Source of the DNA: a virus
Direction: 5' to 3' (one strand)
IMG/VR virus record: IMGVR_UViG_3300022752_000037
Span: 31,264-95,263 of that record
Length of the DNA stretch: 64,000 bases
The position numbers were made by a program, and so were the translations under genes. The notes below the pieces were generated by a model. The model searched no databases and had not been told where the DNA came from. It saw only the letters and a program-made list of their open reading frames with translations. Positions within the stretch are counted from its first letter, which is position 1, and the number at the start of each line of letters is the position of its first letter. Of the stretch, positions 1 through 64,000 are shown one piece after another.

Positions 1-216
1 TACTAGCATGTTAAATTCTTCTTGATGCCTGTTATTAAAATTTAAACTTTTTAATGCTTTAAGATTTATACTAAAGCTAACATGATATTGAAATTTAAAT
101 TTAGGTGCTAAACGAATATCATCATCATCGAACAATCGTGCAGCATGACGAAAATCACTTACAATACCCTTAGGGTTAGTCAAGGATTTTAGGTAATTAT
201 TAATTTTTGATGTCAT
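1..216 (-). CDS. Tail-tube-family virion protein, N-terminal part (cut by window edge)
   Basis: The reading frame starts at an ATG at 216 and runs off the left edge, so only the first 72 residues are visible. It begins MTSKINNYLKSL. After about 35 residues it has the pattern L-A-P-K-F-K-F-Q-Y-H-V-S-F, which resembles P-K-L-K-Y-R-F-R-V-S-F near the start of the adjacent tail tube protein. In T4 several tube-fold proteins exist (gp19, gp48, gp54), so this may be a second tube or tube-cap protein. It lies downstream of gp19, separated from it by a terminator. Which T4 protein it matches cannot be settled from 72 residues. Confidence 0.6.
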   Translation of the reverse strand, partial: MTSKINNYLKSLTNPKGIVSDFRHAARLFDDDDIRLAPKFKFQYHVSFSINLKALKSLNFNNRHQEEFNMLV

Positions 217-260
217 ACTATATTTATCAGCATTATAATATGCGTAGTTTATAAGAGTTT

Positions 261-288
261 AAAAAAAAGCACCGTTTCCGGTGCTTTT
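261..288 (-). terminator. Rho-independent terminator after the tail tube gene
   Basis: On the minus strand an AAAAGCACCG / CGGTGCTTTT stem closes on a GAAA tetraloop and runs into a tract of eight T (261-268). It lies 14 bases past the stop of the tail tube gene and ends the gp18-gp19 unit. Confidence 0.9.
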
Positions 289-301
289 AATTTTAGGATT
301 A

Positions 302-940
302 TTAACCTAGACCAGCTGAACCGGTAGCGAATTCTCCTATTGTACGAGCTACAACTTGTCCAACACCCTGAGCAATTGGGAACTGAGTACAGTTATCCAT
401 TTGTATGGTTAAAGCTATTGTAGCTGGAGCACTGTCAGAGTAGGCAAGATTTTGATAATTTGCCTGTTGAATGTAGCAACCGACTATATCCCATGTTTCT
501 AAGACAAATCCGGATCCATCAATACCGTTTTGACCATCAAGTATTTCGATTAGCATTTGAAACTTATAATTACTTGCAGCAGCAGCACTACTTTGTTCTA
601 AAAAGTCAAACTGTTTCTGAAGTTGGGCCCCTACTGCTTTGCTAATGTTTCCATTAGCATCGTCTCGTAGATTTAATGTCATCGGGTTCCATGTGTGTTT
701 TCCTGCATAATTAACTTTACTGTTATAAACGTCTATAACCTGATTAACAAATTGTACTGTGGGTCTGGTAACATCAATTACCTGTTTTGTTAATTCATTT
801 AAACCATTTCCACCTGTTCCAAACGAAATAAAGCTAACTCTAAAGCGATATTTCAGCTTAGGCATTAGCATACCTTGAGAAGTAGCACTTTGATTAGATG
901 CTAATGGAACTGTGAATTTTGAAAGTGAAGCAATTGCCAT
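302..940 (-). CDS. gp19: Tail tube protein gp19
   Basis: This 212-residue protein is the subunit of the inner tail tube through which DNA passes. The N-terminal third has P-K-L-K-Y-R-F-R-V-S-F, and the middle has the family pattern V-N-Q-V-I-D-V-Y-N-S followed by W-N-P-M-T-L-N-L-R-D-D. The C-terminal half has W-D-I-V-G-C-Y-I-Q and ends with a strand-rich stretch that finishes D-N-C-T-Q-F-P. Length and motifs fit tube proteins of marine T4-like phages. The gene directly follows the sheath gene (15 bases apart) on the same transcript, with a good ribosome-binding site (TAGGAG) before the ATG at 940, and is closed by a strong terminator. The tube-sheath gene pair supports the call. Confidence 0.92.
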   Translation of the reverse strand: MAIASLSKFTVPLASNQSATSQGMLMPKLKYRFRVSFISFGTGGNGLNELTKQVIDVTRPTVQFVNQVIDVYNSKVNYAGKHTWNPMTLNLRDDANGNISKAVGAQLQKQFDFLEQSSAAAASNYKFQMLIEILDGQNGIDGSGFVLETWDIVGCYIQQANYQNLAYSDSAPATIALTIQMDNCTQFPIAQGVGQVVARTIGEFATGSAGLG

Positions 941-955
941 TTATATTCTCCTAAA

Positions 956-3900
956 TTAGCCTAAGCTCGCAATTTCACCTGTGTTCTTAATACGTAATGG
1001 AATGTAGATAAATTCTACAGCCTTTACAGGCTCGATAGCTACATCTAACCATAGCTCATTACGATCAATTCTACTTGGTGTGTTATTAGATTCGTCACAA
1101 ACAACAATATAATCATATATTGCTCGTTGACTTACAAGTTCTACAAGTAAAGATTCTGCTGCTGCTTTTAATTGATCTCTTGTAATCTTATCGTTTGGTT
1201 CGAAAATATAAGGTTTAGCTAATATACTTAATTGTCTACGTAGGTATACAATTAATCTGGCTACATTAACGCGGTCAAGAGCACTATTTCCTCTAGCTCT
1301 TGTTTTTTGTCCATAGCATACTAAACCAGTTCCTGTAAGGAATGTAATAGGATTAATCTTTTGTTCATACAATGTATCTCTACGACCTGTGTTAAGAGCT
1401 ACACTTCTAAACTCACCTTCACCTGTTACATATCCAACTGCTGTAGCATTTGTAATACCACCACGACGCACACCTGCTGGAGCAAACCATGGATAAGAAA
1501 CTTGATCGCTTAGAGCAATTGTTCTTAGCATCATGTGACTTGGTGGGACAACAACGTTGTTACCGAAGTTGTCGCTAGTAAAGCCCCACGGATAATACAT
1601 AGCTACGTATTCATCAAACGTAGTAGCACCGATATCATTATCTTCTACAGCGACTAATTCGTTACTACTCCATCTTAGTAAGCTAGTACCATCAGATGGT
1701 AGTCTAGCTGGACTATCTCCTACTACAAAACCTGTTAATGCACGATCGTAGTTTAGTGTAACCAATTCGCCTATTAGCTCAGGATACCCTGGGCAAGCTA
1801 ATAAATTAAACACACGACGCTCTTCGTCTCTAAGATCCTCGTTACTATTAACTGCTGCTTGGAGTGCTGTTACAACAACTTTTCTTTGGGCTTTACGTCC
1901 GAAACTACCTGATCCACTATCCTGATTTCCACTGATTGTAACCCAACGATGTGGATAATATGTTCCCATTGGACTGTTGTCACGTGGATTATCTTCTGAT
2001 GGATTAATATAATCACGCTTGAATTGTTTTACATTAAATCCACTACGACGTAAATTCCATAATAACATTCCTTTTGGATACAACGCAGGGTCCGGAGCAT
2101 CTGGGTCTAAAAAGTCGCTTACAAGCAAGTCTGTAATACTACTTGCTTCTGCTCCTGCGTTTGATCCTACATCTGTCCAACGAACATCGGCAAATAATAC
2201 ACCTTCTTCTGTTGTTTGATCACTAGTATCACGCTTGACCCAACGCTTCACAACTGGAACATTTGTTAAGTTAGCATTATAGACATAAATTTGTGGAAAG
2301 TTTTCTAGATCACTAGTATCGACCCAAATGTCACCGTTAACTAATGATGTTACACCGTCACCTTGGGTTTCAGGTGCGCTTGCAGCCGCAATCGGACCAT
2401 TAACACCTGAGTAAACATTTTTGTAACCTTTCCAAGTTGTTCCATTATGTACCATGATGTCTACTTCATCAATAATACTACTGTACCAAATCTGTCCATC
2501 ATCAGGGATACGCTCAGGAGCTGTTCCAGAAGCAGCATATGCTAGTGGTTCCCAATTACTCGCGATAAATTCATTTGTAGCATCTGGAGCATCGTGCAAG
2601 AAACGAGTTTTTCCTGAATTAATTGCACCTGGTTCATAATCAAACACTGCAAAAATTAAAGGTAAAGGACTGGTTCCTGAACCGTTATCAAAACGCATTT
2701 CACCACCATTTAGATGCTTAATTACTAAACGATTTTGTGAATCTACTTCTGCTTGAACAAATTGAAATGCTGCATTATTAATTGCCGCCGCCAAAGTGTC
2801 TGCATCTAATGGAGCTTCTGTTGAATCGTCATTTACTGTTGTAGCTGCTGTAAATGTAATTGTTTTAATGGTTCCTAATGTCCCATCTAATAAACTTTCA
2901 CGCATTTGAAAACTATATGATGTTCCGTCTGTGAAAGTATTTGCTAGAATAGGATTACTAGTTATAACTGTTTCTCCAACAGTTCCACGTTTCCATATTT
3001 TAAAATTTACAATTGCAGGACTGGCTTCAGTATGATTTGTTTGAGCATATAGTGCTCCGGTTAATAAATTCTTTCCGCCTCCAGTAGGATCCAAACCATA
3101 AATTGCCGAATGACCATTACTATATACTGGGCATCCTACACGTTCCCATGCTAAAGTACCGCTATTAAAACGTTGGACATAGATATTTGCACCATTATTA
3201 GGTGTGGTAGTTTTTATCCATACACTGCCGGATGGTTTTGGAGTGGCGTCACTTGACTTCCATTCTGGAACCTGAGTATGAGGACTAACTTGTAATGCTA
3301 GACCTCCTGTTGCCCAGTTTGTTGAACCTACAGGCACCCATCCAGTCCCTGCTTTTTTATAGTATAAACCATGTTCATAAACATCACCGTGAACAGTTGT
3401 TAATGTTGAAGTTGCTGGATCTGTATCTACAGAAACTATTGCATAGTCTCCGAATGAACCTACTGCTGCTTTTGGAGCACCTGTAGTGATATCAACTTTA
3501 CTTACTTCTGTAATAACTATGGGTGTTTTGCTTACAAATTTTTGTCCTCCTGCTGTAATAGCAGAAGAATCCCATTCAAATATCCCAAATTTTGTAATAC
3601 CTGTATGGAACCAATGTGTACCTCCTATTGGAGTACTAGCTGGTTCTGTAGCAGAGGGCTGTAATTGATTTAAATCAATATCTGCTCTTACTACATAAGC
3701 TCTATTACTTACTCCTAAAAAGCTATAGGCTGCTTGTAATCCATATTCATTTAACTCGCCAGCATGAACTGGATTTCCACTGATATCTGTCTGAAATACT
3801 GGATCTCCAAAATAATCAGCAAGGTCACGTTGACTGGTTAATAGATAAATTTGTCCGGCATTAGCTTTTAGAGTTCCTAGTGCTAAACCTGATCCGGATC

Positions 3901-4018
3901 CGTTAGTTTTGTTCTCAGCCGAGGCAACCACAATTAAAGGAACTGTGCCAGGTTCGGCTGGTGTATAAAATGACTCGTCAATAACTTTGACTTCTACGCC
4001 TGGTGAACTTAATGCCAT
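956..4018 (-). CDS. gp18: Contractile tail sheath protein gp18
   Basis: This 1020-residue protein forms the contractile sheath around the tube. The N-terminus M-A-L-S-S-P-G-V-E-V-K-V-I-D-E-S is typical of T4-like sheaths. The C-terminal third holds the conserved sheath core, with a stretch around W-F-A-P-A-G-V-R-R-G and the end region L-W-L-D-V-A-I-E-P-V-K-A-V-E-F-I. A longer frame reaches back to a TTG at 4114, but the ATG at 4018 is preferred: it has AGGAG seven bases upstream and lies 32 bases after a perfect late-promoter box. It is much longer than T4 gp18 (659 residues). The extra length is a central domain rich in short beta-strand segments, probably exposed on the outside of the sheath. 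Confidence 0.93.
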   Translation of the reverse strand: MALSSPGVEVKVIDESFYTPAEPGTVPLIVVASAENKTNGSGSGLALGTLKANAGQIYLLTSQRDLADYFGDPVFQTDISGNPVHAGELNEYGLQAAYSFLGVSNRAYVVRADIDLNQLQPSATEPASTPIGGTHWFHTGITKFGIFEWDSSAITAGGQKFVSKTPIVITEVSKVDITTGAPKAAVGSFGDYAIVSVDTDPATSTLTTVHGDVYEHGLYYKKAGTGWVPVGSTNWATGGLALQVSPHTQVPEWKSSDATPKPSGSVWIKTTTPNNGANIYVQRFNSGTLAWERVGCPVYSNGHSAIYGLDPTGGGKNLLTGALYAQTNHTEASPAIVNFKIWKRGTVGETVITSNPILANTFTDGTSYSFQMRESLLDGTLGTIKTITFTAATTVNDDSTEAPLDADTLAAAINNAAFQFVQAEVDSQNRLVIKHLNGGEMRFDNGSGTSPLPLIFAVFDYEPGAINSGKTRFLHDAPDATNEFIASNWEPLAYAASGTAPERIPDDGQIWYSSIIDEVDIMVHNGTTWKGYKNVYSGVNGPIAAASAPETQGDGVTSLVNGDIWVDTSDLENFPQIYVYNANLTNVPVVKRWVKRDTSDQTTEEGVLFADVRWTDVGSNAGAEASSITDLLVSDFLDPDAPDPALYPKGMLLWNLRRSGFNVKQFKRDYINPSEDNPRDNSPMGTYYPHRWVTISGNQDSGSGSFGRKAQRKVVVTALQAAVNSNEDLRDEERRVFNLLACPGYPELIGELVTLNYDRALTGFVVGDSPARLPSDGTSLLRWSSNELVAVEDNDIGATTFDEYVAMYYPWGFTSDNFGNNVVVPPSHMMLRTIALSDQVSYPWFAPAGVRRGGITNATAVGYVTGEGEFRSVALNTGRRDTLYEQKINPITFLTGTGLVCYGQKTRARGNSALDRVNVARLIVYLRRQLSILAKPYIFEPNDKITRDQLKAAAESLLVELVSQRAIYDYIVVCDESNNTPSRIDRNELWLDVAIEPVKAVEFIYIPLRIKNTGEIASLG

Positions 4019-4050
4019 CTTGGATTCTCCTAAGGTTTCTGTTCTAATAT

Positions 4051-4058
4051 TATTTATA
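4051..4058 (-). promoter_or_regulatory. T4-type late promoter for gp18-gp19
   Basis: A perfect TATAAATA box on the minus strand lies 32 bases before the sheath ATG, with no matching -35 element, as expected for promoters read by phage late sigma factor gp55. Confidence 0.8.
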
Positions 4059-4128
4059 GTATTCCTGCAAAAATAATCAGTTATAACCTTAGGAAAAGGT
4101 ACAAAAAAGGGCAACTAAATAGTAAATT

Positions 4129-4467
4129 ATGCGTCCGTTATGTTTGTGTAAACTAAGACCTGCCGCCATTAATTATAAAAAAAATGGTAAAATTTATTAT
4201 AGAAAAAAATGTGAAACATGCTTACGCTATGGAGGCGTAAGCAAAGGAGATCCGAAATGGTACCAAGAAGGATACAGAATAAAATTAATCTGTGATAAAT
4301 GCGGTTATAAAAGTAAACATAAAGAACAATTTGATGTTTATCATATAGACGGAAACTTAAACAATAACCGGTTCGCTAATTTAAAGACAGTATGTGCGAA
4401 TTGTCAACGTGTTCTGCATATTGAGCATCATATTTGGAGGCGAGGTGATCCTCAACCAGATTTTTAA
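4129..4467 (+). CDS. HNH homing-type endonuclease
   Basis: This 112-residue protein has two C-x-x-C pairs (C-E-T-C and C-D-K-C) followed by the HNH core: V-Y-H-I-D-G-N-L-N-N-N-R-F, then N-L-K-T-V-C-A-N-C-Q. HNH enzymes cut or nick DNA using a beta-beta-alpha metal site, and phage versions of this size are often free-standing homing endonucleases. It stands alone on the plus strand between sheath and gp1, and its last 92 bases overlap the 3' end of gp1 tail to tail. No Shine-Dalgarno sequence is visible. The ATG lies seven bases after an ACTAAATA box (4114-4121), so the message may be leaderless. Its insertion between structural genes fits a mobile intergenic nuclease. Confidence 0.8.
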   Translation: MRPLCLCKLRPAAINYKKNGKIYYRKKCETCLRYGGVSKGDPKWYQEGYRIKLICDKCGYKSKHKEQFDVYHIDGNLNNNRFANLKTVCANCQRVLHIEHHIWRRGDPQPDF

Positions 4468-5074
4468 GTTGGCCGAACAATGTGTCCATGCTGCCGTTAT
4501 TATCTATAATATAGTCTATGTCTCCACCGACCCAGCTTGTTTCACTAGAGTGGATATTTAATTCTGACATTCGTTGTTTACTAATTGCCCAACTCATGTT
4601 GGTAGGGCCTTTATTCATGTTAACAGCATCATCATACCAGTCAGGATCTGGACCACGACGAACTCTTACTACTAGACCTTTGGCATTGTGTATAGCTTGA
4701 ATTTCGTTAGGAAATCTTACATCACTGATAACAATGTTATCTTTAGTTTTTCTCAGTTTATTTTCTAGACTAGCAATCCAGATATCATCGTGAAACCCTT
4801 GACGACATACTTCAGTGCCCCAATATTGTAAAACCCAACGTGGAGTAATTTGTCTGCCTAACCGATTTGACCACCAAAAATCTACTTGATCACGCCAAGC
4901 ACGACTTTCTGCTGTGCGTCCTTCTAATAGGGTTCTATCCCAGCCAAACACTGCTGCTACAGCATCTTTTAAGGTATTGGCGAAACTGTCCCGCCTGAAT
5001 TCATGAAAATTAACAAGGTAATCTGCTGCGGTATCTTTGCCAGATCCTATAAATCCAACGAAGCCAATGATCAT
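4376..5074 (-). CDS. gp1: Deoxynucleoside monophosphate kinase gp1
   Basis: This 232-residue protein phosphorylates deoxynucleoside monophosphates (in T4 dGMP, dTMP and hydroxymethyl-dCMP) for phage DNA synthesis. The N-terminus I-I-G-F-V-G-F-I-G-S-G-K-D-T is the P-loop (G-x-x-x-x-G-K-D/S-T). Later segments I-V-I-S-D-V-R-F-P-N-E and V-V-R-V-R-R-G fit the T4 gp1 family. It is an early metabolic gene placed among late virion genes, and uniquely here it has a sigma70-type promoter. An inverted repeat overlaps its ribosome-binding site and start codon (see 5073-5096). Its 3' end overlaps the HNH gene. Confidence 0.9.
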   Translation of the reverse strand: MIIGFVGFIGSGKDTAADYLVNFHEFRRDSFANTLKDAVAAVFGWDRTLLEGRTAESRAWRDQVDFWWSNRLGRQITPRWVLQYWGTEVCRQGFHDDIWIASLENKLRKTKDNIVISDVRFPNEIQAIHNAKGLVVRVRRGPDPDWYDDAVNMNKGPTNMSWAISKQRMSELNIHSSETSWVGGDIDYIIDNNGSMDTLFGQLKNLVEDHLASKYDAQYAEHVDNSHILSLN

Positions 5075-5096
5075 AGTATCTCCTTAGTGATACTAT
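5073..5096 (-). promoter_or_regulatory. Inverted repeat enclosing the gp1 ribosome-binding site
   Basis: On the minus strand ATAGTATC and GATACTAT form a perfect 8-base inverted repeat. The 8-base spacer ACTAAGGA holds most of the Shine-Dalgarno sequence, and the 3' arm includes the first two bases of the gp1 ATG. In a read-through message this would hide the start. The expected start of transcription from the promoter at 5097-5125 (about 5090) lies inside the 5' arm, so that message would lack the hairpin. A DNA operator is the alternative. Confidence 0.65.
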
Positions 5097-5125
5097 ATTT
5101 TATAAAATTTATTCTACATTGTCAA
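5097..5125 (-). promoter_or_regulatory. Sigma70-type (early) promoter for gp1
   Basis: On the minus strand a perfect TTGACA (5120-5125) is followed, after a 17-base spacer, by TAAAAT (5097-5102). This is the only convincing host-type promoter noticed in the window, and it faces an early nucleotide-metabolism gene. Confidence 0.7.
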
Positions 5126-5128
5126 GAA

Positions 5129-5485
5129 TTATACACCATATTTGTTAGGTTTTGGCTTGGCTACTATACTCTGTTTATTTACTGATTTTAATTCTTGACT
5201 TGGGCCTTTTCCAACTATAGTTTTTCCTTTAATGCCTTGGTTTTTCTGTGCTTGGTTAACTATATCTTCTTCACCTTTACTGTACATCCAAACAGCAGGA
5301 ACATCTTTAGCCGGCCCTTCTTTAGCTACTGGTTTATCAGGAGCTCCTGCCATGGCTATACCAAATCTATACATTCCATAATATTGATCTATATCTCCGT
5401 ACTGTTTAGCATGAGATCCAGATTGTTTGATATTTTTACCTAGTTTTTTTTCTGCTTTTTCAATTAATATATCTCTAACTTTCAT
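5129..5485 (-). CDS. Small protein of unknown function
   Basis: This 118-residue protein begins M-K-V-R-D-I-L-I-E-K-A-E and is lysine- and glutamine-rich with a basic, low-complexity C-terminal half (K-P-K-P-N-K-Y-G-V at the end). No catalytic motif or membrane segment is visible. The start M-K-x-x-D-I-L/I-x-E recurs at the start of virion-associated proteins in marine T4-like phages, and the M15-like gene at the other end of this window begins in a similar way (M-K-A-H-E-I-V-F-E). It lies three bases after gp13 and was probably made from the same message, so a minor virion role is possible. I do not recognise a function. Confidence 0.7.
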   Translation of the reverse strand: MKVRDILIEKAEKKLGKNIKQSGSHAKQYGDIDQYYGMYRFGIAMAGAPDKPVAKEGPAKDVPAVWMYSKGEEDIVNQAQKNQGIKGKTIVGKGPSQELKSVNKQSIVAKPKPNKYGV

Positions 5486-5488
5486 AAG

Positions 5489-6250
5489 TTAACCTATCAC
5501 AAAAGTATATCCTGTGCCACCAGGTATCAAATCAAATAATTCTTTTTCAAGCCTCTCAATATCAGCTAATCCTTGTGTTTTAAGATCACCCCCGTTAAGT
5601 TGACTACCTCCTTGGGGTCCAGCAATAGTAGCAAATTTGCTTCTTGCTTCTCCAAGTATAATTTTACAATTAGCCAAGGTATAATCTAAAATCCACTGGC
5701 GTGCATATAGATCGTTTAAAAGGACAAAATCGGGCCTAAAATTCTGTACTCTAAGCATTAGTGTTTCACCCTCTGTGAATGGACGTTGTAAAACTCTAAA
5801 AGTTCTGCTATATTGAATCCATTGAAATTCGATATAACTTCCAAAGATTTTACCTATCATTTCTTGGTAACTAGCAAACATATAGTAAGTTGCTATGCCG
5901 CCTAACATTGTACTGTTTAAAAGATAGGTGTTAGTATAAGCTAGATTGAATGGTTCGAAATTAGTGCCTGTTCCACCACCAGTTCTGCTTCCTAATGTTC
6001 TACGAAAACAACTTTGTACATTGATAATTTCATCGCTAAGTTTATAATCATTTTTATCTTTTTCTAAAGTCAAAAAGCAATAACTTTCTTCTACACTATT
6101 ACTACTGCGTTGTCTAAATTTAGCTAGGGTACGATTAAGTGCTGTTTCATAATGTGTAGGGTCTAGTTCGACATCGATCATACCGTCGCCTAGCATTGTT
6201 CTGCAATAATCGTAAACTTTTTGACGTTCTTCTTGCGGATTATCGTTCAT
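5489..6250 (-). CDS. gp13: Neck protein gp13
   Basis: This 253-residue protein is the neck subunit that helps close the filled head and join it to the tail. The C-terminal part matches the T4 gp13 layout: a region R-Q-W-I-L-D-Y-T-L-A-N-C-K, then G-P-Q-G-G-S-Q-L-N-G-G, an acidic helix with L-E-K-E-L-F-D-L, and an end in G-x-x-F-V-I-G like the T4 end F-G-I-L-V-G. An ATG at 6262 is in frame, but the ATG at 6250 has GGAG six bases upstream (that GGAG overlaps the first ATG), so 6250 is preferred. It is divergent from gp14, its usual partner, so the gp13-gp14-gp15 order is kept but split across strands. Confidence 0.8.
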   Translation of the reverse strand: MNDNPQEERQKVYDYCRTMLGDGMIDVELDPTHYETALNRTLAKFRQRSSNSVEESYCFLTLEKDKNDYKLSDEIINVQSCFRRTLGSRTGGGTGTNFEPFNLAYTNTYLLNSTMLGGIATYYMFASYQEMIGKIFGSYIEFQWIQYSRTFRVLQRPFTEGETLMLRVQNFRPDFVLLNDLYARQWILDYTLANCKIILGEARSKFATIAGPQGGSQLNGGDLKTQGLADIERLEKELFDLIPGGTGYTFVIG

Positions 6251-6272
6251 ACATTTCTCCATTAATATTTAC

Positions 6273-6280
6273 CATAAATA
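6273..6280 (+). promoter_or_regulatory. Late promoter for the gp14 unit
   Basis: CATAAATA ends seven bases before the gp14 ATG, so transcription should begin about two bases before the start codon. A weaker GGTAAATA on the minus strand (6266-6273) could serve gp13. Confidence 0.6.
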
Positions 6281-6287
6281 TATTACT

Positions 6288-7589
6288 ATGCCACGTTTAT
6301 CATTATACCGTCCTGAAAAGGGTAACGATTACAAATTTTTAGACAGAAACATTAGTGAAATGTTTCAAATAGGTGGAACCGATTTATACTTTCACAAGTA
6401 TATTGGACCCCTCAACACTCCAGAAGGCGAATCTACTCCTGAAAGACCTCACTATGCCAGTCAAAGTGAAACCAACATACAGGATTTACTTTTTTTAGAA
6501 AATCGAGATAGAAAGTATGATTCTAGTATATATACATTACGTGGAATTTATAATGTAGCAGATATAGATTTTAATTTAAGTCAGTTTGGATTATGGTTAG
6601 ATAATGATACTTTAACCTTAACTGTTCACATTAACGATACAGTAAAATTAATAGGACGTAAACCTTTAAGTGGTGATGTAATTGAGTTACCACATCTACG
6701 TGATGAATTTGCTTTAAACAATTTTGATACTGCTCTTCCTAGATTCTATGTCATTGAAGATGTAGGGCGTGCTAGCGAAGGATTTAGTAGAACTTGGTAT
6801 CCTCATTTATATCGTTTAAAATTAAAAAAAATCACAGACAGTCAACAATATGCTGATATATTAAAAACGCCCACAGATAAAGATGCTAATTTTGTTGGAG
6901 ATTATAGCGAAACAACTACATATCAACCTGGAGAGATAGTTAGATTTCAAGGAGGGTTGTATACTGTATTATCTATAATTACTGGAACCGAACCACCGGA
7001 TACAACATATTATATGCCCTATGTAGAAACCACCATTAGAGATATTTTGAGTACTCAAAATAAAGCATTAGAAATCAATGATGCTATAATTTCAGAAGCA
7101 GAAGAAAACACTCCAAAAAGTGGCTATGAAACTAGACAATTTTTTACATTAGCTGCTAATGAAGAAGGAAAGCCTGCTTTAATTACAGCTGATGATACTT
7201 TACCGCCTCCTGATGCAAGTTCTACAACTATGGATGCTAGCAGAATTATGGAGCGTCCTATTAGAACTGGTTATGCAGGATATATGTTAGGAGATGGAGT
7301 ACCAGATAATGGAGTACAATTTGGGTTTGGTGGGAGCTTCCCCCAGGGTGCGATAGAAGGAGATTATTTCTTACGTACTGACTATGTGCCTAATAGACTA
7401 TTTCGTTATACCGGAAATCGTTGGCTAAAACGTGAGGATAATGTACGACATACATTAACAAATACTGATACTAGAAAAACTCGTAAAACTAGCTTTATTA
7501 ATAATACAAATGTTGATAATATAGGCGGTACAAATATTGAAGAACGTCAACCAATTAGTAAGGCCCTTAAACCTAAGGCAGATTTATAA
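6288..7589 (+). CDS. gp14: Neck protein gp14
   Basis: This 433-residue protein is the second neck subunit, which works with gp13 to complete the head. A T4 gp14-like central pattern is visible: G-R-K-P-L-S-G-D-V-I-E-L-P-H-L at about residues 122-136, then F-Y-V-I-E-D and W-Y-P-H-L-Y-R-L-K-L-K-K-I-T. T4 gp14 has the equivalent G-D-L-I-Y-F-P before a tryptophan-rich strand. It is longer than T4 gp14 (256 residues), with an extra C-terminal region that includes G-G-S-F-P-Q-G-A. No Shine-Dalgarno sequence precedes the ATG; the message is probably leaderless. The stop overlaps the gp15 start (TAATG), so the two are translationally coupled. Confidence 0.78.
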   Translation: MPRLSLYRPEKGNDYKFLDRNISEMFQIGGTDLYFHKYIGPLNTPEGESTPERPHYASQSETNIQDLLFLENRDRKYDSSIYTLRGIYNVADIDFNLSQFGLWLDNDTLTLTVHINDTVKLIGRKPLSGDVIELPHLRDEFALNNFDTALPRFYVIEDVGRASEGFSRTWYPHLYRLKLKKITDSQQYADILKTPTDKDANFVGDYSETTTYQPGEIVRFQGGLYTVLSIITGTEPPDTTYYMPYVETTIRDILSTQNKALEINDAIISEAEENTPKSGYETRQFFTLAANEEGKPALITADDTLPPPDASSTTMDASRIMERPIRTGYAGYMLGDGVPDNGVQFGFGGSFPQGAIEGDYFLRTDYVPNRLFRYTGNRWLKREDNVRHTLTNTDTRKTRKTSFINNTNVDNIGGTNIEERQPISKALKPKADL

Positions 7590-9238
7590 TGCAATTTTTT
7601 TATGATGGTCAAATAAGACGCTACCTTACTCAAATAATGAGATTATTAAGTAATTTTGTTGTTAGGCATAGCGACGGAACTCTAGTTAGGATTCCAGTGA
7701 TGTACGGGGATCCTGATAGACAAGCTGCGAATATAATAAATCAAAATAGTGAAAATACTATTCCTAGCGTGCCCAGAATAGCTGTATATATCACTGAATA
7801 TGACTTAAATCGTAATAGAATTCAAGAACCTACTTTTATAAGTAAAATTCACCTAAGAGAACGAGCTATAGAAGTAGATGAAGATGGTAACGAGTATTAT
7901 ACCAGTGCTCAAGGTAGACAAGTAACAGTTGAACGTATGATGCCTACTCCTTTTGATCTTACTGTTAAGGTAGATATTTGGAGCTCTAATACAGAACAAA
8001 AGTTACAAATTTTAGAGCAAATCCTGGTTTTATTTAATCCTAGTTTGGAAATTCAAACCACAGACAATTTTATAGACTGGACCAGTTTAAGTGTAGTAGA
8101 ACTAGAAGATGTTAATTTTAGTAGTAGATCTGTACCTACAGGAACTAATAGTTCAATAGATATAGCCAGCATTACTTTAAAAACGCCTACATGGTTAAGT
8201 CCACCTGTAAAAGTTAAAAAGCTGGGTGTAGTAACTAGTGTTATTAGTAATTTATACACGGGAATAGATCCAGGAATTGGAGATTATCTTGAGGGATTTG
8301 GTATAGATCCCGCTGCCTATGAAAGAAGTCCTGTAAATTTTGAATTTACTCAATACAATACTGTAGGAAATTTTGAAATAGAAGTTACTAATAATACTAT
8401 ACGTATGTTTGGAGTAGAAAAAGGCGAAGACGACAATTTACCGTGGGATCAACTTCTTATGCAATTTCCCGGAACTTTTCGTAATGGGCTGAGTAAATTA
8501 TTTTTATTACAAAAAGATCAGTCTGTAATTATAGGAACTCTAAGTCGTAATCCGTTAGATCCTACTTTATTGAGTGTTACTTGGGATGTAGACAGTTATC
8601 ATAGTAATAATTACATAGATGAAAACGGAAATATAGAAAACATTGATACAGATTATGATCCTAATACTGGTAGAGGAACATTTGATGCAGTAATTAATCC
8701 ACAAACATTTAATCCTAAAAGACCAAATGGCGAACCTATAGATCAACCGATTGCTGTAGGAGTAAGATACCTTTTAGTAGAAAATTGCGGAGGAGGTCTA
8801 CGAGAAACATTTTTAATGCCTCGAGCATCTAAGTACATCAATACCGGAGAAATTTTTTCCAATATAAACCATAGTCAACTAGTAATAAATGGCATAGTTG
8901 TTTCTCATATTATTCAAAATTCTAATGGTAAGTGTCAAATAAAAACTAACACAACAATTACAAAAAATAGTATTGTTACTTATGTTTTAAATTATAACGA
9001 GGATGGTCCGGACGCTTGGAAAAATTTAGATGGATCTGATACTATAGCTTTCACCAATGATATCATTATGTGGAGTGGCACAGAATGGAAAATAATATTC
9101 GATGCTCAAACAAGAGTAGATGATTTGATCTATCAGACTAATTATTTTACAGGGACTCAATACAAATGGAATGGAATTAATTGGGTTAAAAGTTTCGAGG
9201 GCGATTATGGTAGAGGAAGTTGGAGAATACAGCTCTAA
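7589..9238 (+). CDS. gp15: Tail sheath terminator/stabiliser gp15
   Basis: This 549-residue protein caps the sheath and joins the tail to the neck. The first 40 residues (F-F-Y-D-G-Q-I-R-R-Y-L then L-L-S-N-F-V-V, then V-R-I-P-V-M-Y-G) match the T4 gp15 start, which has F-Y-N-x-x-F-R-R-Y and I-R-V-P-I-T-Y. A further match is P-T-P-F-D-L-T-V-K-V-D-I-W with E-Q-I-L-V-L-F-N-P, as in the T4 terminator fold, followed by W-L-S-P-P-V. About half of the protein beyond residue 220 has no T4 counterpart and looks strand-rich. The gene follows gp14 with a one-base overlap. Confidence 0.85.
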   Translation: MQFFYDGQIRRYLTQIMRLLSNFVVRHSDGTLVRIPVMYGDPDRQAANIINQNSENTIPSVPRIAVYITEYDLNRNRIQEPTFISKIHLRERAIEVDEDGNEYYTSAQGRQVTVERMMPTPFDLTVKVDIWSSNTEQKLQILEQILVLFNPSLEIQTTDNFIDWTSLSVVELEDVNFSSRSVPTGTNSSIDIASITLKTPTWLSPPVKVKKLGVVTSVISNLYTGIDPGIGDYLEGFGIDPAAYERSPVNFEFTQYNTVGNFEIEVTNNTIRMFGVEKGEDDNLPWDQLLMQFPGTFRNGLSKLFLLQKDQSVIIGTLSRNPLDPTLLSVTWDVDSYHSNNYIDENGNIENIDTDYDPNTGRGTFDAVINPQTFNPKRPNGEPIDQPIAVGVRYLLVENCGGGLRETFLMPRASKYINTGEIFSNINHSQLVINGIVVSHIIQNSNGKCQIKTNTTITKNSIVTYVLNYNEDGPDAWKNLDGSDTIAFTNDIIMWSGTEWKIIFDAQTRVDDLIYQTNYFTGTQYKWNGINWVKSFEGDYGRGSWRIQL

Positions 9239-9668
9239 TAAAGAAATTAGATGTTCAGGAGCAATGATTTGCTCTAAAAAAACAAAACGTGTAATACTTT
9301 TACAAAAAGCCAATGGTAAACATAACGGATTTTGGGGACTAGTTGGTGGTACAAACATTGGTGTTGAAACAGTTTGGCAGGGGTTATGTAGAGAAATAGA
9401 AGAGGAAGTAGGATTTTTACCTGAATTTTTAAAAATTATTCCTTTAGAAAAATTTGTAAGTAACGATCACTTATTTCACTTTAATACATTTTTTTGTATT
9501 GTTGAAGAAGAGTTTATTCCTAGCTTAAGTAAGGAACATAAAGCATGGGGATGGTTTAATTTGAAATCTCTACCTAAGCCTATTCATAAAGCGTTAGACT
9601 TAAGTCTTAGGAATAAATTTTTAGAAAATAAAATTAGTACAATAATTGAACTCATCGAGATAATGTAA
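9207..9668 (+). CDS. NUDIX hydrolase
   Basis: This 153-residue protein carries a complete NUDIX box: G, five residues, E, seven residues, then R-E-I-E-E-E-V-G-F. These enzymes hydrolyse nucleoside diphosphate-linked compounds such as oxidised nucleotides, dinucleoside polyphosphates or NAD derivatives; the substrate is not evident. The ATG at 9207 is chosen because GAGG precedes it at a normal distance; an in-frame ATG at 9171 lies deeper inside gp15. The start overlaps the last 32 bases of gp15 in another frame, and the stop overlaps the next start (TAATG). A metabolic gene in the neck operon is unusual; it should be made late. Confidence 0.9.
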   Translation: MVEEVGEYSSNKEIRCSGAMICSKKTKRVILLQKANGKHNGFWGLVGGTNIGVETVWQGLCREIEEEVGFLPEFLKIIPLEKFVSNDHLFHFNTFFCIVEEEFIPSLSKEHKAWGWFNLKSLPKPIHKALDLSLRNKFLENKISTIIELIEIM

Positions 9669-9937
9669 TGCTTAGTTTAGAACATAGTGAAGATTTTAAA
9701 AAAGATTTTATGAAATTTAAAACAGAAATTGATAACTTAGATGATTTATTTCTTAAAGAAAAGTTAACAAATTTACTTAACTCCTTATTAGAATCAGTAA
9801 GGAAAATTGATGAACTTCATAAGGAATCTATATTCGATAAGGCTCCTCTTTCAAGTAAAGTAAGTAGAGAAACGATTATTAAGATTAGATCTGAATTAGT
9901 AGAGCAGCTATTAATGGCCCAGTCCAGGTATAATTAA
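9668..9937 (+). CDS. Small coiled-coil protein, unknown function
   Basis: This 89-residue protein is highly charged and almost wholly helical by composition (many K, E, L; few G, P), with a heptad-like central part L-K-E-K-L-T-N-L-L-N-S-L-L-E-S. No cysteine pair or enzyme motif is present. It is coupled to the NUDIX gene by a TAATG overlap and is the last gene of the plus-strand unit. Its final 27 bases overlap the 3' end of the opposing oxygenase gene. Function unknown. Confidence 0.65.
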   Translation: MLSLEHSEDFKKDFMKFKTEIDNLDDLFLKEKLTNLLNSLLESVRKIDELHKESIFDKAPLSSKVSRETIIKIRSELVEQLLMAQSRYN

Positions 9938-10531
9938 TTCTGTGCTACCTTCTCTGTTTCCTAACCACCCTATAGGAAAAGTATTAAAACTTAAACTAAT
10001 TCTTGCATGTTCATGTTGAACAAGATCTACTTCATGGAATAAAGAAGAAGGAAAAATTAACAATTCTCCAGTTTTTACGGGGACCCACCATGACATAGAG
10101 TTATAGATATTCCATTCATTAGGAGTAACTAAAATGTCTCGTAAACCTTGATAATTGTGAAAAAAGATTCTATCTTCGCCTTCAACTGCGTTGATATAAA
10201 ATACACCGCTATATAAAGAATTCCAATGTTTATGTTGATGATGAGACTGTCCTTTTTTAGTTATATTGATCCAACTTTGAGTAATTTCTAAATGAACTTC
10301 GTTCTTTGGATTTATAATTGCTTGAAAATATTCATCTAAACTTTTTTTAAAAAAATTATTTAAACTTTGTAAAGCTGAATTTTTTAGAATATAATTGTCT
10401 GTTGTAAAAAAATTGGTTCGATTCTCTTTAAATTGAGCCTGATTCATTACAAAATCAAGCTCAAATGTTGTTAATGGTCTATCTAATATAAATTTACCTA
10501 GAGGTATAGGGAATAAGTTTAAAATTTCCAT
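9911..10531 (-). CDS. 2OG-Fe(II) oxygenase family protein
   Basis: This 206-residue protein resembles a phage group of 2-oxoglutarate/Fe(II) oxygenases that begin with F-P-I/T-P near the N-terminus. Seen here: L-F-P-I-P at residues 6-10, H-Q-H-K-H-W-N-S with S-G-V-F-Y-I at about 98-113, and G-E-L-L-I-F-P-S-S-L-F-H (H166) followed by A-R-I-S-L-S-F-N (R177). The histidines near 100-102 and H166 would hold iron and R177 the 2-oxoglutarate. Such genes are common next to tail-fibre genes in marine myophages and may hydroxylate virion proteins or host polymers. The substrate is unknown. It lies seven bases after the 1643-residue structural protein on the same strand. Confidence 0.75.
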   Translation of the reverse strand: MEILNLFPIPLGKFILDRPLTTFELDFVMNQAQFKENRTNFFTTDNYILKNSALQSLNNFFKKSLDEYFQAIINPKNEVHLEITQSWINITKKGQSHHQHKHWNSLYSGVFYINAVEGEDRIFFHNYQGLRDILVTPNEWNIYNSMSWWVPVKTGELLIFPSSLFHEVDLVQHEHARISLSFNTFPIGWLGNREGSTELIIPGLGH

Positions 10532-10538
10532 CCATTAT

Positions 10539-13500
10539 TTACGCTTGTGCTTCACCCCATCGTAAATTTATACTGGCATTATATCCTGTACCACCTGTCA
10601 AGTAAGCATTTATTGCTAATACATCAGGGCCGTTTGGAAAAGTACCACGTCCACCTATAGTAGTATTTGTCAACTCGTTCAATTTGGACAGATCCAATGA
10701 GCTGGATCCACCGGGAGCAGCAATTAATGAAAAAATTGTTTGTCCTGGAAGTGCAGCACTGGCAGCAGTAAAGGTTATATTTGTACCTATGTTCACGTTC
10801 CCAGTAAGAGCTTGATTTATTAGAATCCTTGTTACACCTGCAAATGGATTATTATCTGCTTTAGACTGTACAAGTGCTCCTCCTGCAATATTACTGCCAC
10901 TAACTGTTTGTCCAACTACTACTCCGCTCACGGTGTTGGTTGAAAAATATAAATCAATATTTCCTCTTTGTCTATTAAAATTTGTAGTTGCTGCTGTTAT
11001 AACAGTGGTTCCTGTGGTCCATGCCACAGTTCCTCCACTAGCAATTTGGGCAAAGCTTGGTTGTCCTCCAAGTGCAGACGAATTCAAACTTGTCCAAGTT
11101 ATATCAACAGGATTAGTAGGATAATTTTGAGGATTCAAGATTCCTTCAAGAACCATAGATCCTACTGCTCCAGATGTACCACCTGTAATTTCAACACCTT
11201 GTAAAAGTAACTGTGCTCGATTTATTAATTCTCTCTCACCTAAGTCACCAATGACGCTGTTACTAACACTTGGAGCAAGTCGGATTAAAAATACTGTTTT
11301 CTTAGTTGTTGTTAGACTAACTTCAGCTGCTTGATAATTAAAAATAAATCCTCTATCGTCATCAAAATTTCCATCTATAAGATAGGCACTACCCCAGTGA
11401 CTTATAATAGGACTTGCTGTACAACTTATCAATACAACACCTGACTTCGCTGCATGAGTAGAATTAGGACCTGCTTTATAGCTTCTTGCACTTCCTGCTG
11501 CGAAATTTGTATAGGTTGCACTTCTTGTAATTCCAGTTAGATTATTTCCAGACTTGCCACTAAATGATATTAGCTCATTATCAATGTAAACTACTCCTGA
11601 ATTAGGAAATCTTGATGCATCCTCTAACGGTATAGTAGTAGATAAAAGGTTCATAGAACTAGCTAATCTTCCGTTAGAACCTTCATTTAAAACTTCATAT
11701 CGTACAGGAAGGTTACCGGTTCTCATATATGCTTCGTTGTTAAGGTTGTTGCCCTTAAGTCTATGACAAAATAGATAATCTCCAGTCGAACCTCGTAACA
11801 TCCAGTCAATAAATCCTGCTCCGTACCAACTAAATTGTATTCCAATCATCTGCATTTTAGTCGGATCAATATGATATCCACTAGGGCCGTTTCCATCACA
11901 AGTATCAATATTCCATTCACTCTGCGGAATAATAATGTCTATAACTTTAGCTATTTTTACTCCGCTAACTAAATTTACACCTCTAAAATCAGGACTTACT
12001 GTCATGCTTGTTTGTCCGCTGATACTTGTTACTACGTGAGTCATTCCCCTAAGAACTATACGATCCCCTGCACTTAATTGATCTTGGAATCGAGTATTAT
12101 TTCCAATAACAGCATTACTGTTAGCTGCTATTGTAATAGTTCCGCTTAATTGAAAAGTACTGCTTCTTCTGCCTACTGCCATTTCTCGGCCGTCGTATTG
12201 CCAAAAAATTCCATTTTGGTCGTCAAAGATTCCTGATCTAACAACAGCACCCGACCAATATTTCATAGCAGCATAGCAAGGACTTCCTATGTCAGCACTA
12301 GTAGATCCTAAAGGTAAGTCTGCTTCTACAGTAAAAGCTCTTTCATCAATAATATTAGTAACAACATATTCACCATCATAACCAATAGTAGTTATACCTT
12401 CAATAACAACAGTAGATCCTACCTGTAATCCATGATCCATATCATCAGTAACAACCGTAATAGTCGATCCTGCACTAACTCCAGAAGCTATTGCACTCCG
12501 TATATCAAAACTTGGAGCAAATAAAGCTCCAGTGTTATACATAGCTCCTTTTCCTGATTGGTATCGAATATATTTTTTACTTTGACGTATAGCTTGAGCT
12601 CCATGTTGAGCTCCACCTGTGCTTAATTGAACTCCTCCATCAAAAGGTCTATGAGTAAAATAAGCATCAGGTCTAGCATATATCAATCCTGTGATTCCTG
12701 AAGTTTGCACACTTCCAGTTCCTCTAGCTGTCCATCTTATTTGTGTCAAACTAGGAACTTCTATAACAGAGAATGGACCAGCAGCTAGAGCATGATTAGT
12801 TCCTACACTTGTTATAGATACTAATATATTTGCTCCAGGAACTAAACCGTGAGCAGAAGCAAAATCTGCTTGAAGTGTAGCGATAGCACTAAAACTTACA
12901 CTACTAGCGACTCCCATACTGGCTGTAGTAGCTGCGGTTATACTTATTGCCGAGTAGACTGGTATTATGTTTCCCCTTACTGCTGTTCCTGAGCTAATAG
13001 TTAATCCATAAGCACCACCTTGTCCATAAGCACCACCTGGTAAGTAATTAGTTGTTGCGTCAATATAAAGTGCTAGATTGTTTGTTGGAGTGGTGCCTCC
13101 AAGATCTGCTCCATTAACAGTAAATCTATTACCTACATTATATCCAGATCCTGCATAGTAAGGAATAGCTGTATAGGAGCCTCCGTTACGCTGTACAGAT
13201 AATAATATTCCAGTTCCAATTGTTTCACTATTCGTTCCTGAAACATTCTGATATGTTCCTTCTGTTAAAGTGGTATGTGCTCCTCTTGCTGTAGTTACTT
13301 TTGTAACTGTGCCACTTGATACAGTATTGATATTAATATAAAGATCATCGTCTGGAGTCACTCCTCCTAGACTTGTACCTAAAATTTTAATTGTGTCTCC
13401 CTGTTGATACCCTGTACCTGCTTGTTGAATAGCAGGTAAAGTTCCACTACCTGTTACTGCTATACTAGCTTGATTAGTATATGTTCCATTAGCGGCTGAA

Positions 13501-15470
13501 ACATTGTATGGGTTAACTATAGCGGTAGTAACAGCTCCTCCTGTTACTCCTGTGATAGAAATTCTACAATCATTAGTTCCGTTTACTCCTCCTAATAGGC
13601 TACCTAACACTTTAACTACATCACCGGAGGCATATCCTGTTCCTCCTGCGGTTACACTATCTATAGTGTAAGTTCCTCCGTTACCTGTTATTGTAAATCT
13701 TGCACCTGATCCAGTAGGAACATTAGATGCTCCTAATGTATATACTCCAGCTGCTCCTACACTAATGTTAAATCTAGCATTGGTCCCTGTGCCTATTACT
13801 GAAACAGGACTTATAAAATAATCTTCTACATCTCCTTTAAATGCTGCTCCAATTTGATCTTGTAGAGTCGCTTGGTCTCCTGTTAAACTAGTAATAGCAT
13901 TTTGTGTACCTGAATTGTTTAAAACCATATTAGAACTGAGACCTGTTACATCTGCAAAATAAATTATTGTGTCGGAAGAGATAGTACTAAATTTTACTCT
14001 GTAGTCTCCAACTTTTCCACCAGTTCCGAATACACCAGCTGTTTGAGCCCCTGACGGTATAGATGGGTGGCTTACCGGAGCTCCTATTGACGGAGCGGTT
14101 CCTGTGAAATTAATAACTGTAGATCCAGAAGGAACAATATATGAAGTTGAGAAAGTTCCTGAGCTTCCGTTACTTGAGACGCTGATTGTGGGGTTAGCTA
14201 ATTCTGACCCAGTATAAAAAGCAGCCTTTCTCAATTGAACATTTGAACCGCCGATTACTTCATTTTGACTTAAACCTACTTTTGCCTTAGCATAAAAAGT
14301 AAAGCTGGATGTAGTAGGAACAGTATTAACTAAAAATGTACCTTCGGCTCTATTAAAACCTACCACTGTTGAATTAAGAGCCCTAATTGTAAAAGGGTCA
14401 CCTATAACCAATCCGTGGGAAGATTGTGAGGTAACTGTAATTAAACTTGATCCTATACCGCCACCGCTACTACTGGCATCAGTAGTAATTGAAGTTATAG
14501 GTATATCAGTGCCTAAAACTTCATAAGTAGTAGGATACCCTCTAGCCACCGCTATAGCCTGCCATTTTGTAGGTTGTAATCCATATTCAAAGTCTGCGTC
14601 TATCATAGCCTGAGGTTGGGATATTCTCATTCGTTCAATAGCATCAGTTCCAAAATCATAAGGGCGAACTCTAATCTCTGATGTTTCAACAAAGATTTGA
14701 AATTTATGTGTACTAAGCATTGAGCTTGTACTGTAATTCATAAAGATGGTTGTTACACCGTTATTAATCTGTATAGCATTAGGGAATTTATCACTATTTC
14801 CTGCGAAAAATTCTACCTCGCCGCCTTTGGTAGGATCTGTAAAATTAAAGACTACAGTATTTGTGGTTGAATTTGTTATCAGTAAAATTTCATTAAGCAA
14901 CCACTTTCCAATAATTTCTATACGTCCCGGACCGCCAATTTCCGCAGGTATAGAACTTAGCCCGTTTGTTATAACTGTGGTTATCAGACTGGATACTAGG
15001 GTTATGACATCATCTGATAAGGATTCAGCAGTCTTAGTCAAATCAATGACTTGGTCTACTGCTGTTTGATAAGCTGTGGCAGGTAAATTTTTAAAAATAT
15101 AATTATTGATCAGATCACGAGCAAATTGATAACTGCGAATTTCAGGTAATCTTGTTCCATCAATAACCGGAACATTACCATTCCAATAGCCTTTAGCTGC
15201 TTTTCGTGTAGCTACATTTCCTCCATACTTTAAATCAAAAATCCAAGCATCTAACACATACCCGCTATCTCTCAGACATAAATCGGTATCATAAACATAG
15301 CCAACAAATTCAGCATCATTAGCTGCTATACGAGCATTAATATAGCCTATTATTTCACGTTGAATAAATTCTTTATTAAGTTGTAAAAGAGCTAGAGCAT
15401 TAGGGTAAACATATGATGTCCAACCAGGTCCCGGAGTAAATCTATAATTTTTAATCAGTTTCTTACCCAT
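10539..15470 (-). CDS. Large modular virion structural protein (1643 aa)
   Basis: The first 100 residues hold a module with N-K-E-F-I-Q-R-E-I-I-G-Y-I-N-A and C-L-R-D-S-G-Y-V-L-D-A-W that is repeated several times in the 2785-residue protein downstream of the capsid genes. The middle has three or four strand-rich repeats of roughly 75 residues with the signature G-x-G-Y-x-x-G-D/N-x-x-x-x-x-G-x-x-L-G-G. The C-terminal half has Y-I-R-Y-Q-S-G-K-G-A-M-Y-N-T-G and several beta-domains, a layout known from structural proteins of marine T4-like phages. It is probably part of the tail fibre or baseplate periphery. A good ribosome-binding site (AAGGAAT) precedes the ATG. No enzyme motif is visible. Confidence 0.8.
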   Translation of the reverse strand: MGKKLIKNYRFTPGPGWTSYVYPNALALLQLNKEFIQREIIGYINARIAANDAEFVGYVYDTDLCLRDSGYVLDAWIFDLKYGGNVATRKAAKGYWNGNVPVIDGTRLPEIRSYQFARDLINNYIFKNLPATAYQTAVDQVIDLTKTAESLSDDVITLVSSLITTVITNGLSSIPAEIGGPGRIEIIGKWLLNEILLITNSTTNTVVFNFTDPTKGGEVEFFAGNSDKFPNAIQINNGVTTIFMNYSTSSMLSTHKFQIFVETSEIRVRPYDFGTDAIERMRISQPQAMIDADFEYGLQPTKWQAIAVARGYPTTYEVLGTDIPITSITTDASSSGGGIGSSLITVTSQSSHGLVIGDPFTIRALNSTVVGFNRAEGTFLVNTVPTTSSFTFYAKAKVGLSQNEVIGGSNVQLRKAAFYTGSELANPTISVSSNGSSGTFSTSYIVPSGSTVINFTGTAPSIGAPVSHPSIPSGAQTAGVFGTGGKVGDYRVKFSTISSDTIIYFADVTGLSSNMVLNNSGTQNAITSLTGDQATLQDQIGAAFKGDVEDYFISPVSVIGTGTNARFNISVGAAGVYTLGASNVPTGSGARFTITGNGGTYTIDSVTAGGTGYASGDVVKVLGSLLGGVNGTNDCRISITGVTGGAVTTAIVNPYNVSAANGTYTNQASIAVTGSGTLPAIQQAGTGYQQGDTIKILGTSLGGVTPDDDLYININTVSSGTVTKVTTARGAHTTLTEGTYQNVSGTNSETIGTGILLSVQRNGGSYTAIPYYAGSGYNVGNRFTVNGADLGGTTPTNNLALYIDATTNYLPGGAYGQGGAYGLTISSGTAVRGNIIPVYSAISITAATTASMGVASSVSFSAIATLQADFASAHGLVPGANILVSITSVGTNHALAAGPFSVIEVPSLTQIRWTARGTGSVQTSGITGLIYARPDAYFTHRPFDGGVQLSTGGAQHGAQAIRQSKKYIRYQSGKGAMYNTGALFAPSFDIRSAIASGVSAGSTITVVTDDMDHGLQVGSTVVIEGITTIGYDGEYVVTNIIDERAFTVEADLPLGSTSADIGSPCYAAMKYWSGAVVRSGIFDDQNGIFWQYDGREMAVGRRSSTFQLSGTITIAANSNAVIGNNTRFQDQLSAGDRIVLRGMTHVVTSISGQTSMTVSPDFRGVNLVSGVKIAKVIDIIIPQSEWNIDTCDGNGPSGYHIDPTKMQMIGIQFSWYGAGFIDWMLRGSTGDYLFCHRLKGNNLNNEAYMRTGNLPVRYEVLNEGSNGRLASSMNLLSTTIPLEDASRFPNSGVVYIDNELISFSGKSGNNLTGITRSATYTNFAAGSARSYKAGPNSTHAAKSGVVLISCTASPIISHWGSAYLIDGNFDDDRGFIFNYQAAEVSLTTTKKTVFLIRLAPSVSNSVIGDLGERELINRAQLLLQGVEITGGTSGAVGSMVLEGILNPQNYPTNPVDITWTSLNSSALGGQPSFAQIASGGTVAWTTGTTVITAATTNFNRQRGNIDLYFSTNTVSGVVVGQTVSGSNIAGGALVQSKADNNPFAGVTRILINQALTGNVNIGTNITFTAASAALPGQTIFSLIAAPGGSSSLDLSKLNELTNTTIGGRGTFPNGPDVLAINAYLTGGTGYNASINLRWGEAQA

Positions 15471-15478
15471 ATTATTCC

Positions 15479-16417
15479 TTATATACCAAACACAACAGCC
15501 AATGCTAGACTTGTATTATCTACATAGTTTTTATTAGTTAATTGATTAGCACTAACTACACTACTACTAGAATATATTTCTCCTGCTACATTAATATCTC
15601 CCGAAACTCCGACCCCGCCAGCTACAATCAAAGCCCCTGTCATACTAGAACTAGATGCTGTAGAATTAGTAATATTAACTGGTATGGCAAAATTTCCTGT
15701 GCTTGTTGAACTAGCAGAAATTTGTATTTCTCCGTTAACTATCTGGTAGGTTATATTATTACCAGGTTTAAGTGTGAATTGACTTAGTTCTGTACCGCTA
15801 GCATTAAGATTTACCTTAACTCTACCATTACTCAATGAACTCGCTGTATTTGTTAATGTAGGTAAACTACTATTGATTGTTAATTTTTGATTTGTTACAC
15901 TAAGAGAAATATTCGTTCCTGCTTCGATTTCTACGTCATAATCTGTATTATTAGCATTTAGTCTTAATGTTTTACTATTAACACTTGTATTAACAAGATT
16001 AAACGTAGCGGCACCACCACCACCCTCCCCTGCTATATCAACTCCGTTAACCCATTTTGATCCATTATATTTTAAAACTTGTCCATTGAGCGGTGATGTA
16101 ACCTGTACGTCAGTTAGTGAAATTAGAGTCGAGGATCCACCGCCCCCTCCTCCGCTACTACTTATAGTAATTGTATCTGTAGTGTTATCTGTAGTAAGAG
16201 TAATTCCTGTACCAGCAGCTAATGTAAGAGTATCATTAGGCTGTTCCGCTACTATAGAAGCTTGTCCGTTTATAGCTATAGTTCTAAAAGTATCTTGACT
16301 CACTGTCGGTGGGGTCGCAGATTTTATGTCCCAAGTAGATCCAGTCCAAATCCAAGTTGTTGTATCTACTGTGATTTCCTGATTAATAGTAGGAATATTA
16401 GGAAAATTTATTGCCAT
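15479..16417 (-). CDS. Tail fibre protein
   Basis: This 312-residue protein starts M-A-I-N-F-P-N-I-P and has T-T-W-I-W-T-G-S-T-W-D in the first 30 residues, a short phage-fibre motif also seen in the 337-residue protein upstream (S-W-I-W-N-G-E-Y-W). It has a polyglycine hinge, then G-Q-V-L-K-Y-N-G-S-K-W-V-N-G, a common fibre-shaft repeat, and near the end S-M-T-G-A-L-I-V-A-G-G-V-G-V-S-G-D, a repeat also found three times in the 2785-residue protein. It is read from its own late promoter. GAGGTAAC precedes the ATG. Confidence 0.75.
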   Translation of the reverse strand: MAINFPNIPTINQEITVDTTTWIWTGSTWDIKSATPPTVSQDTFRTIAINGQASIVAEQPNDTLTLAAGTGITLTTDNTTDTITISSSGGGGGGSSTLISLTDVQVTSPLNGQVLKYNGSKWVNGVDIAGEGGGGAATFNLVNTSVNSKTLRLNANNTDYDVEIEAGTNISLSVTNQKLTINSSLPTLTNTASSLSNGRVKVNLNASGTELSQFTLKPGNNITYQIVNGEIQISASSTSTGNFAIPVNITNSTASSSSMTGALIVAGGVGVSGDINVAGEIYSSSSVVSANQLTNKNYVDNTSLALAVVFGI

Positions 16418-16423
16418 TGTTAC

Positions 16424-16444
16424 CTCTTAATAAGAGTATTTATT
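16424..16444 (-). promoter_or_regulatory. Late promoter with attached palindrome (copy 1)
   Basis: On the minus strand AATAAATA (16437-16444) is followed directly by the 13-base palindrome CTCTTATTAAGAG (16424-16436), which also supplies part of the ribosome-binding site. The same 21 bases occur at 22364-22384. Confidence 0.7.
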
Positions 16445-16466
16445 GAAAAAATTATCCATATTATCA

Positions 16467-18209
16467 CTATGAAGTGAACCTGATAACTCCTGTTCCGCTA
16501 ATAAATGTAGAAATTTTATAAGCTCCTGAAGTCTGTGTAGAAATATTAAGATTTCCGGATATAGTTGTTATAGTAAGTGTATTAGGATATCTAACTTTAA
16601 CAACACCTGATCCGCCTGCTCCAGCAAATGCATTATAATGTGCTCCACCGCCACCGCCACCACCTCCAGTATTAGCAGTTCCTGCTACATTATTTCTTCC
16701 ACCGCCACCAATACCTCCTGAACTATTTGCTGCACCACGATCTGTTCTGCTATTTCCGCCACCTCCACCACCGTAGTAATTGCCATCTATAGGCCATTGT
16801 ACACCATCTCCACCGTTACCTCCTACTGAACTGCCTCCACCGCCACCATTGGATCCAGCTCCAGCACCACCACCTCCACCACCGTTATAAGGTCCACCAC
16901 CTCCACCATTTCCAGCTGTAAATGCTCCATATCTTGTTAACACGCCAGTGCTTTTACCTGTACTCGTTCCTGCTATGTCTGGTCCGGTGGCATTGTCTCC
17001 TCCACATCCTCCTCCAGGATTAGTGGCATTACCTCCTCGTTTACCAGGACTTGAAGTGTCATATAATGTATTTGATCCACCTCTACCTCCCCCGTTTACT
17101 GTTTCAGAGGCAAATATGCTATTTTGGCCTGTACCATTCACTGCTCCTCCTTCACCTATAGTCACAGAATAGTTTGTCGCTGATACTAAAGATAGTGTAC
17201 CGTAGGCAACTTCGCCTGCTCCGCCACCGCCACCGAGATCTGCTCCGCCACCGCCACCGCCACCTACTACTAAAACATCTGCGGAAAAGTTTATTGTAGT
17301 AGAAACAGATAAACTAAATGTACCCGAACCCGAAGTAAATGTCACTATTTTAAATCCTCCTATAGATGATTCGGTATAGACCAAACTCGGAGATGCGGTA
17401 ACTCCGTATGTTAAAGGAATTCGTAAAATAGCCACACCAGATCCGCCATTCGAGCCCACAGCATCTCTGGCACCTCCACCACCTCCACCACCAGTGTTTG
17501 CTTGTCCTGGAGTCGATGTCTGTTGTATACCGCCAGAATTACAAGCAGCTCCTCGGCCACCACCTCCTGTGCCGGCTGTACCTGCCACCATACCTCCACC
17601 GTCATACTGTGCGCCACCGCCACCGCCACCACTATAGTATACTGGGGATCCTGTTATAGACACTTCGTAACCGATTCCTCCGTTTCCTCCTCGACTTACT
17701 CCTCCGCTTATGGATCCATTAGAACCTGCCCCGCCTGCACCACCACCTCCTGCACCAGCTCCTGTGGCGTCACAGTTACCTCCTCCAAAACCTGTTCCTG
17801 CTGTTCCTCCGTCATAACCTTGGCCTGGAGTGCCTGTTCCTCCTGATCCATTAGAACCGCATACTGACCAGCCACCACCTCCACCAGATCCTCCATTTCC
17901 TGCACCTCCACCAGATCCTCCGTTACCGCCACCGATGGCAGTTCTGTTAACGAAAGCTCCTATTATTGAGGAGCTACCTGATGAAGCACCTCCATAAACA
18001 CCTCCAAGTCCAATGGAAAGTGAATAGTTTGCTAAAATCGCAAAAGCTTGGTTTATTTGATAAATGACTCCACCGCCACCGCCACCACCTGATTTTGTTC
18101 CAAAACCACCACCGGCACCACCACCGCCAACTAATAGGAAATCTCCACGTATTATAGCTCTATCTACGGACAATAATGCACGAGACTTAAATCGAGATAG
18201 TTTAGCCAT
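16467..18209 (-). CDS. Glycine-rich tail-fibre adhesin-like protein, two glycine domains
   Basis: This 580-residue protein is made of two similar glycine-rich halves. Each starts with L-L/V-V-G-G-G-G (residues near 25 and near 310) and continues with long runs of G-G-x-G-G-G separated by strand-like segments such as Y-S-L/V-S/T-I-G. Phage adhesins with stacked polyglycine helices are known in T4-like phages (gp38 of S16-type phages), where the loops between glycine helices touch the receptor. This protein probably sits at a fibre tip. The start overlaps the previous gene by eight bases. The codons give the plus strand a striking C-C-A-C-C-G pattern. Confidence 0.7.
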   Translation of the reverse strand: MAKLSRFKSRALLSVDRAIIRGDFLLVGGGGAGGGFGTKSGGGGGGGVIYQINQAFAILANYSLSIGLGGVYGGASSGSSSIIGAFVNRTAIGGGNGGSGGGAGNGGSGGGGGWSVCGSNGSGGTGTPGQGYDGGTAGTGFGGGNCDATGAGAGGGGAGGAGSNGSISGGVSRGGNGGIGYEVSITGSPVYYSGGGGGGAQYDGGGMVAGTAGTGGGGRGAACNSGGIQQTSTPGQANTGGGGGGGARDAVGSNGGSGVAILRIPLTYGVTASPSLVYTESSIGGFKIVTFTSGSGTFSLSVSTTINFSADVLVVGGGGGGGADLGGGGGAGEVAYGTLSLVSATNYSVTIGEGGAVNGTGQNSIFASETVNGGGRGGSNTLYDTSSPGKRGGNATNPGGGCGGDNATGPDIAGTSTGKSTGVLTRYGAFTAGNGGGGGPYNGGGGGGAGAGSNGGGGGSSVGGNGGDGVQWPIDGNYYGGGGGGNSRTDRGAANSSGGIGGGGRNNVAGTANTGGGGGGGGAHYNAFAGAGGSGVVKVRYPNTLTITTISGNLNISTQTSGAYKISTFISGTGVIRFTS

Positions 18210-19215
18210 ACGACGATATATTTCCTAACAGTACAAAAGCTGAACTCTTGTAGTACATTAAGAAACTTATGATATCTTTTTTACTAGCAGAAGGAACAGA
18301 ATTAGCCCATTGTACTGCTGTTGCCGTTGAATTTATGGTAACTGTATTAGGATAATATGCAGTACTGCCTTGATTTACTATAATGTTAAATGATATAACA
18401 CTATTTTCTATAGTTGGTACATTTATAAAATTTGCCTGCCAGTTACTGCTACGACCACTGGTATAAAATAAAAGTCCTGCATTATAATTGTACGTATTTT
18501 GAACACCTAAATCTAAGAAATTTTCGAAACTTGGATTTATTATGTTTATAGTACCGGTCATAACAGCATGAGCACCGCATACATACTTGTAAGGTCCTAT
18601 GATATCAGGAGGAATATTCCAATATAATATACCCGAAGTTTTTGATTGAGCATTCGATCCTGTAGATATGACATCATTAGATCCTACGTGAACTAAACCG
18701 GTATTATAATTTGCAGAAGCAGAAGTCTGAATTACAAAAGGATGTCCGGGGGCGTTTAGATAAAAAGCCACTGTAGTTCCTGCTGTGAATGTTAAGGTCG
18801 GATTGTCTCCAGAATATGAACTAAAAGTGTAGGCTATAGCAGCATTATTTCCCACATCTAATTTAGTTACAGCAGGGTAAACCACTGGTTTCACTATAGA
18901 TGCTATTCCACCACTATCCACTGTTAAAGTAATATTGTCTGGTTTGATACCTCCTAATACAGAAGTTGTAGCTATAGGAATTTCGTCATTAGGAGAAAAT
19001 GTAAATTCTCCTGTAGCACCATTATATGTTAAACTTGATTGAGGAGCAGAACTAGCTGTTAATACACTAAGATCCGATAAAGAAATGCCACCACCACCAC
19101 CGCCTCCCGATGATGAAGATAAAATTCTCCAATATTCTCCGTTCCAAATCCAAGAAGTAGAATTATATGTATAAATGTCGTCTAGTACGGGTGATGATGG
19201 GAAGCTAAAAGGCAT
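18202..19215 (-). CDS. Tail fibre-like protein with a cupredoxin (type-1 copper) domain
   Basis: The 337-residue protein has an N-terminal fibre-like segment (S-W-I-W-N-G-E-Y-W near residue 21), a polyglycine hinge (37-43), and then a cupredoxin-like domain at about 115-228. In that domain H158 lies in A-P-G-H-P-F, and C213, H216 and M219 lie in Y-V-C-G-A-H-A-V-M. This C-x-x-H-x-x-M spacing is that of amicyanin-type blue copper sites. A C-terminal beta-domain follows. The protein is probably part of the virion. Whether it binds copper is not known; the fold may serve only as a scaffold, but all four ligands are present. The ATG lies seven bases after a late box and has no ribosome-binding site. 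Confidence 0.7.
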   Translation of the reverse strand: MPFSFPSSPVLDDIYTYNSTSWIWNGEYWRILSSSSGGGGGGGISLSDLSVLTASSAPQSSLTYNGATGEFTFSPNDEIPIATTSVLGGIKPDNITLTVDSGGIASIVKPVVYPAVTKLDVGNNAAIAYTFSSYSGDNPTLTFTAGTTVAFYLNAPGHPFVIQTSASANYNTGLVHVGSNDVISTGSNAQSKTSGILYWNIPPDIIGPYKYVCGAHAVMTGTINIINPSFENFLDLGVQNTYNYNAGLLFYTSGRSSNWQANFINVPTIENSVISFNIIVNQGSTAYYPNTVTINSTATAVQWANSVPSASKKDIISFLMYYKSSAFVLLGNISSYG

Positions 19216-19222
19216 AATCTAA

Positions 19223-19230
19223 TATTTATT
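19223..19230 (-). promoter_or_regulatory. Late promoter giving a leaderless message
   Basis: AATAAATA on the minus strand ends seven bases before the ATG of the cupredoxin-domain gene. It overlaps the stop codon of the preceding gene. Confidence 0.6.
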
Positions 19231-19702
19231 CGCTAGGATCAAGTGGCCACTGCACGTTCCACGGGAATCCTTCTTGTAGACTAACATCTCTCAGTGCTTG
19301 CCTATAATTTTTATATTCTAATTTCTTTTCTTCAGAAAGCGGACTATCGGGCAGTTGAGACCAATCTGTCATATATAATCGACCATCTCGTAATCTTCTA
19401 ATAGATTCTTCCTGTTCTTTATCTTCAGCTAGGCATTCTTCAGGTGTTTTATCTACAACTTCCCAGTTTTGAAACCAAATTCCATTGTAGGGATTTAGTC
19501 GAGGAGTTCCTTCAACTATTTTTTTATACCGTTCAACAGATGGTTGTTGACTGAATTCATAGATCCCATAACCTAAGGACTGAACCAAAGCAGGGGTAAT
19601 TATTTGATTAAAATTAAAATCAGGAAATAAGTATTCCATGTTTTCTTGGACTAAAGGATATCCCACTGCTAGTTCATTTTCTAACTTTATAAACATTGTC
19701 AT
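19226..19702 (-). CDS. Tail fibre assembly-like protein
   Basis: About 158 residues. The C-terminal half has R-D-x-x-L-Y-M-T-D-W-S-Q-L-P-D-S-P-L-S and Y-R-Q-A-L-R-D, then G-F-P-W-N-V-Q-W-P, a pattern typical of phage tail-fibre assembly/chaperone proteins (T-D-W-x-x-x-x-D, Y-R-Q-x-L-R-D, W-P). Such proteins help fibres fold or stay bound to them. It sits between two glycine-rich or fibre genes, as expected. A TTG at 19708 and ATGs at 19702 and 19696 are all in frame; 19702 is chosen for its distance from AGGA. Two smaller relatives lie at 30468-30797 and 34143-34562. Confidence 0.7.
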   Translation of the reverse strand: MTMFIKLENELAVGYPLVQENMEYLFPDFNFNQIITPALVQSLGYGIYEFSQQPSVERYKKIVEGTPRLNPYNGIWFQNWEVVDKTPEECLAEDKEQEESIRRLRDGRLYMTDWSQLPDSPLSEEKKLEYKNYRQALRDVSLQEGFPWNVQWPLDPSE

Positions 19703-19704
19703 TG

Positions 19705-20601
19705 TCAAATATTTCCTGTGTTATTTGAAGGAAAGCTACGATTCGGTCCCCAGATGATTCTTAACCCTCCCGCAGCAGATTGACCGGAACTTTCGCCGGC
19801 ATAGGCAGCAGACGTAGAACCTCCAGCGCCGCCGCCATACGCTCCGCCACTACCTCCTACAGCAGAATTAAATCCATTGGTGGCCTGTGTACCATTCCCT
19901 CCGCCACTGCCTCCTCCTCCACCAGCTCCTGTTCTTGTTGCGGCAGCGGCACCATCAGCTCCTTGTCCAAGTAATCCAGTACCTCCTCCTCCTCCTCCAG
20001 AGTAGTAACTAGTGTAACCTGCCATTGTAGATCCTCCACCTCCAGCGCCGCCGGATCCAGCTGTTACTGCATCTCGATCTGATTCACCGTTTCCACCGTT
20101 TCCGGAGTATCCACCTGCTCCACCTCCCGCAGAAGCGCTAAAGTTTCCACCGCCGCCTCCACCTTTTCCTCCCGATCCACCCCCGTCTCCTGCGTATCCA
20201 CCACCAATTCCGCCAAATTTTTCACCGTACGGCGCCCCACCTCCTCCTCCTCTTACCGTGGTGGTGTTAATAAAATAACTGTCTGCTCCAGCTGACAAGG
20301 TTGCCCAACGTGATCCTCCAGAACCTCCGCCGCCTATGATTACAAGATAGCCAGTCCCAGGAACTACTGGGATATTATTTTTCCATCCTAATCCACCACC
20401 ACCACCAGCACCTTGGTTAAAACCATTGTAGCCAAATCCTGCTACAGATCCACCACCACCACCAATAGCTACAACATGCACTTTAGTTACACCCGCAGGT
20501 GCAGTAAATGTATAAGTACCTGGAGTTGTATACTGTACTTGTCCTGTAGGACCGCCTTCAATAGAATACGATCCAAGAGCTAGTCCTAATTTTCCGCCCA
20601 T
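19705..20601 (-). CDS. Glycine-rich tail-fibre adhesin-like protein
   Basis: About 298 residues, with the same build as each half of the 580-residue glycine-rich protein: a short strand segment (Y-T-F-T-A-P-A-G-V-T-K-V), then V-V-A-I-G-G-G-G-G and many polyglycine runs with serine/aromatic loops, ending W-G-P-N-R-S-F-P-S-N. The ATG at 20601 is chosen because it overlaps the stop of the upstream fibre gene (TAATG) and has AGGAAT upstream; the in-frame start at 20631 lies within that gene. A role in receptor binding at a fibre tip is inferred from composition and neighbours. Confidence 0.7.
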   Translation of the reverse strand: MGGKLGLALGSYSIEGGPTGQVQYTTPGTYTFTAPAGVTKVHVVAIGGGGGSVAGFGYNGFNQGAGGGGGLGWKNNIPVVPGTGYLVIIGGGGSGGSRWATLSAGADSYFINTTTVRGGGGGAPYGEKFGGIGGGYAGDGGGSGGKGGGGGGNFSASAGGGAGGYSGNGGNGESDRDAVTAGSGGAGGGGSTMAGYTSYYSGGGGGGTGLLGQGADGAAAATRTGAGGGGGSGGGNGTQATNGFNSAVGGSGGAYGGGAGGSTSAAYAGESSGQSAAGGLRIIWGPNRSFPSNNTGNI

Positions 20602-22355
20602 TAAGTAATTCCTATTCCTGTAATATACCAAATATCTTGTGCAACCTTTAGTAACGTAGCTAGCCCATTTGCTGCCATAGTCCTGTTACCGGTAGTAGTT
20701 GTATTGGCTAATTTTAGAGTTACTCCTGTACCTTGAATTATTGTAAAAGATGACCCGCTGCTAACAATAGAAATAACAGTGCCTATTGGAAATGGTACGC
20801 TAGCATTTGGCGGCACAGTGATGTTAGATGCTAGATATAAATGTTTTCCATTATCAGAAGCAATGAGAGTTCCGGTAGCATTTGAGCTTTGAGGCATATT
20901 TCTAAAACCTATTTCGTAGGCATTTGTACCATCTGAAATAGTGCTAGAGTTAGAAATAGCTACTCCAGTTAAACTACCATTTGTTATTGTTGGTGTATCA
21001 ATAGTTGGAGTATTAATTGTTGGGGTTGTTAAGGTCTTGTTTGTCAGTGTCTCAGTACCGGCAGTACTGACAAAATTAGCATTGCTACAAGCTGTATTAA
21101 ATTCTGCTAATGTTCCTGTAAGAGTATTATTTGATAAATTAATTGATTTATTTGTTAATCCTTGACTTCCATCTGTAATAACTATGTTATTCACATTACC
21201 TGTAAATGCATTTGTAACAGATATAATACCATTTGTTATACTAATTGTTGTACCATCTATTTTTACGCCGCCTAACTGGGAAGTGCTAGCTGTGGGTAAT
21301 GTGTAAGTAGGGCTACTAGGCTGTATCCATTCCGACCCTGTATATATTACGAAATTACCAGATCCACTGTCTAACCATGCAGATCCTATACTAGGACTAG
21401 ATGGAGTATTATCACTTACAGTAATTGTTCCTCCTATTTCTCCTTGAACTGCGCTTATTATTCCATTGCTAATAGTTATTGTAGTTCCGTCTACTATAAC
21501 TCCGCCTTTTTGAGTTGTACTAGCTGTGGCCAATGATATAGTGCCACTACTATTATTTAATCCACTCGAAGCTACATTAGGTACAATAACTCCGCCTCTG
21601 GTTGAACTTGTAGCAGCAGGCAGTGTATATTGAGTAGGAATATCTGAAGCTAGTGGAACAGGAGTCCATTGTCCGCTGTGAGCAAAATAAATCCGACCTT
21701 CATTATGACAATGTGCTATCATTCCATGCCATGTACTAGCACTAACTTCTGATTCTAATTGTGCTAAACTGTTCCAATGAAATCTTATTTTATTCTTTTG
21801 AGCAGTAACTTGTATTCGTCCATCTACTTTAAATTCACCGCTACTACCAGTTCCTGACCATGTTACCTGACTCTGATCACTAACTGTGTCTCCTGGAAGA
21901 GCATAATAGGCAAAGCGTCCTTCTTGCAGAGTAGGACTAACTGTTCCACTTCCTGCTCCACCGCCTGTGCCGCCAGTAGTCCATGGAACATGACTTGGTT
22001 GAATCCATTGATAGCTATTACCATCGTAATAATAAACATAAAGTTTACCATTTGTAGTGTTAAGCCATATGGCTCCTGATTCTAAATCTTCTGTAGGTGC
22101 TGTATCAGAAACCGTTATACTTGCACTGCCTGTACCACCACCTGCATCTTCTAACTTGGCTAAAAATGCTGCTGTACTTACATTGCTTAGATCATCATGG
22201 GCAAGGGCGAATCCTCCCTTGGTAGTTCCATCCATTATGTTTAGAGTTTTTTTGGTAGTATTATACCAAATTACTCCGCTTTCAGATAAACGACGTTCAA
22301 TGTCATCATCGTCTTTGCCTCGTACTCGTAGATACCTTAAAGGTAAAACTGCCAT
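20601..22355 (-). CDS. Tail fibre protein
   Basis: This 584-residue protein starts M-A-V-L-P-L-R-Y-L-R-V-R-G and has repeats T-S-T/Q-x-G-G-V-x-V/I-D-G-T-T-I-x-I-x-N-G-I-I-S, typical of trimeric fibre shafts, plus segments such as G-A-I/S-W-L-N/D-T/S-x-x-G that recur in fibre N-terminal regions. The last 80 residues are strand-rich and end Y-I-T-G-I-G-I-T, like fibre ends of related phages. It is the first gene of its transcript, read from a late promoter at 22377-22384, and is coupled to the glycine-rich gene that follows. No enzyme motif is visible. Confidence 0.8.
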   Translation of the reverse strand: MAVLPLRYLRVRGKDDDDIERRLSESGVIWYNTTKKTLNIMDGTTKGGFALAHDDLSNVSTAAFLAKLEDAGGGTGSASITVSDTAPTEDLESGAIWLNTTNGKLYVYYYDGNSYQWIQPSHVPWTTGGTGGGAGSGTVSPTLQEGRFAYYALPGDTVSDQSQVTWSGTGSSGEFKVDGRIQVTAQKNKIRFHWNSLAQLESEVSASTWHGMIAHCHNEGRIYFAHSGQWTPVPLASDIPTQYTLPAATSSTRGGVIVPNVASSGLNNSSGTISLATASTTQKGGVIVDGTTITISNGIISAVQGEIGGTITVSDNTPSSPSIGSAWLDSGSGNFVIYTGSEWIQPSSPTYTLPTASTSQLGGVKIDGTTISITNGIISVTNAFTGNVNNIVITDGSQGLTNKSINLSNNTLTGTLAEFNTACSNANFVSTAGTETLTNKTLTTPTINTPTIDTPTITNGSLTGVAISNSSTISDGTNAYEIGFRNMPQSSNATGTLIASDNGKHLYLASNITVPPNASVPFPIGTVISIVSSGSSFTIIQGTGVTLKLANTTTTGNRTMAANGLATLLKVAQDIWYITGIGIT

Positions 22356-22363
22356 AAAATACT

Positions 22364-22384
22364 CTCTTAATAAGAGTATTTATT
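22364..22384 (-). promoter_or_regulatory. Late promoter with attached palindrome (copy 2)
   Basis: AATAAATA (22377-22384) followed by CTCTTATTAAGAG (22364-22376) on the minus strand. It is identical over 21 bases to the copy at 16424-16444. Confidence 0.7.
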
Positions 22385-22389
22385 TGTTT

Positions 22390-23055
22390 TTAAACTACTT
22401 TTGCTTGCCCATTATAGGTCAGTTGACCAGCAGCTGGATCATCGTAATAAAAATCAGGATTTCCATTAAAATCAACATTTAAAGTCCTACGTAATCCATC
22501 TCCTTGAGGATACACACCATGAGGAATCCAGCTTGGAAAAATTACTAAACTGCCTCTTCCTGGTACAAAATGCATAGTTCGTGTGCGTGGAATACTTAGG
22601 CTTGAATAGCTATCTGAATGAAATACAAAGTAAATTTGCCCCTCGGGATCATTAGGTTTGTCCGGAACATTGAGATATAACACACTGCTTATATTATTTG
22701 GTCCATGATCGTGTAGAGTATGATAGCTTCCCTTTTCTCCTGTTACCATCCATGCTGAATAAGCATGTATTTTTTTCCAATTATCAGGCATTTTTCCATG
22801 ATGAATTAACTGTCGTTGAACCATGTTTTCTAAATATACTTTTAGTTTGGGCCATAACTTGGGTTCTGTAATTGTAGACCCAGGTAACCATCGTGGAGGA
22901 ATTATATAATTTTGTACTGATCCTATACCTTTAGCACTAGTGTACATATTAAAATTTGTTGTATCAACCTGTTGGGCCAACTCATCATAAAAATGTAAAT
23001 CTTCAACAAAATCTATGATAACCCAGTTTAATCCTTCTTGAATTAATTGACTCAT
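22390..23055 (-). CDS. 2OG-Fe(II) oxygenase-like protein of the halogenase cassette
   Basis: This 221-residue protein has H-T-L-H-D-H-G-P-N-N-I-S-S-V-L-Y-L at about residues 112-128 and L-V-I-F-P-S-W-I-P-H-G (H179), followed by L-R-R-T-L-N-V-D-F-N (R189/R190). This is the double-stranded beta-helix pattern of 2OG-Fe(II) oxygenases: first histidines, a distal histidine after F-P-S-W, and an arginine for 2-oxoglutarate. It differs clearly from the oxygenase at 9911-10531. The start overlaps the halogenase stop region (TAATG), so it is made with the halogenase and is the last gene of the cassette. Hydroxylation of the same target is a reasonable guess only. Confidence 0.75.
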   Translation of the reverse strand: MSQLIQEGLNWVIIDFVEDLHFYDELAQQVDTTNFNMYTSAKGIGSVQNYIIPPRWLPGSTITEPKLWPKLKVYLENMVQRQLIHHGKMPDNWKKIHAYSAWMVTGEKGSYHTLHDHGPNNISSVLYLNVPDKPNDPEGQIYFVFHSDSYSSLSIPRTRTMHFVPGRGSLVIFPSWIPHGVYPQGDGLRRTLNVDFNGNPDFYYDDPAAGQLTYNGQAKVV

Positions 23056-24524
23056 TATGACTCCGGGTTATCTATTATCCACTGTAATGCTGTTCTGTGA
23101 TCTACTAATTTTTCGTTTTCAGGTAAATTTATAAGATTGTGTAGATTAAATTTTATGCTTTCAATAATGTGATCAGGCTGCTCATTTAAATCTTTGAGAG
23201 CTACTTCTTTATCTATTAGACCTAATCCATGCATAACTAAAATCCAATTAGCTTCCTTAAATAACACTTGTCTATTAGAAAAATCACTTATACTGGGCAT
23301 TTTTAATTTATACAGTTCTAATTTTTCTTCTAATCCTGGAGTAAGCAAAATGTCTCCTACAGATTTCCAAAAATCTGTATCATTTCTACGACTTATATAA
23401 TGAAGTTGGACAAAATCAAAAATATTTTCTACTATATCTTTTGAATTTTCATTAAACACATTTTCGCAATAAGTTCTGTTAGGAACATAACTGTTTAACA
23501 ATCTACCTAACAATAACGCTTGTTGAATACTTGTTCCGATACTACTTGCTTCTAATGGTTCTACAAAACTTGAACTTAATCCTATAGCTACACAATTTTT
23601 TGTCCAGCTTTTTTCCAAGTATCCTGCATCAAATTTTATTTTCTTTGCAACATTGATACTGGTTCCATACAGTCTTTCTACTTCAGTTTGAGCTTGATCA
23701 AAGTTGATAAAACTGTCGTTAAAAACATAACCGTTACCGTGTCTATCTTGAGTAGGAATTCTCCATAACCATCCTGCATTCATTGCTCTACTTATAGTAT
23801 AACTGGCTATTTGTTCCGTTCTTTCTGTAGGAAAAGCTATGGCACTATTCATGGGTAAATATTTTCCATAACTAATCCATTTTACTGCTAATGCTTTTTC
23901 CATTATAAATCGATGAAAACCAGTGCTATCAACATAAAAGTCGTATAAAAGTTCTTGATCTTCCGTAGTTTTAAGACTGTGAACAAATCCTTGTTGGTTT
24001 AAATTTACTGTTTTAATCTCTGCTTTTACTATATTAATATTTCTTTTTTCACATAGTCTATGAAGATAATCATTTAATTTAAATGTGTTAAAATGAAACT
24101 GATTAATTCCCCAATAAGGTTGTCTATGTAAACTTTGTTCTATATAACTATGTGTCAGTCCGTTTTCAGCTGCCCCGTTGGCAATAAGATAGCTGTAGAT
24201 AAATTTACTTCCTGTCTGACTTTCTATATTAAAACTACTGCTTACGTTTTGAATATAGTGTTTTCCGTCTCCTTGCCAATTAATAAAATTAATTCCGTAT
24301 TTAAAAGTAGCATCAGTTTCTTTAACAAGTTCATGAAGTTTAATATCACAGTGAACCATGAACTGAGCCCAATGTTCAGTGCTGCCTTCACCTACTCCTA
24401 CTATACCGATCTTATCTGACTCTACTAGGTCAATTTTTAATTTGGGGTAATCCTTTCGTAGAACAAGAGCTGTAATAAGCCCTGCTGTTCCTCCTCCTAC
24501 AATGGCCAAGTTATTAATTTGCAT
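23055..24524 (-). CDS. Flavin-dependent halogenase (tryptophan halogenase family)
   Basis: This 489-residue protein has the FAD motif G-G-G-T-A-G-L at residues 10-16, G-V-G-E-G-S-T at 43-49, the catalytic lysine (K75) in A-T-F-K-Y-G-I-N-F-I-N-W, the halogenase signature W-L-W-R-I-P at 252-257 (W-x-W-x-I-P), and E325 in F-V-E-P-L-E-A-S-S-I, equal to the second catalytic residue of PrnA-type enzymes. These enzymes use FADH2, oxygen and a halide to make a hypohalous species that the lysine passes to the substrate. A marine phage enzyme of this family (VirX1) is known to halogenate several small substrates. All key residues are intact. The natural target is unknown. It overlaps the upstream methyltransferase-like gene by 11 bases. 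Confidence 0.9.
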   Translation of the reverse strand: MQINNLAIVGGGTAGLITALVLRKDYPKLKIDLVESDKIGIVGVGEGSTEHWAQFMVHCDIKLHELVKETDATFKYGINFINWQGDGKHYIQNVSSSFNIESQTGSKFIYSYLIANGAAENGLTHSYIEQSLHRQPYWGINQFHFNTFKLNDYLHRLCEKRNINIVKAEIKTVNLNQQGFVHSLKTTEDQELLYDFYVDSTGFHRFIMEKALAVKWISYGKYLPMNSAIAFPTERTEQIASYTISRAMNAGWLWRIPTQDRHGNGYVFNDSFINFDQAQTEVERLYGTSINVAKKIKFDAGYLEKSWTKNCVAIGLSSSFVEPLEASSIGTSIQQALLLGRLLNSYVPNRTYCENVFNENSKDIVENIFDFVQLHYISRRNDTDFWKSVGDILLTPGLEEKLELYKLKMPSISDFSNRQVLFKEANWILVMHGLGLIDKEVALKDLNEQPDHIIESIKFNLHNLINLPENEKLVDHRTALQWIIDNPES

Positions 24525-24969
24525 ATTCTATCTCATCTGGTGCAGGTAATTCACAAGTGTGTATGGTTTGATAGGTTAAATATAAACTGTTTATGTAATC
24601 AAACATTAAATTGAGATGCCATTCTAATCCTTGTTTTTTCCAAGGAGTTTTCCAATGATTTTTAATCAAACCAGGCACATCATATTTTTGCTCTACGATT
24701 ATAACTGTGGAAGATATTAATCTTAAATTTTTAATAAGATCTACAGGATCGTCAATTTCTTCTAAAATTTCATTTAAGATCACATAATCAAATTTCATAT
24801 CTGATTTATAAGTAAACTTATTGTCCTGATATAAATCATCCATATTCACACATACATAGATATCCGCATCTTGTTCTATAAGTTTACTATGATCTTTAAT
24901 AGATAAAATTTTTTTACTTTTTTTTATTTTATCTGCTAAAATTTCATCAATTGTAAGAAATTCTGACAT
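24514..24969 (-). CDS. Methyltransferase-like protein lacking a normal SAM motif I
   Basis: This 151-residue protein resembles the second half of a class I methyltransferase: F-D-Y-V-I-L-N-E-I-L-E-E-I-D-D-P-V-D-L-I (residues 60-79) matches the post-III region F-D-V-V-I-x-x-E-V-L-E-H-x-x-D-P. Where the SAM-binding G-x-G-x-G loop should be it has I-L-S-I-K-D-H-S-K, so binding of SAM is doubtful. The protein is also shorter than usual. It may be a pseudoenzyme partner of the fused methyltransferase encoded next to it, or a remnant. It sits directly after the U32-methyltransferase gene and overlaps the halogenase gene. Confidence 0.6.
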   Translation of the reverse strand: MSEFLTIDEILADKIKKSKKILSIKDHSKLIEQDADIYVCVNMDDLYQDNKFTYKSDMKFDYVILNEILEEIDDPVDLIKNLRLISSTVIIVEQKYDVPGLIKNHWKTPWKKQGLEWHLNLMFDYINSLYLTYQTIHTCELPAPDEIEYAN

Positions 24970-26619
24970 TTAGATTCCTTTTTTCCTAACCACATTAATA
25001 TAAAGTCCATTCCACCAATTAACGTCAGACTCTACATCATTTAATATTTTTCTCTCATATATCAAGTCGTAATCTGTTTTAGCCCAAGCATCTTGAGCAC
25101 CATCTACTATACCTTCCCAATTAGCATCATCTAAAATTACTATGGCTGTATCGGCAAAACAAGATGAAAAATATCTTAATGCATTAGAAGTAGATTCTTT
25201 ACTGTGATCTCCGTCGTAAAAAAATAAATCAATTTTTTCCAATTCGGCACGATTGACAGATAAAAAATCACAATCGAATACTTTTACAGAATTATTTCCT
25301 TTATATTTTTTAATATTTTCGATAAATTCTTTTTTATTATTGTCGGGTAATCCATCACGTTTTTCAGCTTGTATGTTAGTTGACCAATTGTCAACAGCAT
25401 AGGCAGTCAAGCAATTATCTTTTAAAACTGAACATATTGTAGCACCTAAGAAACTACCAACTTCTAAGTATACTTTACTGTGTTTTCCTAAATAATTTAA
25501 TAACTTTTGTACTCTATTACTAGTAAGTCCTGGCAAATTTATATCTAGATCAAGATTTACGCTTTCTACAATACTGTTTACTGCTAATTTAATTTTAGCA
25601 TCTACTTCTTGATTCTTTTTTGCCGCCCAAATTTTATCACAATAATGACAGTCCCAACACTCAAATTTACATGTTCGAATTTTTTCGCGCCAAACATTAA
25701 TAGGTTTTTCAACTAGGTTAGTTTCTTGTATAAAATCTTCAAAAGTATCAAACAATATTTCTTTATTATTGGCATATCGTTTGATTATAGTGCATGTTTC
25801 GTGTAATCGAGAAATGCTTTCTCTTCCATGCATTTTAAAAACATCTATTCCAAGATTGTTTATAAAATCATCCCAGTCTTCTTTCCAAGGAGGTAAGTCT
25901 GCTGCTTTGAGCGGAGAACTAGGATCTATATTATCCCATTTGGCACAACTTACACGACTAATAGGATCGTTAAAATATTGAGGACCAGTTGAACGAGTAT
26001 TATTGAATTCATAATGCTCCTCCATATAAGCACATCCACCCATACAGCCTTCATTGGCCAATAAGGCTATTTTGACCTTGCTATATTCCTTGGCTTTTTT
26101 AATTTCTAACAACTTTTGTCTATCTCTCATAAGATTTCGATCTATGTTAATATAGTGAAATCCTGCATTAGCTTGTTCTACTACCTCACGCGGTTCAGTA
26201 GTTTTTCGTAAAATTGTATTTTTAATCAGCAATTCAGGAAATTCTTTTTGAATTTGCTTGGTAGCTAACCAATGAATATGTGGTATAGTAGCACTTTTTA
26301 CACCAGCTTGATATAAAGGTTTAAAGTTTTTTATCCACAAATCTAAATTTTGTTGTGTAGGTCTAACTTGAAGGTTATTGAAAGTAGCACTTATGGTAAT
26401 TCCAGTTTGATGTTGAATATAAAGTGCTGCTTCTATCGCAGTCATAGCATCCTGTTCTTGTAAGAAAACGTCACCCATGGCATCTTGGCCGAAAGGAGCA
26501 ATACGACTTGTAAAGTACACGTCATAGACATAATTCTTGTAGTGCGAAAGAAAGTCTACAAAATTATAAAATTCTTTTTCGTTTAATTTAGGATTTAATG
26601 GTACTGAAAAAATTTTCAT
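24970..26619 (-). CDS. U32-type (peptidase U32/UbiU-like) protein fused to a class I methyltransferase
   Basis: 549 residues in two parts. Residues 1-340 resemble the U32 family, whose members (RlhA, TrhP, UbiU/UbiV) act in hydroxylation of RNA or quinones and in some cases carry a [4Fe-4S] cluster: N-E-G-C-M-G-G-C (C192, C196), S-C-A-K-W (C225), then C276 and a closing cluster C317, C321, C324, C327. Residues 380-545 are a SAM methyltransferase of the TylF-like type: L-E-V-G-S-F-L-G-A-T (385-394), Y-A-V-D-N-W, F-F-Y-D-G-D-H-S and V-I-L-D-D-A-N-W. The fusion is in one clean frame. It starts with a TAATG overlap to the gene before it. Role inferred: oxygen-independent hydroxylation plus O-methylation of an unknown target. 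Confidence 0.75.
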   Translation of the reverse strand: MKIFSVPLNPKLNEKEFYNFVDFLSHYKNYVYDVYFTSRIAPFGQDAMGDVFLQEQDAMTAIEAALYIQHQTGITISATFNNLQVRPTQQNLDLWIKNFKPLYQAGVKSATIPHIHWLATKQIQKEFPELLIKNTILRKTTEPREVVEQANAGFHYINIDRNLMRDRQKLLEIKKAKEYSKVKIALLANEGCMGGCAYMEEHYEFNNTRSTGPQYFNDPISRVSCAKWDNIDPSSPLKAADLPPWKEDWDDFINNLGIDVFKMHGRESISRLHETCTIIKRYANNKEILFDTFEDFIQETNLVEKPINVWREKIRTCKFECWDCHYCDKIWAAKKNQEVDAKIKLAVNSIVESVNLDLDINLPGLTSNRVQKLLNYLGKHSKVYLEVGSFLGATICSVLKDNCLTAYAVDNWSTNIQAEKRDGLPDNNKKEFIENIKKYKGNNSVKVFDCDFLSVNRAELEKIDLFFYDGDHSKESTSNALRYFSSCFADTAIVILDDANWEGIVDGAQDAWAKTDYDLIYERKILNDVESDVNWWNGLYINVVRKKGI

Positions 26620-27314
26620 TAATCAATTTGTTCACTGGATGTTTTATGTTGACTTGCCAACAATTTATCAATTGTACTAATTTTTTTAGTGTTTGTCAAC
26701 TCCAATTTTACATCTTCGTCCATATATCCTATTGCTTTGTTCAAACTATTGGTATAAGACAGTCCTAATCTTATAACTTCTTGTTGATCTTCTATAGGCA
26801 TCATAGAAATACTATCAAGATTTCCTTGACCTATTCGTCCTAAAGCCAGCATATCTAAAGCAGCCTGTTTGCCCATTCTTAGAATCCAATATTCTCTTTC
26901 TTTTTCTTCATTGTGTCCTTTATAACTTTCTAATGATTCTTTGTCAGGAACAAGTTCTTTGATTAGGTTACAAAACATATCTAACTCTTCCTCACAGATA
27001 CGTAATTTTTTTTCGTAAACACTATTATCATATTGATATTGATCTAAGTCAATCAAAAGTAATTCCTGTTTTAAAGGATTGGGTTCTGCTGCTATTTCTT
27101 CTATTTTTAATTTTATCAAAATATCATTTCTTTTTAGATTACGTTCCATTTGTTTCTTAGCAGCTATTCTTGTCTCAATTTCTAATACAGCCTGTTTTAC
27201 ACGCCTATAATCTGTTACATGACTGTTAACTACAAAATATCTGCTTTGAAAGTCACTCATAGACCAATTGCCGTATGATTCGGCCAAGGATAATATATCA
27301 TCATTCGTCAGCAT
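26619..27314 (-). CDS. Helical protein of unknown function
   Basis: This 231-residue protein is rich in K, E, L and Q and probably helical, with coiled-coil-like stretches at about residues 40-80 and 100-125. It begins M-L-T-N-D-D-I-L-S-L-A-E-S-Y-G-N-W-S. A hydrophobic segment R-M-G-K-Q-A-A-L-D-M-L-A-L-G-R-I-G-Q lies near 146-163. No enzyme motif is seen. It is coupled to the U32-methyltransferase gene by a TAATG overlap and so belongs to the same late unit. Its place next to both the cassette and the paralog array gives no clear hint of its job. Confidence 0.65.
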   Translation of the reverse strand: MLTNDDILSLAESYGNWSMSDFQSRYFVVNSHVTDYRRVKQAVLEIETRIAAKKQMERNLKRNDILIKLKIEEIAAEPNPLKQELLLIDLDQYQYDNSVYEKKLRICEEELDMFCNLIKELVPDKESLESYKGHNEEKEREYWILRMGKQAALDMLALGRIGQGNLDSISMMPIEDQQEVIRLGLSYTNSLNKAIGYMDEDVKLELTNTKKISTIDKLLASQHKTSSEQID

Positions 27315-27315
27315 A

Positions 27316-27864
27316 TTAAAATTTTACTCCCCAGATTGGTGGATTAATACGTCTATTTTCTGAATCAATAAGGCCTGCTTCGCGAGCCAAAGGCCACGGA
27401 ACTTCTCGTCCAAAATATTTTTCTAAAAACCAGCATACCTGTTTTATTGTGGTACAGGCGTCCAGTTCTGCTACAATAGAAATTTCATTACTACGATCTT
27501 GTCTACTATCAAATTCTTCTTTTATTCTAAGCTTAGTGATTTTTTTCATCAGACTAGTTGTAATAGATTCAATCTCTGGGGTCTTATAGACCTTAGTTTT
27601 TCTTTTTCCTTGAGCTAGACTTTCCGGATCGGGTTCGAGTCCTTCCACGTCGCTGTAGGCACTACGGTACTCTCTACATTCGTCATAGAATAAAGATCCT
27701 ATGTTATATTCTTCTTCTGTAAGAGCAGTATGATAATATATACGATAGCCAGTATATGAAGGATCTTTAATATTAATTAAAGCGAATCCATCGTGACTAC
27801 TTTTAAAATCTAAAATATCAGTCGATGGAATTTCTTTCGTAAATTTCACTGCATAAAAGCTCAT
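27316..27864 (-). CDS. Protein of unknown function heading the cassette unit
   Basis: This 182-residue protein has a mixed composition with aromatic strands near the N-terminus (Y-T-G-Y-R-I-Y-Y-H-T), a basic middle (K-R-K-T-K-V-Y-K-T) and an end with W-P-L-A-R-E-A-G-L. It has a strong ribosome-binding site (GGAGG) and a late-type box AGTAAATA 17 bases before the ATG, so it is the first gene of the six-gene unit that ends with the oxygenase at 22390. I do not recognise a family. Confidence 0.65.
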   Translation of the reverse strand: MSFYAVKFTKEIPSTDILDFKSSHDGFALINIKDPSYTGYRIYYHTALTEEEYNIGSLFYDECREYRSAYSDVEGLEPDPESLAQGKRKTKVYKTPEIESITTSLMKKITKLRIKEEFDSRQDRSNEISIVAELDACTTIKQVCWFLEKYFGREVPWPLAREAGLIDSENRRINPPIWGVKF

Positions 27865-27881
27865 AAAAGCCTCCTTTAGAC

Positions 27882-27889
27882 TATTTACT
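27882..27889 (-). promoter_or_regulatory. Late-type promoter of the enzyme-cassette unit
   Basis: AGTAAATA on the minus strand, 17 bases before the ATG at 27864 and followed by AAAGGAGG. One mismatch to the core ATAAATA, so weaker support than other boxes. Confidence 0.45.
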
Positions 27890-27914
27890 GTCTAAAAGAG
27901 ACGTTTAGATTATT

Positions 27915-29621
27915 TTAGAATCCGCCTAAAATCTGAGCACTGGCACTGGCCATGGCTGCTGAACTCATGCCGCCGTGCCCTTTAGGTTCTGTAGTTGAAC
28001 TCATTCTAGTAAATGTAGAAGTAGCATGAGTAATTTTCCAAGTATTATTATTTTGTGCACCATTATAATTTCCAAGACAATATCCCCAATCTTGTCCTGT
28101 TTGAAAATTCTCTTCACCGCAGTTATCAGGTGTTGATAAATTAGTGGCTAAATTAGTTCCAGTTGTATCATCTATACGCCAAATGCTAGTTGTAGTATTA
28201 CCTCCGTTTTTAACATAGGCATACCCTTCTTTGGTTTTTAGTGCCTTGCCCCAACCGTCAGTACCAACAGTAAGACCAGCAGCAGTCCAAGTTTCATTAC
28301 TAAATTGTATCTTATGATTACGACCACCCGCACTGTGTTTGACCCAGCCGTAGTCTTTACCATACCAAGCACAGACAAAATTTCCAGCAGTACCAGCTTG
28401 ACCTCCTGAACCTGAAGAAAACATCACACCTGTGACCAAATTATGTTTATCAATATTAGCAGCTTCACCCACTATCCATGCCAATGTGAGATTACCATTC
28501 AGTATAACACCTGAATCATCAGAGCTGCTCTTGGTGTTCCAGTTTGTGGCATCTGATCTTCTTCCTGATTCAGTGGACATATCAATGCTTAGTGTAGTGC
28601 TGCTACCACCCATGCCACCGGCGTTGTAGATCCAAGCATGATAGTCACTCATTCCGCCATCTATATAGGCAGCAGAAGTATCCATGATATCACCCAAATT
28701 AGTGGTAACATCTGTATAATGTACAGTTCGATTTACATTACGCCATGGACTTGAATTTTGATATCCTCCGCTAACATATCCTCTGGTATATATAGTTCTA
28801 TATTTAAAAGCATAATCCCTGCCGTCTTTGGTAATTTGCCATGTAAAATTACGATAGGCTCTACCATCAGAAGGTAATCCTTGTTGGCTAATTGCCACTT
28901 GGAAGCTATAAGTAGCTGCTTCATTACCGATACTCGAACCTGTTATGACACCTGTATCTCTATTAATAGTCACATTACCTGGTAAGGCACCGTCTGTAAT
29001 TTCAAAAATAGTACCACTTGCCTGTATTGTTGTGCTATAGGTTAGACCAGAACCTAATATAACAGGTGTTAAAGCACCGGCTGCGGTAATAAATGTAGGT
29101 GGTTCAGAGTAGGCAGGAATATACTCTTCTACTATTATATGTCCTGGAACATCCCTACCATCACCGCCTCCATCCCAGTATTGTGTGTGATATAAATGAG
29201 CATTGTGATTGCCTTCAGCATATGCACGACTTTGTAAGCCTGCCCTTGCCATTACGCCAGCTCCCCAGCTGGGTATTTCCCATTCTATACTGTTATGATT
29301 TTCCACATGATGGCCAGATCTACTAAATCTACCATATTCATTATCATCTAAGTAAAACTTATAATGAGTAATCATGTGTTGACTTGGGCCGTATTGTCTT
29401 GTATGAATATTAAAAGTAAATCTTATACGACTATCGCCTCTTACAGGTCTAAAATAAACATATCCTCCTGCAATCCAGTTGTATGTATTATTATTTCTCC
29501 ACCAACCCACACGATGAGTATAACTAACACGTTGTAATACTCTACGTTGTAGTTGTTTAACTGGGATAGTCAAAAGGCCTGATTCATTTTGTAGTTCTTT
29601 AATAACGGCAGCACTGGTCAT
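27915..29621 (-). CDS. Modular virion surface protein, family A paralog 1
   Basis: 568 residues. Residues about 15-170 form the family A domain shared with the next genes: W-x-x-x-N-x-Y-N-W-I-A-G-G-Y-V-Y-F-x-P, D-S-R-I-R-F-T, a histidine-rich strand before F-Y-L-D-D-N-E, W-E-I-P-S-W-G, R-S-Y-A-E-G-N and Y-W-D-G-G-G. Residues 175-265 look like a putative immunoglobulin-like domain (L-P-G-N-V-T-I-N-R-D-T-G-V-I-T-G). The last 300 residues form a separate strand-rich domain with many tryptophans and glycines (D-W-G-Y-C-L-G-N-Y-N-G). Probably a fibre or receptor-binding protein. It directly abuts the next paralog (TAA then ATG). Confidence 0.65.
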   Translation of the reverse strand: MTSAAVIKELQNESGLLTIPVKQLQRRVLQRVSYTHRVGWWRNNNTYNWIAGGYVYFRPVRGDSRIRFTFNIHTRQYGPSQHMITHYKFYLDDNEYGRFSRSGHHVENHNSIEWEIPSWGAGVMARAGLQSRAYAEGNHNAHLYHTQYWDGGGDGRDVPGHIIVEEYIPAYSEPPTFITAAGALTPVILGSGLTYSTTIQASGTIFEITDGALPGNVTINRDTGVITGSSIGNEAATYSFQVAISQQGLPSDGRAYRNFTWQITKDGRDYAFKYRTIYTRGYVSGGYQNSSPWRNVNRTVHYTDVTTNLGDIMDTSAAYIDGGMSDYHAWIYNAGGMGGSSTTLSIDMSTESGRRSDATNWNTKSSSDDSGVILNGNLTLAWIVGEAANIDKHNLVTGVMFSSGSGGQAGTAGNFVCAWYGKDYGWVKHSAGGRNHKIQFSNETWTAAGLTVGTDGWGKALKTKEGYAYVKNGGNTTTSIWRIDDTTGTNLATNLSTPDNCGEENFQTGQDWGYCLGNYNGAQNNNTWKITHATSTFTRMSSTTEPKGHGGMSSAAMASASAQILGGF

Positions 29622-30464
29622 TTAGTCAAAAATCCTTACAAATCCGCTGGCACCTGTAACAGTAGTGGCGGAATAAAACATAAGATCAGGAGCAGTATAG
29701 GGAACAGTAAATGTAAACAAACTGGAAGTATTTCCACTGACTCCTGTGGTAAATGATGCACCTGTAACTGATCCTGTTCTAAACTGCCAAGGTAGTGCTG
29801 CTCCTGCATTATTAATAAAATTATAAGTGCCGCCTCTTACTAATCTCAATCCAGGATTTATTTCATTGGGATCAACATCCCATCCTGAAATTCTATACGT
29901 ATTGCTTACATTAGTAAGAATATATGTGGCATCTGCCAAACCTGGTAGCCATTCTTCTGCTGTTACCCAGCTTTGTTGAGGTCTAAAACTACCACCTCCA
30001 TTCCACCAGTAACTGGCATTTGTGGCTATGTAATGGCTACCCGAGGCATAATTACGCATGAGTAGGCCCATTGTTGCAGCTTCGCCTTTGCCGTAGCTAG
30101 GAATCCACCATTCATGGCTGAACCCGTCTTCCATGTGATCCCCACTTCGACAATATCTAGCGTATTCTCTATTACCCCAACGACCTTCGGCATAAAATAT
30201 CCAATGACTAATTTCATGTGCATTTCCACCGTTAGGGTAAGTCACAGGCATTTTTAAAATATATCTAATATAGCTTTGATCATATACAGGTGTTATACCT
30301 ATGGTACTGCCTGGAATTTGATAATAAGTATTACCTGGATTCCATGTACCAAATTTAAAAACCAGTTGAGTTCTTTGAATAAGACGTTTTTTCATGAACT
30401 CAACATCTACACGAACAGTACCGGTACTGTTCTGTATTTGATCAACTAATAAAATTCCCGTCAT
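29622..30464 (-). CDS. Modular virion surface protein, family A paralog 2, with decayed cupredoxin-like domain
   Basis: 280 residues. The family A domain covers about 15-170 (W-N-P-G-N-T-Y-Y-Q-I-P, H-x-I-S-H-W-I-F-Y-A, W-I-P-S-Y-G-K-G, Y-W-W-N-G-G-G). The C-terminal 90 residues have the layout of the copper-type domain of other proteins here (L-R-L-V-R-G-G-T-Y-N-F, then L-P-W-Q-F-R-T, then D-L-M-F-Y-S-A), but the histidine of G-H-P-F and the C-x-x-H are replaced, so it should not bind copper. Probably a surface or fibre protein. Start and stop are tight to its neighbours. Confidence 0.65.
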   Translation of the reverse strand: MTGILLVDQIQNSTGTVRVDVEFMKKRLIQRTQLVFKFGTWNPGNTYYQIPGSTIGITPVYDQSYIRYILKMPVTYPNGGNAHEISHWIFYAEGRWGNREYARYCRSGDHMEDGFSHEWWIPSYGKGEAATMGLLMRNYASGSHYIATNASYWWNGGGSFRPQQSWVTAEEWLPGLADATYILTNVSNTYRISGWDVDPNEINPGLRLVRGGTYNFINNAGAALPWQFRTGSVTGASFTTGVSGNTSSLFTFTVPYTAPDLMFYSATTVTGASGFVRIFD

Positions 30465-30467
30465 TAT

Positions 30468-30797
30468 TTAGACGCTTGGTTTAGGAAATTGTGTTTTAAT
30501 TTGTTCTCTTCGTGCCTGTAATGCTTGAGCAGTTTCTGGACGATTTTCCACAACCATCTCCCATAGTGCCACAATCATATCATCCTTACTGGGATAATTT
30601 CCTGGCACCGCACGTTTTTGTTGAACACGACGTATGGCCACATCATCTTTAATCTGCTCCCATAGAGCAGCCAATTCTTCTGCACTGGGCTGTGGACTAT
30701 CTTCTAACCAAGTTATATCTTCATATCTCGGACCACGTACACCGTATTGTCTACCAGCATAAAATCTATGCATAACTTCGCCGTAATCTATATCCAT
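30468..30797 (-). CDS. Small tail fibre assembly-like protein
   Basis: 109 residues. The first half has Y-E-D-I-T-W-L-E-D-S-P-Q-P-S and the second half Y-P-S-K-D-D-M-I-V-A-L-W-E-M-V, ending F-P-K-P-S-V. This resembles small fibre-associated proteins of T4-like phages (Y-P-x-x-x-x-x-x-x-A-L-W, then x-K-x-x-x-P-K-P). It stands among the paralogous surface genes, as expected for a dedicated assembly factor. GGGAG precedes the ATG. Relatives lie at 19226-19702 and 34143-34562. Confidence 0.6.
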   Translation of the reverse strand: MDIDYGEVMHRFYAGRQYGVRGPRYEDITWLEDSPQPSAEELAALWEQIKDDVAIRRVQQKRAVPGNYPSKDDMIVALWEMVVENRPETAQALQARREQIKTQFPKPSV

Positions 30798-30835
30798 GTA
30801 AAATCTCCCTATACCTTATTTAAGTAATTATAGTT

Positions 30836-31915
30836 TTAACCTCTTATTTGTACATTCGCATGAGTAATGTACATAGCTTCGTCTGTTTGAGCTGTATCAG
30901 CACCGAAATAATGAGTAAACACTGCCGATGCAGCAGTATGATTTATCCAGCCCGTGTCTACAATAAAATAGCCATTTTGCTGGCTATTACCTCCCCATGG
31001 ACTGTAACTATATTGTTGATTAAGCACAAAAGTCACTCTTTCACATAGGTTAACACTAATGCTGCCCGTATTATTATATACTTTAGTGAAAGTAAGATAC
31101 CTCACTCCATCCACGTTGAGATAATTTGTTTCTCCATCGAGGCTATCTACACAGTGCCAATAGAATGTATATCTTATTTGACTGTGTGTAGGAAGGTTAG
31201 GCACAGTTAAAATATAGTTCGTAGTAGGTGTATACCCATGACCTGTTCCTTGACCAAATCCAGCAAAGTTAGTCATAGTATATGTAGTACTTGGAGTCCA
31301 ATAACTTAAAGTAGCAGTAGGATTAAGAACTTCATTTAACACAGTGCTGGTAAAGTCAAATACAGGTTCCGGATCTTGTATACCACCAGGTTTCCAACTT
31401 GCAGGTTGATCAGTATTTTCATATTCTTCTATGATAAGTTGTCCATAGCAGTTTTGAGCTGCTCGACCTGTACCGTTCCAATAGTAAGTTGTATACAATC
31501 TGCATTCATGATTGTCGTTAGCATAGGATCTAATTTGATATCCGATACGTCCTTGACTAGTCCCCCAACTTGGTACGTCATACTTCATAACATTGCCATC
31601 TTCTATGTGAACTCCACTTTGACTGTGTCGGTAATAAAGAATATTATTGACATAAAACTGCCAATGACTGATAACATGAGAGGCATTAGACCAAGCATGT
31701 GGAACACGCCAAATATAGCTAATTCTACTGTCTGTGCGTCTCGGTGTGAAATCTACATAACTACCTGGAGCCCATGTGTAGCTGTTATCGGGGTTCCATT
31801 CTCCAGCTATATAATTAAAAATATACTGTTGTATAACACGTTTAGTTAGTTCTATTGTTGGTAGAATTAGTGTGCCGTCTGGATGGTTGATTGATGTGGT
31901 TCGTAGTGTTCCCAT
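30836..31915 (-). CDS. Modular virion surface protein, family A paralog 3
   Basis: About 359 residues from the ATG at 31915, which overlaps the stop of the upstream paralog (TAATG); an earlier in-frame ATG at 31927 is the alternative. The family A domain covers roughly 15-160: W-N-P-D-N-S-Y-T-W-A-P-G-S-Y-V-D-F-T-P-R-R-T-D-S-R-I, H-V-I-S-H-W-Q-F-Y-V, V-P-S-W-G-T-S-Q-G-R-I-G-Y-Q and Y-Y-W-N-G-T-G-R. The C-terminal 150 residues form another beta-rich domain not seen in its paralogs (H-S-Q-I-R-Y-T-F-Y-W-H). Probably a fibre or receptor-binding component. Confidence 0.65.
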   Translation of the reverse strand: MGTLRTTSINHPDGTLILPTIELTKRVIQQYIFNYIAGEWNPDNSYTWAPGSYVDFTPRRTDSRISYIWRVPHAWSNASHVISHWQFYVNNILYYRHSQSGVHIEDGNVMKYDVPSWGTSQGRIGYQIRSYANDNHECRLYTTYYWNGTGRAAQNCYGQLIIEEYENTDQPASWKPGGIQDPEPVFDFTSTVLNEVLNPTATLSYWTPSTTYTMTNFAGFGQGTGHGYTPTTNYILTVPNLPTHSQIRYTFYWHCVDSLDGETNYLNVDGVRYLTFTKVYNNTGSISVNLCERVTFVLNQQYSYSPWGGNSQQNGYFIVDTGWINHTAASAVFTHYFGADTAQTDEAMYITHANVQIRG

Positions 31916-32418
31916 TATTGCATCCATTCCTCAACCCAGAGTGTACCTATAGCTATTTGTGCTGATCTTCCAGTTCCATTCCAGTAATAAGTTGTGTATA
32001 ACCTAAATTCATTATTATCTTCCGCATAGCTACGTGTCTTAAGACCTATTCTTGCTGAGAACGTTCCCCAACTGGGCACTTCAAAATCATAGGTTGGAGC
32101 TCCTTCATAATGTGTTCTACTTGTTCCATAGCTATAAAATAATACGTTATTGGCATAAAATTCCCAGTGTTGTATAGCGTGACTGGCGGCTACCCATGCC
32201 AATGGTTTTCTTAAACGATATCTAATTCTACTGTCTGCACGCCTCGGTGTGAAATCTACATAGCCCCCTGGAAGCCAGTTATAGTCATTATTAGGATTCC
32301 ATTCGCCTTCTCGCCAATCTTTTCTATATTGTTGAATAATTCGATTTTGTAGTTCACGTCCTAGAACCTTAACTCCATTATCATTTGTACGTATCTGATC
32401 TAAATTTACCGAACCCAT
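31915..32418 (-). CDS. Virion surface protein, family A paralog 4 (single domain)
   Basis: 167 residues: the family A domain with almost nothing added, which marks the limits of the domain. Core signatures are W-N-P-N-N-D-Y-N-W-L-P-G-G-Y-V-D-F-T-P, A-D-S-R-I-R-Y-R, H-A-I-Q-H-W-E-F-Y-A-N-N, V-P-S-W-G-T-F-S-A-R-I-G and T-T-Y-Y-W-N-G-T-G-R-S. Closest by eye to paralog 3. It begins two bases after the stop of the next upstream gene and is coupled to the gene after it. Function inferred from its neighbours only. Confidence 0.65.
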   Translation of the reverse strand: MGSVNLDQIRTNDNGVKVLGRELQNRIIQQYRKDWREGEWNPNNDYNWLPGGYVDFTPRRADSRIRYRLRKPLAWVAASHAIQHWEFYANNVLFYSYGTSRTHYEGAPTYDFEVPSWGTFSARIGLKTRSYAEDNNEFRLYTTYYWNGTGRSAQIAIGTLWVEEWMQ

Positions 32419-32419
32419 A

Positions 32420-33262
32420 TTATGTTGGCCTTGCTGAAATTATAATTTGTCCTGACATAGCTCCATGAAGTTGACAGATATAGTAATATGTGCCAGCTGT
32501 CACGCCTGTAGTATTCCATGTCACTGTACCTAGTTCTGTACCATTACCAGTAATTGTTCCTTGTGTAACTCCGTTGCCAGTACCAGTTGTAGCGCTAGTC
32601 TTAATCCAAAAAGGATGCCCAGTTGCAGCGATATTGAATTTTAAAATATCTCCAACCGTGGCATAGATAGTTAAATCCTCACCGGTGACCTCGCCTTGTA
32701 ATTGATAGGATGTTGAACCGTTATTAGTAACCCAAAACTCCAATGTGCGTCCACCAAAATATTGTATGATATATTCTTCTAAAAATATCTGTCCGTAGCA
32801 ATTTTGACTACTACCCCCACCATCCCAGTATCGTGTGGTATATGGCCTAACCTCATTATTATCGTTAGCATGTGATCTCATTTGATAGCCTATTCTCGCA
32901 GTTGTGGTTCCCCAAGAACCTACATCGTAGGCAAAAGTACAATTATCTTCGAGATGATTACCACTTACACAATGTCTTGCAATTTCTAAATTATTCGCAT
33001 AAAATATCCAATGACTAATAGCATGGGCCGCATTTAATCCCACATAAGGTATAGTACATGTTACCTTGATACGGCTTCTGGCACTAACAGGAATATAGTC
33101 TAAATACATACCTGGAATCCAATTATAGTTATTATCTGGATTCCATTGTCCTGATGTATAAGTTGATATAACAGTTTTAATTGGACGATACCACAAATCA
33201 GATACAGGTAGATAGGGTTTATCTGGGTCAACCTGAATATTATCAACAATAATTTTACTCAT
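32420..33262 (-). CDS. Virion surface protein, family A paralog 5, with cupredoxin domain
   Basis: 280 residues from the ATG at 33262, chosen because it overlaps the upstream stop by ATGA; a TTG at 33274 is in frame but less likely. Residues 10-165 are the family A domain (W-N-P-D-N-N-Y-N-W-I-P-G, H-A-I-S-H-W-I-F-Y-A-N-N, Y-W-D-G-G-G). Residues 170-278 are a cupredoxin-like domain with H216 in G-H-P-F-W-I-K-T and C263, H266, M269 in Y-I-C-Q-L-H-G-A-M, the full ligand set of a type-1 copper site with the short C-x-x-H-x-x-M loop. The similar domain in the gene at 18202-19215 suggests domain exchange between surface proteins. Confidence 0.7.
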   Translation of the reverse strand: MSKIIVDNIQVDPDKPYLPVSDLWYRPIKTVISTYTSGQWNPDNNYNWIPGMYLDYIPVSARSRIKVTCTIPYVGLNAAHAISHWIFYANNLEIARHCVSGNHLEDNCTFAYDVGSWGTTTARIGYQMRSHANDNNEVRPYTTRYWDGGGSSQNCYGQIFLEEYIIQYFGGRTLEFWVTNNGSTSYQLQGEVTGEDLTIYATVGDILKFNIAATGHPFWIKTSATTGTGNGVTQGTITGNGTELGTVTWNTTGVTAGTYYYICQLHGAMSGQIIISARPT

Positions 33263-34146
33263 ACATGTGTCCAATCAATAGTATCAGCAAAATATTTTTC
33301 GTCAAATGCACTTTTTAGTGATTGAGTACCAAATACTAACCTGTAGGTAGTACCTGCTACAAATGTATAAGTAGCATGTGCTAGAGTCAAAGTTCTTCCG
33401 TTTACGGTATATTCTGTTGATGAAACAGGCCAAGAATAAGCAGTTAAATAACTGCCTCCAGATAATCGTTGTAATGTTATAGCGTTTAATGCACCTTTGG
33501 CTATATTTTCGTTAAATTTAAGTTGTAGAGCTTGTGTAGTCACTCCGGTATATGTGCTTGCAGGGGCGTCAAATAGTAAGGTAAGACTTGGTAAACTAGC
33601 ATCACCTGCTATTACAGACGTTCCTATAGTCCATGTGACCACATTATTAGTCATAGGTACATATTCATCAATATAGATCTGTGTATGAGCATTTTGATTG
33701 CTGCCACCGCCGTCCCAATGGGTCGTGCCGTGAACCCGAGGAATATTACTGCCACCATATCTTCTAGCCTGATAACCTATGCGAGCAAGACTGCCTCCCC
33801 AACTGGCCACGTCCCATACATAACAGTGTCTATGTTCGGGACTTTGACCTGCTATATTATGCCTACCTATTTCCACACTGTTGGCATAAAATATACAGTG
33901 CATGATAGCGTGCCCGCTGTTATGTGCAAAGCTAAGATTTATAGTAAATCTAATACGTGAATCTGTCAATAAAGGTGTATAGTCAACATAGGCATTAGGA
34001 ATCCATTGATAACTATCGCTGGGTTCCCAACTTCCACCACTGTACTGAAATCGATAGTCTTTAACTATTCGAACTTGCATTTCTCCTAAGGATACAAGAC
34101 TTTGATCTGCTCCTGGAGAAATATTATTAACCTTTATTCTACTCAT
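33259..34146 (-). CDS. Modular virion surface protein, family A paralog 6
   Basis: 295 residues. Family A domain at about 10-165: W-E-P-S-D-S-Y-Q-W-I-P-N-A-Y-V-D-Y-T-P, D-S-R-I-R-F-T-I, H-A-I-M-H-C-I-F-Y-A-N, V-A-S-W-G-G-S-L-A-R-I-G-Y-Q and W-D-G-G-G-S-N-Q-N-A. The C-terminal 125 residues look like a bacterial Ig-like domain (L-Q-L-K-F-N-E-N-I followed by Y-T-V-N-G-R-T-L-T-L). It begins with an ATGA overlap with the small gene upstream and ends with an ATGA overlap with paralog 5. Probable receptor-binding or fibre component. Confidence 0.65.
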   Translation of the reverse strand: MSRIKVNNISPGADQSLVSLGEMQVRIVKDYRFQYSGGSWEPSDSYQWIPNAYVDYTPLLTDSRIRFTINLSFAHNSGHAIMHCIFYANSVEIGRHNIAGQSPEHRHCYVWDVASWGGSLARIGYQARRYGGSNIPRVHGTTHWDGGGSNQNAHTQIYIDEYVPMTNNVVTWTIGTSVIAGDASLPSLTLLFDAPASTYTGVTTQALQLKFNENIAKGALNAITLQRLSGGSYLTAYSWPVSSTEYTVNGRTLTLAHATYTFVAGTTYRLVFGTQSLKSAFDEKYFADTIDWTHV

Positions 34147-34562
34147 CTAAAGCTCGATTTGTCCCTAAATCCGGCTAGTGGATGTAGACCATCTGGTCTT
34201 GTTGGCCAATCTACAATCACTAAACGACCAGCACCTATCACAGGCGTTTGTGTTTCTGTTATGTCGGCCAAGGCCTGCATGTAGTCTCGCCATTCTTGTG
34301 GTATAGGTTCACCTGTTCTTACACTGCGTAAAGTTACCCAATCTACTGCTTTCATTCTTAAATCACGTTCAGCCCTAAGCTGTTTCATTGGCAATTCTGC
34401 CTTGATTTCTCTAGCCTTAGCAACTACCTCGTCTTTGGTAGGCATTGTACTTGGGTCATCTTGCCATCTAATACCTTCATAGCTATCTCCCTCCATGCTC
34501 CAAACACTGTTTGGTCTAAGTTGACGAAGTGCCAATGCCATTGGTAAATTTTCTTCTTCCAT
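34143..34562 (-). CDS. Tail fibre assembly-like protein
   Basis: 139 residues. The N-terminus is M-E-E-E-N-L-P-M-A-L-A-L-R-Q-L-R-P. The central part K-A-V-D-W-V-T-L-R-S-V-R-T-G-E-P-I-P-Q-E-W-R-D-Y-M-Q-A-L-A-D-I matches the fibre-assembly pattern D-W-x-x-x-R-x-x-x-x-G-x-x-x-P-x-x-W-x-x-Y-x-x-A-L-x-D-I, and the end has V-D-W-P-T-R-P. It separates the family B genes (upstream) from the family A genes (downstream). It has its own late box and a GAGG ribosome-binding site. Probably helps one or both protein families fold. Confidence 0.7.
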   Translation of the reverse strand: MEEENLPMALALRQLRPNSVWSMEGDSYEGIRWQDDPSTMPTKDEVVAKAREIKAELPMKQLRAERDLRMKAVDWVTLRSVRTGEPIPQEWRDYMQALADITETQTPVIGAGRLVIVDWPTRPDGLHPLAGFRDKSSFR

Positions 34563-34580
34563 TACATACCTCGTTTTAGA

Positions 34581-34588
34581 TATTTATC
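34581..34588 (-). promoter_or_regulatory. Late promoter before the family A genes
   Basis: GATAAATA on the minus strand, 18 bases before the ATG at 34562 and overlapping the stop codon of the previous gene. Confidence 0.7.
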
Positions 34589-35201
34589 GGGCTACTTCTT
34601 GAGCTATTGAGAAACTCGTTCCCATTTCTTCTGCATCTGTTCCATATATGTAGCTGCTCATTGTGCCGTTTAATACAAAAGTTTGTCCAGAGCTATTACT
34701 GCTTTTTACCGCTACACTATAAGTTACCCATTCTGTAGTTCCTGGATAGTCTACCCAGGGTAAATTAATGTAACTAGGAGTACTACTGTTATTATTATCG
34801 TAACGAGTAACGCCTGCTCCGACCCATTTTCCTGCGTTAAGGTCTTCCATTTGATATTGGGCACCTATAAGATTACTGTCTCTCATAACTGAAAGCACTG
34901 TATCAGCACTTGCCTCATAGTGTATGTTAAATTCTAATATAATAGCACTTCTTGGGCTAGTTGGTTTTATACTTATATCCAAAGGACGAATAATGATTCC
35001 TCCATCATAGATGTCACCTGCTTGATTATCTCCTCTCATACCACCGTCATTGGTGGGAGGGTTCATGTATACACGTTGAAATACTGTGCTATATCTAACC
35101 TGTATGATATGTCCTGGAGCATATAACACACTAGGTGTTCTCATGTATATTTGATTAACACCAGCAGGCCCTTCTAATGTATTGACACGAAGCATACTCA
35201 T
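34584..35201 (-). CDS. Virion surface protein, family B paralog 3
   Basis: 205 residues from the ATG at 35201, which overlaps the upstream stop (ATGA); an in-frame ATG at 35222 is possible. It shares with the next two genes a single beta-rich domain: G-H-I-I-Q-V-R-Y near the start, L-D-I-S-I-K-P-T-S-P-R-S-A-I-I-L-E-F-N-I-H-Y-E-A, an R-D-S-N-L-I-G turn, S-S-T-P-S-Y-I-N-L-P-W-V-D and an end F-S-I-A-Q-E-V-A-R. The layout (short basic turn before a strand with E-A or E-A-H) suggests a phage surface or fibre domain. It has diverged most of the three family B copies. Confidence 0.65.
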   Translation of the reverse strand: MSMLRVNTLEGPAGVNQIYMRTPSVLYAPGHIIQVRYSTVFQRVYMNPPTNDGGMRGDNQAGDIYDGGIIIRPLDISIKPTSPRSAIILEFNIHYEASADTVLSVMRDSNLIGAQYQMEDLNAGKWVGAGVTRYDNNNSSTPSYINLPWVDYPGTTEWVTYSVAVKSSNSSGQTFVLNGTMSSYIYGTDAEEMGTSFSIAQEVAR

Positions 35202-35776
35202 CTTGCTATTTCCCTTGCCCATCCGAAACTTACACCTACTTCATTACCATCTGCTCCGGCACTGCTGTTAGTTCTATTTAAAGCTAGTGTATAAGCTGCA
35301 CCGCTGGCAGATCTACATGCCAAACTATAGGTAAATTGTGTAGCAGCGGCTCCGGATTCTAAACTTCTTGAAAGATCGTCAAACCAGTTTACTGTATAGG
35401 AACTTGGAGTGGTGCTATAATCATTGTCATATAAGAATGTTAATATGCCACTAAATCGCACATCACCTCTATCTCTATTATAACCTATAAGAGTGCTTCC
35501 TCTGTGTACAACCAACATAGTTTCGTGATGTGCTTCGCCATGAATTGTCCATCTAAGCCAAATTACACTGTCTAATCTTTTAGGAGTTATAACAAGATTC
35601 AAAGGTGTTATAACAGTTCCTATTCCAGAAGTAGGAGCTGAATATGTGTTCCTTACATCACTTCTTACTGTAACTGTTTGTATTACTTTTCCGCTTTGAG
35701 CGAATGTATGATTTGTAGTTAAGCCTATTTCATTAGTTGTTGACAGTCCAGATAGTCCACTTAAAGATAAAGTCAT
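35198..35776 (-). CDS. Virion surface protein, family B paralog 2
   Basis: 192 residues, a single family B domain: G-K-V-I-Q-T-V-T-V-R-S, L-N-L-V-I-T-P-K-R-L-D-S-V-I-W-L-R-W-T-I-H-G-E-A-H-H-E-T, R-G-S-T-L-I-G-Y-N, F-S-G-I-L-T-F-L-Y-D-N-D, S-T-T-P-S-S-Y and F-G-W-A-R-E-I-A-R. Start and stop overlap the neighbouring genes by ATGA, so the three copies are made as a coupled series. No enzyme signature. Probably part of the same surface structure as its paralogs. Confidence 0.65.
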   Translation of the reverse strand: MTLSLSGLSGLSTTNEIGLTTNHTFAQSGKVIQTVTVRSDVRNTYSAPTSGIGTVITPLNLVITPKRLDSVIWLRWTIHGEAHHETMLVVHRGSTLIGYNRDRGDVRFSGILTFLYDNDYSTTPSSYTVNWFDDLSRSLESGAAATQFTYSLACRSASGAAYTLALNRTNSSAGADGNEVGVSFGWAREIAR

Positions 35777-36336
35777 ACTGCTATCTCCTCAGCGATAACC
35801 CAGCTAACACCAGCTTCATAGCTATCACTAAAACTGCTCCAGGCTCTATTCATTCTAATATCGTAATTAGCAGATGAAGAACTACGTACACCTAATTGAT
35901 AAGTCCAAGGACCTATAGCAGCAGGTGTGTCAATATAGGCTAATTGTTGGTAACTTGGAGTAGACGATTGATCATGGCTGTGTTCATATTCAGCTGATCC
36001 TATGCCGCTCCATCTTGTTAGACCTGCTTCTAAATTATATCCTATTACTGTGCCGTTTCTCATTGTTTGAAATGTAATATCGTGGTGTGCTTCATAAAAA
36101 ATATACCATCTTAGGTATACTTTACTTGTGGCCTTGCGTAGTTTAATAGTTAAATTTAAGCCGCTAATAGTTCTTGCGGCATCATTGTAGGCATTATATG
36201 TTACATGATTTTCAAATCGTCGCCATACAGTTTGGATTGTCTGCCCAGGAAAGTATACAGTGGTTGTATTTGGAACACTTACAACATAGTTTGATTCCTT
36301 CCTTCCACTAATTTCATCGGCTATAATCTTACTCAT
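35773..36336 (-). CDS. Virion surface protein, family B paralog 1
   Basis: 187 residues from the ATG at 36336, which overlaps the stop of the 2785-residue gene (TAATG); the in-frame TTG at 36351 is not preferred. Family B signatures are G-Q-T-I-Q-T-V-W-R-R, L-N-L-T-I-K-L-R-K-A-T-S-K-V-Y-L-R-W-Y-I-F-Y-E-A-H-H-D, R-N-G-T-V-I-G-Y-N, W-S-G-I-G-S-A-E-Y, S-S-T-P-S-Y-Q-Q-L and V-S-W-V-I-A-E-E-I-A-V. The start M-S-K-I-I-A-D-E-I-S-G also resembles the starts of family A copies (M-S-K-I-I-V-D-N-I), so the two families share an N-terminal tag. Confidence 0.65.
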   Translation of the reverse strand: MSKIIADEISGRKESNYVVSVPNTTTVYFPGQTIQTVWRRFENHVTYNAYNDAARTISGLNLTIKLRKATSKVYLRWYIFYEAHHDITFQTMRNGTVIGYNLEAGLTRWSGIGSAEYEHSHDQSSTPSYQQLAYIDTPAAIGPWTYQLGVRSSSSANYDIRMNRAWSSFSDSYEAGVSWVIAEEIAV

Positions 36337-39300
36337 TAAACAATGCTCCAATCACCGGTAACGGTAACGGTAAATCCATCATTAATGGTTACTGGTCCAG
36401 CACTCATACCATTAGTTCCTGCTGGAATAACAATATTTTCACCAATTGAGTTACTGTTAGTTCTAATCATCGAGTTAGTTCCTAGGTATGGGAATTCAGT
36501 CTTACCAGCTATAGGTCCACCGTTAAGTGTAACCGTACCAACAAGAGCTGTAGTTCCGCTTAGAGTAACATTTGTAAAAGAAGATCCGGCGGTTCCAGTA
36601 ACTACACCTTGTATATTACCTGTTACATTACCTGTTACATTACCTGTTACATTACCTGTTATTGGTCCATTGAATCCAGTTGCATAGACTGTTCCCGCAA
36701 TACCAGCTCCACCAGCAACTTGTAGTGCTCCAGTAGTTGTACTACTAGATGCTTGTGTAGATGTTACTTTAGTTATGCCTCCAATATTAACAGCACCTCC
36801 AACTCCGACTCCGCCTGTTACAACTAAGGCTCCTGATGCAGTCGAAGTACTAGCAGTGTTATTAGTAAATGAGGTTATACCACTACTTGCTAGAGTTGTA
36901 AATGCTCCTGTGCTAGGTGTAGTATTACCAATTGGTGTATTATTAATTCCGCCACCACCACCACCACCAAGCTGAATGGCACCACCAATGTACAAGTCGC
37001 CGCCTACACTGGCACCACCTGCAACGATAAGTGCTCCCGAGCTTGTGCTAGTAGCCGCTACAGTTGATGTAATTTTAACTCCTGTATCAACCTTAACTTC
37101 TAATAGGTCACCGTCTAATGTATCAATCTCGTTGCCTGTAATTACTACATTACCTGCTGTAATAGCATTAACAGCCAAGTTACCGCCACCCGATCCTAAC
37201 TGTGCTGCGATATAAGTTTTGATAGCTTTTTGTGTTGGAACAATACCATCTGAATTAGCAAAGAATGTTGGATCTGTCGAAAATTCACGAATAACAGCAC
37301 CAGTACCGCCAAGTGTAACACCGCCAAGTGACAATTCGTTCAAGCCTGACAAGTTAAACGCATCAGCATTCAATGTAGCAATACCAGTTGCCTGTTCAAC
37401 ACGGAATAGTTCACCGACTCTGAAGTTACCGTCTTGATCTGTTGATGTATAGAAACAACGTCCTCCACCAAACTCAACGACTTCATTTTCCTGTGCAGGA
37501 TTATTAATTGGAATACCTGGATAATTAGTTTCTGTTTTATTTCCAGTACCTATATTTAGATAATCATGTCCAGTTAAACGAACTTGAGAATACTTACTAC
37601 GTAGTGTTAAACTTACTCCATCTAATGGACTGGTATTTACGCTCAGTTCAGGACTTACCTGTAACCTTGCTGTGTACAAACCTGGAGGAAGTGCTCCTGG
37701 ACCATTAGTAATAATATTGACTAATTCTGTTATACAATCTTCAATTTTATCATCTAATGCATATTTTCCTACATTGGCTATTGTACCTGGAATTCTTGGA
37801 ATAGCTTCTTGGAACTTAATTTCTATTTCTTGATTTAATGCTATTTTTAACAATAATGATTTCATGTAGTTAATAGCAGCAAGAGTTTCATCACCTTGTT
37901 CTTCAATTGCTATTAGAGCACTTTCGCTAGAATAATATCGTAGACCAGCTTCACGAGATCTTGAAAACCCTCCAAAAATATCGTAGCTTATAGCATCTAT
38001 AATATAGCCTACATCTCTAGCACATAGTTCTTGATTGTAAGTAAAATATTCATAAGTAGCATTTACGTAACTTACTGTTTCAGCTGCTACAAAGTTCTTA
38101 TTAAGACTTAATAAATCTTTAAGATCGTATAGTGTTTCTCCAGTTTCAATAATTCTTCTTATTATTCTATAACTGTCTGCTATTTGAGTACCAGCATCAC
38201 CTCCGTTAGTAATACTTGGAAATTTTTCTTGGAATGCTCTATTCTGTGTTCTTGTTACAGTTGTATTTCTAATTATTTTTTGGCATAATTCGTTGGTAAA
38301 ATCTATAGCTGCTGCTGTTTGCGGCAATTGATCTGATATAACTAGAGCAGCAGTACTAGCATAGTAACGTTGGCCTGCCTCCACACTCTTTGCCACATCA
38401 CCGTAGATATCGTCGGCCACAGCTTGTACAATAAGCCCTACGTCTCTAAAACAGGTATCTCGATTATAGCTGAATGTTACAAAAGTATTATCAATATAAT
38501 CTATTAAATCATCTTGTATACTAGACTTATTTGTTCTTAGGTTTGATCTTGCCAACTGGAGACTTGCTGAAAATAAACTGACATCAGCACTGACTACTGG
38601 AGGACTGGCTTCTGGACCGCCAGCTATTACCCCTTGATAAGCTGCCATATTGCTGCTTATTCTACTTGCAGAAGCAGCATCTCCTGGAGGTAGACTGGTG
38701 TTTTGAGTAGCAGTGACACCGCTTAACGGCACTACAATAGAGTTTCTTGAAATGTCATCTAGTAAGTCTGCCAAATAAGATAATAGTGCTTGATAATTTG
38801 ATTTATTAGCTACAGCAGATCCTGGTAATACAAACACTCCTGATGACCAAAAACTTTTTGCCAGTAGTATGGTTTGACTGTTTCCACCATAGGCTAGGTC
38901 GTAGGCCATAGCATATACAATTTCTCTTATTTCTTTTGACCATCTAGTAGAATCAAATGTCATTGAAGGGTAAGCAGCACTAATATATGCTATACCCATT
39001 TGTCTTATGAACAATTCATTAGCTATTAATACACTTTTGGCGTAATCATCTTGTACATCTATGCCACCATTAGGAATACTGATTGCAGGTAATGCTTGAT
39101 ATTCTTCTTGATTTCTAATCCATTCAGTTACAAAGGCTATAAAGTCGGTTACTCTTGATCTAAATGTAGCACTAGCTGTACCAATGGCATTTAAGGCAAG
39201 ACTAGTTAATTGGTCGAATGTGTAGGCTGTTTGAATACGTTGATTAGCAAATGTAGAATATTCACCTCGCTCATATTGATAGACCTGAGCTAAGGATCTA

Positions 39301-42300
39301 TAATTACTATTAAACACTGCATCATCAGCCAATCCATCTATAAAATATCCAGCGTCTCTTCTACATTTAGCATTATCGTAGGTAAAATTGTCTAAGTAGC
39401 TGACAACTTCTTCTTGTATGAAGGTTTTATTAGCTAACAATAAACCTCTTGCTCCAAAATATCCGGTTGGACCTACTACTTCACGAACAGTTACTAGTTT
39501 ATAGAAAGTATCATCACCTTCAAACTGTAAGTTGGCACCTGGACTTGGGATATTAGTTAGTTCTTTTACATAAACATAGGATCCAGTTTGTTGAATATCT
39601 GAAAAACCATTACCTGAAATATTAACGCTTGCTGATAAAAATCCTGTTCCTCTATTAGCAAATGTAGGTTGTCCTAAAACGCCGTTGGCTACTTTAACTT
39701 CAAAGTCAGCATCTTCTGTATTATTAGGATCTGTAATTACCAGTTGAGGACCTGCTGTATATCCGCTTCCTGGATGAATGATACTAATCTCTGTAACATT
39801 GTCACCGGCAATTTTACAACGAGCAAACGCACCTGATCCGGTATCTGCTGTGATTGCTACCGTAGGATTAGTCTGATATCCTTTACCAAAATTAGTAATT
39901 GTAAATCCTGTTATGGCTCCTGTTACACGGTTTCTTACCGCGGTAGCAGTAGCAGTTGTGGTAGGACTTCCACCGTTTAAGGCTACAGTTACTCCTCCGC
40001 TATATCCAGACCCTGCGTTGTTTACTACTATAGTACTAATAACACCTGTAGTAGTGGCTGTAGCAGTTGCATTTGAATTTTCAGCATATAATAAATCACT
40101 ACGTAAACTATCTACAATAAATCCTGTATCTCTACCACATAGTACTTGATTGTAGTTTAAGTCTTGATAAGTTGTGTTTATAAATCCTAAAACCTCAGCA
40201 ATAATATATAAGCGATTACTTTGTAATAAAGCTACTGCGTTAGTATATGTATTATTACTAACATCGCTTTCTAAAATATTTTTAACATGTTGAATACAAT
40301 TTGAAATAGCTGTGGCCGACCCGTCTTCAAATAATATTTCTAAATCAAATACCTGCGTTATAGTATTTTGTATATTGCTTACATCTTCATTTTGTATAAT
40401 AGTCTGAATCAAACTATTCATTTTTGTCAAAGCTGCAAATATTTCAGTTAATTTTGTTGTTCTATCTGTTATAAAAACTGTATTAATAGCTACGTTTGTT
40501 GTATATTCTAAGCTACCATTTACAATATCCTTCATTATTGCATCAATAATTAATTGTAAATCTCTTCTCCACAAAGCAGCATTATAAGTAAATGGTGCCG
40601 GATAAGTTGTGTTAATAAAGGATAATATCTCAGCTCTAATAAACGTTTTATTAAGAGCAATTAAGTCACGAGCATTTTTGTAACCACTAGAATTGGCAAT
40701 AACATATTGTATGCTGGATATCCAAGTATCAATAGCAGAATCAATGCCTGCTGGAGGAGTGTAACCTCCAGCACCTGCAACACGGGATACTGTTGATTGA
40801 TGTGTTGTCGAAGGTGCTTCGTTATTAACCACAGCCTTTGCTACAAGAGCTATATGGCCAATTCCTGCTAAAGTTTCTACTACCTGTTCTTCTCCAATGG
40901 CTATTAAACCACTAGCATTAGTATAATATCTAGATCCTGCTATTAGACTCTTATAATTACCACCATTAACAAAAGTAATTTTTGGAGTAGCGTCATGATT
41001 TCTTCCCGGATGTGTAACTGTAACTGTTTGCACAGTGCCGCTGATACGTGAACGAGCAATAGCTCCTGATCCTTGACTACCACTAATAGCGATAGCAGGA
41101 TTACTCGTATAGCCCTCACCTCCATCAGTAACTGTGATAGACTGTAGCACATCCTGAACTTGATTAACAACAGCAGTGGCTCCTACGCCTCCACCGCCAT
41201 TAAAACTAATAATTGGTATACCTGTAAATCCAAATCCGCCTTCTATAATTGAAAGACCTGTAACACTTCCTGTAATATTTGCTGTAGCTGTTGCTCCTGT
41301 TCCACCACCTCCTGATAGTGTAACAACAGGCGATGTAACATAGCCTTTACCATTATTTGTTACTATGATACTGGCCACTTGACCTCTAATATTAGCTGTT
41401 GCACTAGCGTCAATACCTTCTCCAGTAATAATTACTGTAGGATTAGAACTATAACTATTTCCTTGATTAGTAACTGTTATACCTGTAATAACTCCAGGAG
41501 TTACCCCTGCTACATAAGCTCCAAAATCTATCACGGCTGTAGCCGTTGCCGCACTTCCGCCACCTCCTGCGATAGTAACATTAGTTGTAGCTGGAACATA
41601 TCCACTACCGCCTTCAAGCATAGTAATGCTAGTAACTTGAGCACTTAAATTAGCTGTAGCTTGGGCACTAATTTCAGGACTACCACCACTAAAAACTACA
41701 TTAGGTGCTTGAGTATAATTTATTCCATTTGTATTAACAGTAACAGTTCCTACCACATCACTTATTGATGCTGTAATTAATGCTCCGCTACCGCTTCCTC
41801 CTGAAACACTAACGCTAGGTGGAGCAGTAAATCCAACACCTCCTGATGTCAATGTTACTTGTGTAACTGTTCCGCTCACTGTGGCTGTAGCAGTGGCATG
41901 GTTAGGACTGCCATCTGGTAATCCACCGCCTACAAATGTAATAGTAGGCACAGTTGTATATCCTACACCTTTGCTAGTGACAATAACCTCTTCTACAAAT
42001 CCCGAAATAGTGGATGTAGCAGTAGCATCTGAACCGCCTGTGTCACTTTCATTACCATCGATTAAAACCGTTGGTGCTACAATATACTTAGATCCTGCTG
42101 TTGCAATACTAATTCTATCTATACCTGTTGTTTTTGTAGCGGTTGCTGTAGCTCCTGATCCAGTAGTAAATACTGCTCGAGGTTCAATAGTATAGCGAGT
42201 TGTAGTGTCAAGAGCTGTAACAACAGCTTGACCTACTACAAATACATCCCAACCCGGAGTTCCATTACTTTCTTTGTATATGGATGCAATTTTAGTACCA

Positions 42301-44693
42301 CCGTCATAAGAATTTATATATCCATATTGTCCTGTTCCAACTCCATCTATAATCAAAATTCTCATACCGTTGTAACCACTGGAAACAGTAGTATCTGAAG
42401 CACTAAGAGTGACTGTAGTTGTTGTACCTGACTGAGCGTTAGCTGTTACAGTTTTGTATGAAGATCCGTCAGCAAGAATACGTACACTGGTTACACCGCC
42501 ATTATAATAGTTAGGAGTAACATTAACTTGCGATGTATTTCCAGTTCCGCTCCAAGAGTAAGTTACAGAACTATAACTTTGTCCTGCGTTAAGGTATTCA
42601 ATGTACAATATCTGATCACCATTTGTTTGTACTCTACTTGCTAATGCTTCAAGTCTTCTATTATCTACCTTGGCTGTACGTGAAATTTCTGTTGGGTCAA
42701 CACCTAATGAAACAGTACCATAAGTTCCGTATGAACTATTACCGTTAGTTGCACGAATAATACCTCCATTTTCAGCAAGGTATCCCATGTAACCATAATA
42801 TGAGAATACTGAAACAAGTTCTGCACGACCTTGGTTAGTAATCCATGCACCGATACCGTCGGATAATACCTGTGTAAAGTCATTAGCGGTCATTGAACTT
42901 GCACCGCCATTATGCAGTGACCCGTCTACTTTCATTCCTACACAGTTTTCACCAAATGTTGAAACGTTTTGTATATATGGTGATTTTGTAGTGATCCATA
43001 CTGATTCGTCGGTTGGTCCTGTACCTGGATCCAATGTTACCCATGCTCCGCCTGTTGGTCTTTTTAGGCCATATTGATCAGCAGAACTTAAAGTTCCTGT
43101 AGCACCACGCCATGTCATATTACGAATAGTTGTATTATTTCTAACACGGAATTTATCTAGAGTTGCTGTCGCTGGTGTTGGTTCTACGATAGTTGTTCGC
43201 ATTTCATCACCAACTATAGAAGTAAAAGCAGGAATACTTATTGGAAATTCTTCTACAAACACACCAGTCTTAATATAAACTGTAGCAGGAGCAGCATCTT
43301 GAGCCTCAACTTGAGCTAGAGCATATTTGATTGTTCTAAAAGGAAAATCTAGAGTTTTTCCTGCTAAAGGTGTATCTGAACCATTTAAAGCGACATAAAA
43401 TACTTGATCAATTTCTCCGAAATAGTCCCAAGTTGGATCTGAACCAGTTATTTTTAAAACTTGACCTGTAGATCCTATAGGTAATCTAATATTTTGTATA
43501 GCATTACGAGTGATAAGGTCTCCACGTCTTGTAGTAACATTAGTTTCGTCACCTTCTGCTACTGTGTTCCAGTAAGTACCGTCATCTAAATCTGGTCGAA
43601 TTTGCGTACTGCCATCAGATGTATGCTCTAAAACACAAATATAACTTGTTGATCCATATCTAACAACGTCTCCAACTATATAAGTAGCATCATCTTCCCA
43701 GTCACTTCTCCAACGGAACCCATCTATAATCTTTTCCCATTTGAGAGGTTGTAGAGTAGGAGTTTGTCCTGCCAATATTTCTAGTTTAGCAACATAACTA
43801 TTTCCGCCATATCTTACGACATCACCTACTTTATAGGCTGTTGTGGGATTAAATTCTCCTCTAGGATTGAATCCTGTAGTAAACAAATCCCAATCATTCG
43901 GCTCACTAGGTGGAACCTTTGCTTGGTTTATTGTTTTACTAATATAACTGTAACCACCATATGTTACCAAATCGCCTGGCTGATAAGCTGTCAGAGCACT
44001 CCATGTATCTTCAAACTCTAGTCCTGTGACAAATGGAATAAATGATGATGTGCTAAATGCTACACTTGATACATGCTGTGTTTGGCATAGATATAAACTA
44101 GGACCGTATTTAACAACATCATTAACTACATATCTAGTGTTAGTTACCCAGTCACTTCTCCATTTAAATCCTGAAGTATAGGTATCCCATTTAGATTGAT
44201 CTGTCTCTAAACCATCTATTACAGTGCCTGCCGATGTGTGACCAGTGTTACAAATATAAACATTAGCATTATATCGAACTATGTCACGTTCTTTATAATA
44301 AGTGCTTACAGTCCAAGGACCTTTCCAATCAGTTCCTTCTGTAAACAAATTCCATTTTCCAGCATCTTCATCAGTGTAAAAACCACCTGCTACAGTAGAA
44401 GATGATGTATGATTAACAGGCGTAATGTAAACACGACCACCATATCGAACAATGTCCCCTTGATTATAAACTGTGCTTACTGACCATGGTGTGCTTACCC
44501 ACTGCTGACCGTCAGTAATCAAATCCCATCTTAAAGCAGTGTAATCAATCTCGAATGTACTTGATGTATGACCCGCTATGCAAACATAGGCACGACCGCC
44601 TTTTCTTACTATATCATCTCTTAGATATGCTGTTCCTGCTGTCCAAATACCTTTCCAAGTGAATTTTAATCTACCAAGTTTAAACTCTGCCAT
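36336..44693 (-). CDS. Giant repeat-built virion protein (2785 aa), probable fibre/baseplate periphery
   Basis: Five regions are visible. (1) Residues 1-384: seven repeats of about 50 residues with W-x-x-x-x-x-Y-x-x-x-D-I-V-R-Y-G-G-x-x-Y-x-C, like small carbohydrate-binding modules. (2) About 410-670: a right-handed beta-helix-like region (G-K-T-L-D-F-P-F-R-T-I-K-Y-A-L, N-T-T-I-R-N-M-T-W-R-G-A-T-G). (3) About 700-1350: many G-x-G-Y-x-x-x-P-x-V-x-I-x-G-G repeats. (4) To about 2350: at least six helical modules with N-K-x-F-I-x-x-E and C-x-R-D-x-G-x-I-x-D-A. (5) C-terminal fibre repeats S-G-A-L-I-V-A-G-G and an end T-V-T-V-T-G-D-W-S-I-V. It is read from a TATAAATA promoter. It has no enzymatic signature that can be confirmed by eye. 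Confidence 0.8.
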   Translation of the reverse strand: MAEFKLGRLKFTWKGIWTAGTAYLRDDIVRKGGRAYVCIAGHTSSTFEIDYTALRWDLITDGQQWVSTPWSVSTVYNQGDIVRYGGRVYITPVNHTSSSTVAGGFYTDEDAGKWNLFTEGTDWKGPWTVSTYYKERDIVRYNANVYICNTGHTSAGTVIDGLETDQSKWDTYTSGFKWRSDWVTNTRYVVNDVVKYGPSLYLCQTQHVSSVAFSTSSFIPFVTGLEFEDTWSALTAYQPGDLVTYGGYSYISKTINQAKVPPSEPNDWDLFTTGFNPRGEFNPTTAYKVGDVVRYGGNSYVAKLEILAGQTPTLQPLKWEKIIDGFRWRSDWEDDATYIVGDVVRYGSTSYICVLEHTSDGSTQIRPDLDDGTYWNTVAEGDETNVTTRRGDLITRNAIQNIRLPIGSTGQVLKITGSDPTWDYFGEIDQVFYVALNGSDTPLAGKTLDFPFRTIKYALAQVEAQDAAPATVYIKTGVFVEEFPISIPAFTSIVGDEMRTTIVEPTPATATLDKFRVRNNTTIRNMTWRGATGTLSSADQYGLKRPTGGAWVTLDPGTGPTDESVWITTKSPYIQNVSTFGENCVGMKVDGSLHNGGASSMTANDFTQVLSDGIGAWITNQGRAELVSVFSYYGYMGYLAENGGIIRATNGNSSYGTYGTVSLGVDPTEISRTAKVDNRRLEALASRVQTNGDQILYIEYLNAGQSYSSVTYSWSGTGNTSQVNVTPNYYNGGVTSVRILADGSSYKTVTANAQSGTTTTVTLSASDTTVSSGYNGMRILIIDGVGTGQYGYINSYDGGTKIASIYKESNGTPGWDVFVVGQAVVTALDTTTRYTIEPRAVFTTGSGATATATKTTGIDRISIATAGSKYIVAPTVLIDGNESDTGGSDATATSTISGFVEEVIVTSKGVGYTTVPTITFVGGGLPDGSPNHATATATVSGTVTQVTLTSGGVGFTAPPSVSVSGGSGSGALITASISDVVGTVTVNTNGINYTQAPNVVFSGGSPEISAQATANLSAQVTSITMLEGGSGYVPATTNVTIAGGGGSAATATAVIDFGAYVAGVTPGVITGITVTNQGNSYSSNPTVIITGEGIDASATANIRGQVASIIVTNNGKGYVTSPVVTLSGGGGTGATATANITGSVTGLSIIEGGFGFTGIPIISFNGGGGVGATAVVNQVQDVLQSITVTDGGEGYTSNPAIAISGSQGSGAIARSRISGTVQTVTVTHPGRNHDATPKITFVNGGNYKSLIAGSRYYTNASGLIAIGEEQVVETLAGIGHIALVAKAVVNNEAPSTTHQSTVSRVAGAGGYTPPAGIDSAIDTWISSIQYVIANSSGYKNARDLIALNKTFIRAEILSFINTTYPAPFTYNAALWRRDLQLIIDAIMKDIVNGSLEYTTNVAINTVFITDRTTKLTEIFAALTKMNSLIQTIIQNEDVSNIQNTITQVFDLEILFEDGSATAISNCIQHVKNILESDVSNNTYTNAVALLQSNRLYIIAEVLGFINTTYQDLNYNQVLCGRDTGFIVDSLRSDLLYAENSNATATATTTGVISTIVVNNAGSGYSGGVTVALNGGSPTTTATATAVRNRVTGAITGFTITNFGKGYQTNPTVAITADTGSGAFARCKIAGDNVTEISIIHPGSGYTAGPQLVITDPNNTEDADFEVKVANGVLGQPTFANRGTGFLSASVNISGNGFSDIQQTGSYVYVKELTNIPSPGANLQFEGDDTFYKLVTVREVVGPTGYFGARGLLLANKTFIQEEVVSYLDNFTYDNAKCRRDAGYFIDGLADDAVFNSNYRSLAQVYQYERGEYSTFANQRIQTAYTFDQLTSLALNAIGTASATFRSRVTDFIAFVTEWIRNQEEYQALPAISIPNGGIDVQDDYAKSVLIANELFIRQMGIAYISAAYPSMTFDSTRWSKEIREIVYAMAYDLAYGGNSQTILLAKSFWSSGVFVLPGSAVANKSNYQALLSYLADLLDDISRNSIVVPLSGVTATQNTSLPPGDAASASRISSNMAAYQGVIAGGPEASPPVVSADVSLFSASLQLARSNLRTNKSSIQDDLIDYIDNTFVTFSYNRDTCFRDVGLIVQAVADDIYGDVAKSVEAGQRYYASTAALVISDQLPQTAAAIDFTNELCQKIIRNTTVTRTQNRAFQEKFPSITNGGDAGTQIADSYRIIRRIIETGETLYDLKDLLSLNKNFVAAETVSYVNATYEYFTYNQELCARDVGYIIDAISYDIFGGFSRSREAGLRYYSSESALIAIEEQGDETLAAINYMKSLLLKIALNQEIEIKFQEAIPRIPGTIANVGKYALDDKIEDCITELVNIITNGPGALPPGLYTARLQVSPELSVNTSPLDGVSLTLRSKYSQVRLTGHDYLNIGTGNKTETNYPGIPINNPAQENEVVEFGGGRCFYTSTDQDGNFRVGELFRVEQATGIATLNADAFNLSGLNELSLGGVTLGGTGAVIREFSTDPTFFANSDGIVPTQKAIKTYIAAQLGSGGGNLAVNAITAGNVVITGNEIDTLDGDLLEVKVDTGVKITSTVAATSTSSGALIVAGGASVGGDLYIGGAIQLGGGGGGGINNTPIGNTTPSTGAFTTLASSGITSFTNNTASTSTASGALVVTGGVGVGGAVNIGGITKVTSTQASSSTTTGALQVAGGAGIAGTVYATGFNGPITGNVTGNVTGNVTGNIQGVVTGTAGSSFTNVTLSGTTALVGTVTLNGGPIAGKTEFPYLGTNSMIRTNSNSIGENIVIPAGTNGMSAGPVTINDGFTVTVTGDWSIV
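36615..36665. repeat. 12-base tandem repeat
   Basis: Plus-strand unit TGTTACATTACC in about four successive copies near the 3' end of the 2785-residue gene; it encodes repeated G-N-V-T. Copy number may vary between strains. Confidence 0.8.
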
Positions 44694-44722
44694 TTGATCA
44701 CATCCTAATTATCAACTTTTAA

Positions 44723-44730
44723 TATTTATA
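44723..44730 (-). promoter_or_regulatory. Late promoter of the giant structural gene
   Basis: A perfect TATAAATA on the minus strand, 29 bases before the ATG at 44693, with TTAGGATG near the start. It lies across the 3' end of the gene at 44726. Confidence 0.75.
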
Positions 44731-45106
44731 CATCTGGATCTGTATAGATGTAGGCTTGATTAACACGTACAACAAGTTCTCCATTTTCGTTCAAGTAATA
44801 AAAAAGATTAGTCGAATCCCATTTAAATTGATCATAGACTAAATTTTTATATGTTCGTTCATGGAATTCATCTCTACCTTCAAAATAGTCTGTACCGAAT
44901 TCAAAATCAGGAAAATCTTCTGATGTGTCGTATGTTAGTTCGTTAATAGTAATACTTTCGCTATCTAATAATGTGTCAGTTTTTGTAAAATACAAATCAC
45001 CTTGTTCTGTTCTTCTTAGAGCGTAAAAGTATCTAGCTTCTCTTAGTATAGGATTTAAATTAATTAAGTCGCCTGTTCCGTTACCGACAAAGTAGGTTTC
45101 TGACAT
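44726..45106 (-). CDS. Small virion-associated protein, unknown function
   Basis: 126 residues, acidic, with aromatic strands: Y-F-V-G-N-G-T-G-D-L-I at the start, Y-F-Y-A-L-R-R-T-E-Q-G-D-L-Y-F near 27-41, F-P-D-F-E-F-G-T-D-Y-F-E-G-R-D, and an end with Y-K-N-L-V-Y-D-Q-F-K-W-D and L-V-V-R-V-N. No known catalytic motif. AAGGAAATAAA precedes the ATG. It belongs to a run of small structural genes between the capsid unit and the giant protein, so a structural role is inferred. Confidence 0.65.
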   Translation of the reverse strand: MSETYFVGNGTGDLINLNPILREARYFYALRRTEQGDLYFTKTDTLLDSESITINELTYDTSEDFPDFEFGTDYFEGRDEFHERTYKNLVYDQFKWDSTNLFYYLNENGELVVRVNQAYIYTDPDV

Positions 45107-45115
45107 TTTATTTCC

Positions 45116-45445
45116 TTAGGTTATATCAACATAGCTAATAATAGCATCCATACAATTTTCTAAATTTGCCTGTATGGTAATTTTATTATTTGGTGCAAGT
45201 ATTAGCTTTTCTCCACCATTAACAAGTCGTAATGAGCTCTGAGGAGGTACTACTAATTGTTTGACATAATATCCTGATGTGCTAGTATCATCAGTAATTT
45301 TGACATCTATAAGAATAATACCCTCTTGAGTATTTGCCAAACTAAATCCAATGATAGTCGATCTTACATTAGATGCTGTTGTCAAAACATCTACTGGAGT
45401 AGTTCCTATATTTGTAAAAACTTTATTTTTTAATACTGTAGGCAT
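45116..45445 (-). CDS. Small beta-sandwich virion protein
   Basis: 109 residues, strand-rich: I-I-G-F-S-L-A-N, I-L-I-D-V-K-I-T-D, V-P-P-Q-S-S-L-R-L-V-N-G-G-E-K-L-I-L and I-T-I-Q-A-N. The layout is shared with the 108-residue protein at 46560-46886 (I-P-A-G-E-T-F-T-F-D-T-E-K-L-V-L-S-T-G-D at the same place), so the two are probably paralogs. Small proteins of this type often act as virion decoration or connector subunits. The exact role is unknown. Confidence 0.65.
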   Translation of the reverse strand: MPTVLKNKVFTNIGTTPVDVLTTASNVRSTIIGFSLANTQEGIILIDVKITDDTSTSGYYVKQLVVPPQSSLRLVNGGEKLILAPNNKITIQANLENCMDAIISYVDIT

Positions 45446-45448
45446 GAA

Positions 45449-46009
45449 TTATCCGAATATAAGTGCGTAAATAAAATCATCACCGGTGTCTGCTTGATTA
45501 GGATCTGTCAAATCTGTATCATTGACCCAAGCGGTTCCATTAAATTTTAAAACTTGTCCTGCACTTGGATCAGTGATTAACACATTAGAAAGATCATTCA
45601 AACTAGCCGATGCTGCTGTATTTATTGTTATAGCACCTGTAGTCGGATTAGTTACTAGAGTAACACCAGTTCCAGCTACTAAATTTGGACTATATGCCGT
45701 CCAGTTAGCTTCAGAATTGGGTAAACTTCCTGTCGAAGAATTTCTTACTTGGCCTGAAAGAATAGAATATTTGTAATAAGTGTTAGCAGATCTAATATAA
45801 GATCCTGAAATGTATCCAGTCTGAAGATAAACTAGCATGCCATCTTCTAATCGCTGTCCTGAAATATCAGTTAATTGATCCCCTGAAGTTCCTGCTATAG
45901 TTCTTAGAGATCCTCTAATCTCTCTATCTAAAACTATAGGATGAAAACTGCTAGGACTAAAGGTACCTGGCCAAGAATTTCTAGTTAAACCATTATAATC
46001 TACTGGCAT
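45449..46009 (-). CDS. Short fibre-like structural protein
   Basis: 186 residues. It begins M-P-V-D-Y-N-G-L-T-R-N-S-W-P-G-T-F, has a V-A-G-T-G-V-T-L-V-T-N-P-T-T-G-A-I-T-I-N segment common in phage fibres, then G-Q-V-L-K-F-N-G-T-A-W-V-N-D, the same shaft repeat seen in the 312-residue fibre protein. It ends F-I-Y-A-L-I-F-G, comparable with A-L-A-V-V-F-G-I at the end of that protein. It could be an adaptor or a short fibre. It is in a tight series with the genes around it. Confidence 0.65.
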   Translation of the reverse strand: MPVDYNGLTRNSWPGTFSPSSFHPIVLDREIRGSLRTIAGTSGDQLTDISGQRLEDGMLVYLQTGYISGSYIRSANTYYKYSILSGQVRNSSTGSLPNSEANWTAYSPNLVAGTGVTLVTNPTTGAITINTAASASLNDLSNVLITDPSAGQVLKFNGTAWVNDTDLTDPNQADTGDDFIYALIFG

Positions 46010-46017
46010 ATAAATCT

Positions 46018-46560
46018 CTAGCGATCAAATCCATTTATTACATAAACATTTTTTGTTATAGGAACATTACTACCAAAATGTATATAAGCTCCAGCAGCAT
46101 ATCCTCCTGGATCTTTATAAATTTCATAATTTACATTAGCCACTTGAATTACATTTTCGACAATTACTATTAGTCGTTGAGCTGCTTCTATTGTTGTTAA
46201 ATCTGAATTAGTATCTTCTTTTTTAAAATCAAATGGATTTATTGCAAGAGGTCCAAAAATATCGCCTCCGCTATGATTGTCGAATACTTGAAAACTTAAT
46301 ATACTAGGTTCTTTATATTTAATACTTCTCCATATAGCAGTGCCCGAGCCGCTATCTCCTTGATAAGCCTCAAACTCTTTAAGTGTAGAATTATATCGTA
46401 TCATACCTTCTACTGGTACAGCAGGTCTATTAGCAGTAGTACCTTTAGGTATTAATAGACTAAGTTTACCGTCCATTGTAACTCGGCCGTCAGTTTCTAC
46501 ACTTACACTATGATCTTTAACGTTTCTAAAGTTCAACTGACTTCTTTTTAAAAACTTCAT
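46018..46560 (-). CDS. Virion structural protein, unknown role
   Basis: 180 residues. The N-terminus is basic (M-K-F-L-K-R-S-Q-L-N-F-R-N-V-K). A fibre-type motif R-P-A-V-P-V-E-G-M-I-R-Y-N-S-T-L-K-E-F-E-A-Y at about 44-65 resembles the R-P-x-x-P-x-x-G-x-x-R-Y-N-x-x-x-x-x-x-E-x-Y/W repeat of phage tail fibres. The C-terminal half is beta-rich and ends V-I-N-G-F-D-R. It overlaps the upstream stop by one base. Probably a short fibre or fibre base protein. Confidence 0.65.
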   Translation of the reverse strand: MKFLKRSQLNFRNVKDHSVSVETDGRVTMDGKLSLLIPKGTTANRPAVPVEGMIRYNSTLKEFEAYQGDSGSGTAIWRSIKYKEPSILSFQVFDNHSGGDIFGPLAINPFDFKKEDTNSDLTTIEAAQRLIVIVENVIQVANVNYEIYKDPGGYAAGAYIHFGSNVPITKNVYVINGFDR

Positions 46561-46886
46561 TAACTTACTCTCATTGAACTAACTGTAGCTACTAATCGAT
46601 TTGTTGCTGACGCTGTTGCTGTTAAATAATCACCAGTTGATAAGACTAATTTCTCTGTGTCAAAAGTAAATGTCTCTCCCGCGGGAATTGTTAAACTATT
46701 AATTAATTTCATAGAATTGCCAGTATCTTGACTGTACGCGAGAATATCTAAATTAACATCTGCAATATCAATATTACAAAAAATTATACAAGTAACTGCA
46801 TGTTCTTGTATATCAGTCACTAGACTTCCTGGGCATGTGAATATTGTAGTTCCTCCTGTAGCTATAGCTGCATTACGAATTGCCAT
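46560..46886 (-). CDS. Small beta-sandwich virion protein, paralog of 45116-45445
   Basis: 108 residues: alternating hydrophobic strands, T-C-I-I-F-C-N-I-D-I-A-D-V-N-L-D-I, L-T-I-P-A-G-E-T-F-T-F, K-L-V-L-S-T-G-D-Y-L-T-A-T-A-S. The order of strands and the P-A/P-G/Q turn match the protein two genes downstream. The start has G-G-T-T-I-F-T-C-P. Coupled to the next gene (TAATG). Role unknown; a connector or decoration subunit is likely from the neighbours. Confidence 0.65.
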   Translation of the reverse strand: MAIRNAAIATGGTTIFTCPGSLVTDIQEHAVTCIIFCNIDIADVNLDILAYSQDTGNSMKLINSLTIPAGETFTFDTEKLVLSTGDYLTATASATNRLVATVSSMRVS

Positions 46887-46897
46887 TTGTTATATCC

Positions 46898-47995
46898 TTA
46901 AAATATCATACTAAACCCTAGGGCTCTTCGTCTACTTATTAACTCATCACTAGTTTTTGGATTTGTAAAGTAGAGACCAGTTTTACCCATTCCTAGTGTG
47001 GATTTACTATATACTACATTATAACTGCTATTATTAGGAGGATCAGTAGCTTGGTTATCAAGTTGCAATACTCCAGTCGTTTCTAAGTTTGACAATATTT
47101 TAACTTTACCTGTACCTGCTGGATCTAATTCTATATTTCTATTTCCACCAGTAATGCTTAAAATAGCATTTTGTGCATCCCCAGATATTCTTAAATAATC
47201 TATACCTGGATAACAATCATCTTGTGCGCTATAAACTGTATTATAAGTGATTGGAATCAATAAATTATCATTAGTAATTTTTAATCGTTCAGTCTGATTA
47301 GTTTTAAAAATAATTTTACTTTCTGAGGCACCTTGATCAACATCCCAAGCACGGCCGCCAGTATCATAATAAGTTAAAGTAGCTGGATCATAGGCTACAA
47401 ATCGATCAACTGCTGCTTGTCCATTTCCAGCTGCCACATAGCTTGTTAAATATTTTAAGTTAGGAATATCGTCATCGTCTGTTACCTGATCTTCGTAGTT
47501 ATTAGTTCCCGCTACACTAAGTACACCTGTACCTTGATTTATTAAATATAAGTCCTCATTTGGAGCAACATTTATACTAGAAACAAAAATACCTGCTCTA
47601 TTATTTCCAATTCTAAATTCAAAACTTCCATTAGTTAAATTGAAAGCACTGTTACGATGATATAAATCTTCATTAAAGTATAAGTAGGCGTTAGAATAAT
47701 TTGTTTGTCCTCCTCGAATTATTTCAAATCCTGCCACTTCTCCTGGATCGGCACTATGAGTTCCTGTAATTCCGGGACCAACTTCTCCTTTGTTAAGGGT
47801 GATTATTCTGTCTTGAATTTCTAATTGTTCTGAATTTATATAAGTAATGTTTCCTTCGACAACTAATTGTCCAAATATACTTACTTGTCCAATTCCTGTA
47901 CCAGCTGGGCCTCTTGTATCAAATACAATGGATCCAGAATCTTTTACTGAGATTCTATAGTCGCCGTTACTTACATTTAATACTCTTGTAACCAT
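46898..47995 (-). CDS. Fibre-like virion structural protein
   Basis: 365 residues. The first 90 residues carry G-Q-V-S-I-F-G-Q-L-V-V-E-G-N-I-T-Y-I and L-E-I-Q-D-R-I-I-T-L-N-K-G-E, patterns repeated in structural proteins of marine T4-like phages. The middle has F-E-F-R-I-G-N-N-R-A-G and D-L-Y-L-I-N-Q-G-T-G-V-L-S-V, and the end has S-K-S-T-L-G-M-G-K-T-G-L-Y-F then L-I-S-R-R-R-A-L-G-F-S-M-I-F. Probably a fibre or whisker component. No catalytic motif. It follows the 142-residue gene directly. Confidence 0.7.
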   Translation of the reverse strand: MVTRVLNVSNGDYRISVKDSGSIVFDTRGPAGTGIGQVSIFGQLVVEGNITYINSEQLEIQDRIITLNKGEVGPGITGTHSADPGEVAGFEIIRGGQTNYSNAYLYFNEDLYHRNSAFNLTNGSFEFRIGNNRAGIFVSSINVAPNEDLYLINQGTGVLSVAGTNNYEDQVTDDDDIPNLKYLTSYVAAGNGQAAVDRFVAYDPATLTYYDTGGRAWDVDQGASESKIIFKTNQTERLKITNDNLLIPITYNTVYSAQDDCYPGIDYLRISGDAQNAILSITGGNRNIELDPAGTGKVKILSNLETTGVLQLDNQATDPPNNSSYNVVYSKSTLGMGKTGLYFTNPKTSDELISRRRALGFSMIF

Positions 47996-47996
47996 A

Positions 47997-48425
47997 TTAT
48001 ACCGCTGTTAAAACAATATAGTCGTTTGAAGAATCGTTATCTAAGTACCAAGTATATCGATTACCACTAAAATCATAGGCTAATCTTCTTGTAAGTTTTG
48101 CTACTGAAACAAGAGTTCCGCTGTTAGAACTAGTGTATCCTTGAATTCTAATTTCTCCTTCAGCAGCAGGAGTGCCTGAAACTAAAGTACCAACTTTGGC
48201 ATTGTTTCCTATTGTGTTTAACGATTCAGTATCTGTAAATTCATCTGTACTTGTTTTTAAAACTACAAAAGTACTTTTTCCTCTTTGCTTGACTATTTGA
48301 TAATCGCTAGCCAAAGAACCAAAGTAACCTTGAACTCGAATACCTGCTTGGTTATCTGCACCTGTTCTTGTAAATGAACGTGTTACTCTAACACCGTTTA
48401 CATCTTTATGTAATGGACGTCCCAT
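47997..48425 (-). CDS. Small virion structural protein
   Basis: 142 residues, basic N-terminus M-G-R-P-L-H-K-D-V-N-G-V, with two similar strands A-G-I-R-V-Q-G-Y-F-G-S and E-I-R-I-Q-G-Y-T-S, which suggests an internal duplication of about 70 residues. The middle has I-V-K-Q-R-G-K-S-T-F-V-V, and the end W-Y-L-D-N-D-S-S-N-D-Y-I-V-L. It is the first gene after the capsid terminator and has its own late promoter and a good ribosome-binding site (TAAGGAG). Structural role inferred. Confidence 0.7.
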   Translation of the reverse strand: MGRPLHKDVNGVRVTRSFTRTGADNQAGIRVQGYFGSLASDYQIVKQRGKSTFVVLKTSTDEFTDTESLNTIGNNAKVGTLVSGTPAAEGEIRIQGYTSSNSGTLVSVAKLTRRLAYDFSGNRYTWYLDNDSSNDYIVLTAV

Positions 48426-48491
48426 TTGTTTCTCCTTAAATTGACGTTCTAGGTCTACGCGGTGGGTTCCGCATAAATCATTTTGATAATG

Positions 48492-48499
48492 TATTTATA
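48492..48499 (-). promoter_or_regulatory. Late promoter for the small structural gene series
   Basis: A perfect TATAAATA on the minus strand, nine bases downstream of the capsid terminator and 66 bases before the ATG at 48425. Confidence 0.75.
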
Positions 48500-48507
48500 A
48501 AAATAAC

Positions 48508-48530
48508 AAAGGGCGCACTGTGCGCCCTTT
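48508..48530 (-). terminator. Strong terminator after the major capsid gene
   Basis: AAAGGGCGCA / TGCGCCCTTT, a ten-base-pair stem with a three-base loop, followed on the minus strand by a T-rich stretch (GTTATTTTT). It closes the capsid unit 27 bases after the gp23 stop. Confidence 0.92.
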
Positions 48531-48556
48531 GATAAACAAACATTTTTCCTTTTAGA

Positions 48557-49738
48557 TTAAAAGAATGTTGCGTTTGATACTGTTACTGTACCTAGATAAT
48601 CTTGAGCATTACCAAGAGAACTTGCAGTATTTGTTAACTCTACATAACCATAACGTGTCATAAAGCTAACTACTGGCTCAAAACTACTTGGATCAAGTAC
48701 AACACCACTACTCATTAATGGAATATATGGGCAGTAGAAAGCTGCGGCGTCAGATTCTGTAGAACCTTTGTAACCGACAAGCACTTTGTCTGATCCTGAA
48801 ACTTCTGTTGCATATGTGTCAACGTAAATCTTCATTGCACCATTTAATGTACCAGCAAACTTGGTATTTGTTGGAGCTTCAAATGTACCTTCAGTTGTAC
48901 GAGCAAATGCACTTGTTGTAGCACTCTGTAGCATTGTTAATACTTGAGGACTCACAACAGCCCAGTTACCTGCACCACGACGTGTACGTTGAGCGATTCT
49001 GTTACTTACACGATTAATAGCAACTGCCAAAGCTGCGTGTTCATCACCGACAAATGTAGCTGTACCACTAACAGCGGCTTGATTAAACTCGATGTTATTT
49101 TGTGATCCGGCTAATGAACGTAGGCTTGAAAGGATTTCACGATCGATTTCAGCAGTAATTTCTTGTGCTAGAGCAGCCATAATTTCTGCTTCAACATCGA
49201 TACCGTGTTGAGCTTGCATATCTTGAGCAGCTTCAAATGTCCAACGAGCTGATAGCTTACGAGTTTTAGCTTCAACTGTTTGCTTTAAGATTTGAATGCT
49301 CATTCTACGACCGGCGGCACCTTCTAGAGCTGCTGTTGCAGCAGCAGTTCCCGCATCTGATCCTGAATAGCCTTCAGCAATCTTAAATGGACTTAGAGCT
49401 TCTTCACCTGGTACAGCACTATCGCCAGCTGTAGCACTAAAGTTATCCGCATAACGAACTCTTAGAGTATGAATCTGGCCAACTGGTCCAGTCATAGGTT
49501 GTACGCCAACTAGCTCATTAGCAATAACGGTTGGCATAACACGTCTGATTACTGGAAGAATCACACGATTTAATGTTGCGACGTTGCCGGCAGAAGTAGC
49601 ACCAGCTGTAGCACTTTCTGCGAGATACTTACGAGTATTCTCTAGAGTAGTTGCCATTACTGATTTCTTGGTGCCTTGTAGGCCTTCAAGAAGGGCCTCT
49701 TTTGTCTCTGCCCAACGGCTTGTTAGTAGTTCTGACAT
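48557..49738 (-). CDS. gp23: Major capsid protein gp23
   Basis: 393 residues; forms the head shell. Conserved T4-type region: V-I-R-R-V-M-P-T-V-I-A-N-E-L-V-G-V-Q-P-M-T-G-P-V-G-Q at about 60-85, later T-V-E-A-K-T-R-K-L-S-A-R-W-T-F-E-A-A-Q-D and I-A-Q-R-T-R-R-G-A-G-N-W. The first 41 residues probably form a propeptide: K-Y-L-A-E followed by S-A-T-A-G fits the L/I-x-E cleavage rule of gp21 (inference). Shorter than T4 gp23 (521 residues), as in other marine relatives. It is the last gene of the head unit, before a strong terminator. AGGAG precedes the ATG. Confidence 0.96.
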   Translation of the reverse strand: MSELLTSRWAETKEALLEGLQGTKKSVMATTLENTRKYLAESATAGATSAGNVATLNRVILPVIRRVMPTVIANELVGVQPMTGPVGQIHTLRVRYADNFSATAGDSAVPGEEALSPFKIAEGYSGSDAGTAAATAALEGAAGRRMSIQILKQTVEAKTRKLSARWTFEAAQDMQAQHGIDVEAEIMAALAQEITAEIDREILSSLRSLAGSQNNIEFNQAAVSGTATFVGDEHAALAVAINRVSNRIAQRTRRGAGNWAVVSPQVLTMLQSATTSAFARTTEGTFEAPTNTKFAGTLNGAMKIYVDTYATEVSGSDKVLVGYKGSTESDAAAFYCPYIPLMSSGVVLDPSSFEPVVSFMTRYGYVELTNTASSLGNAQDYLGTVTVSNATFF

Positions 49739-49764
49739 TATAATTTCTCCTAATTGTCTATAAC

Positions 49765-50856
49765 TTAAATTCCAGCAAGACGACGTATATCAATGATATT
49801 ACTGTCTTCTTTGCTGCTACTTACGCTGTTGGTTTCCTTGTTGCCTGTAACTTCTTTTGCCTCAACTAATGCCTGTTTTTTCTTTTCAGGAGCCTGACCA
49901 GCTATTACTGCTGGCAGGTACTTGTCAAAACTATTTCGTAGTTTTGATGTCTGTACACTTTCAAGTAATTCTTTCATAATAGCCTTTTGCTGTGGAGCTA
50001 AAGGAGCTACTAATTCACCGAGAATAACTTGACGTTCTTGGCTTTCTTTAAGAATTTTAACTTCTTTCTCTTTGCTTTCCATAACTAAACGTGCTTCTGC
50101 TACAGCGTTTTTGGCAGCGGCAAGTTCTAATTCCTTAGTGTCTATGACCTTAAGCAAACGAGATGTTTCTGATTTTTCATTAAGATAACTGTTCTGATAT
50201 TCGTTAACAAATGCTTCAAACAATTTGCGACCAAAGTCATTACGGCGAGCACTTTCGATATCTTCTTTCAGTTGTCCAATCTCTTTGGTAAGAGTTTTTT
50301 CAACTGTAGATTCTACTAATTGTGCAGCACGTTTTACAAATTGTTGTTTCATATTAGCAAGAGCTTGACGTCCTTCACGAACAAGTTTAACCTTAGTTTT
50401 TGCTAAATCTTGCTTGTCTAAATGAAATTCTGCTATTTCTTGAGCAAGAGCTTCTACTACAAACTTTTCTAAAGTTTTGAATTTCTCCGCCATCTGTACT
50501 TGATCTTCATGCAACTCTTTAACTTCGCTAACTAGTTGTCGGGTAACAAATTCTTTCATTAAACGAGAGACTTTTTTACCTTCTACAACCACACGAGCTT
50601 TAGCTTCAGCGAGCTGATTACGATCTTCTACAAATTGCTTTATTTCGTCTCTTAGTTGATCACCAAGCATACGATCAATTGCTTCTACCATGACTTGTTT
50701 GTCATGTTCGTAGCGTTGAGCAAATTCTTCACGTAGTTCTTGAGTAAGTTGGGTGCGAGCTTCGGTTAGACGATCGTTCCATGCTTTCTCAATGTCAGCT
50801 TTTACCTCTTCAGAAATCACATTATTCTCAAATAGTTGTTTTATTGCATCCAACAT
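49765..50856 (-). CDS. gp22: Prohead scaffold protein gp22
   Basis: 363 residues. It builds the internal core on which the shell assembles and is then cut up by gp21. The sequence is almost wholly charged helix (repeated K/E/Q-rich coiled coil from about 10 to 290), begins M-L-D-A-I-K-Q-L-F-E-N-N-V-I-S-E and ends I-D-I-R-R-L-A-G-I. Position between protease gp21 and capsid gp23 is the T4 order. Several L/I-x-E sites for gp21 are present. Longer than T4 gp22 (269 residues). Confidence 0.88.
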   Translation of the reverse strand: MLDAIKQLFENNVISEEVKADIEKAWNDRLTEARTQLTQELREEFAQRYEHDKQVMVEAIDRMLGDQLRDEIKQFVEDRNQLAEAKARVVVEGKKVSRLMKEFVTRQLVSEVKELHEDQVQMAEKFKTLEKFVVEALAQEIAEFHLDKQDLAKTKVKLVREGRQALANMKQQFVKRAAQLVESTVEKTLTKEIGQLKEDIESARRNDFGRKLFEAFVNEYQNSYLNEKSETSRLLKVIDTKELELAAAKNAVAEARLVMESKEKEVKILKESQERQVILGELVAPLAPQQKAIMKELLESVQTSKLRNSFDKYLPAVIAGQAPEKKKQALVEAKEVTGNKETNSVSSSKEDSNIIDIRRLAGI

Positions 50857-50871
50857 GTGATTCTCCTCTGT

Positions 50872-51501
50872 TTATCGGAGCTTGCCTATTATTGCTAATA
50901 GGCTCTCTTTGAGATATTTTTGTGCCTTAGGATCATCCTTGGCCGCTTGCGCTATACGCAAGCCACGATAACCATTACGAGTATTCATAAGGTGTTCGTA
51001 TATTGGTGTAGGATATGCTCCAGGAGCACTTGGTTGAGCTACCACATCCACTGTGATAATCTCGAAATCGGAAACTTCACCGGAACCGTCATCTCTGACG
51101 TTCCCGGATCCGCGACTACTTACTCCTAACTTCACACCGCTTTCTAACATAGTCTTTACTAGGTTACCCATTGGTGTGGGTAGGATTTTTAATTTTCCAT
51201 AACCGTCTGCGCCTTCCATCCACATTTTTGTGACCATATGGCACACGCGGTCAAGGTTAATTCTTAGGTCATCAGGATGATCTACTTCGCCAAGAACTGA
51301 ATATCCACCTTCAATTTGATCGTTCAGGGTTTTGACAGCCCTGGCGATTTCTTTCGCAGGATAAACACGCTGATTCTGATTCCTTTTGTCACCTTGGATG
51401 AAAATACCAGTCATATAAAGACTTTTACTTCCATCCTGACCATCGGACTCAACGACCATCTTAGCTTGGTCGAAACTCAGGTTTTCACGAAGATAGTTCA
51501 T
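50872..51501 (-). CDS. gp21: Prohead core protease gp21
   Basis: 209 residues. A serine protease of the herpesvirus-assemblin-like fold that degrades the scaffold and trims gp23. The catalytic histidine is in L-G-E-V-D-H-P-D and the serine in L-G-V-S-S-R-G-S-G. The later V-V-A-Q-P-S-A-P-G-A-Y-P is typical. A TTG lies one codon earlier, but the ATG at 51501 with AAGG upstream is preferred. It stands in the T4 order: core protein, gp21, gp22, gp23. Confidence 0.94.
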   Translation of the reverse strand: MNYLRENLSFDQAKMVVESDGQDGSKSLYMTGIFIQGDKRNQNQRVYPAKEIARAVKTLNDQIEGGYSVLGEVDHPDDLRINLDRVCHMVTKMWMEGADGYGKLKILPTPMGNLVKTMLESGVKLGVSSRGSGNVRDDGSGEVSDFEIITVDVVAQPSAPGAYPTPIYEHLMNTRNGYRGLRIAQAAKDDPKAQKYLKESLLAIIGKLR

Positions 51502-51510
51502 CAATCAACC

Positions 51511-52443
51511 TTATTTGGCACGCTTTGGAGCACCGTTCATAAGACTCCCGGCACCTTTATCAGCTTGCTCTTTACCTAAGCCATTTGGATATGTTGGCTC
51601 TTTATGTTTGAATGCTGTTTTACCAGCATTACCACCTGGGACATTAATATTGCCCATGTTATCTTCTTTAGGGTTTCCTTTGAAAACACTGCTTCCTTTT
51701 AGGTGACCCTTGTTGGCCTCTACTGGACCACTCTCTGTACCGCCTTTTAGGTTAGCTGTTGTTCCACCCATGTCATTCTTTCCTGCTACAATGCTTTTGG
51801 TGTTAACACCATTATCGCCCATTTTACCGTAGCTTGTATAGTCTTTACCACCTACCTTTTCTACGTATTCACGCATGAAATTATCAGTTTCAAAACTTAG
51901 TTTATCTTCTTCATCGTCTATGCCCATGTCATCCATGCCCATACCATCGTCACCAGCAGCGAATTCATCACCACCGATGTCATCCATTCCTTCTTCGCCA
52001 CCCATCATGGCTTCGAATTCTGACTTGAGTTCATCAAGAGCATCTTCTAAATCCATTACACGATCTTCTAGGTCGCCCTCGCCGCCTATATCATCTGTAT
52101 CATCCATGCCTTCTTCATCATCTGCCTCAAGGTCGTCGATCATGTCGTCTCCGGCATCACCGCCTACATCGTCACCAGTTTCATCATCTTCGCCTTCGGA
52201 GAAACCGAAACTTTCATCCATGTCTTTGTCTTCATCGTCTTCTTCAGCAGACTCGTCGACTTCTTTATCTTCGTCGTCGTCTTCTTTTTTCTCGTCAAGG
52301 TCTTCGAAATCCTCAGCAAGAATTTGTTCGTAAATTTCACGTGATTTAGCAACCACGATTTGATGGAAAAGCTCTTTAGCTTTGTCACTATCGTCATTAA
52401 TTAGATGTTCGAGCATCTGCTCGAATTTGTTTCGATCAGTCAT
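51511..52443 (-). CDS. Acidic prohead core protein
   Basis: 310 residues, extremely acidic from about 45 to 170 (runs of D and E), with a short helical N-terminus M-T-D-R-N-K-F-E-Q-M-L-E-H-L. The C-terminal 110 residues are basic or neutral and end G-A-P-K-R-A-K. Position directly before gp21 corresponds to gp67/gp68 of T4, small core proteins; marine T4-like phages have a larger acidic version here. Cleavage sites of the L/I-x-E type are present. It probably fills the prohead core and is processed to peptides. Confidence 0.75.
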   Translation of the reverse strand: MTDRNKFEQMLEHLINDDSDKAKELFHQIVVAKSREIYEQILAEDFEDLDEKKEDDDEDKEVDESAEEDDEDKDMDESFGFSEGEDDETGDDVGGDAGDDMIDDLEADDEEGMDDTDDIGGEGDLEDRVMDLEDALDELKSEFEAMMGGEEGMDDIGGDEFAAGDDGMGMDDMGIDDEEDKLSFETDNFMREYVEKVGGKDYTSYGKMGDNGVNTKSIVAGKNDMGGTTANLKGGTESGPVEANKGHLKGSSVFKGNPKEDNMGNINVPGGNAGKTAFKHKEPTYPNGLGKEQADKGAGSLMNGAPKRAK

Positions 52444-52477
52444 GTTTGGTCTCCTGTAAGTTCAAGGCTGTCAATTA

Positions 52478-52485
52478 TATTTACA
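52478..52485 (-). promoter_or_regulatory. Possible late promoter inside the head unit
   Basis: TGTAAATA on the minus strand, 34 bases before the ATG at 52443. One base differs from ATAAATA; it may boost the scaffold and capsid genes. Confidence 0.45.
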
Positions 52486-52520
52486 AATTATTACAATAAA
52501 CCGTGTTAAACAGTGTATTT

Positions 52521-53108
52521 TTAACGTATTTTTTTCCAAGTTGTAATATTTTTCCTAAAATTTTCAATTGTGATATTTTCAAAATTTAATACATCAAAAT
52601 CAGGATTATAAAAATTTTCGTCAACTACTCTATAGTAATTTACTTTAGGATATTTTTTTAGAATTTCGTAGGTCTGTCTTTTCCAATTACCATAGTAAGT
52701 AGCTTGTTCGTTTGATTTTTTATAATTTTCAGTATCAGAATAAATGTTATTAACATATCCTCGTGGACTTCCGATGTAATCAAATCCTAATATATAAATT
52801 TCAGTTGCTCCATGATTACTAGCCATATTCAAGGCTGTTGGTCCACTGCTCCATCCTAAACTTGGTTCGAAATAATTTAGATTTTTAAATTTTTTAAATT
52901 TAGAATTTTGATTAGTCCATACCGGATTATTAAGATGATACCCTTTACTTTCTATCTCAACGACCATTTTTACATCAACTGCTATTAGATAATCAGGAGT
53001 AAAATCTCTATACAGCGCATTACATCCGTATATTAAACCATAGGATCTTAATTCTTCGAGATTAATATTAGAACGGCTTTTCCCGTTACCACATACAAAA
53101 CTACGCAT
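52521..53108 (-). CDS. Protein of unknown function in the head gene cluster
   Basis: 195 residues from the ATG at 53108, which has AAGGA upstream; the frame is open further back but overlaps the next gene. It starts M-R-S-F-V-C-G-N-G-K-S-R-S and continues Y-G-L-I-Y-G-C-N-A-L-Y-R-D-F then D-Y-L-I-A-V-D. G-N-G-x-S-R plus G-C-N-A-L/x-Y-R-D-F and D-Y/F-L-I-A-V-D recalls a nucleotide-sugar or phosphate-binding fold found in some glycosyltransferase-like and Maf-like proteins; later come G-A-T-E-I-Y-I-L-G-F-D-Y. It is inserted between gp20 and the prohead core gene. A glycosyltransferase-like role is only a guess. Confidence 0.65.
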   Translation of the reverse strand: MRSFVCGNGKSRSNINLEELRSYGLIYGCNALYRDFTPDYLIAVDVKMVVEIESKGYHLNNPVWTNQNSKFKKFKNLNYFEPSLGWSSGPTALNMASNHGATEIYILGFDYIGSPRGYVNNIYSDTENYKKSNEQATYYGNWKRQTYEILKKYPKVNYYRVVDENFYNPDFDVLNFENITIENFRKNITTWKKIR

Positions 53109-53127
53109 AATTATCCTTTTGAATAAT

Positions 53128-53367
53128 TTATGCTGCTGGCTGTGGTGGAGGCTTGTACATTGATTCAATAAATTCTAATTCTTTTTCTTGTTCTAGAATA
53201 TGCCGTTCACTAGATTTTCTTAGTTCGTTTATTTGTTTTAAGCTTAATCTTGTCTTACGTGTGTCACTTCTTTTCATGACATCATTATCTCTTCTTGGAC
53301 TATATCCAAGGTTATCCGAAAGAGCGTTAGCTTCTTGACTTCTATAAAATAATTCACGTAATATCAT
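53128..53367 (-). CDS. Small helical protein between gp20 and prohead core genes
   Basis: 79 residues: M-I-L-R-E-L-F-Y-R-S-Q-E-A, then R-R-D-N-D-V-M-K-R-S-D-T-R-K-T-R-L-S-L-K-Q-I-N-E-L-R-K-S-S-E, a basic helix, and a proline-rich end. Proteins of this shape follow gp20 in marine T4-like phages and may take part in portal or core assembly (gp67/68-like). Its ATG is five bases after a perfect TATAAATA box with no ribosome-binding site, so a leaderless message can be made here. Confidence 0.65.
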   Translation of the reverse strand: MILRELFYRSQEANALSDNLGYSPRRDNDVMKRSDTRKTRLSLKQINELRKSSERHILEQEKELEFIESMYKPPPQPAA

Positions 53368-53372
53368 AAAAA

Positions 53373-53380
53373 TATTTATA
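53373..53380 (-). promoter_or_regulatory. Late promoter giving a leaderless message
   Basis: A perfect TATAAATA on the minus strand, five bases (all T) before the ATG at 53367, so the A of the ATG falls at the expected +1. It overlaps the 3' end of gp20. Confidence 0.7.
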
Positions 53381-55103
53381 CAGTTACAGTTCCAGCAGGT
53401 GCCGATGGAGCCGCTTGCCCAGAAGGCGGCATAGCAGTTTCTCCAGGAGCCGCTCCTATTTCTGGAGGAGCATTTTCATCTGATAAATCAGTTAAGTCAC
53501 TTTCTATTCCAGCCTGACTAATCCCTGCTCCACGAAGTTCTCCACTCGGATCAGTAGAAACAATATTAGATTTACCGTTTTCTTCAGCCCATAGTTTCTG
53601 ATTTTCCGCCATTTCTTCATCACTAAGACCAAGAAATCTTTTTAGGGCAAATCTTTTACTAATGAACGGAACTTGTTGTAATGTATTAAATGTGTTAATT
53701 CTTTGTCCATCCATCTCGCTTTGTCTATATGCAGCAAAATTTAAAGGAGGATTTAACTGAAGCTCGAATAAACTAGTATCTATGTTAACTCCTTTATCAT
53801 AAAGAAACAATTTAAATTCTTGATCGAATACGTCTTCTAATAAACTTTGTAATCTTTCACAGTATTTGTTAAATCTTAATTCTTGAATATAAGCAGTTCC
53901 TACACGACCATCATTGTAACTGGCTTGACTATCATCGGCTCCTGTAGGCAAATAACTACTAGGAATTCTCAATCCTCTAAATAATTTATTAGTGAAATAT
54001 TTTAAATCATCTATCTCACCGAGATTGGTACCTCCTGGTAAAGTATCAACTTTTGACCCTCTACCTTCTGCTGTTTGTGGGAAAAAGTAATCTTCATTAA
54101 TACTTAATGGATTATAAGCACTATCAATAACATTTTGTCCTCCTCCTGTAGAACTAGGAATTCGTCTTTGATGTATTTCGTTTTTTACACGTTCGACAAA
54201 GCTCATAGCCAAATGACTTGGCATATTACCTACATCAATATAGAAAACACGGCGTTCAGGAGCACGTTGTACTCTATAAATTATAATAGCATCTTCTAAT
54301 AATTCTTTTTGTTTATAGACTTTAAATACCTGTTCAAGTAGACTGTTTCCAAAAGGATAATTATTATCTAATCCTTCACTTAGACTAAGATGTATAACGT
54401 GCTTAGATTCAATAGCTACTTCATTTTGATTGTTTTGAAAACGTGTTCCTGGACTAATTGGATAGGCACTAGCTTGTCCTCTAGCCGCAGCTCCTCCTGC
54501 TACATATGCTGTTCCTCGATTATTTGTATTGGTTGTATTTGGATTAATAGCAGTTACAACTAAGTCCATAAAATTTGGATTTAAATCTCTAATAACATAT
54601 TGTTCTGGCTTTTTGCCTTCACTCTCGTTAACAATAATTTTTGTAATTTTACCTGGGTCAACATGATACCATTGTTTACTTTCAGGATCTCTAATAAAAA
54701 ATCCATCGCCATATTTAAATATATTTCTTACGATTCTAAACACCCGTGTGTCAAATTTGTTCATTTTGCACCATTGTTGTAGATATTCACGTAATATTGT
54801 TATTTCGCTAGTAGTTGCCTGTGATTTAAAATGAAGTTGGAATGGTGTTTTATTAGTTTCATTTGGTTGGGTACAGAATTCAGCAAGTATGTCAAGGGCA
54901 GCATTAACTTCACTATCCATATCCATAGTGTCATATTGAAGATATCTATCAATACGATTAGGAGCACCTGTATAAACATCTGGAAGATAGCTACTATAAT
55001 TTGCCCTTGCAGGCCCAGGTCTACTGGCATTCATTCCTAATGGACTAAATGTTCCAGGTTGATTATCTACTAGTACAGGTGTGAAATATTTTTTCCAACT
55101 CAT
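53376..55103 (-). CDS. gp20: Portal vertex protein gp20
   Basis: 575 residues; forms the dodecamer through which DNA enters and leaves the head. The N-terminal half has the marine gp20 patterns R-Y-L-Q-Y-D-T-M-D-M-D-S-E-V-N-A-A-L-D-I-L-A-E-F, I-F-K-Y-G-D-G-F-F, then W-Y-H-V-D-P. The middle has A-I-I-I-Y-R-V-Q-R-A-P-E-R-R-V-F-Y-I-D-V-G-N-M-P, the most conserved gp20 stretch, then L-R-I-P-S-S-Y-L-P. The C-terminal 70 residues are acidic and proline-rich. T4 gp20 has 524 residues. The start codon overlaps the stop of the large upstream gene by one base. Confidence 0.96.
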   Translation of the reverse strand: MSWKKYFTPVLVDNQPGTFSPLGMNASRPGPARANYSSYLPDVYTGAPNRIDRYLQYDTMDMDSEVNAALDILAEFCTQPNETNKTPFQLHFKSQATTSEITILREYLQQWCKMNKFDTRVFRIVRNIFKYGDGFFIRDPESKQWYHVDPGKITKIIVNESEGKKPEQYVIRDLNPNFMDLVVTAINPNTTNTNNRGTAYVAGGAAARGQASAYPISPGTRFQNNQNEVAIESKHVIHLSLSEGLDNNYPFGNSLLEQVFKVYKQKELLEDAIIIYRVQRAPERRVFYIDVGNMPSHLAMSFVERVKNEIHQRRIPSSTGGGQNVIDSAYNPLSINEDYFFPQTAEGRGSKVDTLPGGTNLGEIDDLKYFTNKLFRGLRIPSSYLPTGADDSQASYNDGRVGTAYIQELRFNKYCERLQSLLEDVFDQEFKLFLYDKGVNIDTSLFELQLNPPLNFAAYRQSEMDGQRINTFNTLQQVPFISKRFALKRFLGLSDEEMAENQKLWAEENGKSNIVSTDPSGELRGAGISQAGIESDLTDLSDENAPPEIGAAPGETAMPPSGQAAPSAPAGTVTV

Positions 55104-58100
55104 TAATAAACGCCTACAAAATTATTTTTATTATTTGCTTTAACTGCTCTGAGCTGATCACCTAGTAACTTTTGATTTTGATCAATAAGATTCTGCATAT
55201 TCTTATTTAATGAACTTAGTTGTTTTACAACATCATTAAGAGTTGCATCTTTTGTTACAGTTGCAGTGGATTTAGATTCAGATGTTTTAGATTCATTATT
55301 AGATGTTTCACTATCAGACTTTTTTTCTGCCTGTCTTTTTAATCTAGCAGTTTCAGCACTGCTTTCGTTTTCTTCTTTTTTAGATATACTCTGAGTTTGA
55401 GATTTTAAATCTGCACCGTATTTTTTCATTCCTGGTAGATGTATAGTATTAAGATCTAATTCACCTTTCTCATTAAAAAAGGGATTAGTCGTCTTTAATT
55501 GAGAATCTAAGCTCTTTTTAGATTCTTCAGGAATATCAGTGTAATATCTTTCTCCAGTTTCTGGATTTATCTTGATACCTTGTGCTACACTACCATCTTC
55601 TGCTAATACATCCATGCCAGATGTATTTTTTTGAATATTTTTTTGTAGTTCTATTGCTTTGTCAAGACCTGCAAATTCATCAAACGGTAGTGCATTTTTT
55701 ATAGCTGATGAAATATAATCTGTATCTTCTTCTTCTTTTGGTAGATGTTTATCGATCATTGAACCTAAATTAGCTTGTATATCACCGACTACTTCATCGA
55801 GTCCACCACGCATATCATCAGCAAATAATAACATCTTTTCTTGTTCATTTATTGCTTTATCTACGCCTGCAAATTCATCAAACGGTAGTGCATTTTTTAT
55901 AGCTGATGAAATATAATCTGTATCTTCTTCTTTTGGTAGATGTTTATCGATCATTGAACCTAAATTAGCTTGTATATCACCGACTACTTCATCGAGTCCA
56001 CCACGCATATCATCAGCAAATAATAACATCTTTTCTTGTTCATTTATTGCTTTATCTACGCCTGCAAATTCATCAAACGGTAGTGCATTTTTTATAGCTG
56101 ATGAAATATAATCTGTATCTTCCTCTTCTGGTTGCTGATATTCATCAAGCATCGATCCTAAGTTGGCTTGAATGTCGTGTGCAACTTCATCGAGTCCACC
56201 ACGCATATCATCAGCAAATAATAACATCTTTTCTTGTTCATTTATTGCTTTATCTACGCCTGCAAATTCATCAAACGGTAGTGCATTTTTTATAGATGAT
56301 GAAATATAATCTGTATCACCGATCAGATCATCTATTTCTATCGGTTTAAATTCTATACCAGACATTACACTTTCGATATCTTCAGCTATGTTATTAGCTT
56401 CAAGCATCATGGCATCTTTAGCAGCAATTACACTATCTGTAGGAATAAGATCAGCCATTTCGCTCGCTATCTCATCTGCTGCCATAGTCATATCTGATAA
56501 TGTTGTAGTAGCAGCCGGAATAGATTTTGTAATGTTATTAATGTCTTCAGCAATTTCATTTGCTTCTAACATAAAATTATCTCTTGCCTGAACTAATACA
56601 TCTTCTACTTGTATTGGTGGAATATCAACAGCAGACATTTCTCCGGCGATGTCTTCAGCAATTTCGTTCGCTTCTAGCATCATAGCATCTTTAGCAGCAA
56701 TTACACTATCTGTAGGAATAAGATCTGTTATTTCACTAGCAATTTCATTTGCTTCAAGCATCATAGCATCTTTAGCTTGTGTTACGCTGTCTAATTGAGA
56801 AATATTAGTTTTTTCTGTAACGCCGACAATCTGTCCTTGAATGCCTTCTGATAACTCTAGCTGATCATTCAGAGCTTTTTTAGTAGCTTCAATTTCAGCT
56901 TTGTTATATTCTTCATTGGTCTTTAAAACATCTATCCTATGTTTTAAACTTTCTAATTGTAGTTGTTCTTCATAGGTTAGTTGTTGTTCTTGTGCCTTAG
57001 CTTCTAATTGCTCAATTTCACCTAATGTTAATTTTTCTCGCTCTAATCTTTTTTGTTCTTTCTCGTTCAAATAAACAAGATGCTCTTCATTAGATTCTAC
57101 AGAAGAATTCATTGCTTCTTTGTAAGACTGGCTAAATCTTCTAGCAGATCCAGACATTTCTTCGCTAGATTTTTGTATTTCTATCACAGGCAATGATTCA
57201 ATTAGGTCTTTGTTTATTTCTTCAAGCTTTAAATTAAAACCTGAAAGATCAACTTTGCCCATTGTAGACTGAATATCATTGTAAGTTTTTTCAAAACTAC
57301 TACCGAACTCGTCCATCATACTGCCAAATGGCAGTTTCATTTCTTCTCCGAATTCACTAGTTAATGCTTTGAAATCTGGTTTAGGAACGTCAGGAGCGTT
57401 GTCTACTGCTCTAACACTTGCTTGAGTAGGTGTAAGTTTAGCTGCTTCTGCTCTTTGTAATTCACTAATAACAGTTCCTGTAACTGATTTGATATCCAGA
57501 GGCTCTTGAGTTGTTTTTTCTATCTTATTATCTATTGCTCTAACACTTGCTTGAGTAGGTGTAAGTTTAGCTGCTTCTGCTCTTTGTAATTCACTAATAA
57601 CAGTTCCTGTAACTGATTTGATATCCAGAGGCTCTTGAGTTGTTTTTTCTATCTTATTATCTATTGCTCTAACACTTGCTTGAGTAGGTGTAGGTTTAGC
57701 TGCTTCAACTGGTTTAGCTGCTTCTTCTTTTTTCGCAACAGGAGAAGGAGGAGGCGGTGGAACATTAGATTTACCAAAGTCTTTAGGCCAATTAATAACT
57801 TCTACTTTGCTAGGTGTAGTGGGCTGCTTTAATTCTATAGTTTGTGGAGTCTTAGGTATTGGTGCTGATACTGTTGTTGAAATATCTTTACTAATAGAAT
57901 TTAAATCAATTCCTTTAGTAGAATGCATAGAAGATATTTGTTTTTTTAAATTATCAATAGCCTTAGCTGCTCCTTGATTTGTCATGCCTTTAGCAATATT
58001 TGTCATTTCATCTGGACGCACTACACCTTCTAAACCATGCAGCTCAACAAGAGTGCCTTTACCCCAATCTTCAAATAGATTGCCAGTCATCTGCACACTA

Positions 58101-59752
58101 CCGCCCTGTCTTTTAGGTACCTGTTGTCCAGCATTTTTCAATGATTCAATAAAAGCATCTGCTCCTTTTTTCAGTGCATTCGGTAATGATGTTCCAGCAC
58201 TATCGACTATTTTTTTAAAATTCTCCGCTATTCCAAAATTAGCAGCATCGTTAAACATTTTGCCTGCATTTTTTATCACAGTACCAGCTTCGGTAGCTCC
58301 TGTTACTAGAGCTGCACTTCCAATATTAACTGCCTTTAAAAGATCTCCGCCTAATCCGCTAACATTTTCAACTGCTTTTCCTTCTCTTCCCTGCTGTGCT
58401 GCATCTGCTATTGCTGGTCGTATGCCTTTTCCTGTACCGCCGAAGTTTTCACTCAGTCCTCTCAGTGTAGTATTAAATTCTTTAAAGGCTGGATCTAATT
58501 TCCTTAATGGTTCCAACAATCCTTCATTTATAGCCACAGCAGCATCTTTGGCCCGTGCCTCAAATAATATCATTGCTGATCCAAGTTCGTTAACTTTTTT
58601 ACCTTGATCGTCTCTTCCCTGCATTTCTTTTAGAGCACGATCACGAGCCATTTTATCAAGTTCTTCGGCACTCTTGCCTCTACCTTCTTCACTTAGTTGA
58701 AGTTGTCTTAAGGCATCATGATAGCCACGTGTGGCTGTTATATTATCTGCTATAGCCTTACTGGCCACATTTCCTGTATGGTTCAGCGTGCCTAATTGTA
58801 ACTTACTGATATCTCTACTATCTTCGTAGGCTGCTGCTCGACCTTTTGCAGCGGCTTCTTGAGCTTCTTTCTCTTGTCCTCTTTGAGTGGCAAGAGCCAT
58901 ATCTCTTGTAGCAGCAGCTTGTTGACTGTTGATTGCTGCTTGAGTGGCAGCTTCTTTGGTAACTATCTGTCCTGTGGCAAATATTTCTTTGAACATTTGC
59001 CCTTGCCCACGTAATTGAGCTTCGTTATATTGTTGAGCAAAAAGAGCACGAGCTTTTGCCTCTTCTTCTGGGCCTTTGGTAGCTCCTATTAATCTAAACT
59101 TTGACTCAACAGCAGCATCTTGAGAAGCTTTTTTCATCGCCTCTGCTTGTTCTTCTCTAGACTTTCCTGTTAAACGAGCCATTAAGTCCATTTCAGTAGC
59201 TAATTTAGTAGCTGCCTCGATTGACTGTTTTTGACCTTCTTGATCCAGTTTTTGACTATATCTTGTATAAGCTAGTTGTAAAGCAAGAACTTCATTAAGG
59301 TCTTTACTTGTATAGCCTAACAATCTTAGATTATCAGTAGCAGGTTCGTCCATAAAACGTTTGCTGAGAGTAGCAAATGCCTCTGCTCCCCTAGTAACAC
59401 TACCACCTAAACCTATAAAATTTTCTCTATTTTCTTTGATTAAATTAGCGAACTCACCCAATGTTAGTCTTGTATTCGCTGCTGCTACACTAAGACCTAT
59501 AAGGTCACCTCTAAACCCTGCGCCAGCTTTGCTTAAATCCATGAATGCATCTTTAGCATTCAACAAACTTTGTGCAGTTTCTTTTCCATATCCTGGTAAC
59601 TTTTCAAAGGCTGCTATTAAAGGGTTAGTGCTTTGAGCTGTTTTGTTCAATGCAGCTTCTAGCCCGCCATCGCTATATTTTGGAGCTGCGGTTTGACTTT
59701 GAGCCCATTTCTTAAAGAATCTTTCAAATTCTAAACTTTTTTCGTCAGCCAT
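55103..59752 (-). CDS. Large tape-measure-like virion protein
   Basis: 1549 residues. The N-terminal 450 are alpha-helical with A-Q/K/E-rich coiled coil. At about 560-600 comes G-G-S-V-Q-M-T-G-N-L-F-E-D-W-G-K-G-T-L-V-E-L-H-G-L-E-G-V-V, a motif like the G-E-x-G-P-E-x-V/x-P element of tape-measure proteins. A 43-residue unit is repeated about 2.5 times (around 690-780) and a 65-66-residue unit four times (around 1140-1365), both near-identical at DNA level. It heads the head unit, just before gp20, and it is adjacent, divergently, to the gp26-like frameshift gene, the usual company of a tape-measure gene. Alternatives: a large head or tail structural protein of unknown place. Confidence 0.6.
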   Translation of the reverse strand: MADEKSLEFERFFKKWAQSQTAAPKYSDGGLEAALNKTAQSTNPLIAAFEKLPGYGKETAQSLLNAKDAFMDLSKAGAGFRGDLIGLSVAAANTRLTLGEFANLIKENRENFIGLGGSVTRGAEAFATLSKRFMDEPATDNLRLLGYTSKDLNEVLALQLAYTRYSQKLDQEGQKQSIEAATKLATEMDLMARLTGKSREEQAEAMKKASQDAAVESKFRLIGATKGPEEEAKARALFAQQYNEAQLRGQGQMFKEIFATGQIVTKEAATQAAINSQQAAATRDMALATQRGQEKEAQEAAAKGRAAAYEDSRDISKLQLGTLNHTGNVASKAIADNITATRGYHDALRQLQLSEEGRGKSAEELDKMARDRALKEMQGRDDQGKKVNELGSAMILFEARAKDAAVAINEGLLEPLRKLDPAFKEFNTTLRGLSENFGGTGKGIRPAIADAAQQGREGKAVENVSGLGGDLLKAVNIGSAALVTGATEAGTVIKNAGKMFNDAANFGIAENFKKIVDSAGTSLPNALKKGADAFIESLKNAGQQVPKRQGGSVQMTGNLFEDWGKGTLVELHGLEGVVRPDEMTNIAKGMTNQGAAKAIDNLKKQISSMHSTKGIDLNSISKDISTTVSAPIPKTPQTIELKQPTTPSKVEVINWPKDFGKSNVPPPPPSPVAKKEEAAKPVEAAKPTPTQASVRAIDNKIEKTTQEPLDIKSVTGTVISELQRAEAAKLTPTQASVRAIDNKIEKTTQEPLDIKSVTGTVISELQRAEAAKLTPTQASVRAVDNAPDVPKPDFKALTSEFGEEMKLPFGSMMDEFGSSFEKTYNDIQSTMGKVDLSGFNLKLEEINKDLIESLPVIEIQKSSEEMSGSARRFSQSYKEAMNSSVESNEEHLVYLNEKEQKRLEREKLTLGEIEQLEAKAQEQQLTYEEQLQLESLKHRIDVLKTNEEYNKAEIEATKKALNDQLELSEGIQGQIVGVTEKTNISQLDSVTQAKDAMMLEANEIASEITDLIPTDSVIAAKDAMMLEANEIAEDIAGEMSAVDIPPIQVEDVLVQARDNFMLEANEIAEDINNITKSIPAATTTLSDMTMAADEIASEMADLIPTDSVIAAKDAMMLEANNIAEDIESVMSGIEFKPIEIDDLIGDTDYISSSIKNALPFDEFAGVDKAINEQEKMLLFADDMRGGLDEVAHDIQANLGSMLDEYQQPEEEDTDYISSAIKNALPFDEFAGVDKAINEQEKMLLFADDMRGGLDEVVGDIQANLGSMIDKHLPKEEDTDYISSAIKNALPFDEFAGVDKAINEQEKMLLFADDMRGGLDEVVGDIQANLGSMIDKHLPKEEEDTDYISSAIKNALPFDEFAGLDKAIELQKNIQKNTSGMDVLAEDGSVAQGIKINPETGERYYTDIPEESKKSLDSQLKTTNPFFNEKGELDLNTIHLPGMKKYGADLKSQTQSISKKEENESSAETARLKRQAEKKSDSETSNNESKTSESKSTATVTKDATLNDVVKQLSSLNKNMQNLIDQNQKLLGDQLRAVKANNKNNFVGVY
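55660..56330. repeat. Tandem repeat of about 198 bases, four copies
   Basis: Near-identical units; the block CCTGCAAATTCATCAAACGG begins at 55668, 55866, 56061 and 56259 (198, 195 and 198 bases apart). It encodes 65-66-residue repeats within the tape-measure-like protein. In-frame spacing is kept. Confidence 0.9.
57408..57700. repeat. Tandem repeat of 129 bases
   Basis: A 129-base unit starting GCTCTAACACTTGCTTGAG at 57408, 57537 and 57666; the first two units look nearly identical and the third is partial. It encodes 43 residues in the tape-measure-like protein and suggests recent unequal recombination. Confidence 0.9.
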
Positions 59753-59777
59753 TATTTTTCCAGGTAAAAACTACGTA

Positions 59778-59785
59778 TATAAATA
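59778..59785 (+). promoter_or_regulatory. Late promoter for the gp26-like gene
   Basis: A perfect TATAAATA, 27 bases before the ATG at 59813. It faces the minus-strand box at 59795-59802. Confidence 0.7.
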
Positions 59786-59794
59786 TCTATATTA

Positions 59795-59802
59795 TATTTA
59801 TC
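59795..59802 (-). promoter_or_regulatory. Late promoter of the tape-measure/head unit
   Basis: GATAAATA on the minus strand, 42 bases before the ATG at 59752. Its expected start point lies next to that of the opposing promoter, so the two cannot easily be used at the same time. Confidence 0.7.
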
Positions 59803-59812
59803 GGATCATTTT

Positions 59813-60637
59813 ATGAATCAAAGCAATCCACTTTTGAAATATTTCAGACAACCTAAGATTTATATTAATTTGCCAAGCCGTGGACTATATTATGAAAATA
59901 ACTCATTACAAGGCAATTACGAGCAGGTTCCTATTTTTGCTATGACAGGAATGGATGAAATTATTAGTAAAACTCCGGATGCATTGTTCAGTGGAGAAGC
60001 CACAGCCAAAGTAATTGAAAGTTGTTGTCCGGTGATTAAAAATGCCAAATTGATGCCCAGTATTGATTTAGATGCGTTATTAATTGCTATAAGAATTGCT
60101 ACATTTGGTCCTACTATGAACTTTACCCAAGTTTGTAAAAATTGTAGTACTGAAAATGATTATGAAGTAGAATTAAATGTTATCATAGACTATTTTCAAA
60201 ATTTAAAATTTGTTAATACTATTAATATTGACGAAAACCTTATTATTAAAGTCAGACCTCTATTGTATGAAGAAATGAATTATTTCGCGATAGAAAATTT
60301 TAAATTACAAAAAATGTTGTATCAAACAAGAGATCTTGAAGACGTAGAGAGACAAAAAACTATTGATAAAATTTATCTCGATCTTAGTGATTTACAATTG
60401 CAGCTTTTCTTAACTGTTATTAGTTCTATTCAAATTCCTGATATGGTTGTTTCAGAAAAAGACTTTATAGAAGAATATTTAAGAAACTGTGAACGTGACC
60501 AGTACAATTTAATTAAATCTAAATTAGAAGAAAACAAAGAAACATGGGCGATTCCTAAACAAAAAATTCAATGTTCTAATTGTAAAACTGAAGATGAAAT
60601 GCAAGTAGTATTGGATCAATCTAATTTTTTCGGTTAA
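59813..60637 (+). CDS. gp26-like baseplate hub / tail-assembly protein
   Basis: 274 residues. The pattern L-P-S-R-G-L-Y-Y near residue 20, D-E-I-I-S-K-T-P-D-A-L-F-S-G at 48-61, V-I-x-S-C-C-P, and two C-x-x-C pairs (C108/C111 and C254/C257), likely joined in one zinc site, fit the T4 baseplate family that includes gp26 of T4-like phages. In other phages proteins of the lambda gpG type next to the tape-measure gene act as tail assembly chaperones and are extended by a -1 frameshift; the same feature is seen at the 3' end here. Expressed from a late promoter facing away from the tape-measure-like gene. The symbol is left empty because the family match is by motif only. Confidence 0.7.
   Translation: MNQSNPLLKYFRQPKIYINLPSRGLYYENNSLQGNYEQVPIFAMTGMDEIISKTPDALFSGEATAKVIESCCPVIKNAKLMPSIDLDALLIAIRIATFGPTMNFTQVCKNCSTENDYEVELNVIIDYFQNLKFVNTINIDENLIIKVRPLLYEEMNYFAIENFKLQKMLYQTRDLEDVERQKTIDKIYLDLSDLQLQLFLTVISSIQIPDMVVSEKDFIEEYLRNCERDQYNLIKSKLEENKETWAIPKQKIQCSNCKTEDEMQVVLDQSNFFG
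60625..60631 (+). other. Probable programmed -1 frameshift site
   Basis: The heptamer T-TTT-TTC, in the correct phase (zero frame AAT TTT TTC GGT TAA), is a classic X-XXY-YYZ slippery sequence. It lies four codons before the end of the gp26-like gene. A GTTAAG / CTTAAC stem (633-638 with 649-654, ten-base loop) begins one base later and includes the stop codon. Confidence 0.7.
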
Positions 60638-60864
60638 GGCTTCTAAAACTTAACAATGAGGACATACTGAAATATACAGAAAGATTAGATTTAGAAGCCA
60701 AAGAAATAAAAGATGAAATTTTTAGAATAAGTTGGTATATGAGGGGTGGCGTAAGCAGCACTGATTTATTTTATCTATACAGTTATGAAGACAGAACAAT
60801 TCTAAATCAGATTATTAAAGATAATATTGATGCTACCAAGAAGTCAGGAATAAATCTTATCTAG
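60631..60864 (+). CDS. -1 frame extension of the gp26-like protein
   Basis: After a -1 shift at 60625-60631 the frame stays open for 77 codons to the TAG at 60862, giving a 350-residue fusion. The extension has no ATG in a useful place (the first methionine is about 40 codons in) and no ribosome-binding site, so it seems to be made only by shifting. Its sequence is conserved-looking: charged helix, then I-S-W-Y-M-R-G-G-V-S-S-T-D-L-F, Y-S-Y-E-D-R-T-I-L-N-Q-I-I. An aromatic/R-x-G segment followed by E-R/D-R and a helix is the style of C-terminal parts of tail assembly chaperones. It overlaps the opposing gene by eight bases. The role is inferred from this arrangement. Confidence 0.7.
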   Translation, partial: RLRLLKLNNEDILKYTERLDLEAKEIKDEIFRISWYMRGGVSSTDLFYLYSYEDRTILNQIIKDNIDATKKSGINLI

Positions 60865-62464
60865 CCAAATATGGTAGTTGCTGTCCAGGTTTTAAAAACT
60901 GTTGTAATGGATCCGGTTTACCTTTAGCTATTTCCGACCGCCTATAGGCAGTTAAATCCCAATTTGTACTAAGACTTGAATTACTAATTAGTTCTTTATT
61001 TGGACCTTTAGCAATTAAAACACTATTATCATCTGGTTTATCTGTTAATTCACCAGTTGTAGTGTTCAAATACCAAAGACCAGAACTATTTGCTACTGGC
61101 TCCGAAGTTGCTTGACGTATAGTTCCGTTAGGAGCCGCAGGAGCATTTGTAGGAGGATTAGCACTTTGTCCTGTAGATTGAGTTTTAGAAGCAGCTTGAG
61201 CACCGGTCTGCGAATAAGCATAATGTACAGGATCTTTTATAGGTTCGGGTCGACGCCATCCTTGAGAATTCATCCATTCTTCCTCTTCTCGACTTAACGG
61301 AGGACTTACATCAATGGCCCATAGATGAAACCATTCTTTATTCTTATGTTTGTCAGGATTAGTAGGTATATATATACCTTTTTCTCCTTTTTGCCATCTA
61401 TCATAAAGATCCTGTTGTTTATCTCTAGTACGTTCTGCACTAGTTATGTTTAACTCTTTTCCAAATTTCAATCTGTATTCTTTTTTAATTTTTTCAACAG
61501 CTCTTTTACTATTGGCCAAATCCTGATCACTACCAGGTACATCATACTTTTCTTGTTTTTGATATTGACCTAATACTCGACCTAATTCTGTATCTTCGAA
61601 ATCTCTTACATCCTTGAATATATTCAATCCTAGTTCTTCTAATGCGGCAGCAGACCCTGCTATAACTGCATTAACAAATTGTTCTAACCATACTCTACCT
61701 TTATCAGAATTTAAAAAAGTAATCCAAGCAGCTTTTAAAGTCGCATTAGCTAAAACTGCCGAGGCTAAATTTAATGTAATTTTTCCACCAGTAGCCATAC
61801 CTGCGGCCAGTGCTAGCATAGCAGTAGCACTTTTAGCAATTAGGTTACCACTGATAATTTGAGCTACAACCGCAGTAGCGAATATTGCTAACTCTTTATT
61901 TCTACGAGGATCATCTGGGGGTAATGCATCAACTTTTTCATTATAAACTTCCCAGGCATACCAAATTCCCCATATTCCGACAAGTTTATTAACAAGATAA
62001 CCTAGAGCAAGCCAACGCGGAGAATTCCAGAATTTAGTCATTTTACTTTGAAATGCACTTGTAGCAGGTCTATTCATTATGTCTTGATAACTTTGAGATA
62101 TTTGACTACTAGATGCAGCAGTTTTGAAATAGGCAGCAACTTTAGAATCACTTCTTTTCTTTATTTCATCTAATACAACTTTTAGGTCATTGCCTTGAAG
62201 ATTAGGATCTAAATCTTTATGTAAAAATTTATAAAAATCAGGATCTTTAACCCTGCCAGTTTCTCTTGATTTAATTACTGCTTCTGCATATTTGTCAGAC
62301 TTAGCTTGTATGAAAGGCTCCATTCTCTTCAGTAATTCTTTTTGAGATTTAGATGCTTGATAAGCTTGTTGTGCTTTATTTAAACCTTTCTTTGCTGCAT
62401 TAGTAGCTGATTTTGCAGTAGATTTAAATACACCTGCTTCAAATACAATTTCGTGAGCTTTCAT
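60857..62464 (-). CDS. Virion protein with hydrophobic segments and an M15 (D,D-carboxypeptidase-like) domain
   Basis: 535 residues. It begins M-K-A-H-E-I-V-F-E, the start style of virion proteins in this genome. Residues 1-130 are helical; about 150-275 contain several hydrophobic segments, possibly membrane-inserting. About 320-420 resemble VanY-type M15 peptidases: I-T-S-A-E-R-T-R-D-K-Q-Q-D-L-Y, W-A-I-D-V-S-P-P-L and D-P-V-H-Y-A-Y. D385 and H414 would be zinc ligands, but the canonical H-x-x-G-x-A-x-D is changed: tryptophan stands where the first histidine should be, with H380 two residues later. So it may be inactive or altered. Probably injected or baseplate-linked and acting at the cell envelope. 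The ATG is seven bases after a late box, without a ribosome-binding site. Confidence 0.65.
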   Translation of the reverse strand: MKAHEIVFEAGVFKSTAKSATNAAKKGLNKAQQAYQASKSQKELLKRMEPFIQAKSDKYAEAVIKSRETGRVKDPDFYKFLHKDLDPNLQGNDLKVVLDEIKKRSDSKVAAYFKTAASSSQISQSYQDIMNRPATSAFQSKMTKFWNSPRWLALGYLVNKLVGIWGIWYAWEVYNEKVDALPPDDPRRNKELAIFATAVVAQIISGNLIAKSATAMLALAAGMATGGKITLNLASAVLANATLKAAWITFLNSDKGRVWLEQFVNAVIAGSAAALEELGLNIFKDVRDFEDTELGRVLGQYQKQEKYDVPGSDQDLANSKRAVEKIKKEYRLKFGKELNITSAERTRDKQQDLYDRWQKGEKGIYIPTNPDKHKNKEWFHLWAIDVSPPLSREEEEWMNSQGWRRPEPIKDPVHYAYSQTGAQAASKTQSTGQSANPPTNAPAAPNGTIRQATSEPVANSSGLWYLNTTTGELTDKPDDNSVLIAKGPNKELISNSSLSTNWDLTAYRRSEIAKGKPDPLQQFLKPGQQLPYLAR

Positions 62465-62471
62465 GATAAGA

Positions 62472-62479
62472 TATTTATT
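62472..62479 (-). promoter_or_regulatory. Late promoter giving a leaderless message
   Basis: AATAAATA on the minus strand, seven bases (TCTTATC) before the ATG at 62464. Confidence 0.65.
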
Positions 62480-62483
62480 AGAA

Positions 62484-62917
62484 GTTGAACGTAGTTCAAC
62501 TGTTCTTCGCTCACGCTCGAACAGTTCTTCTGCGAAGCAGTTTTAATATTATCCAGATACAATGGTCACACTTTGCCCGTTAAGGGCAAAAATGACTTTA
62601 CATTATCCGAGTACGCAAGTCACATAGCGTTAGAGCTACGAGGCTGTAAAAAATTTTTACTACCTCACGCAGGCGGTCATCCGGTACCTGCTCACTCCGT
62701 CTTTACAATGACGGCAGTCTATACACATACGCTAACACATGCATAGCCGTTAGGGAGTTACCCTTCTTTTGGCCTTTCGTCCTTTTCAAACAACCAAATC
62801 GCAGGTCTTAAGCGATCTTCATCTCTGAGAGGTAGTGGTTGAGTTCTTGTTACGGCGACAAGATTCCATCCCTGTGACACGAGTCCAGGTCTAGGGCGCA
62901 CGAAATTAGGCCTGCGC
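62484..62917 (-). ncRNA. Hairpin-dense noncoding region, candidate structured RNA
   Basis: Nothing coding of useful length is seen, and G+C is visibly higher than in the genes around. At least 13 consecutive inverted repeats cover it: 62484-62500, 62498-62526, 62530-62540, 62572-62590, 62593-62622, 62625-62638, 62640-62666, 62669-62691, 62697-62714, 62732-62753, 62752-62764, 62798-62816, 62846-62862 and 62896-62917. Most have exact stems of four to eight pairs. No tRNA, tmRNA or group I intron core was recognised. Strand is assumed minus because both neighbours are on it. Could instead be an origin or packaging site. Confidence 0.5.
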
Positions 62918-62922
62918 TAGCC

Positions 62923-63360
62923 TTAACCGTTTAATTGTTTGCCTTTGATATGTGAGCCATGAACACGAACAGATATCTGTCCGTTATAGTATTCGTCTGA
63001 TTCTAATACACGCCTTGAGAATTGCTCTCTTGCCTCAATGTAACTACATTCTGCCTTGGTTTTACAAAAATAAAGTATGTCTCTACGAAAGTTATCTAGG
63101 CCTAATTTTATAACATCTGCCTGTAATTCGTCATTTGATCCGTAATAGTCTCGCCAATCACTTTCTATTTTGCCTCTGATGCGTTTCTTTTTCTTGTTGC
63201 CATTCTTTAATTTCACTGTGCGAACTGTGGTCTTTGCGAATTTAGCCAGTTTTTTGCCTATGTATTTTCTATTATTGGTAAGATTGGTTATAATATAAAC
63301 AAAGCCTATATATTCTTCTTCAATTGATTCTACGATCGCATCGTTATAATACCAAGACAT
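62923..63360 (-). CDS. GIY-YIG family endonuclease
   Basis: 145 residues. The GIY-YIG core is seen as G-F-V-Y-I-I-T-N (19-26) and K-Y-I-G-K-K (32-37), with a basic loop and the catalytic glutamate probably in S-Y-I-E-A-R-E-Q (around 106-113). These enzymes make DNA breaks; in T4-like phages they are often free-standing (Seg-like) homing nucleases. It follows a small gene after gp46. The hairpin-rich region begins six bases after its stop, so the two may be linked. No ribosome-binding site of note. Confidence 0.75.
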   Translation of the reverse strand: MSWYYNDAIVESIEEEYIGFVYIITNLTNNRKYIGKKLAKFAKTTVRTVKLKNGNKKKKRIRGKIESDWRDYYGSNDELQADVIKLGLDNFRRDILYFCKTKAECSYIEAREQFSRRVLESDEYYNGQISVRVHGSHIKGKQLNG

Positions 63361-63363
63361 CTA

Positions 63364-63618
63364 CTATGTATCAAGATTTCGCCTTCGAATCTTGTCTCTT
63401 GGCACACCACCTTTGCGATATTTTTCACTATATCTTCTGTGTCTTTCTTTGTAGGTATCCAACAATGCTTGTCTCATTTCTTGCGAAAGTTTAATCATCT
63501 GCATTAAGTTTGCTCTTGTTCGCTTGGCACTAGCCATAGTTCGTTCCACAGCAAACTGTTGATAATTTGTAAAATAGATACGAAACTCTCGCATCAGTCG
63601 ATCATGAAGCTCATCCAT
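63364..63618 (-). CDS. Small helical protein after gp46
   Basis: About 84 residues from the ATG at 63618, which overlaps the gp46 stop by eight bases; an in-frame ATG at 63657 would give 97 residues. The sequence is basic and helical (R-E-F-R-I-Y-F-T-N-Y-Q-Q-F, then Q-E-M-R-Q-A-L-L-D-T-Y-K-E-R-H-R-R-Y-S). Small genes of this type follow gp46 in marine T4-like phages. No function is recognised; DNA or RNA contact is possible from the charge. Confidence 0.6.
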   Translation of the reverse strand: MDELHDRLMREFRIYFTNYQQFAVERTMASAKRTRANLMQMIKLSQEMRQALLDTYKERHRRYSEKYRKGGVPRDKIRRRNLDT

Positions 63619-64000
63619 TCTCGAACTCCAAGTCATTAGCATAGCTAGTATAGCCATTTTCTTTTATAACTTTTAGCACATTATTGACACGGCCTACTAG
63701 TTCATCCTTATGACTGATTAGGTAAATGTTTTTGTTTCGTTCTCTTGCCATTTTTTTCAGTAGTGCTAGAGCACTTTCTACACCAGCAGCATCTAATCCG
63801 TTGTCTATAAGTTCATCGATAAACAGTAAATTGATATTTTGATAAAGACTTTCCCACACATCACGGAAACTCCAACTAAGTCCTAGGATTAATCTGTTGC
63901 GTTCTCCTCTGCTTAGATTGTCAAAGTCAAGCTCTTGTCCTAACTGAGTTATCTCTACGTTAAGATCATTTAAGAAACTGACTTGATGAGGTAGTCCCAT
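63611..64000 (-). CDS. gp46: Recombination endonuclease subunit gp46, C-terminal part (cut by window edge)
   Basis: The last 129 residues of an SMC/Rad50-type ATPase. Visible: the ABC signature L-S-R-G-E-R-N-R-L, Walker B with catalytic glutamate L-L-F-I-D-E-L-I-D-N-G-L-D, and a switch histidine in L-I-S-H-K-D-E. With gp47 it forms the nuclease that resects DNA ends for phage recombination and replication. The remainder, including Walker A, lies beyond the right edge. Stop overlaps the next small gene. Confidence 0.92.
   Translation of the reverse strand: MGLPHQVSFLNDLNVEITQLGQELDFDNLSRGERNRLILGLSWSFRDVWESLYQNINLLFIDELIDNGLDAAGVESALALLKKMARERNKNIYLISHKDELVGRVNNVLKVIKENGYTSYANDLEFENG

Follow-up and report, generated by a model that had tools for sequence, protein, structure and literature searches.

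A predicted −1 frameshifted gene for T4 gp26/gp51-type tail assembly chaperones in an uncultured viral genome fragment

The tail assembly chaperones of phage lambda come in two forms, the short protein G and the long form GT produced by −1 frameshifting at the slip site GGGAAAG, and their gene adjoins those of the tail tube and the tape measure. In T4-like phages, tail assembly chaperones were identified by Vladimirov et al. 2022 (Virology 566:9), as reported in PMC10885494 and PMC12846349. A similar arrangement with two genes and no frameshift had previously been put forward for Bacillus phage 0305phi8-36 (PMC2147016), and T4 gp51 has been reported missing from the particle (PMC3004832). Both T4 gp26 and T4 gp51 belong to PF12322 and phrog_150; the phrog_150 profile is covered nearly whole by gp51, whereas gp26 stops short of the profile end. 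An earlier note on the DNA studied here had held that a frameshifted gene of this kind is not a standard part of T4-like descriptions; the idea was already published, going by what the two citing articles say of Vladimirov et al. 2022. With the T4-like concept in print, specialists will thus find limited surprise in it. As far as can be judged from those articles, the additions made here are the size of the survey, its coverage of uncultured and jumbo clades with the present locus among them, a selection test, and the downstream stems.

The analysed DNA, hereafter the window, is a 64,000-nt stretch of IMGVR_UViG_3300022752_000037 (positions 31,264–95,263 of that record), and all coordinates given below are window positions. 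A gp26-like open reading frame of 274 aa lies on the plus strand at 59813–60637 and encodes the short isoform (TAC-N, lambda G-like). This protein matches Pfam T4_baseplate (PF12322) with an E-value of 9.1e-15 and 55.4 bits, the curated cut-off being 24.5, and phrog_150 with an E-value of 1.6e-16. The frame closes with AAT TTT TTC GGT TAA (60623–60637), which gives the protein C-terminus NFFG and places the stop codon at 60635–60637. As the earlier note had recognised, this end holds the slippery heptamer T TTT TTC (60625–60631) in the phase X XXY YYZ, unlike the GGGAAAG of lambda. From there the −1 frame remains open on the same strand over 60625–60861, up to a TAG stop at 60862–60864. These 79 codons, the two slippery codons included, would supply a gp51-type C-terminal domain, and the spliced fusion (the long isoform, TAC-NC, lambda GT-like) has exactly the 350 aa that the note had given. 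The note was also right that the extension lacks a usable start codon, as its earliest ATG, GTG or TTG is codon 38. Moreover, a TAA in the −1 frame (60622–60624) sits immediately 5' of the heptamer. Owing to this stop, the zero-frame stop at 60635 and the lack of a start until codon 38, the extension can be reached only by a frame switch between 60625 and 60635, within about 10 nt. Judged from its sequence, this member of the T4 gp26/gp51 family very probably encodes tail assembly chaperones through −1 programmed ribosomal frameshifting, the class of mechanism that the note had rightly named.

Slip site and extension are both kept in the relatives of this gene. A first search yielded 15 relatives in viral contigs, and the same heptamer, phase and extension were present in all 14 whose junction was readable. 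A wider survey, with cyanophage-like, RaK2/121Q-like and window-like queries and the best 80 loci taken for each, covered 240 loci in three deep clades. The slip-site signal is real: in all 240 viral contigs TTTTTTC is in phase and the −1 frame continues open past it. Seven extensions appear short only because the contig ends there, and the zero-frame stop is found 7–40 nt from the heptamer among relatives. TTTTTTC is likewise present in 121Q, RaK2, GAP32, XbC2, Phosso, Atu_ph07, S-PM2, P-SSM2 and Syn9, and TTTTTTT in phiM12 and HTVC008M, so that T TTT TTY is kept in all 11 named phages. In the 112 representatives with less than 80% identity, the first Phe codon of the pair is TTT and the second TTC in every case, and the codon before the pair invariably has T in its third position, eight different codons being used there. 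TTT accounts for 71% of the Phe codons over the whole gene, compared with 112/112 at the first slip codon, and the conservation of the heptamer is therefore not due to chance. Additionally, across 26 sequences, the part of the extension past the overlap has a median pN/pS of 0.39 in the −1 frame versus 0.94 and 1.47 in the remaining frames, and purifying selection on the extension is confined to the −1 frame. A sequencing indel or gene decay, by which one open reading frame would have been split in two, draws on nothing beyond the split itself; the split and its site are common to 240 contigs and 11 named phages, and the extension is under purifying selection. This explanation was already refuted by the 240-contig survey, in which no relative has both parts in one frame at this locus. 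Its probability is negligible and a sequencing indel is excluded, where the earlier note had considered one less likely.

The homopolymeric run at the junction might instead mean that RNA polymerase slips on the T run and makes the mixture, and the runs are slightly longer in HTVC008M and phiM12. However, almost every member has a run of just six or seven T, neither the trailing C nor the codon phase varies, and a stem follows at a fixed spacing of 5–6 nt, the usual geometry of ribosomal frameshift signals. Slippage of the polymerase is thus regarded as extremely improbable. In the window, the predicted stimulatory stem has 10 perfect base pairs and starts 6 nt past the heptamer, its 5' arm GGCTTCTAAA at 60638–60647 pairing with the 3' arm TTTAGAAGCC at 60690–60699, both on the plus strand; a stem had been noted before at this place, with six pairs, and it is its length that had to be corrected. 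The minimum free energy is −13.6 kcal/mol (z −3.11), one of 200 shuffles was equally good, and a separate shuffle gave p = 0.003. The mean stem score has its maximum at offsets 12–13 from the heptamer start in each of the three clades, and the stems at this common offset differ among clades in sequence and loop length, as exemplified by the arms GGCTTTCGAC/GTCGAAAGCC, GGCTCTTTGT/ACAAAGAGCC and AGTATGGCTCA/TGAGTCATACT from relatives. The stem of the cyanophage clade has a covariation score of 0.183 versus 0.124 (sd 0.010) in shuffles, and its pairing is destroyed once the partner is slid. Stems are individually significant against shuffles (0.05) in 52 of 113 sequences. A long simple stem is absent from many of the deeper window-like relatives, so the stimulator is not universal. 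A known Rfam element was also considered and rejected, the only match in a search of the locus being a sub-threshold chance match on the opposite strand.

In a tree of the core domain, the window gene groups with jumbo phages of the RaK2/121Q/Atu_ph07 type and not with the marine cyanophages. 121Q, RaK2, GAP32, XbC2, Phosso and Atu_ph07 are its closest named relatives, sharing with the window the slip site, the extension and a single core copy, although their proteins are only about 28–31% identical to that of the window; annotators have either treated their extension as a hypothetical ORF of its own or missed it. Kyanoviridae (S-PM2, P-SSM2, Syn9) and the Sinorhizobium phage phiM12 also have T TTT TTY and a −1 extension, and wherever the gene order can be tested it runs from the tube gene through gp26 and gp51 to the tape measure gene. 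Unlike in the window, their extension is about 60 aa long and usually has an ATG at codon +5, within an 11-bp stem with a shorter loop. The cyanophage genes annotated as gp51 are these −1 extensions, with an internal codon taken as the start, and the GenBank calls of Kyanoviridae gp51 begin at the codon +5 ATG, which is also part of the stem, or later.

Such annotations amount to a further explanation, namely that the extension is a separate gene (gp51) with its own start or with termination-reinitiation. The ATG at codon +5 is present in 35 of 38 representatives of the cyanophage clade, and gp51 of both P-SSM2 and S-PM2 is annotated from it. On the other hand, 19 of 35 window-like and 25 of 39 RaK2-like representatives have no ATG, GTG or TTG within −10 to +15 codons, and the window extension, as described above, has none before codon 38. 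A separate start in relatives, which the earlier note had named as evidence against its proposal, is thus found in the cyanophage clade and is absent from the window and most of the two jumbo-like clades. Furthermore, independent initiation leaves the invariant heptamer unexplained, and core and extension form a single chain in gp51 of Straboviridae. A separate gene is accordingly very improbable. It is likely that gp26 and gp51 are one frameshifted gene in all non-Straboviridae T4-like phages (cyano-, rhizobial and jumbo phages), in which TTTTTTC hardly varies and each lineage has its own stem at a fixed spacing.

T4 gp26 and gp51 resemble the products of the window in core family and in their matching short and long forms, but they are encoded by two paralogous genes without a slip site, whereas one gene accounts for both forms in the window. 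The core is present in one copy in genomes with the frameshift arrangement and as a pair of paralogs in Straboviridae, gp26 being the short one and gp51 the long one; one copy was found in the window's own record, which is a 95-kb fragment only. None of the 39 Straboviridae gp26 genes has the TTTTTTC heptamer or the extension. Phe-Phe is usually kept in these genes but coded TTC TTT or similar, and they are a natural negative control. The T4-type gp51 profile aligns from end to end, through the extension, with the spliced cyanophage fusion (E 2.6e-15) and runs through the junction of the spliced jumbo-group fusion (E 6e-7), while the match of the gp26 profile to the cyanophage fusion ends at the Phe-Phe junction (E 2e-13). 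The gp26 and gp51 profiles match each other at 5e-20. Comparison of extension-only profiles with each other is weak (15% probability, E 0.0017), the gp51 match to the extension being strong only once spliced full-length profiles are used. By profile comparison, the predicted extension is the counterpart of the C-terminal domain of T4 gp51, with the short form corresponding to gp26 and the long form to gp51. In the core-domain tree, which has no outgroup to place its root, Straboviridae gp26 and gp51 fall into one clade (97/90) apart from the cyanophage and jumbo clades, which suggests that the pair arose by duplication within the Straboviridae lineage. T4 gp28 was considered as a third paralog; it has its own Pfam family and weak cross-matches, and is not claimed. 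The two PF12322 copies of RB43 and other Pseudotevenvirus-type phages lie in tandem on one strand, and T4 gp26 and gp51 are divergent.

In phiM12 and HTVC008M the gene has the tail tube gene on one side and the tape measure gene on the other, which is the classical G/GT place. This position, together with short and long forms that match lambda G and GT, makes a chaperone role the best reading. When the two forms were compared with lambda G and GT by hhalign, no sequence similarity was detected, every probability being below 4%; the gene would thus work like G/GT and is not a demonstrable sequence homolog of it. The proposal of the earlier note that gp26 corresponds to the G/GT pair holds with one refinement, as the long form is matched by gp51, a separate paralog in Straboviridae. 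AlphaFold2 predicts a confident fold for the short form (pLDDT 90.2) and for T4-type gp51 (pLDDT 91.1), whose extra C-terminal part consists of three helices; some rows of one alignment lacked the last few C-terminal residues, which should leave the predicted fold unaffected. Searches of the PDB gave no relative by sequence, and no entry, solved chaperones included, matched the fold of the short form, in line with proteins that virion models do not include.

A recognised tail tube gene is not adjacent to the gp26-like gene in the window or in RaK2-like phages. A gene of 1549 aa (55103–59752, minus strand) is divergent from it, as had been noted before; its tape-measure identity is unconfirmed, since it resembles a tape measure by size only and has no Pfam, PHROG or tape-measure match. 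It contains three 290-nt repeat copies with a spacing of about 195 nt and two 129-nt copies at 98%. On the other side, the gene for a 535-aa protein (60857–62464, minus strand) converges on the gp26/gp51 gene, its 3' end overlapping the last bases of the extension, and this protein has a weak endolysin-like stretch (phrog_2649, E 0.007). A putative GIY-YIG homing endonuclease of the SegE type follows at 62923–63360 on the minus strand (Pfam E 2.3e-32).

We infer that slippage takes place, how often it does so, and that the products act as chaperones. Under programmed frameshifting, the majority of ribosomes would terminate at 60635–60637 and release the 274-aa short form. A minority would slip by one base on T TTT TTC, aided by the stem-loop 6 nt downstream, and produce the 350-aa form with its gp51-type helical C-terminal domain. 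By likeness to lambda G/GT, the short and long forms would act as chaperones, coating the tape measure protein, recruiting tail tube subunits and then leaving the particle. In many phage genomes a single chaperone is annotated in two pieces, as gp26 plus a distinct gp51 or hypothetical ORF, or its second part is overlooked, and annotators could join these parts. Additionally, one slip heptamer combined with many different stems constitutes a large natural data set on frameshift efficiency. The frameshift reading also links the long-obscure T4 genetics of gp26 and gp51 to the mechanism of tail length in lambda.
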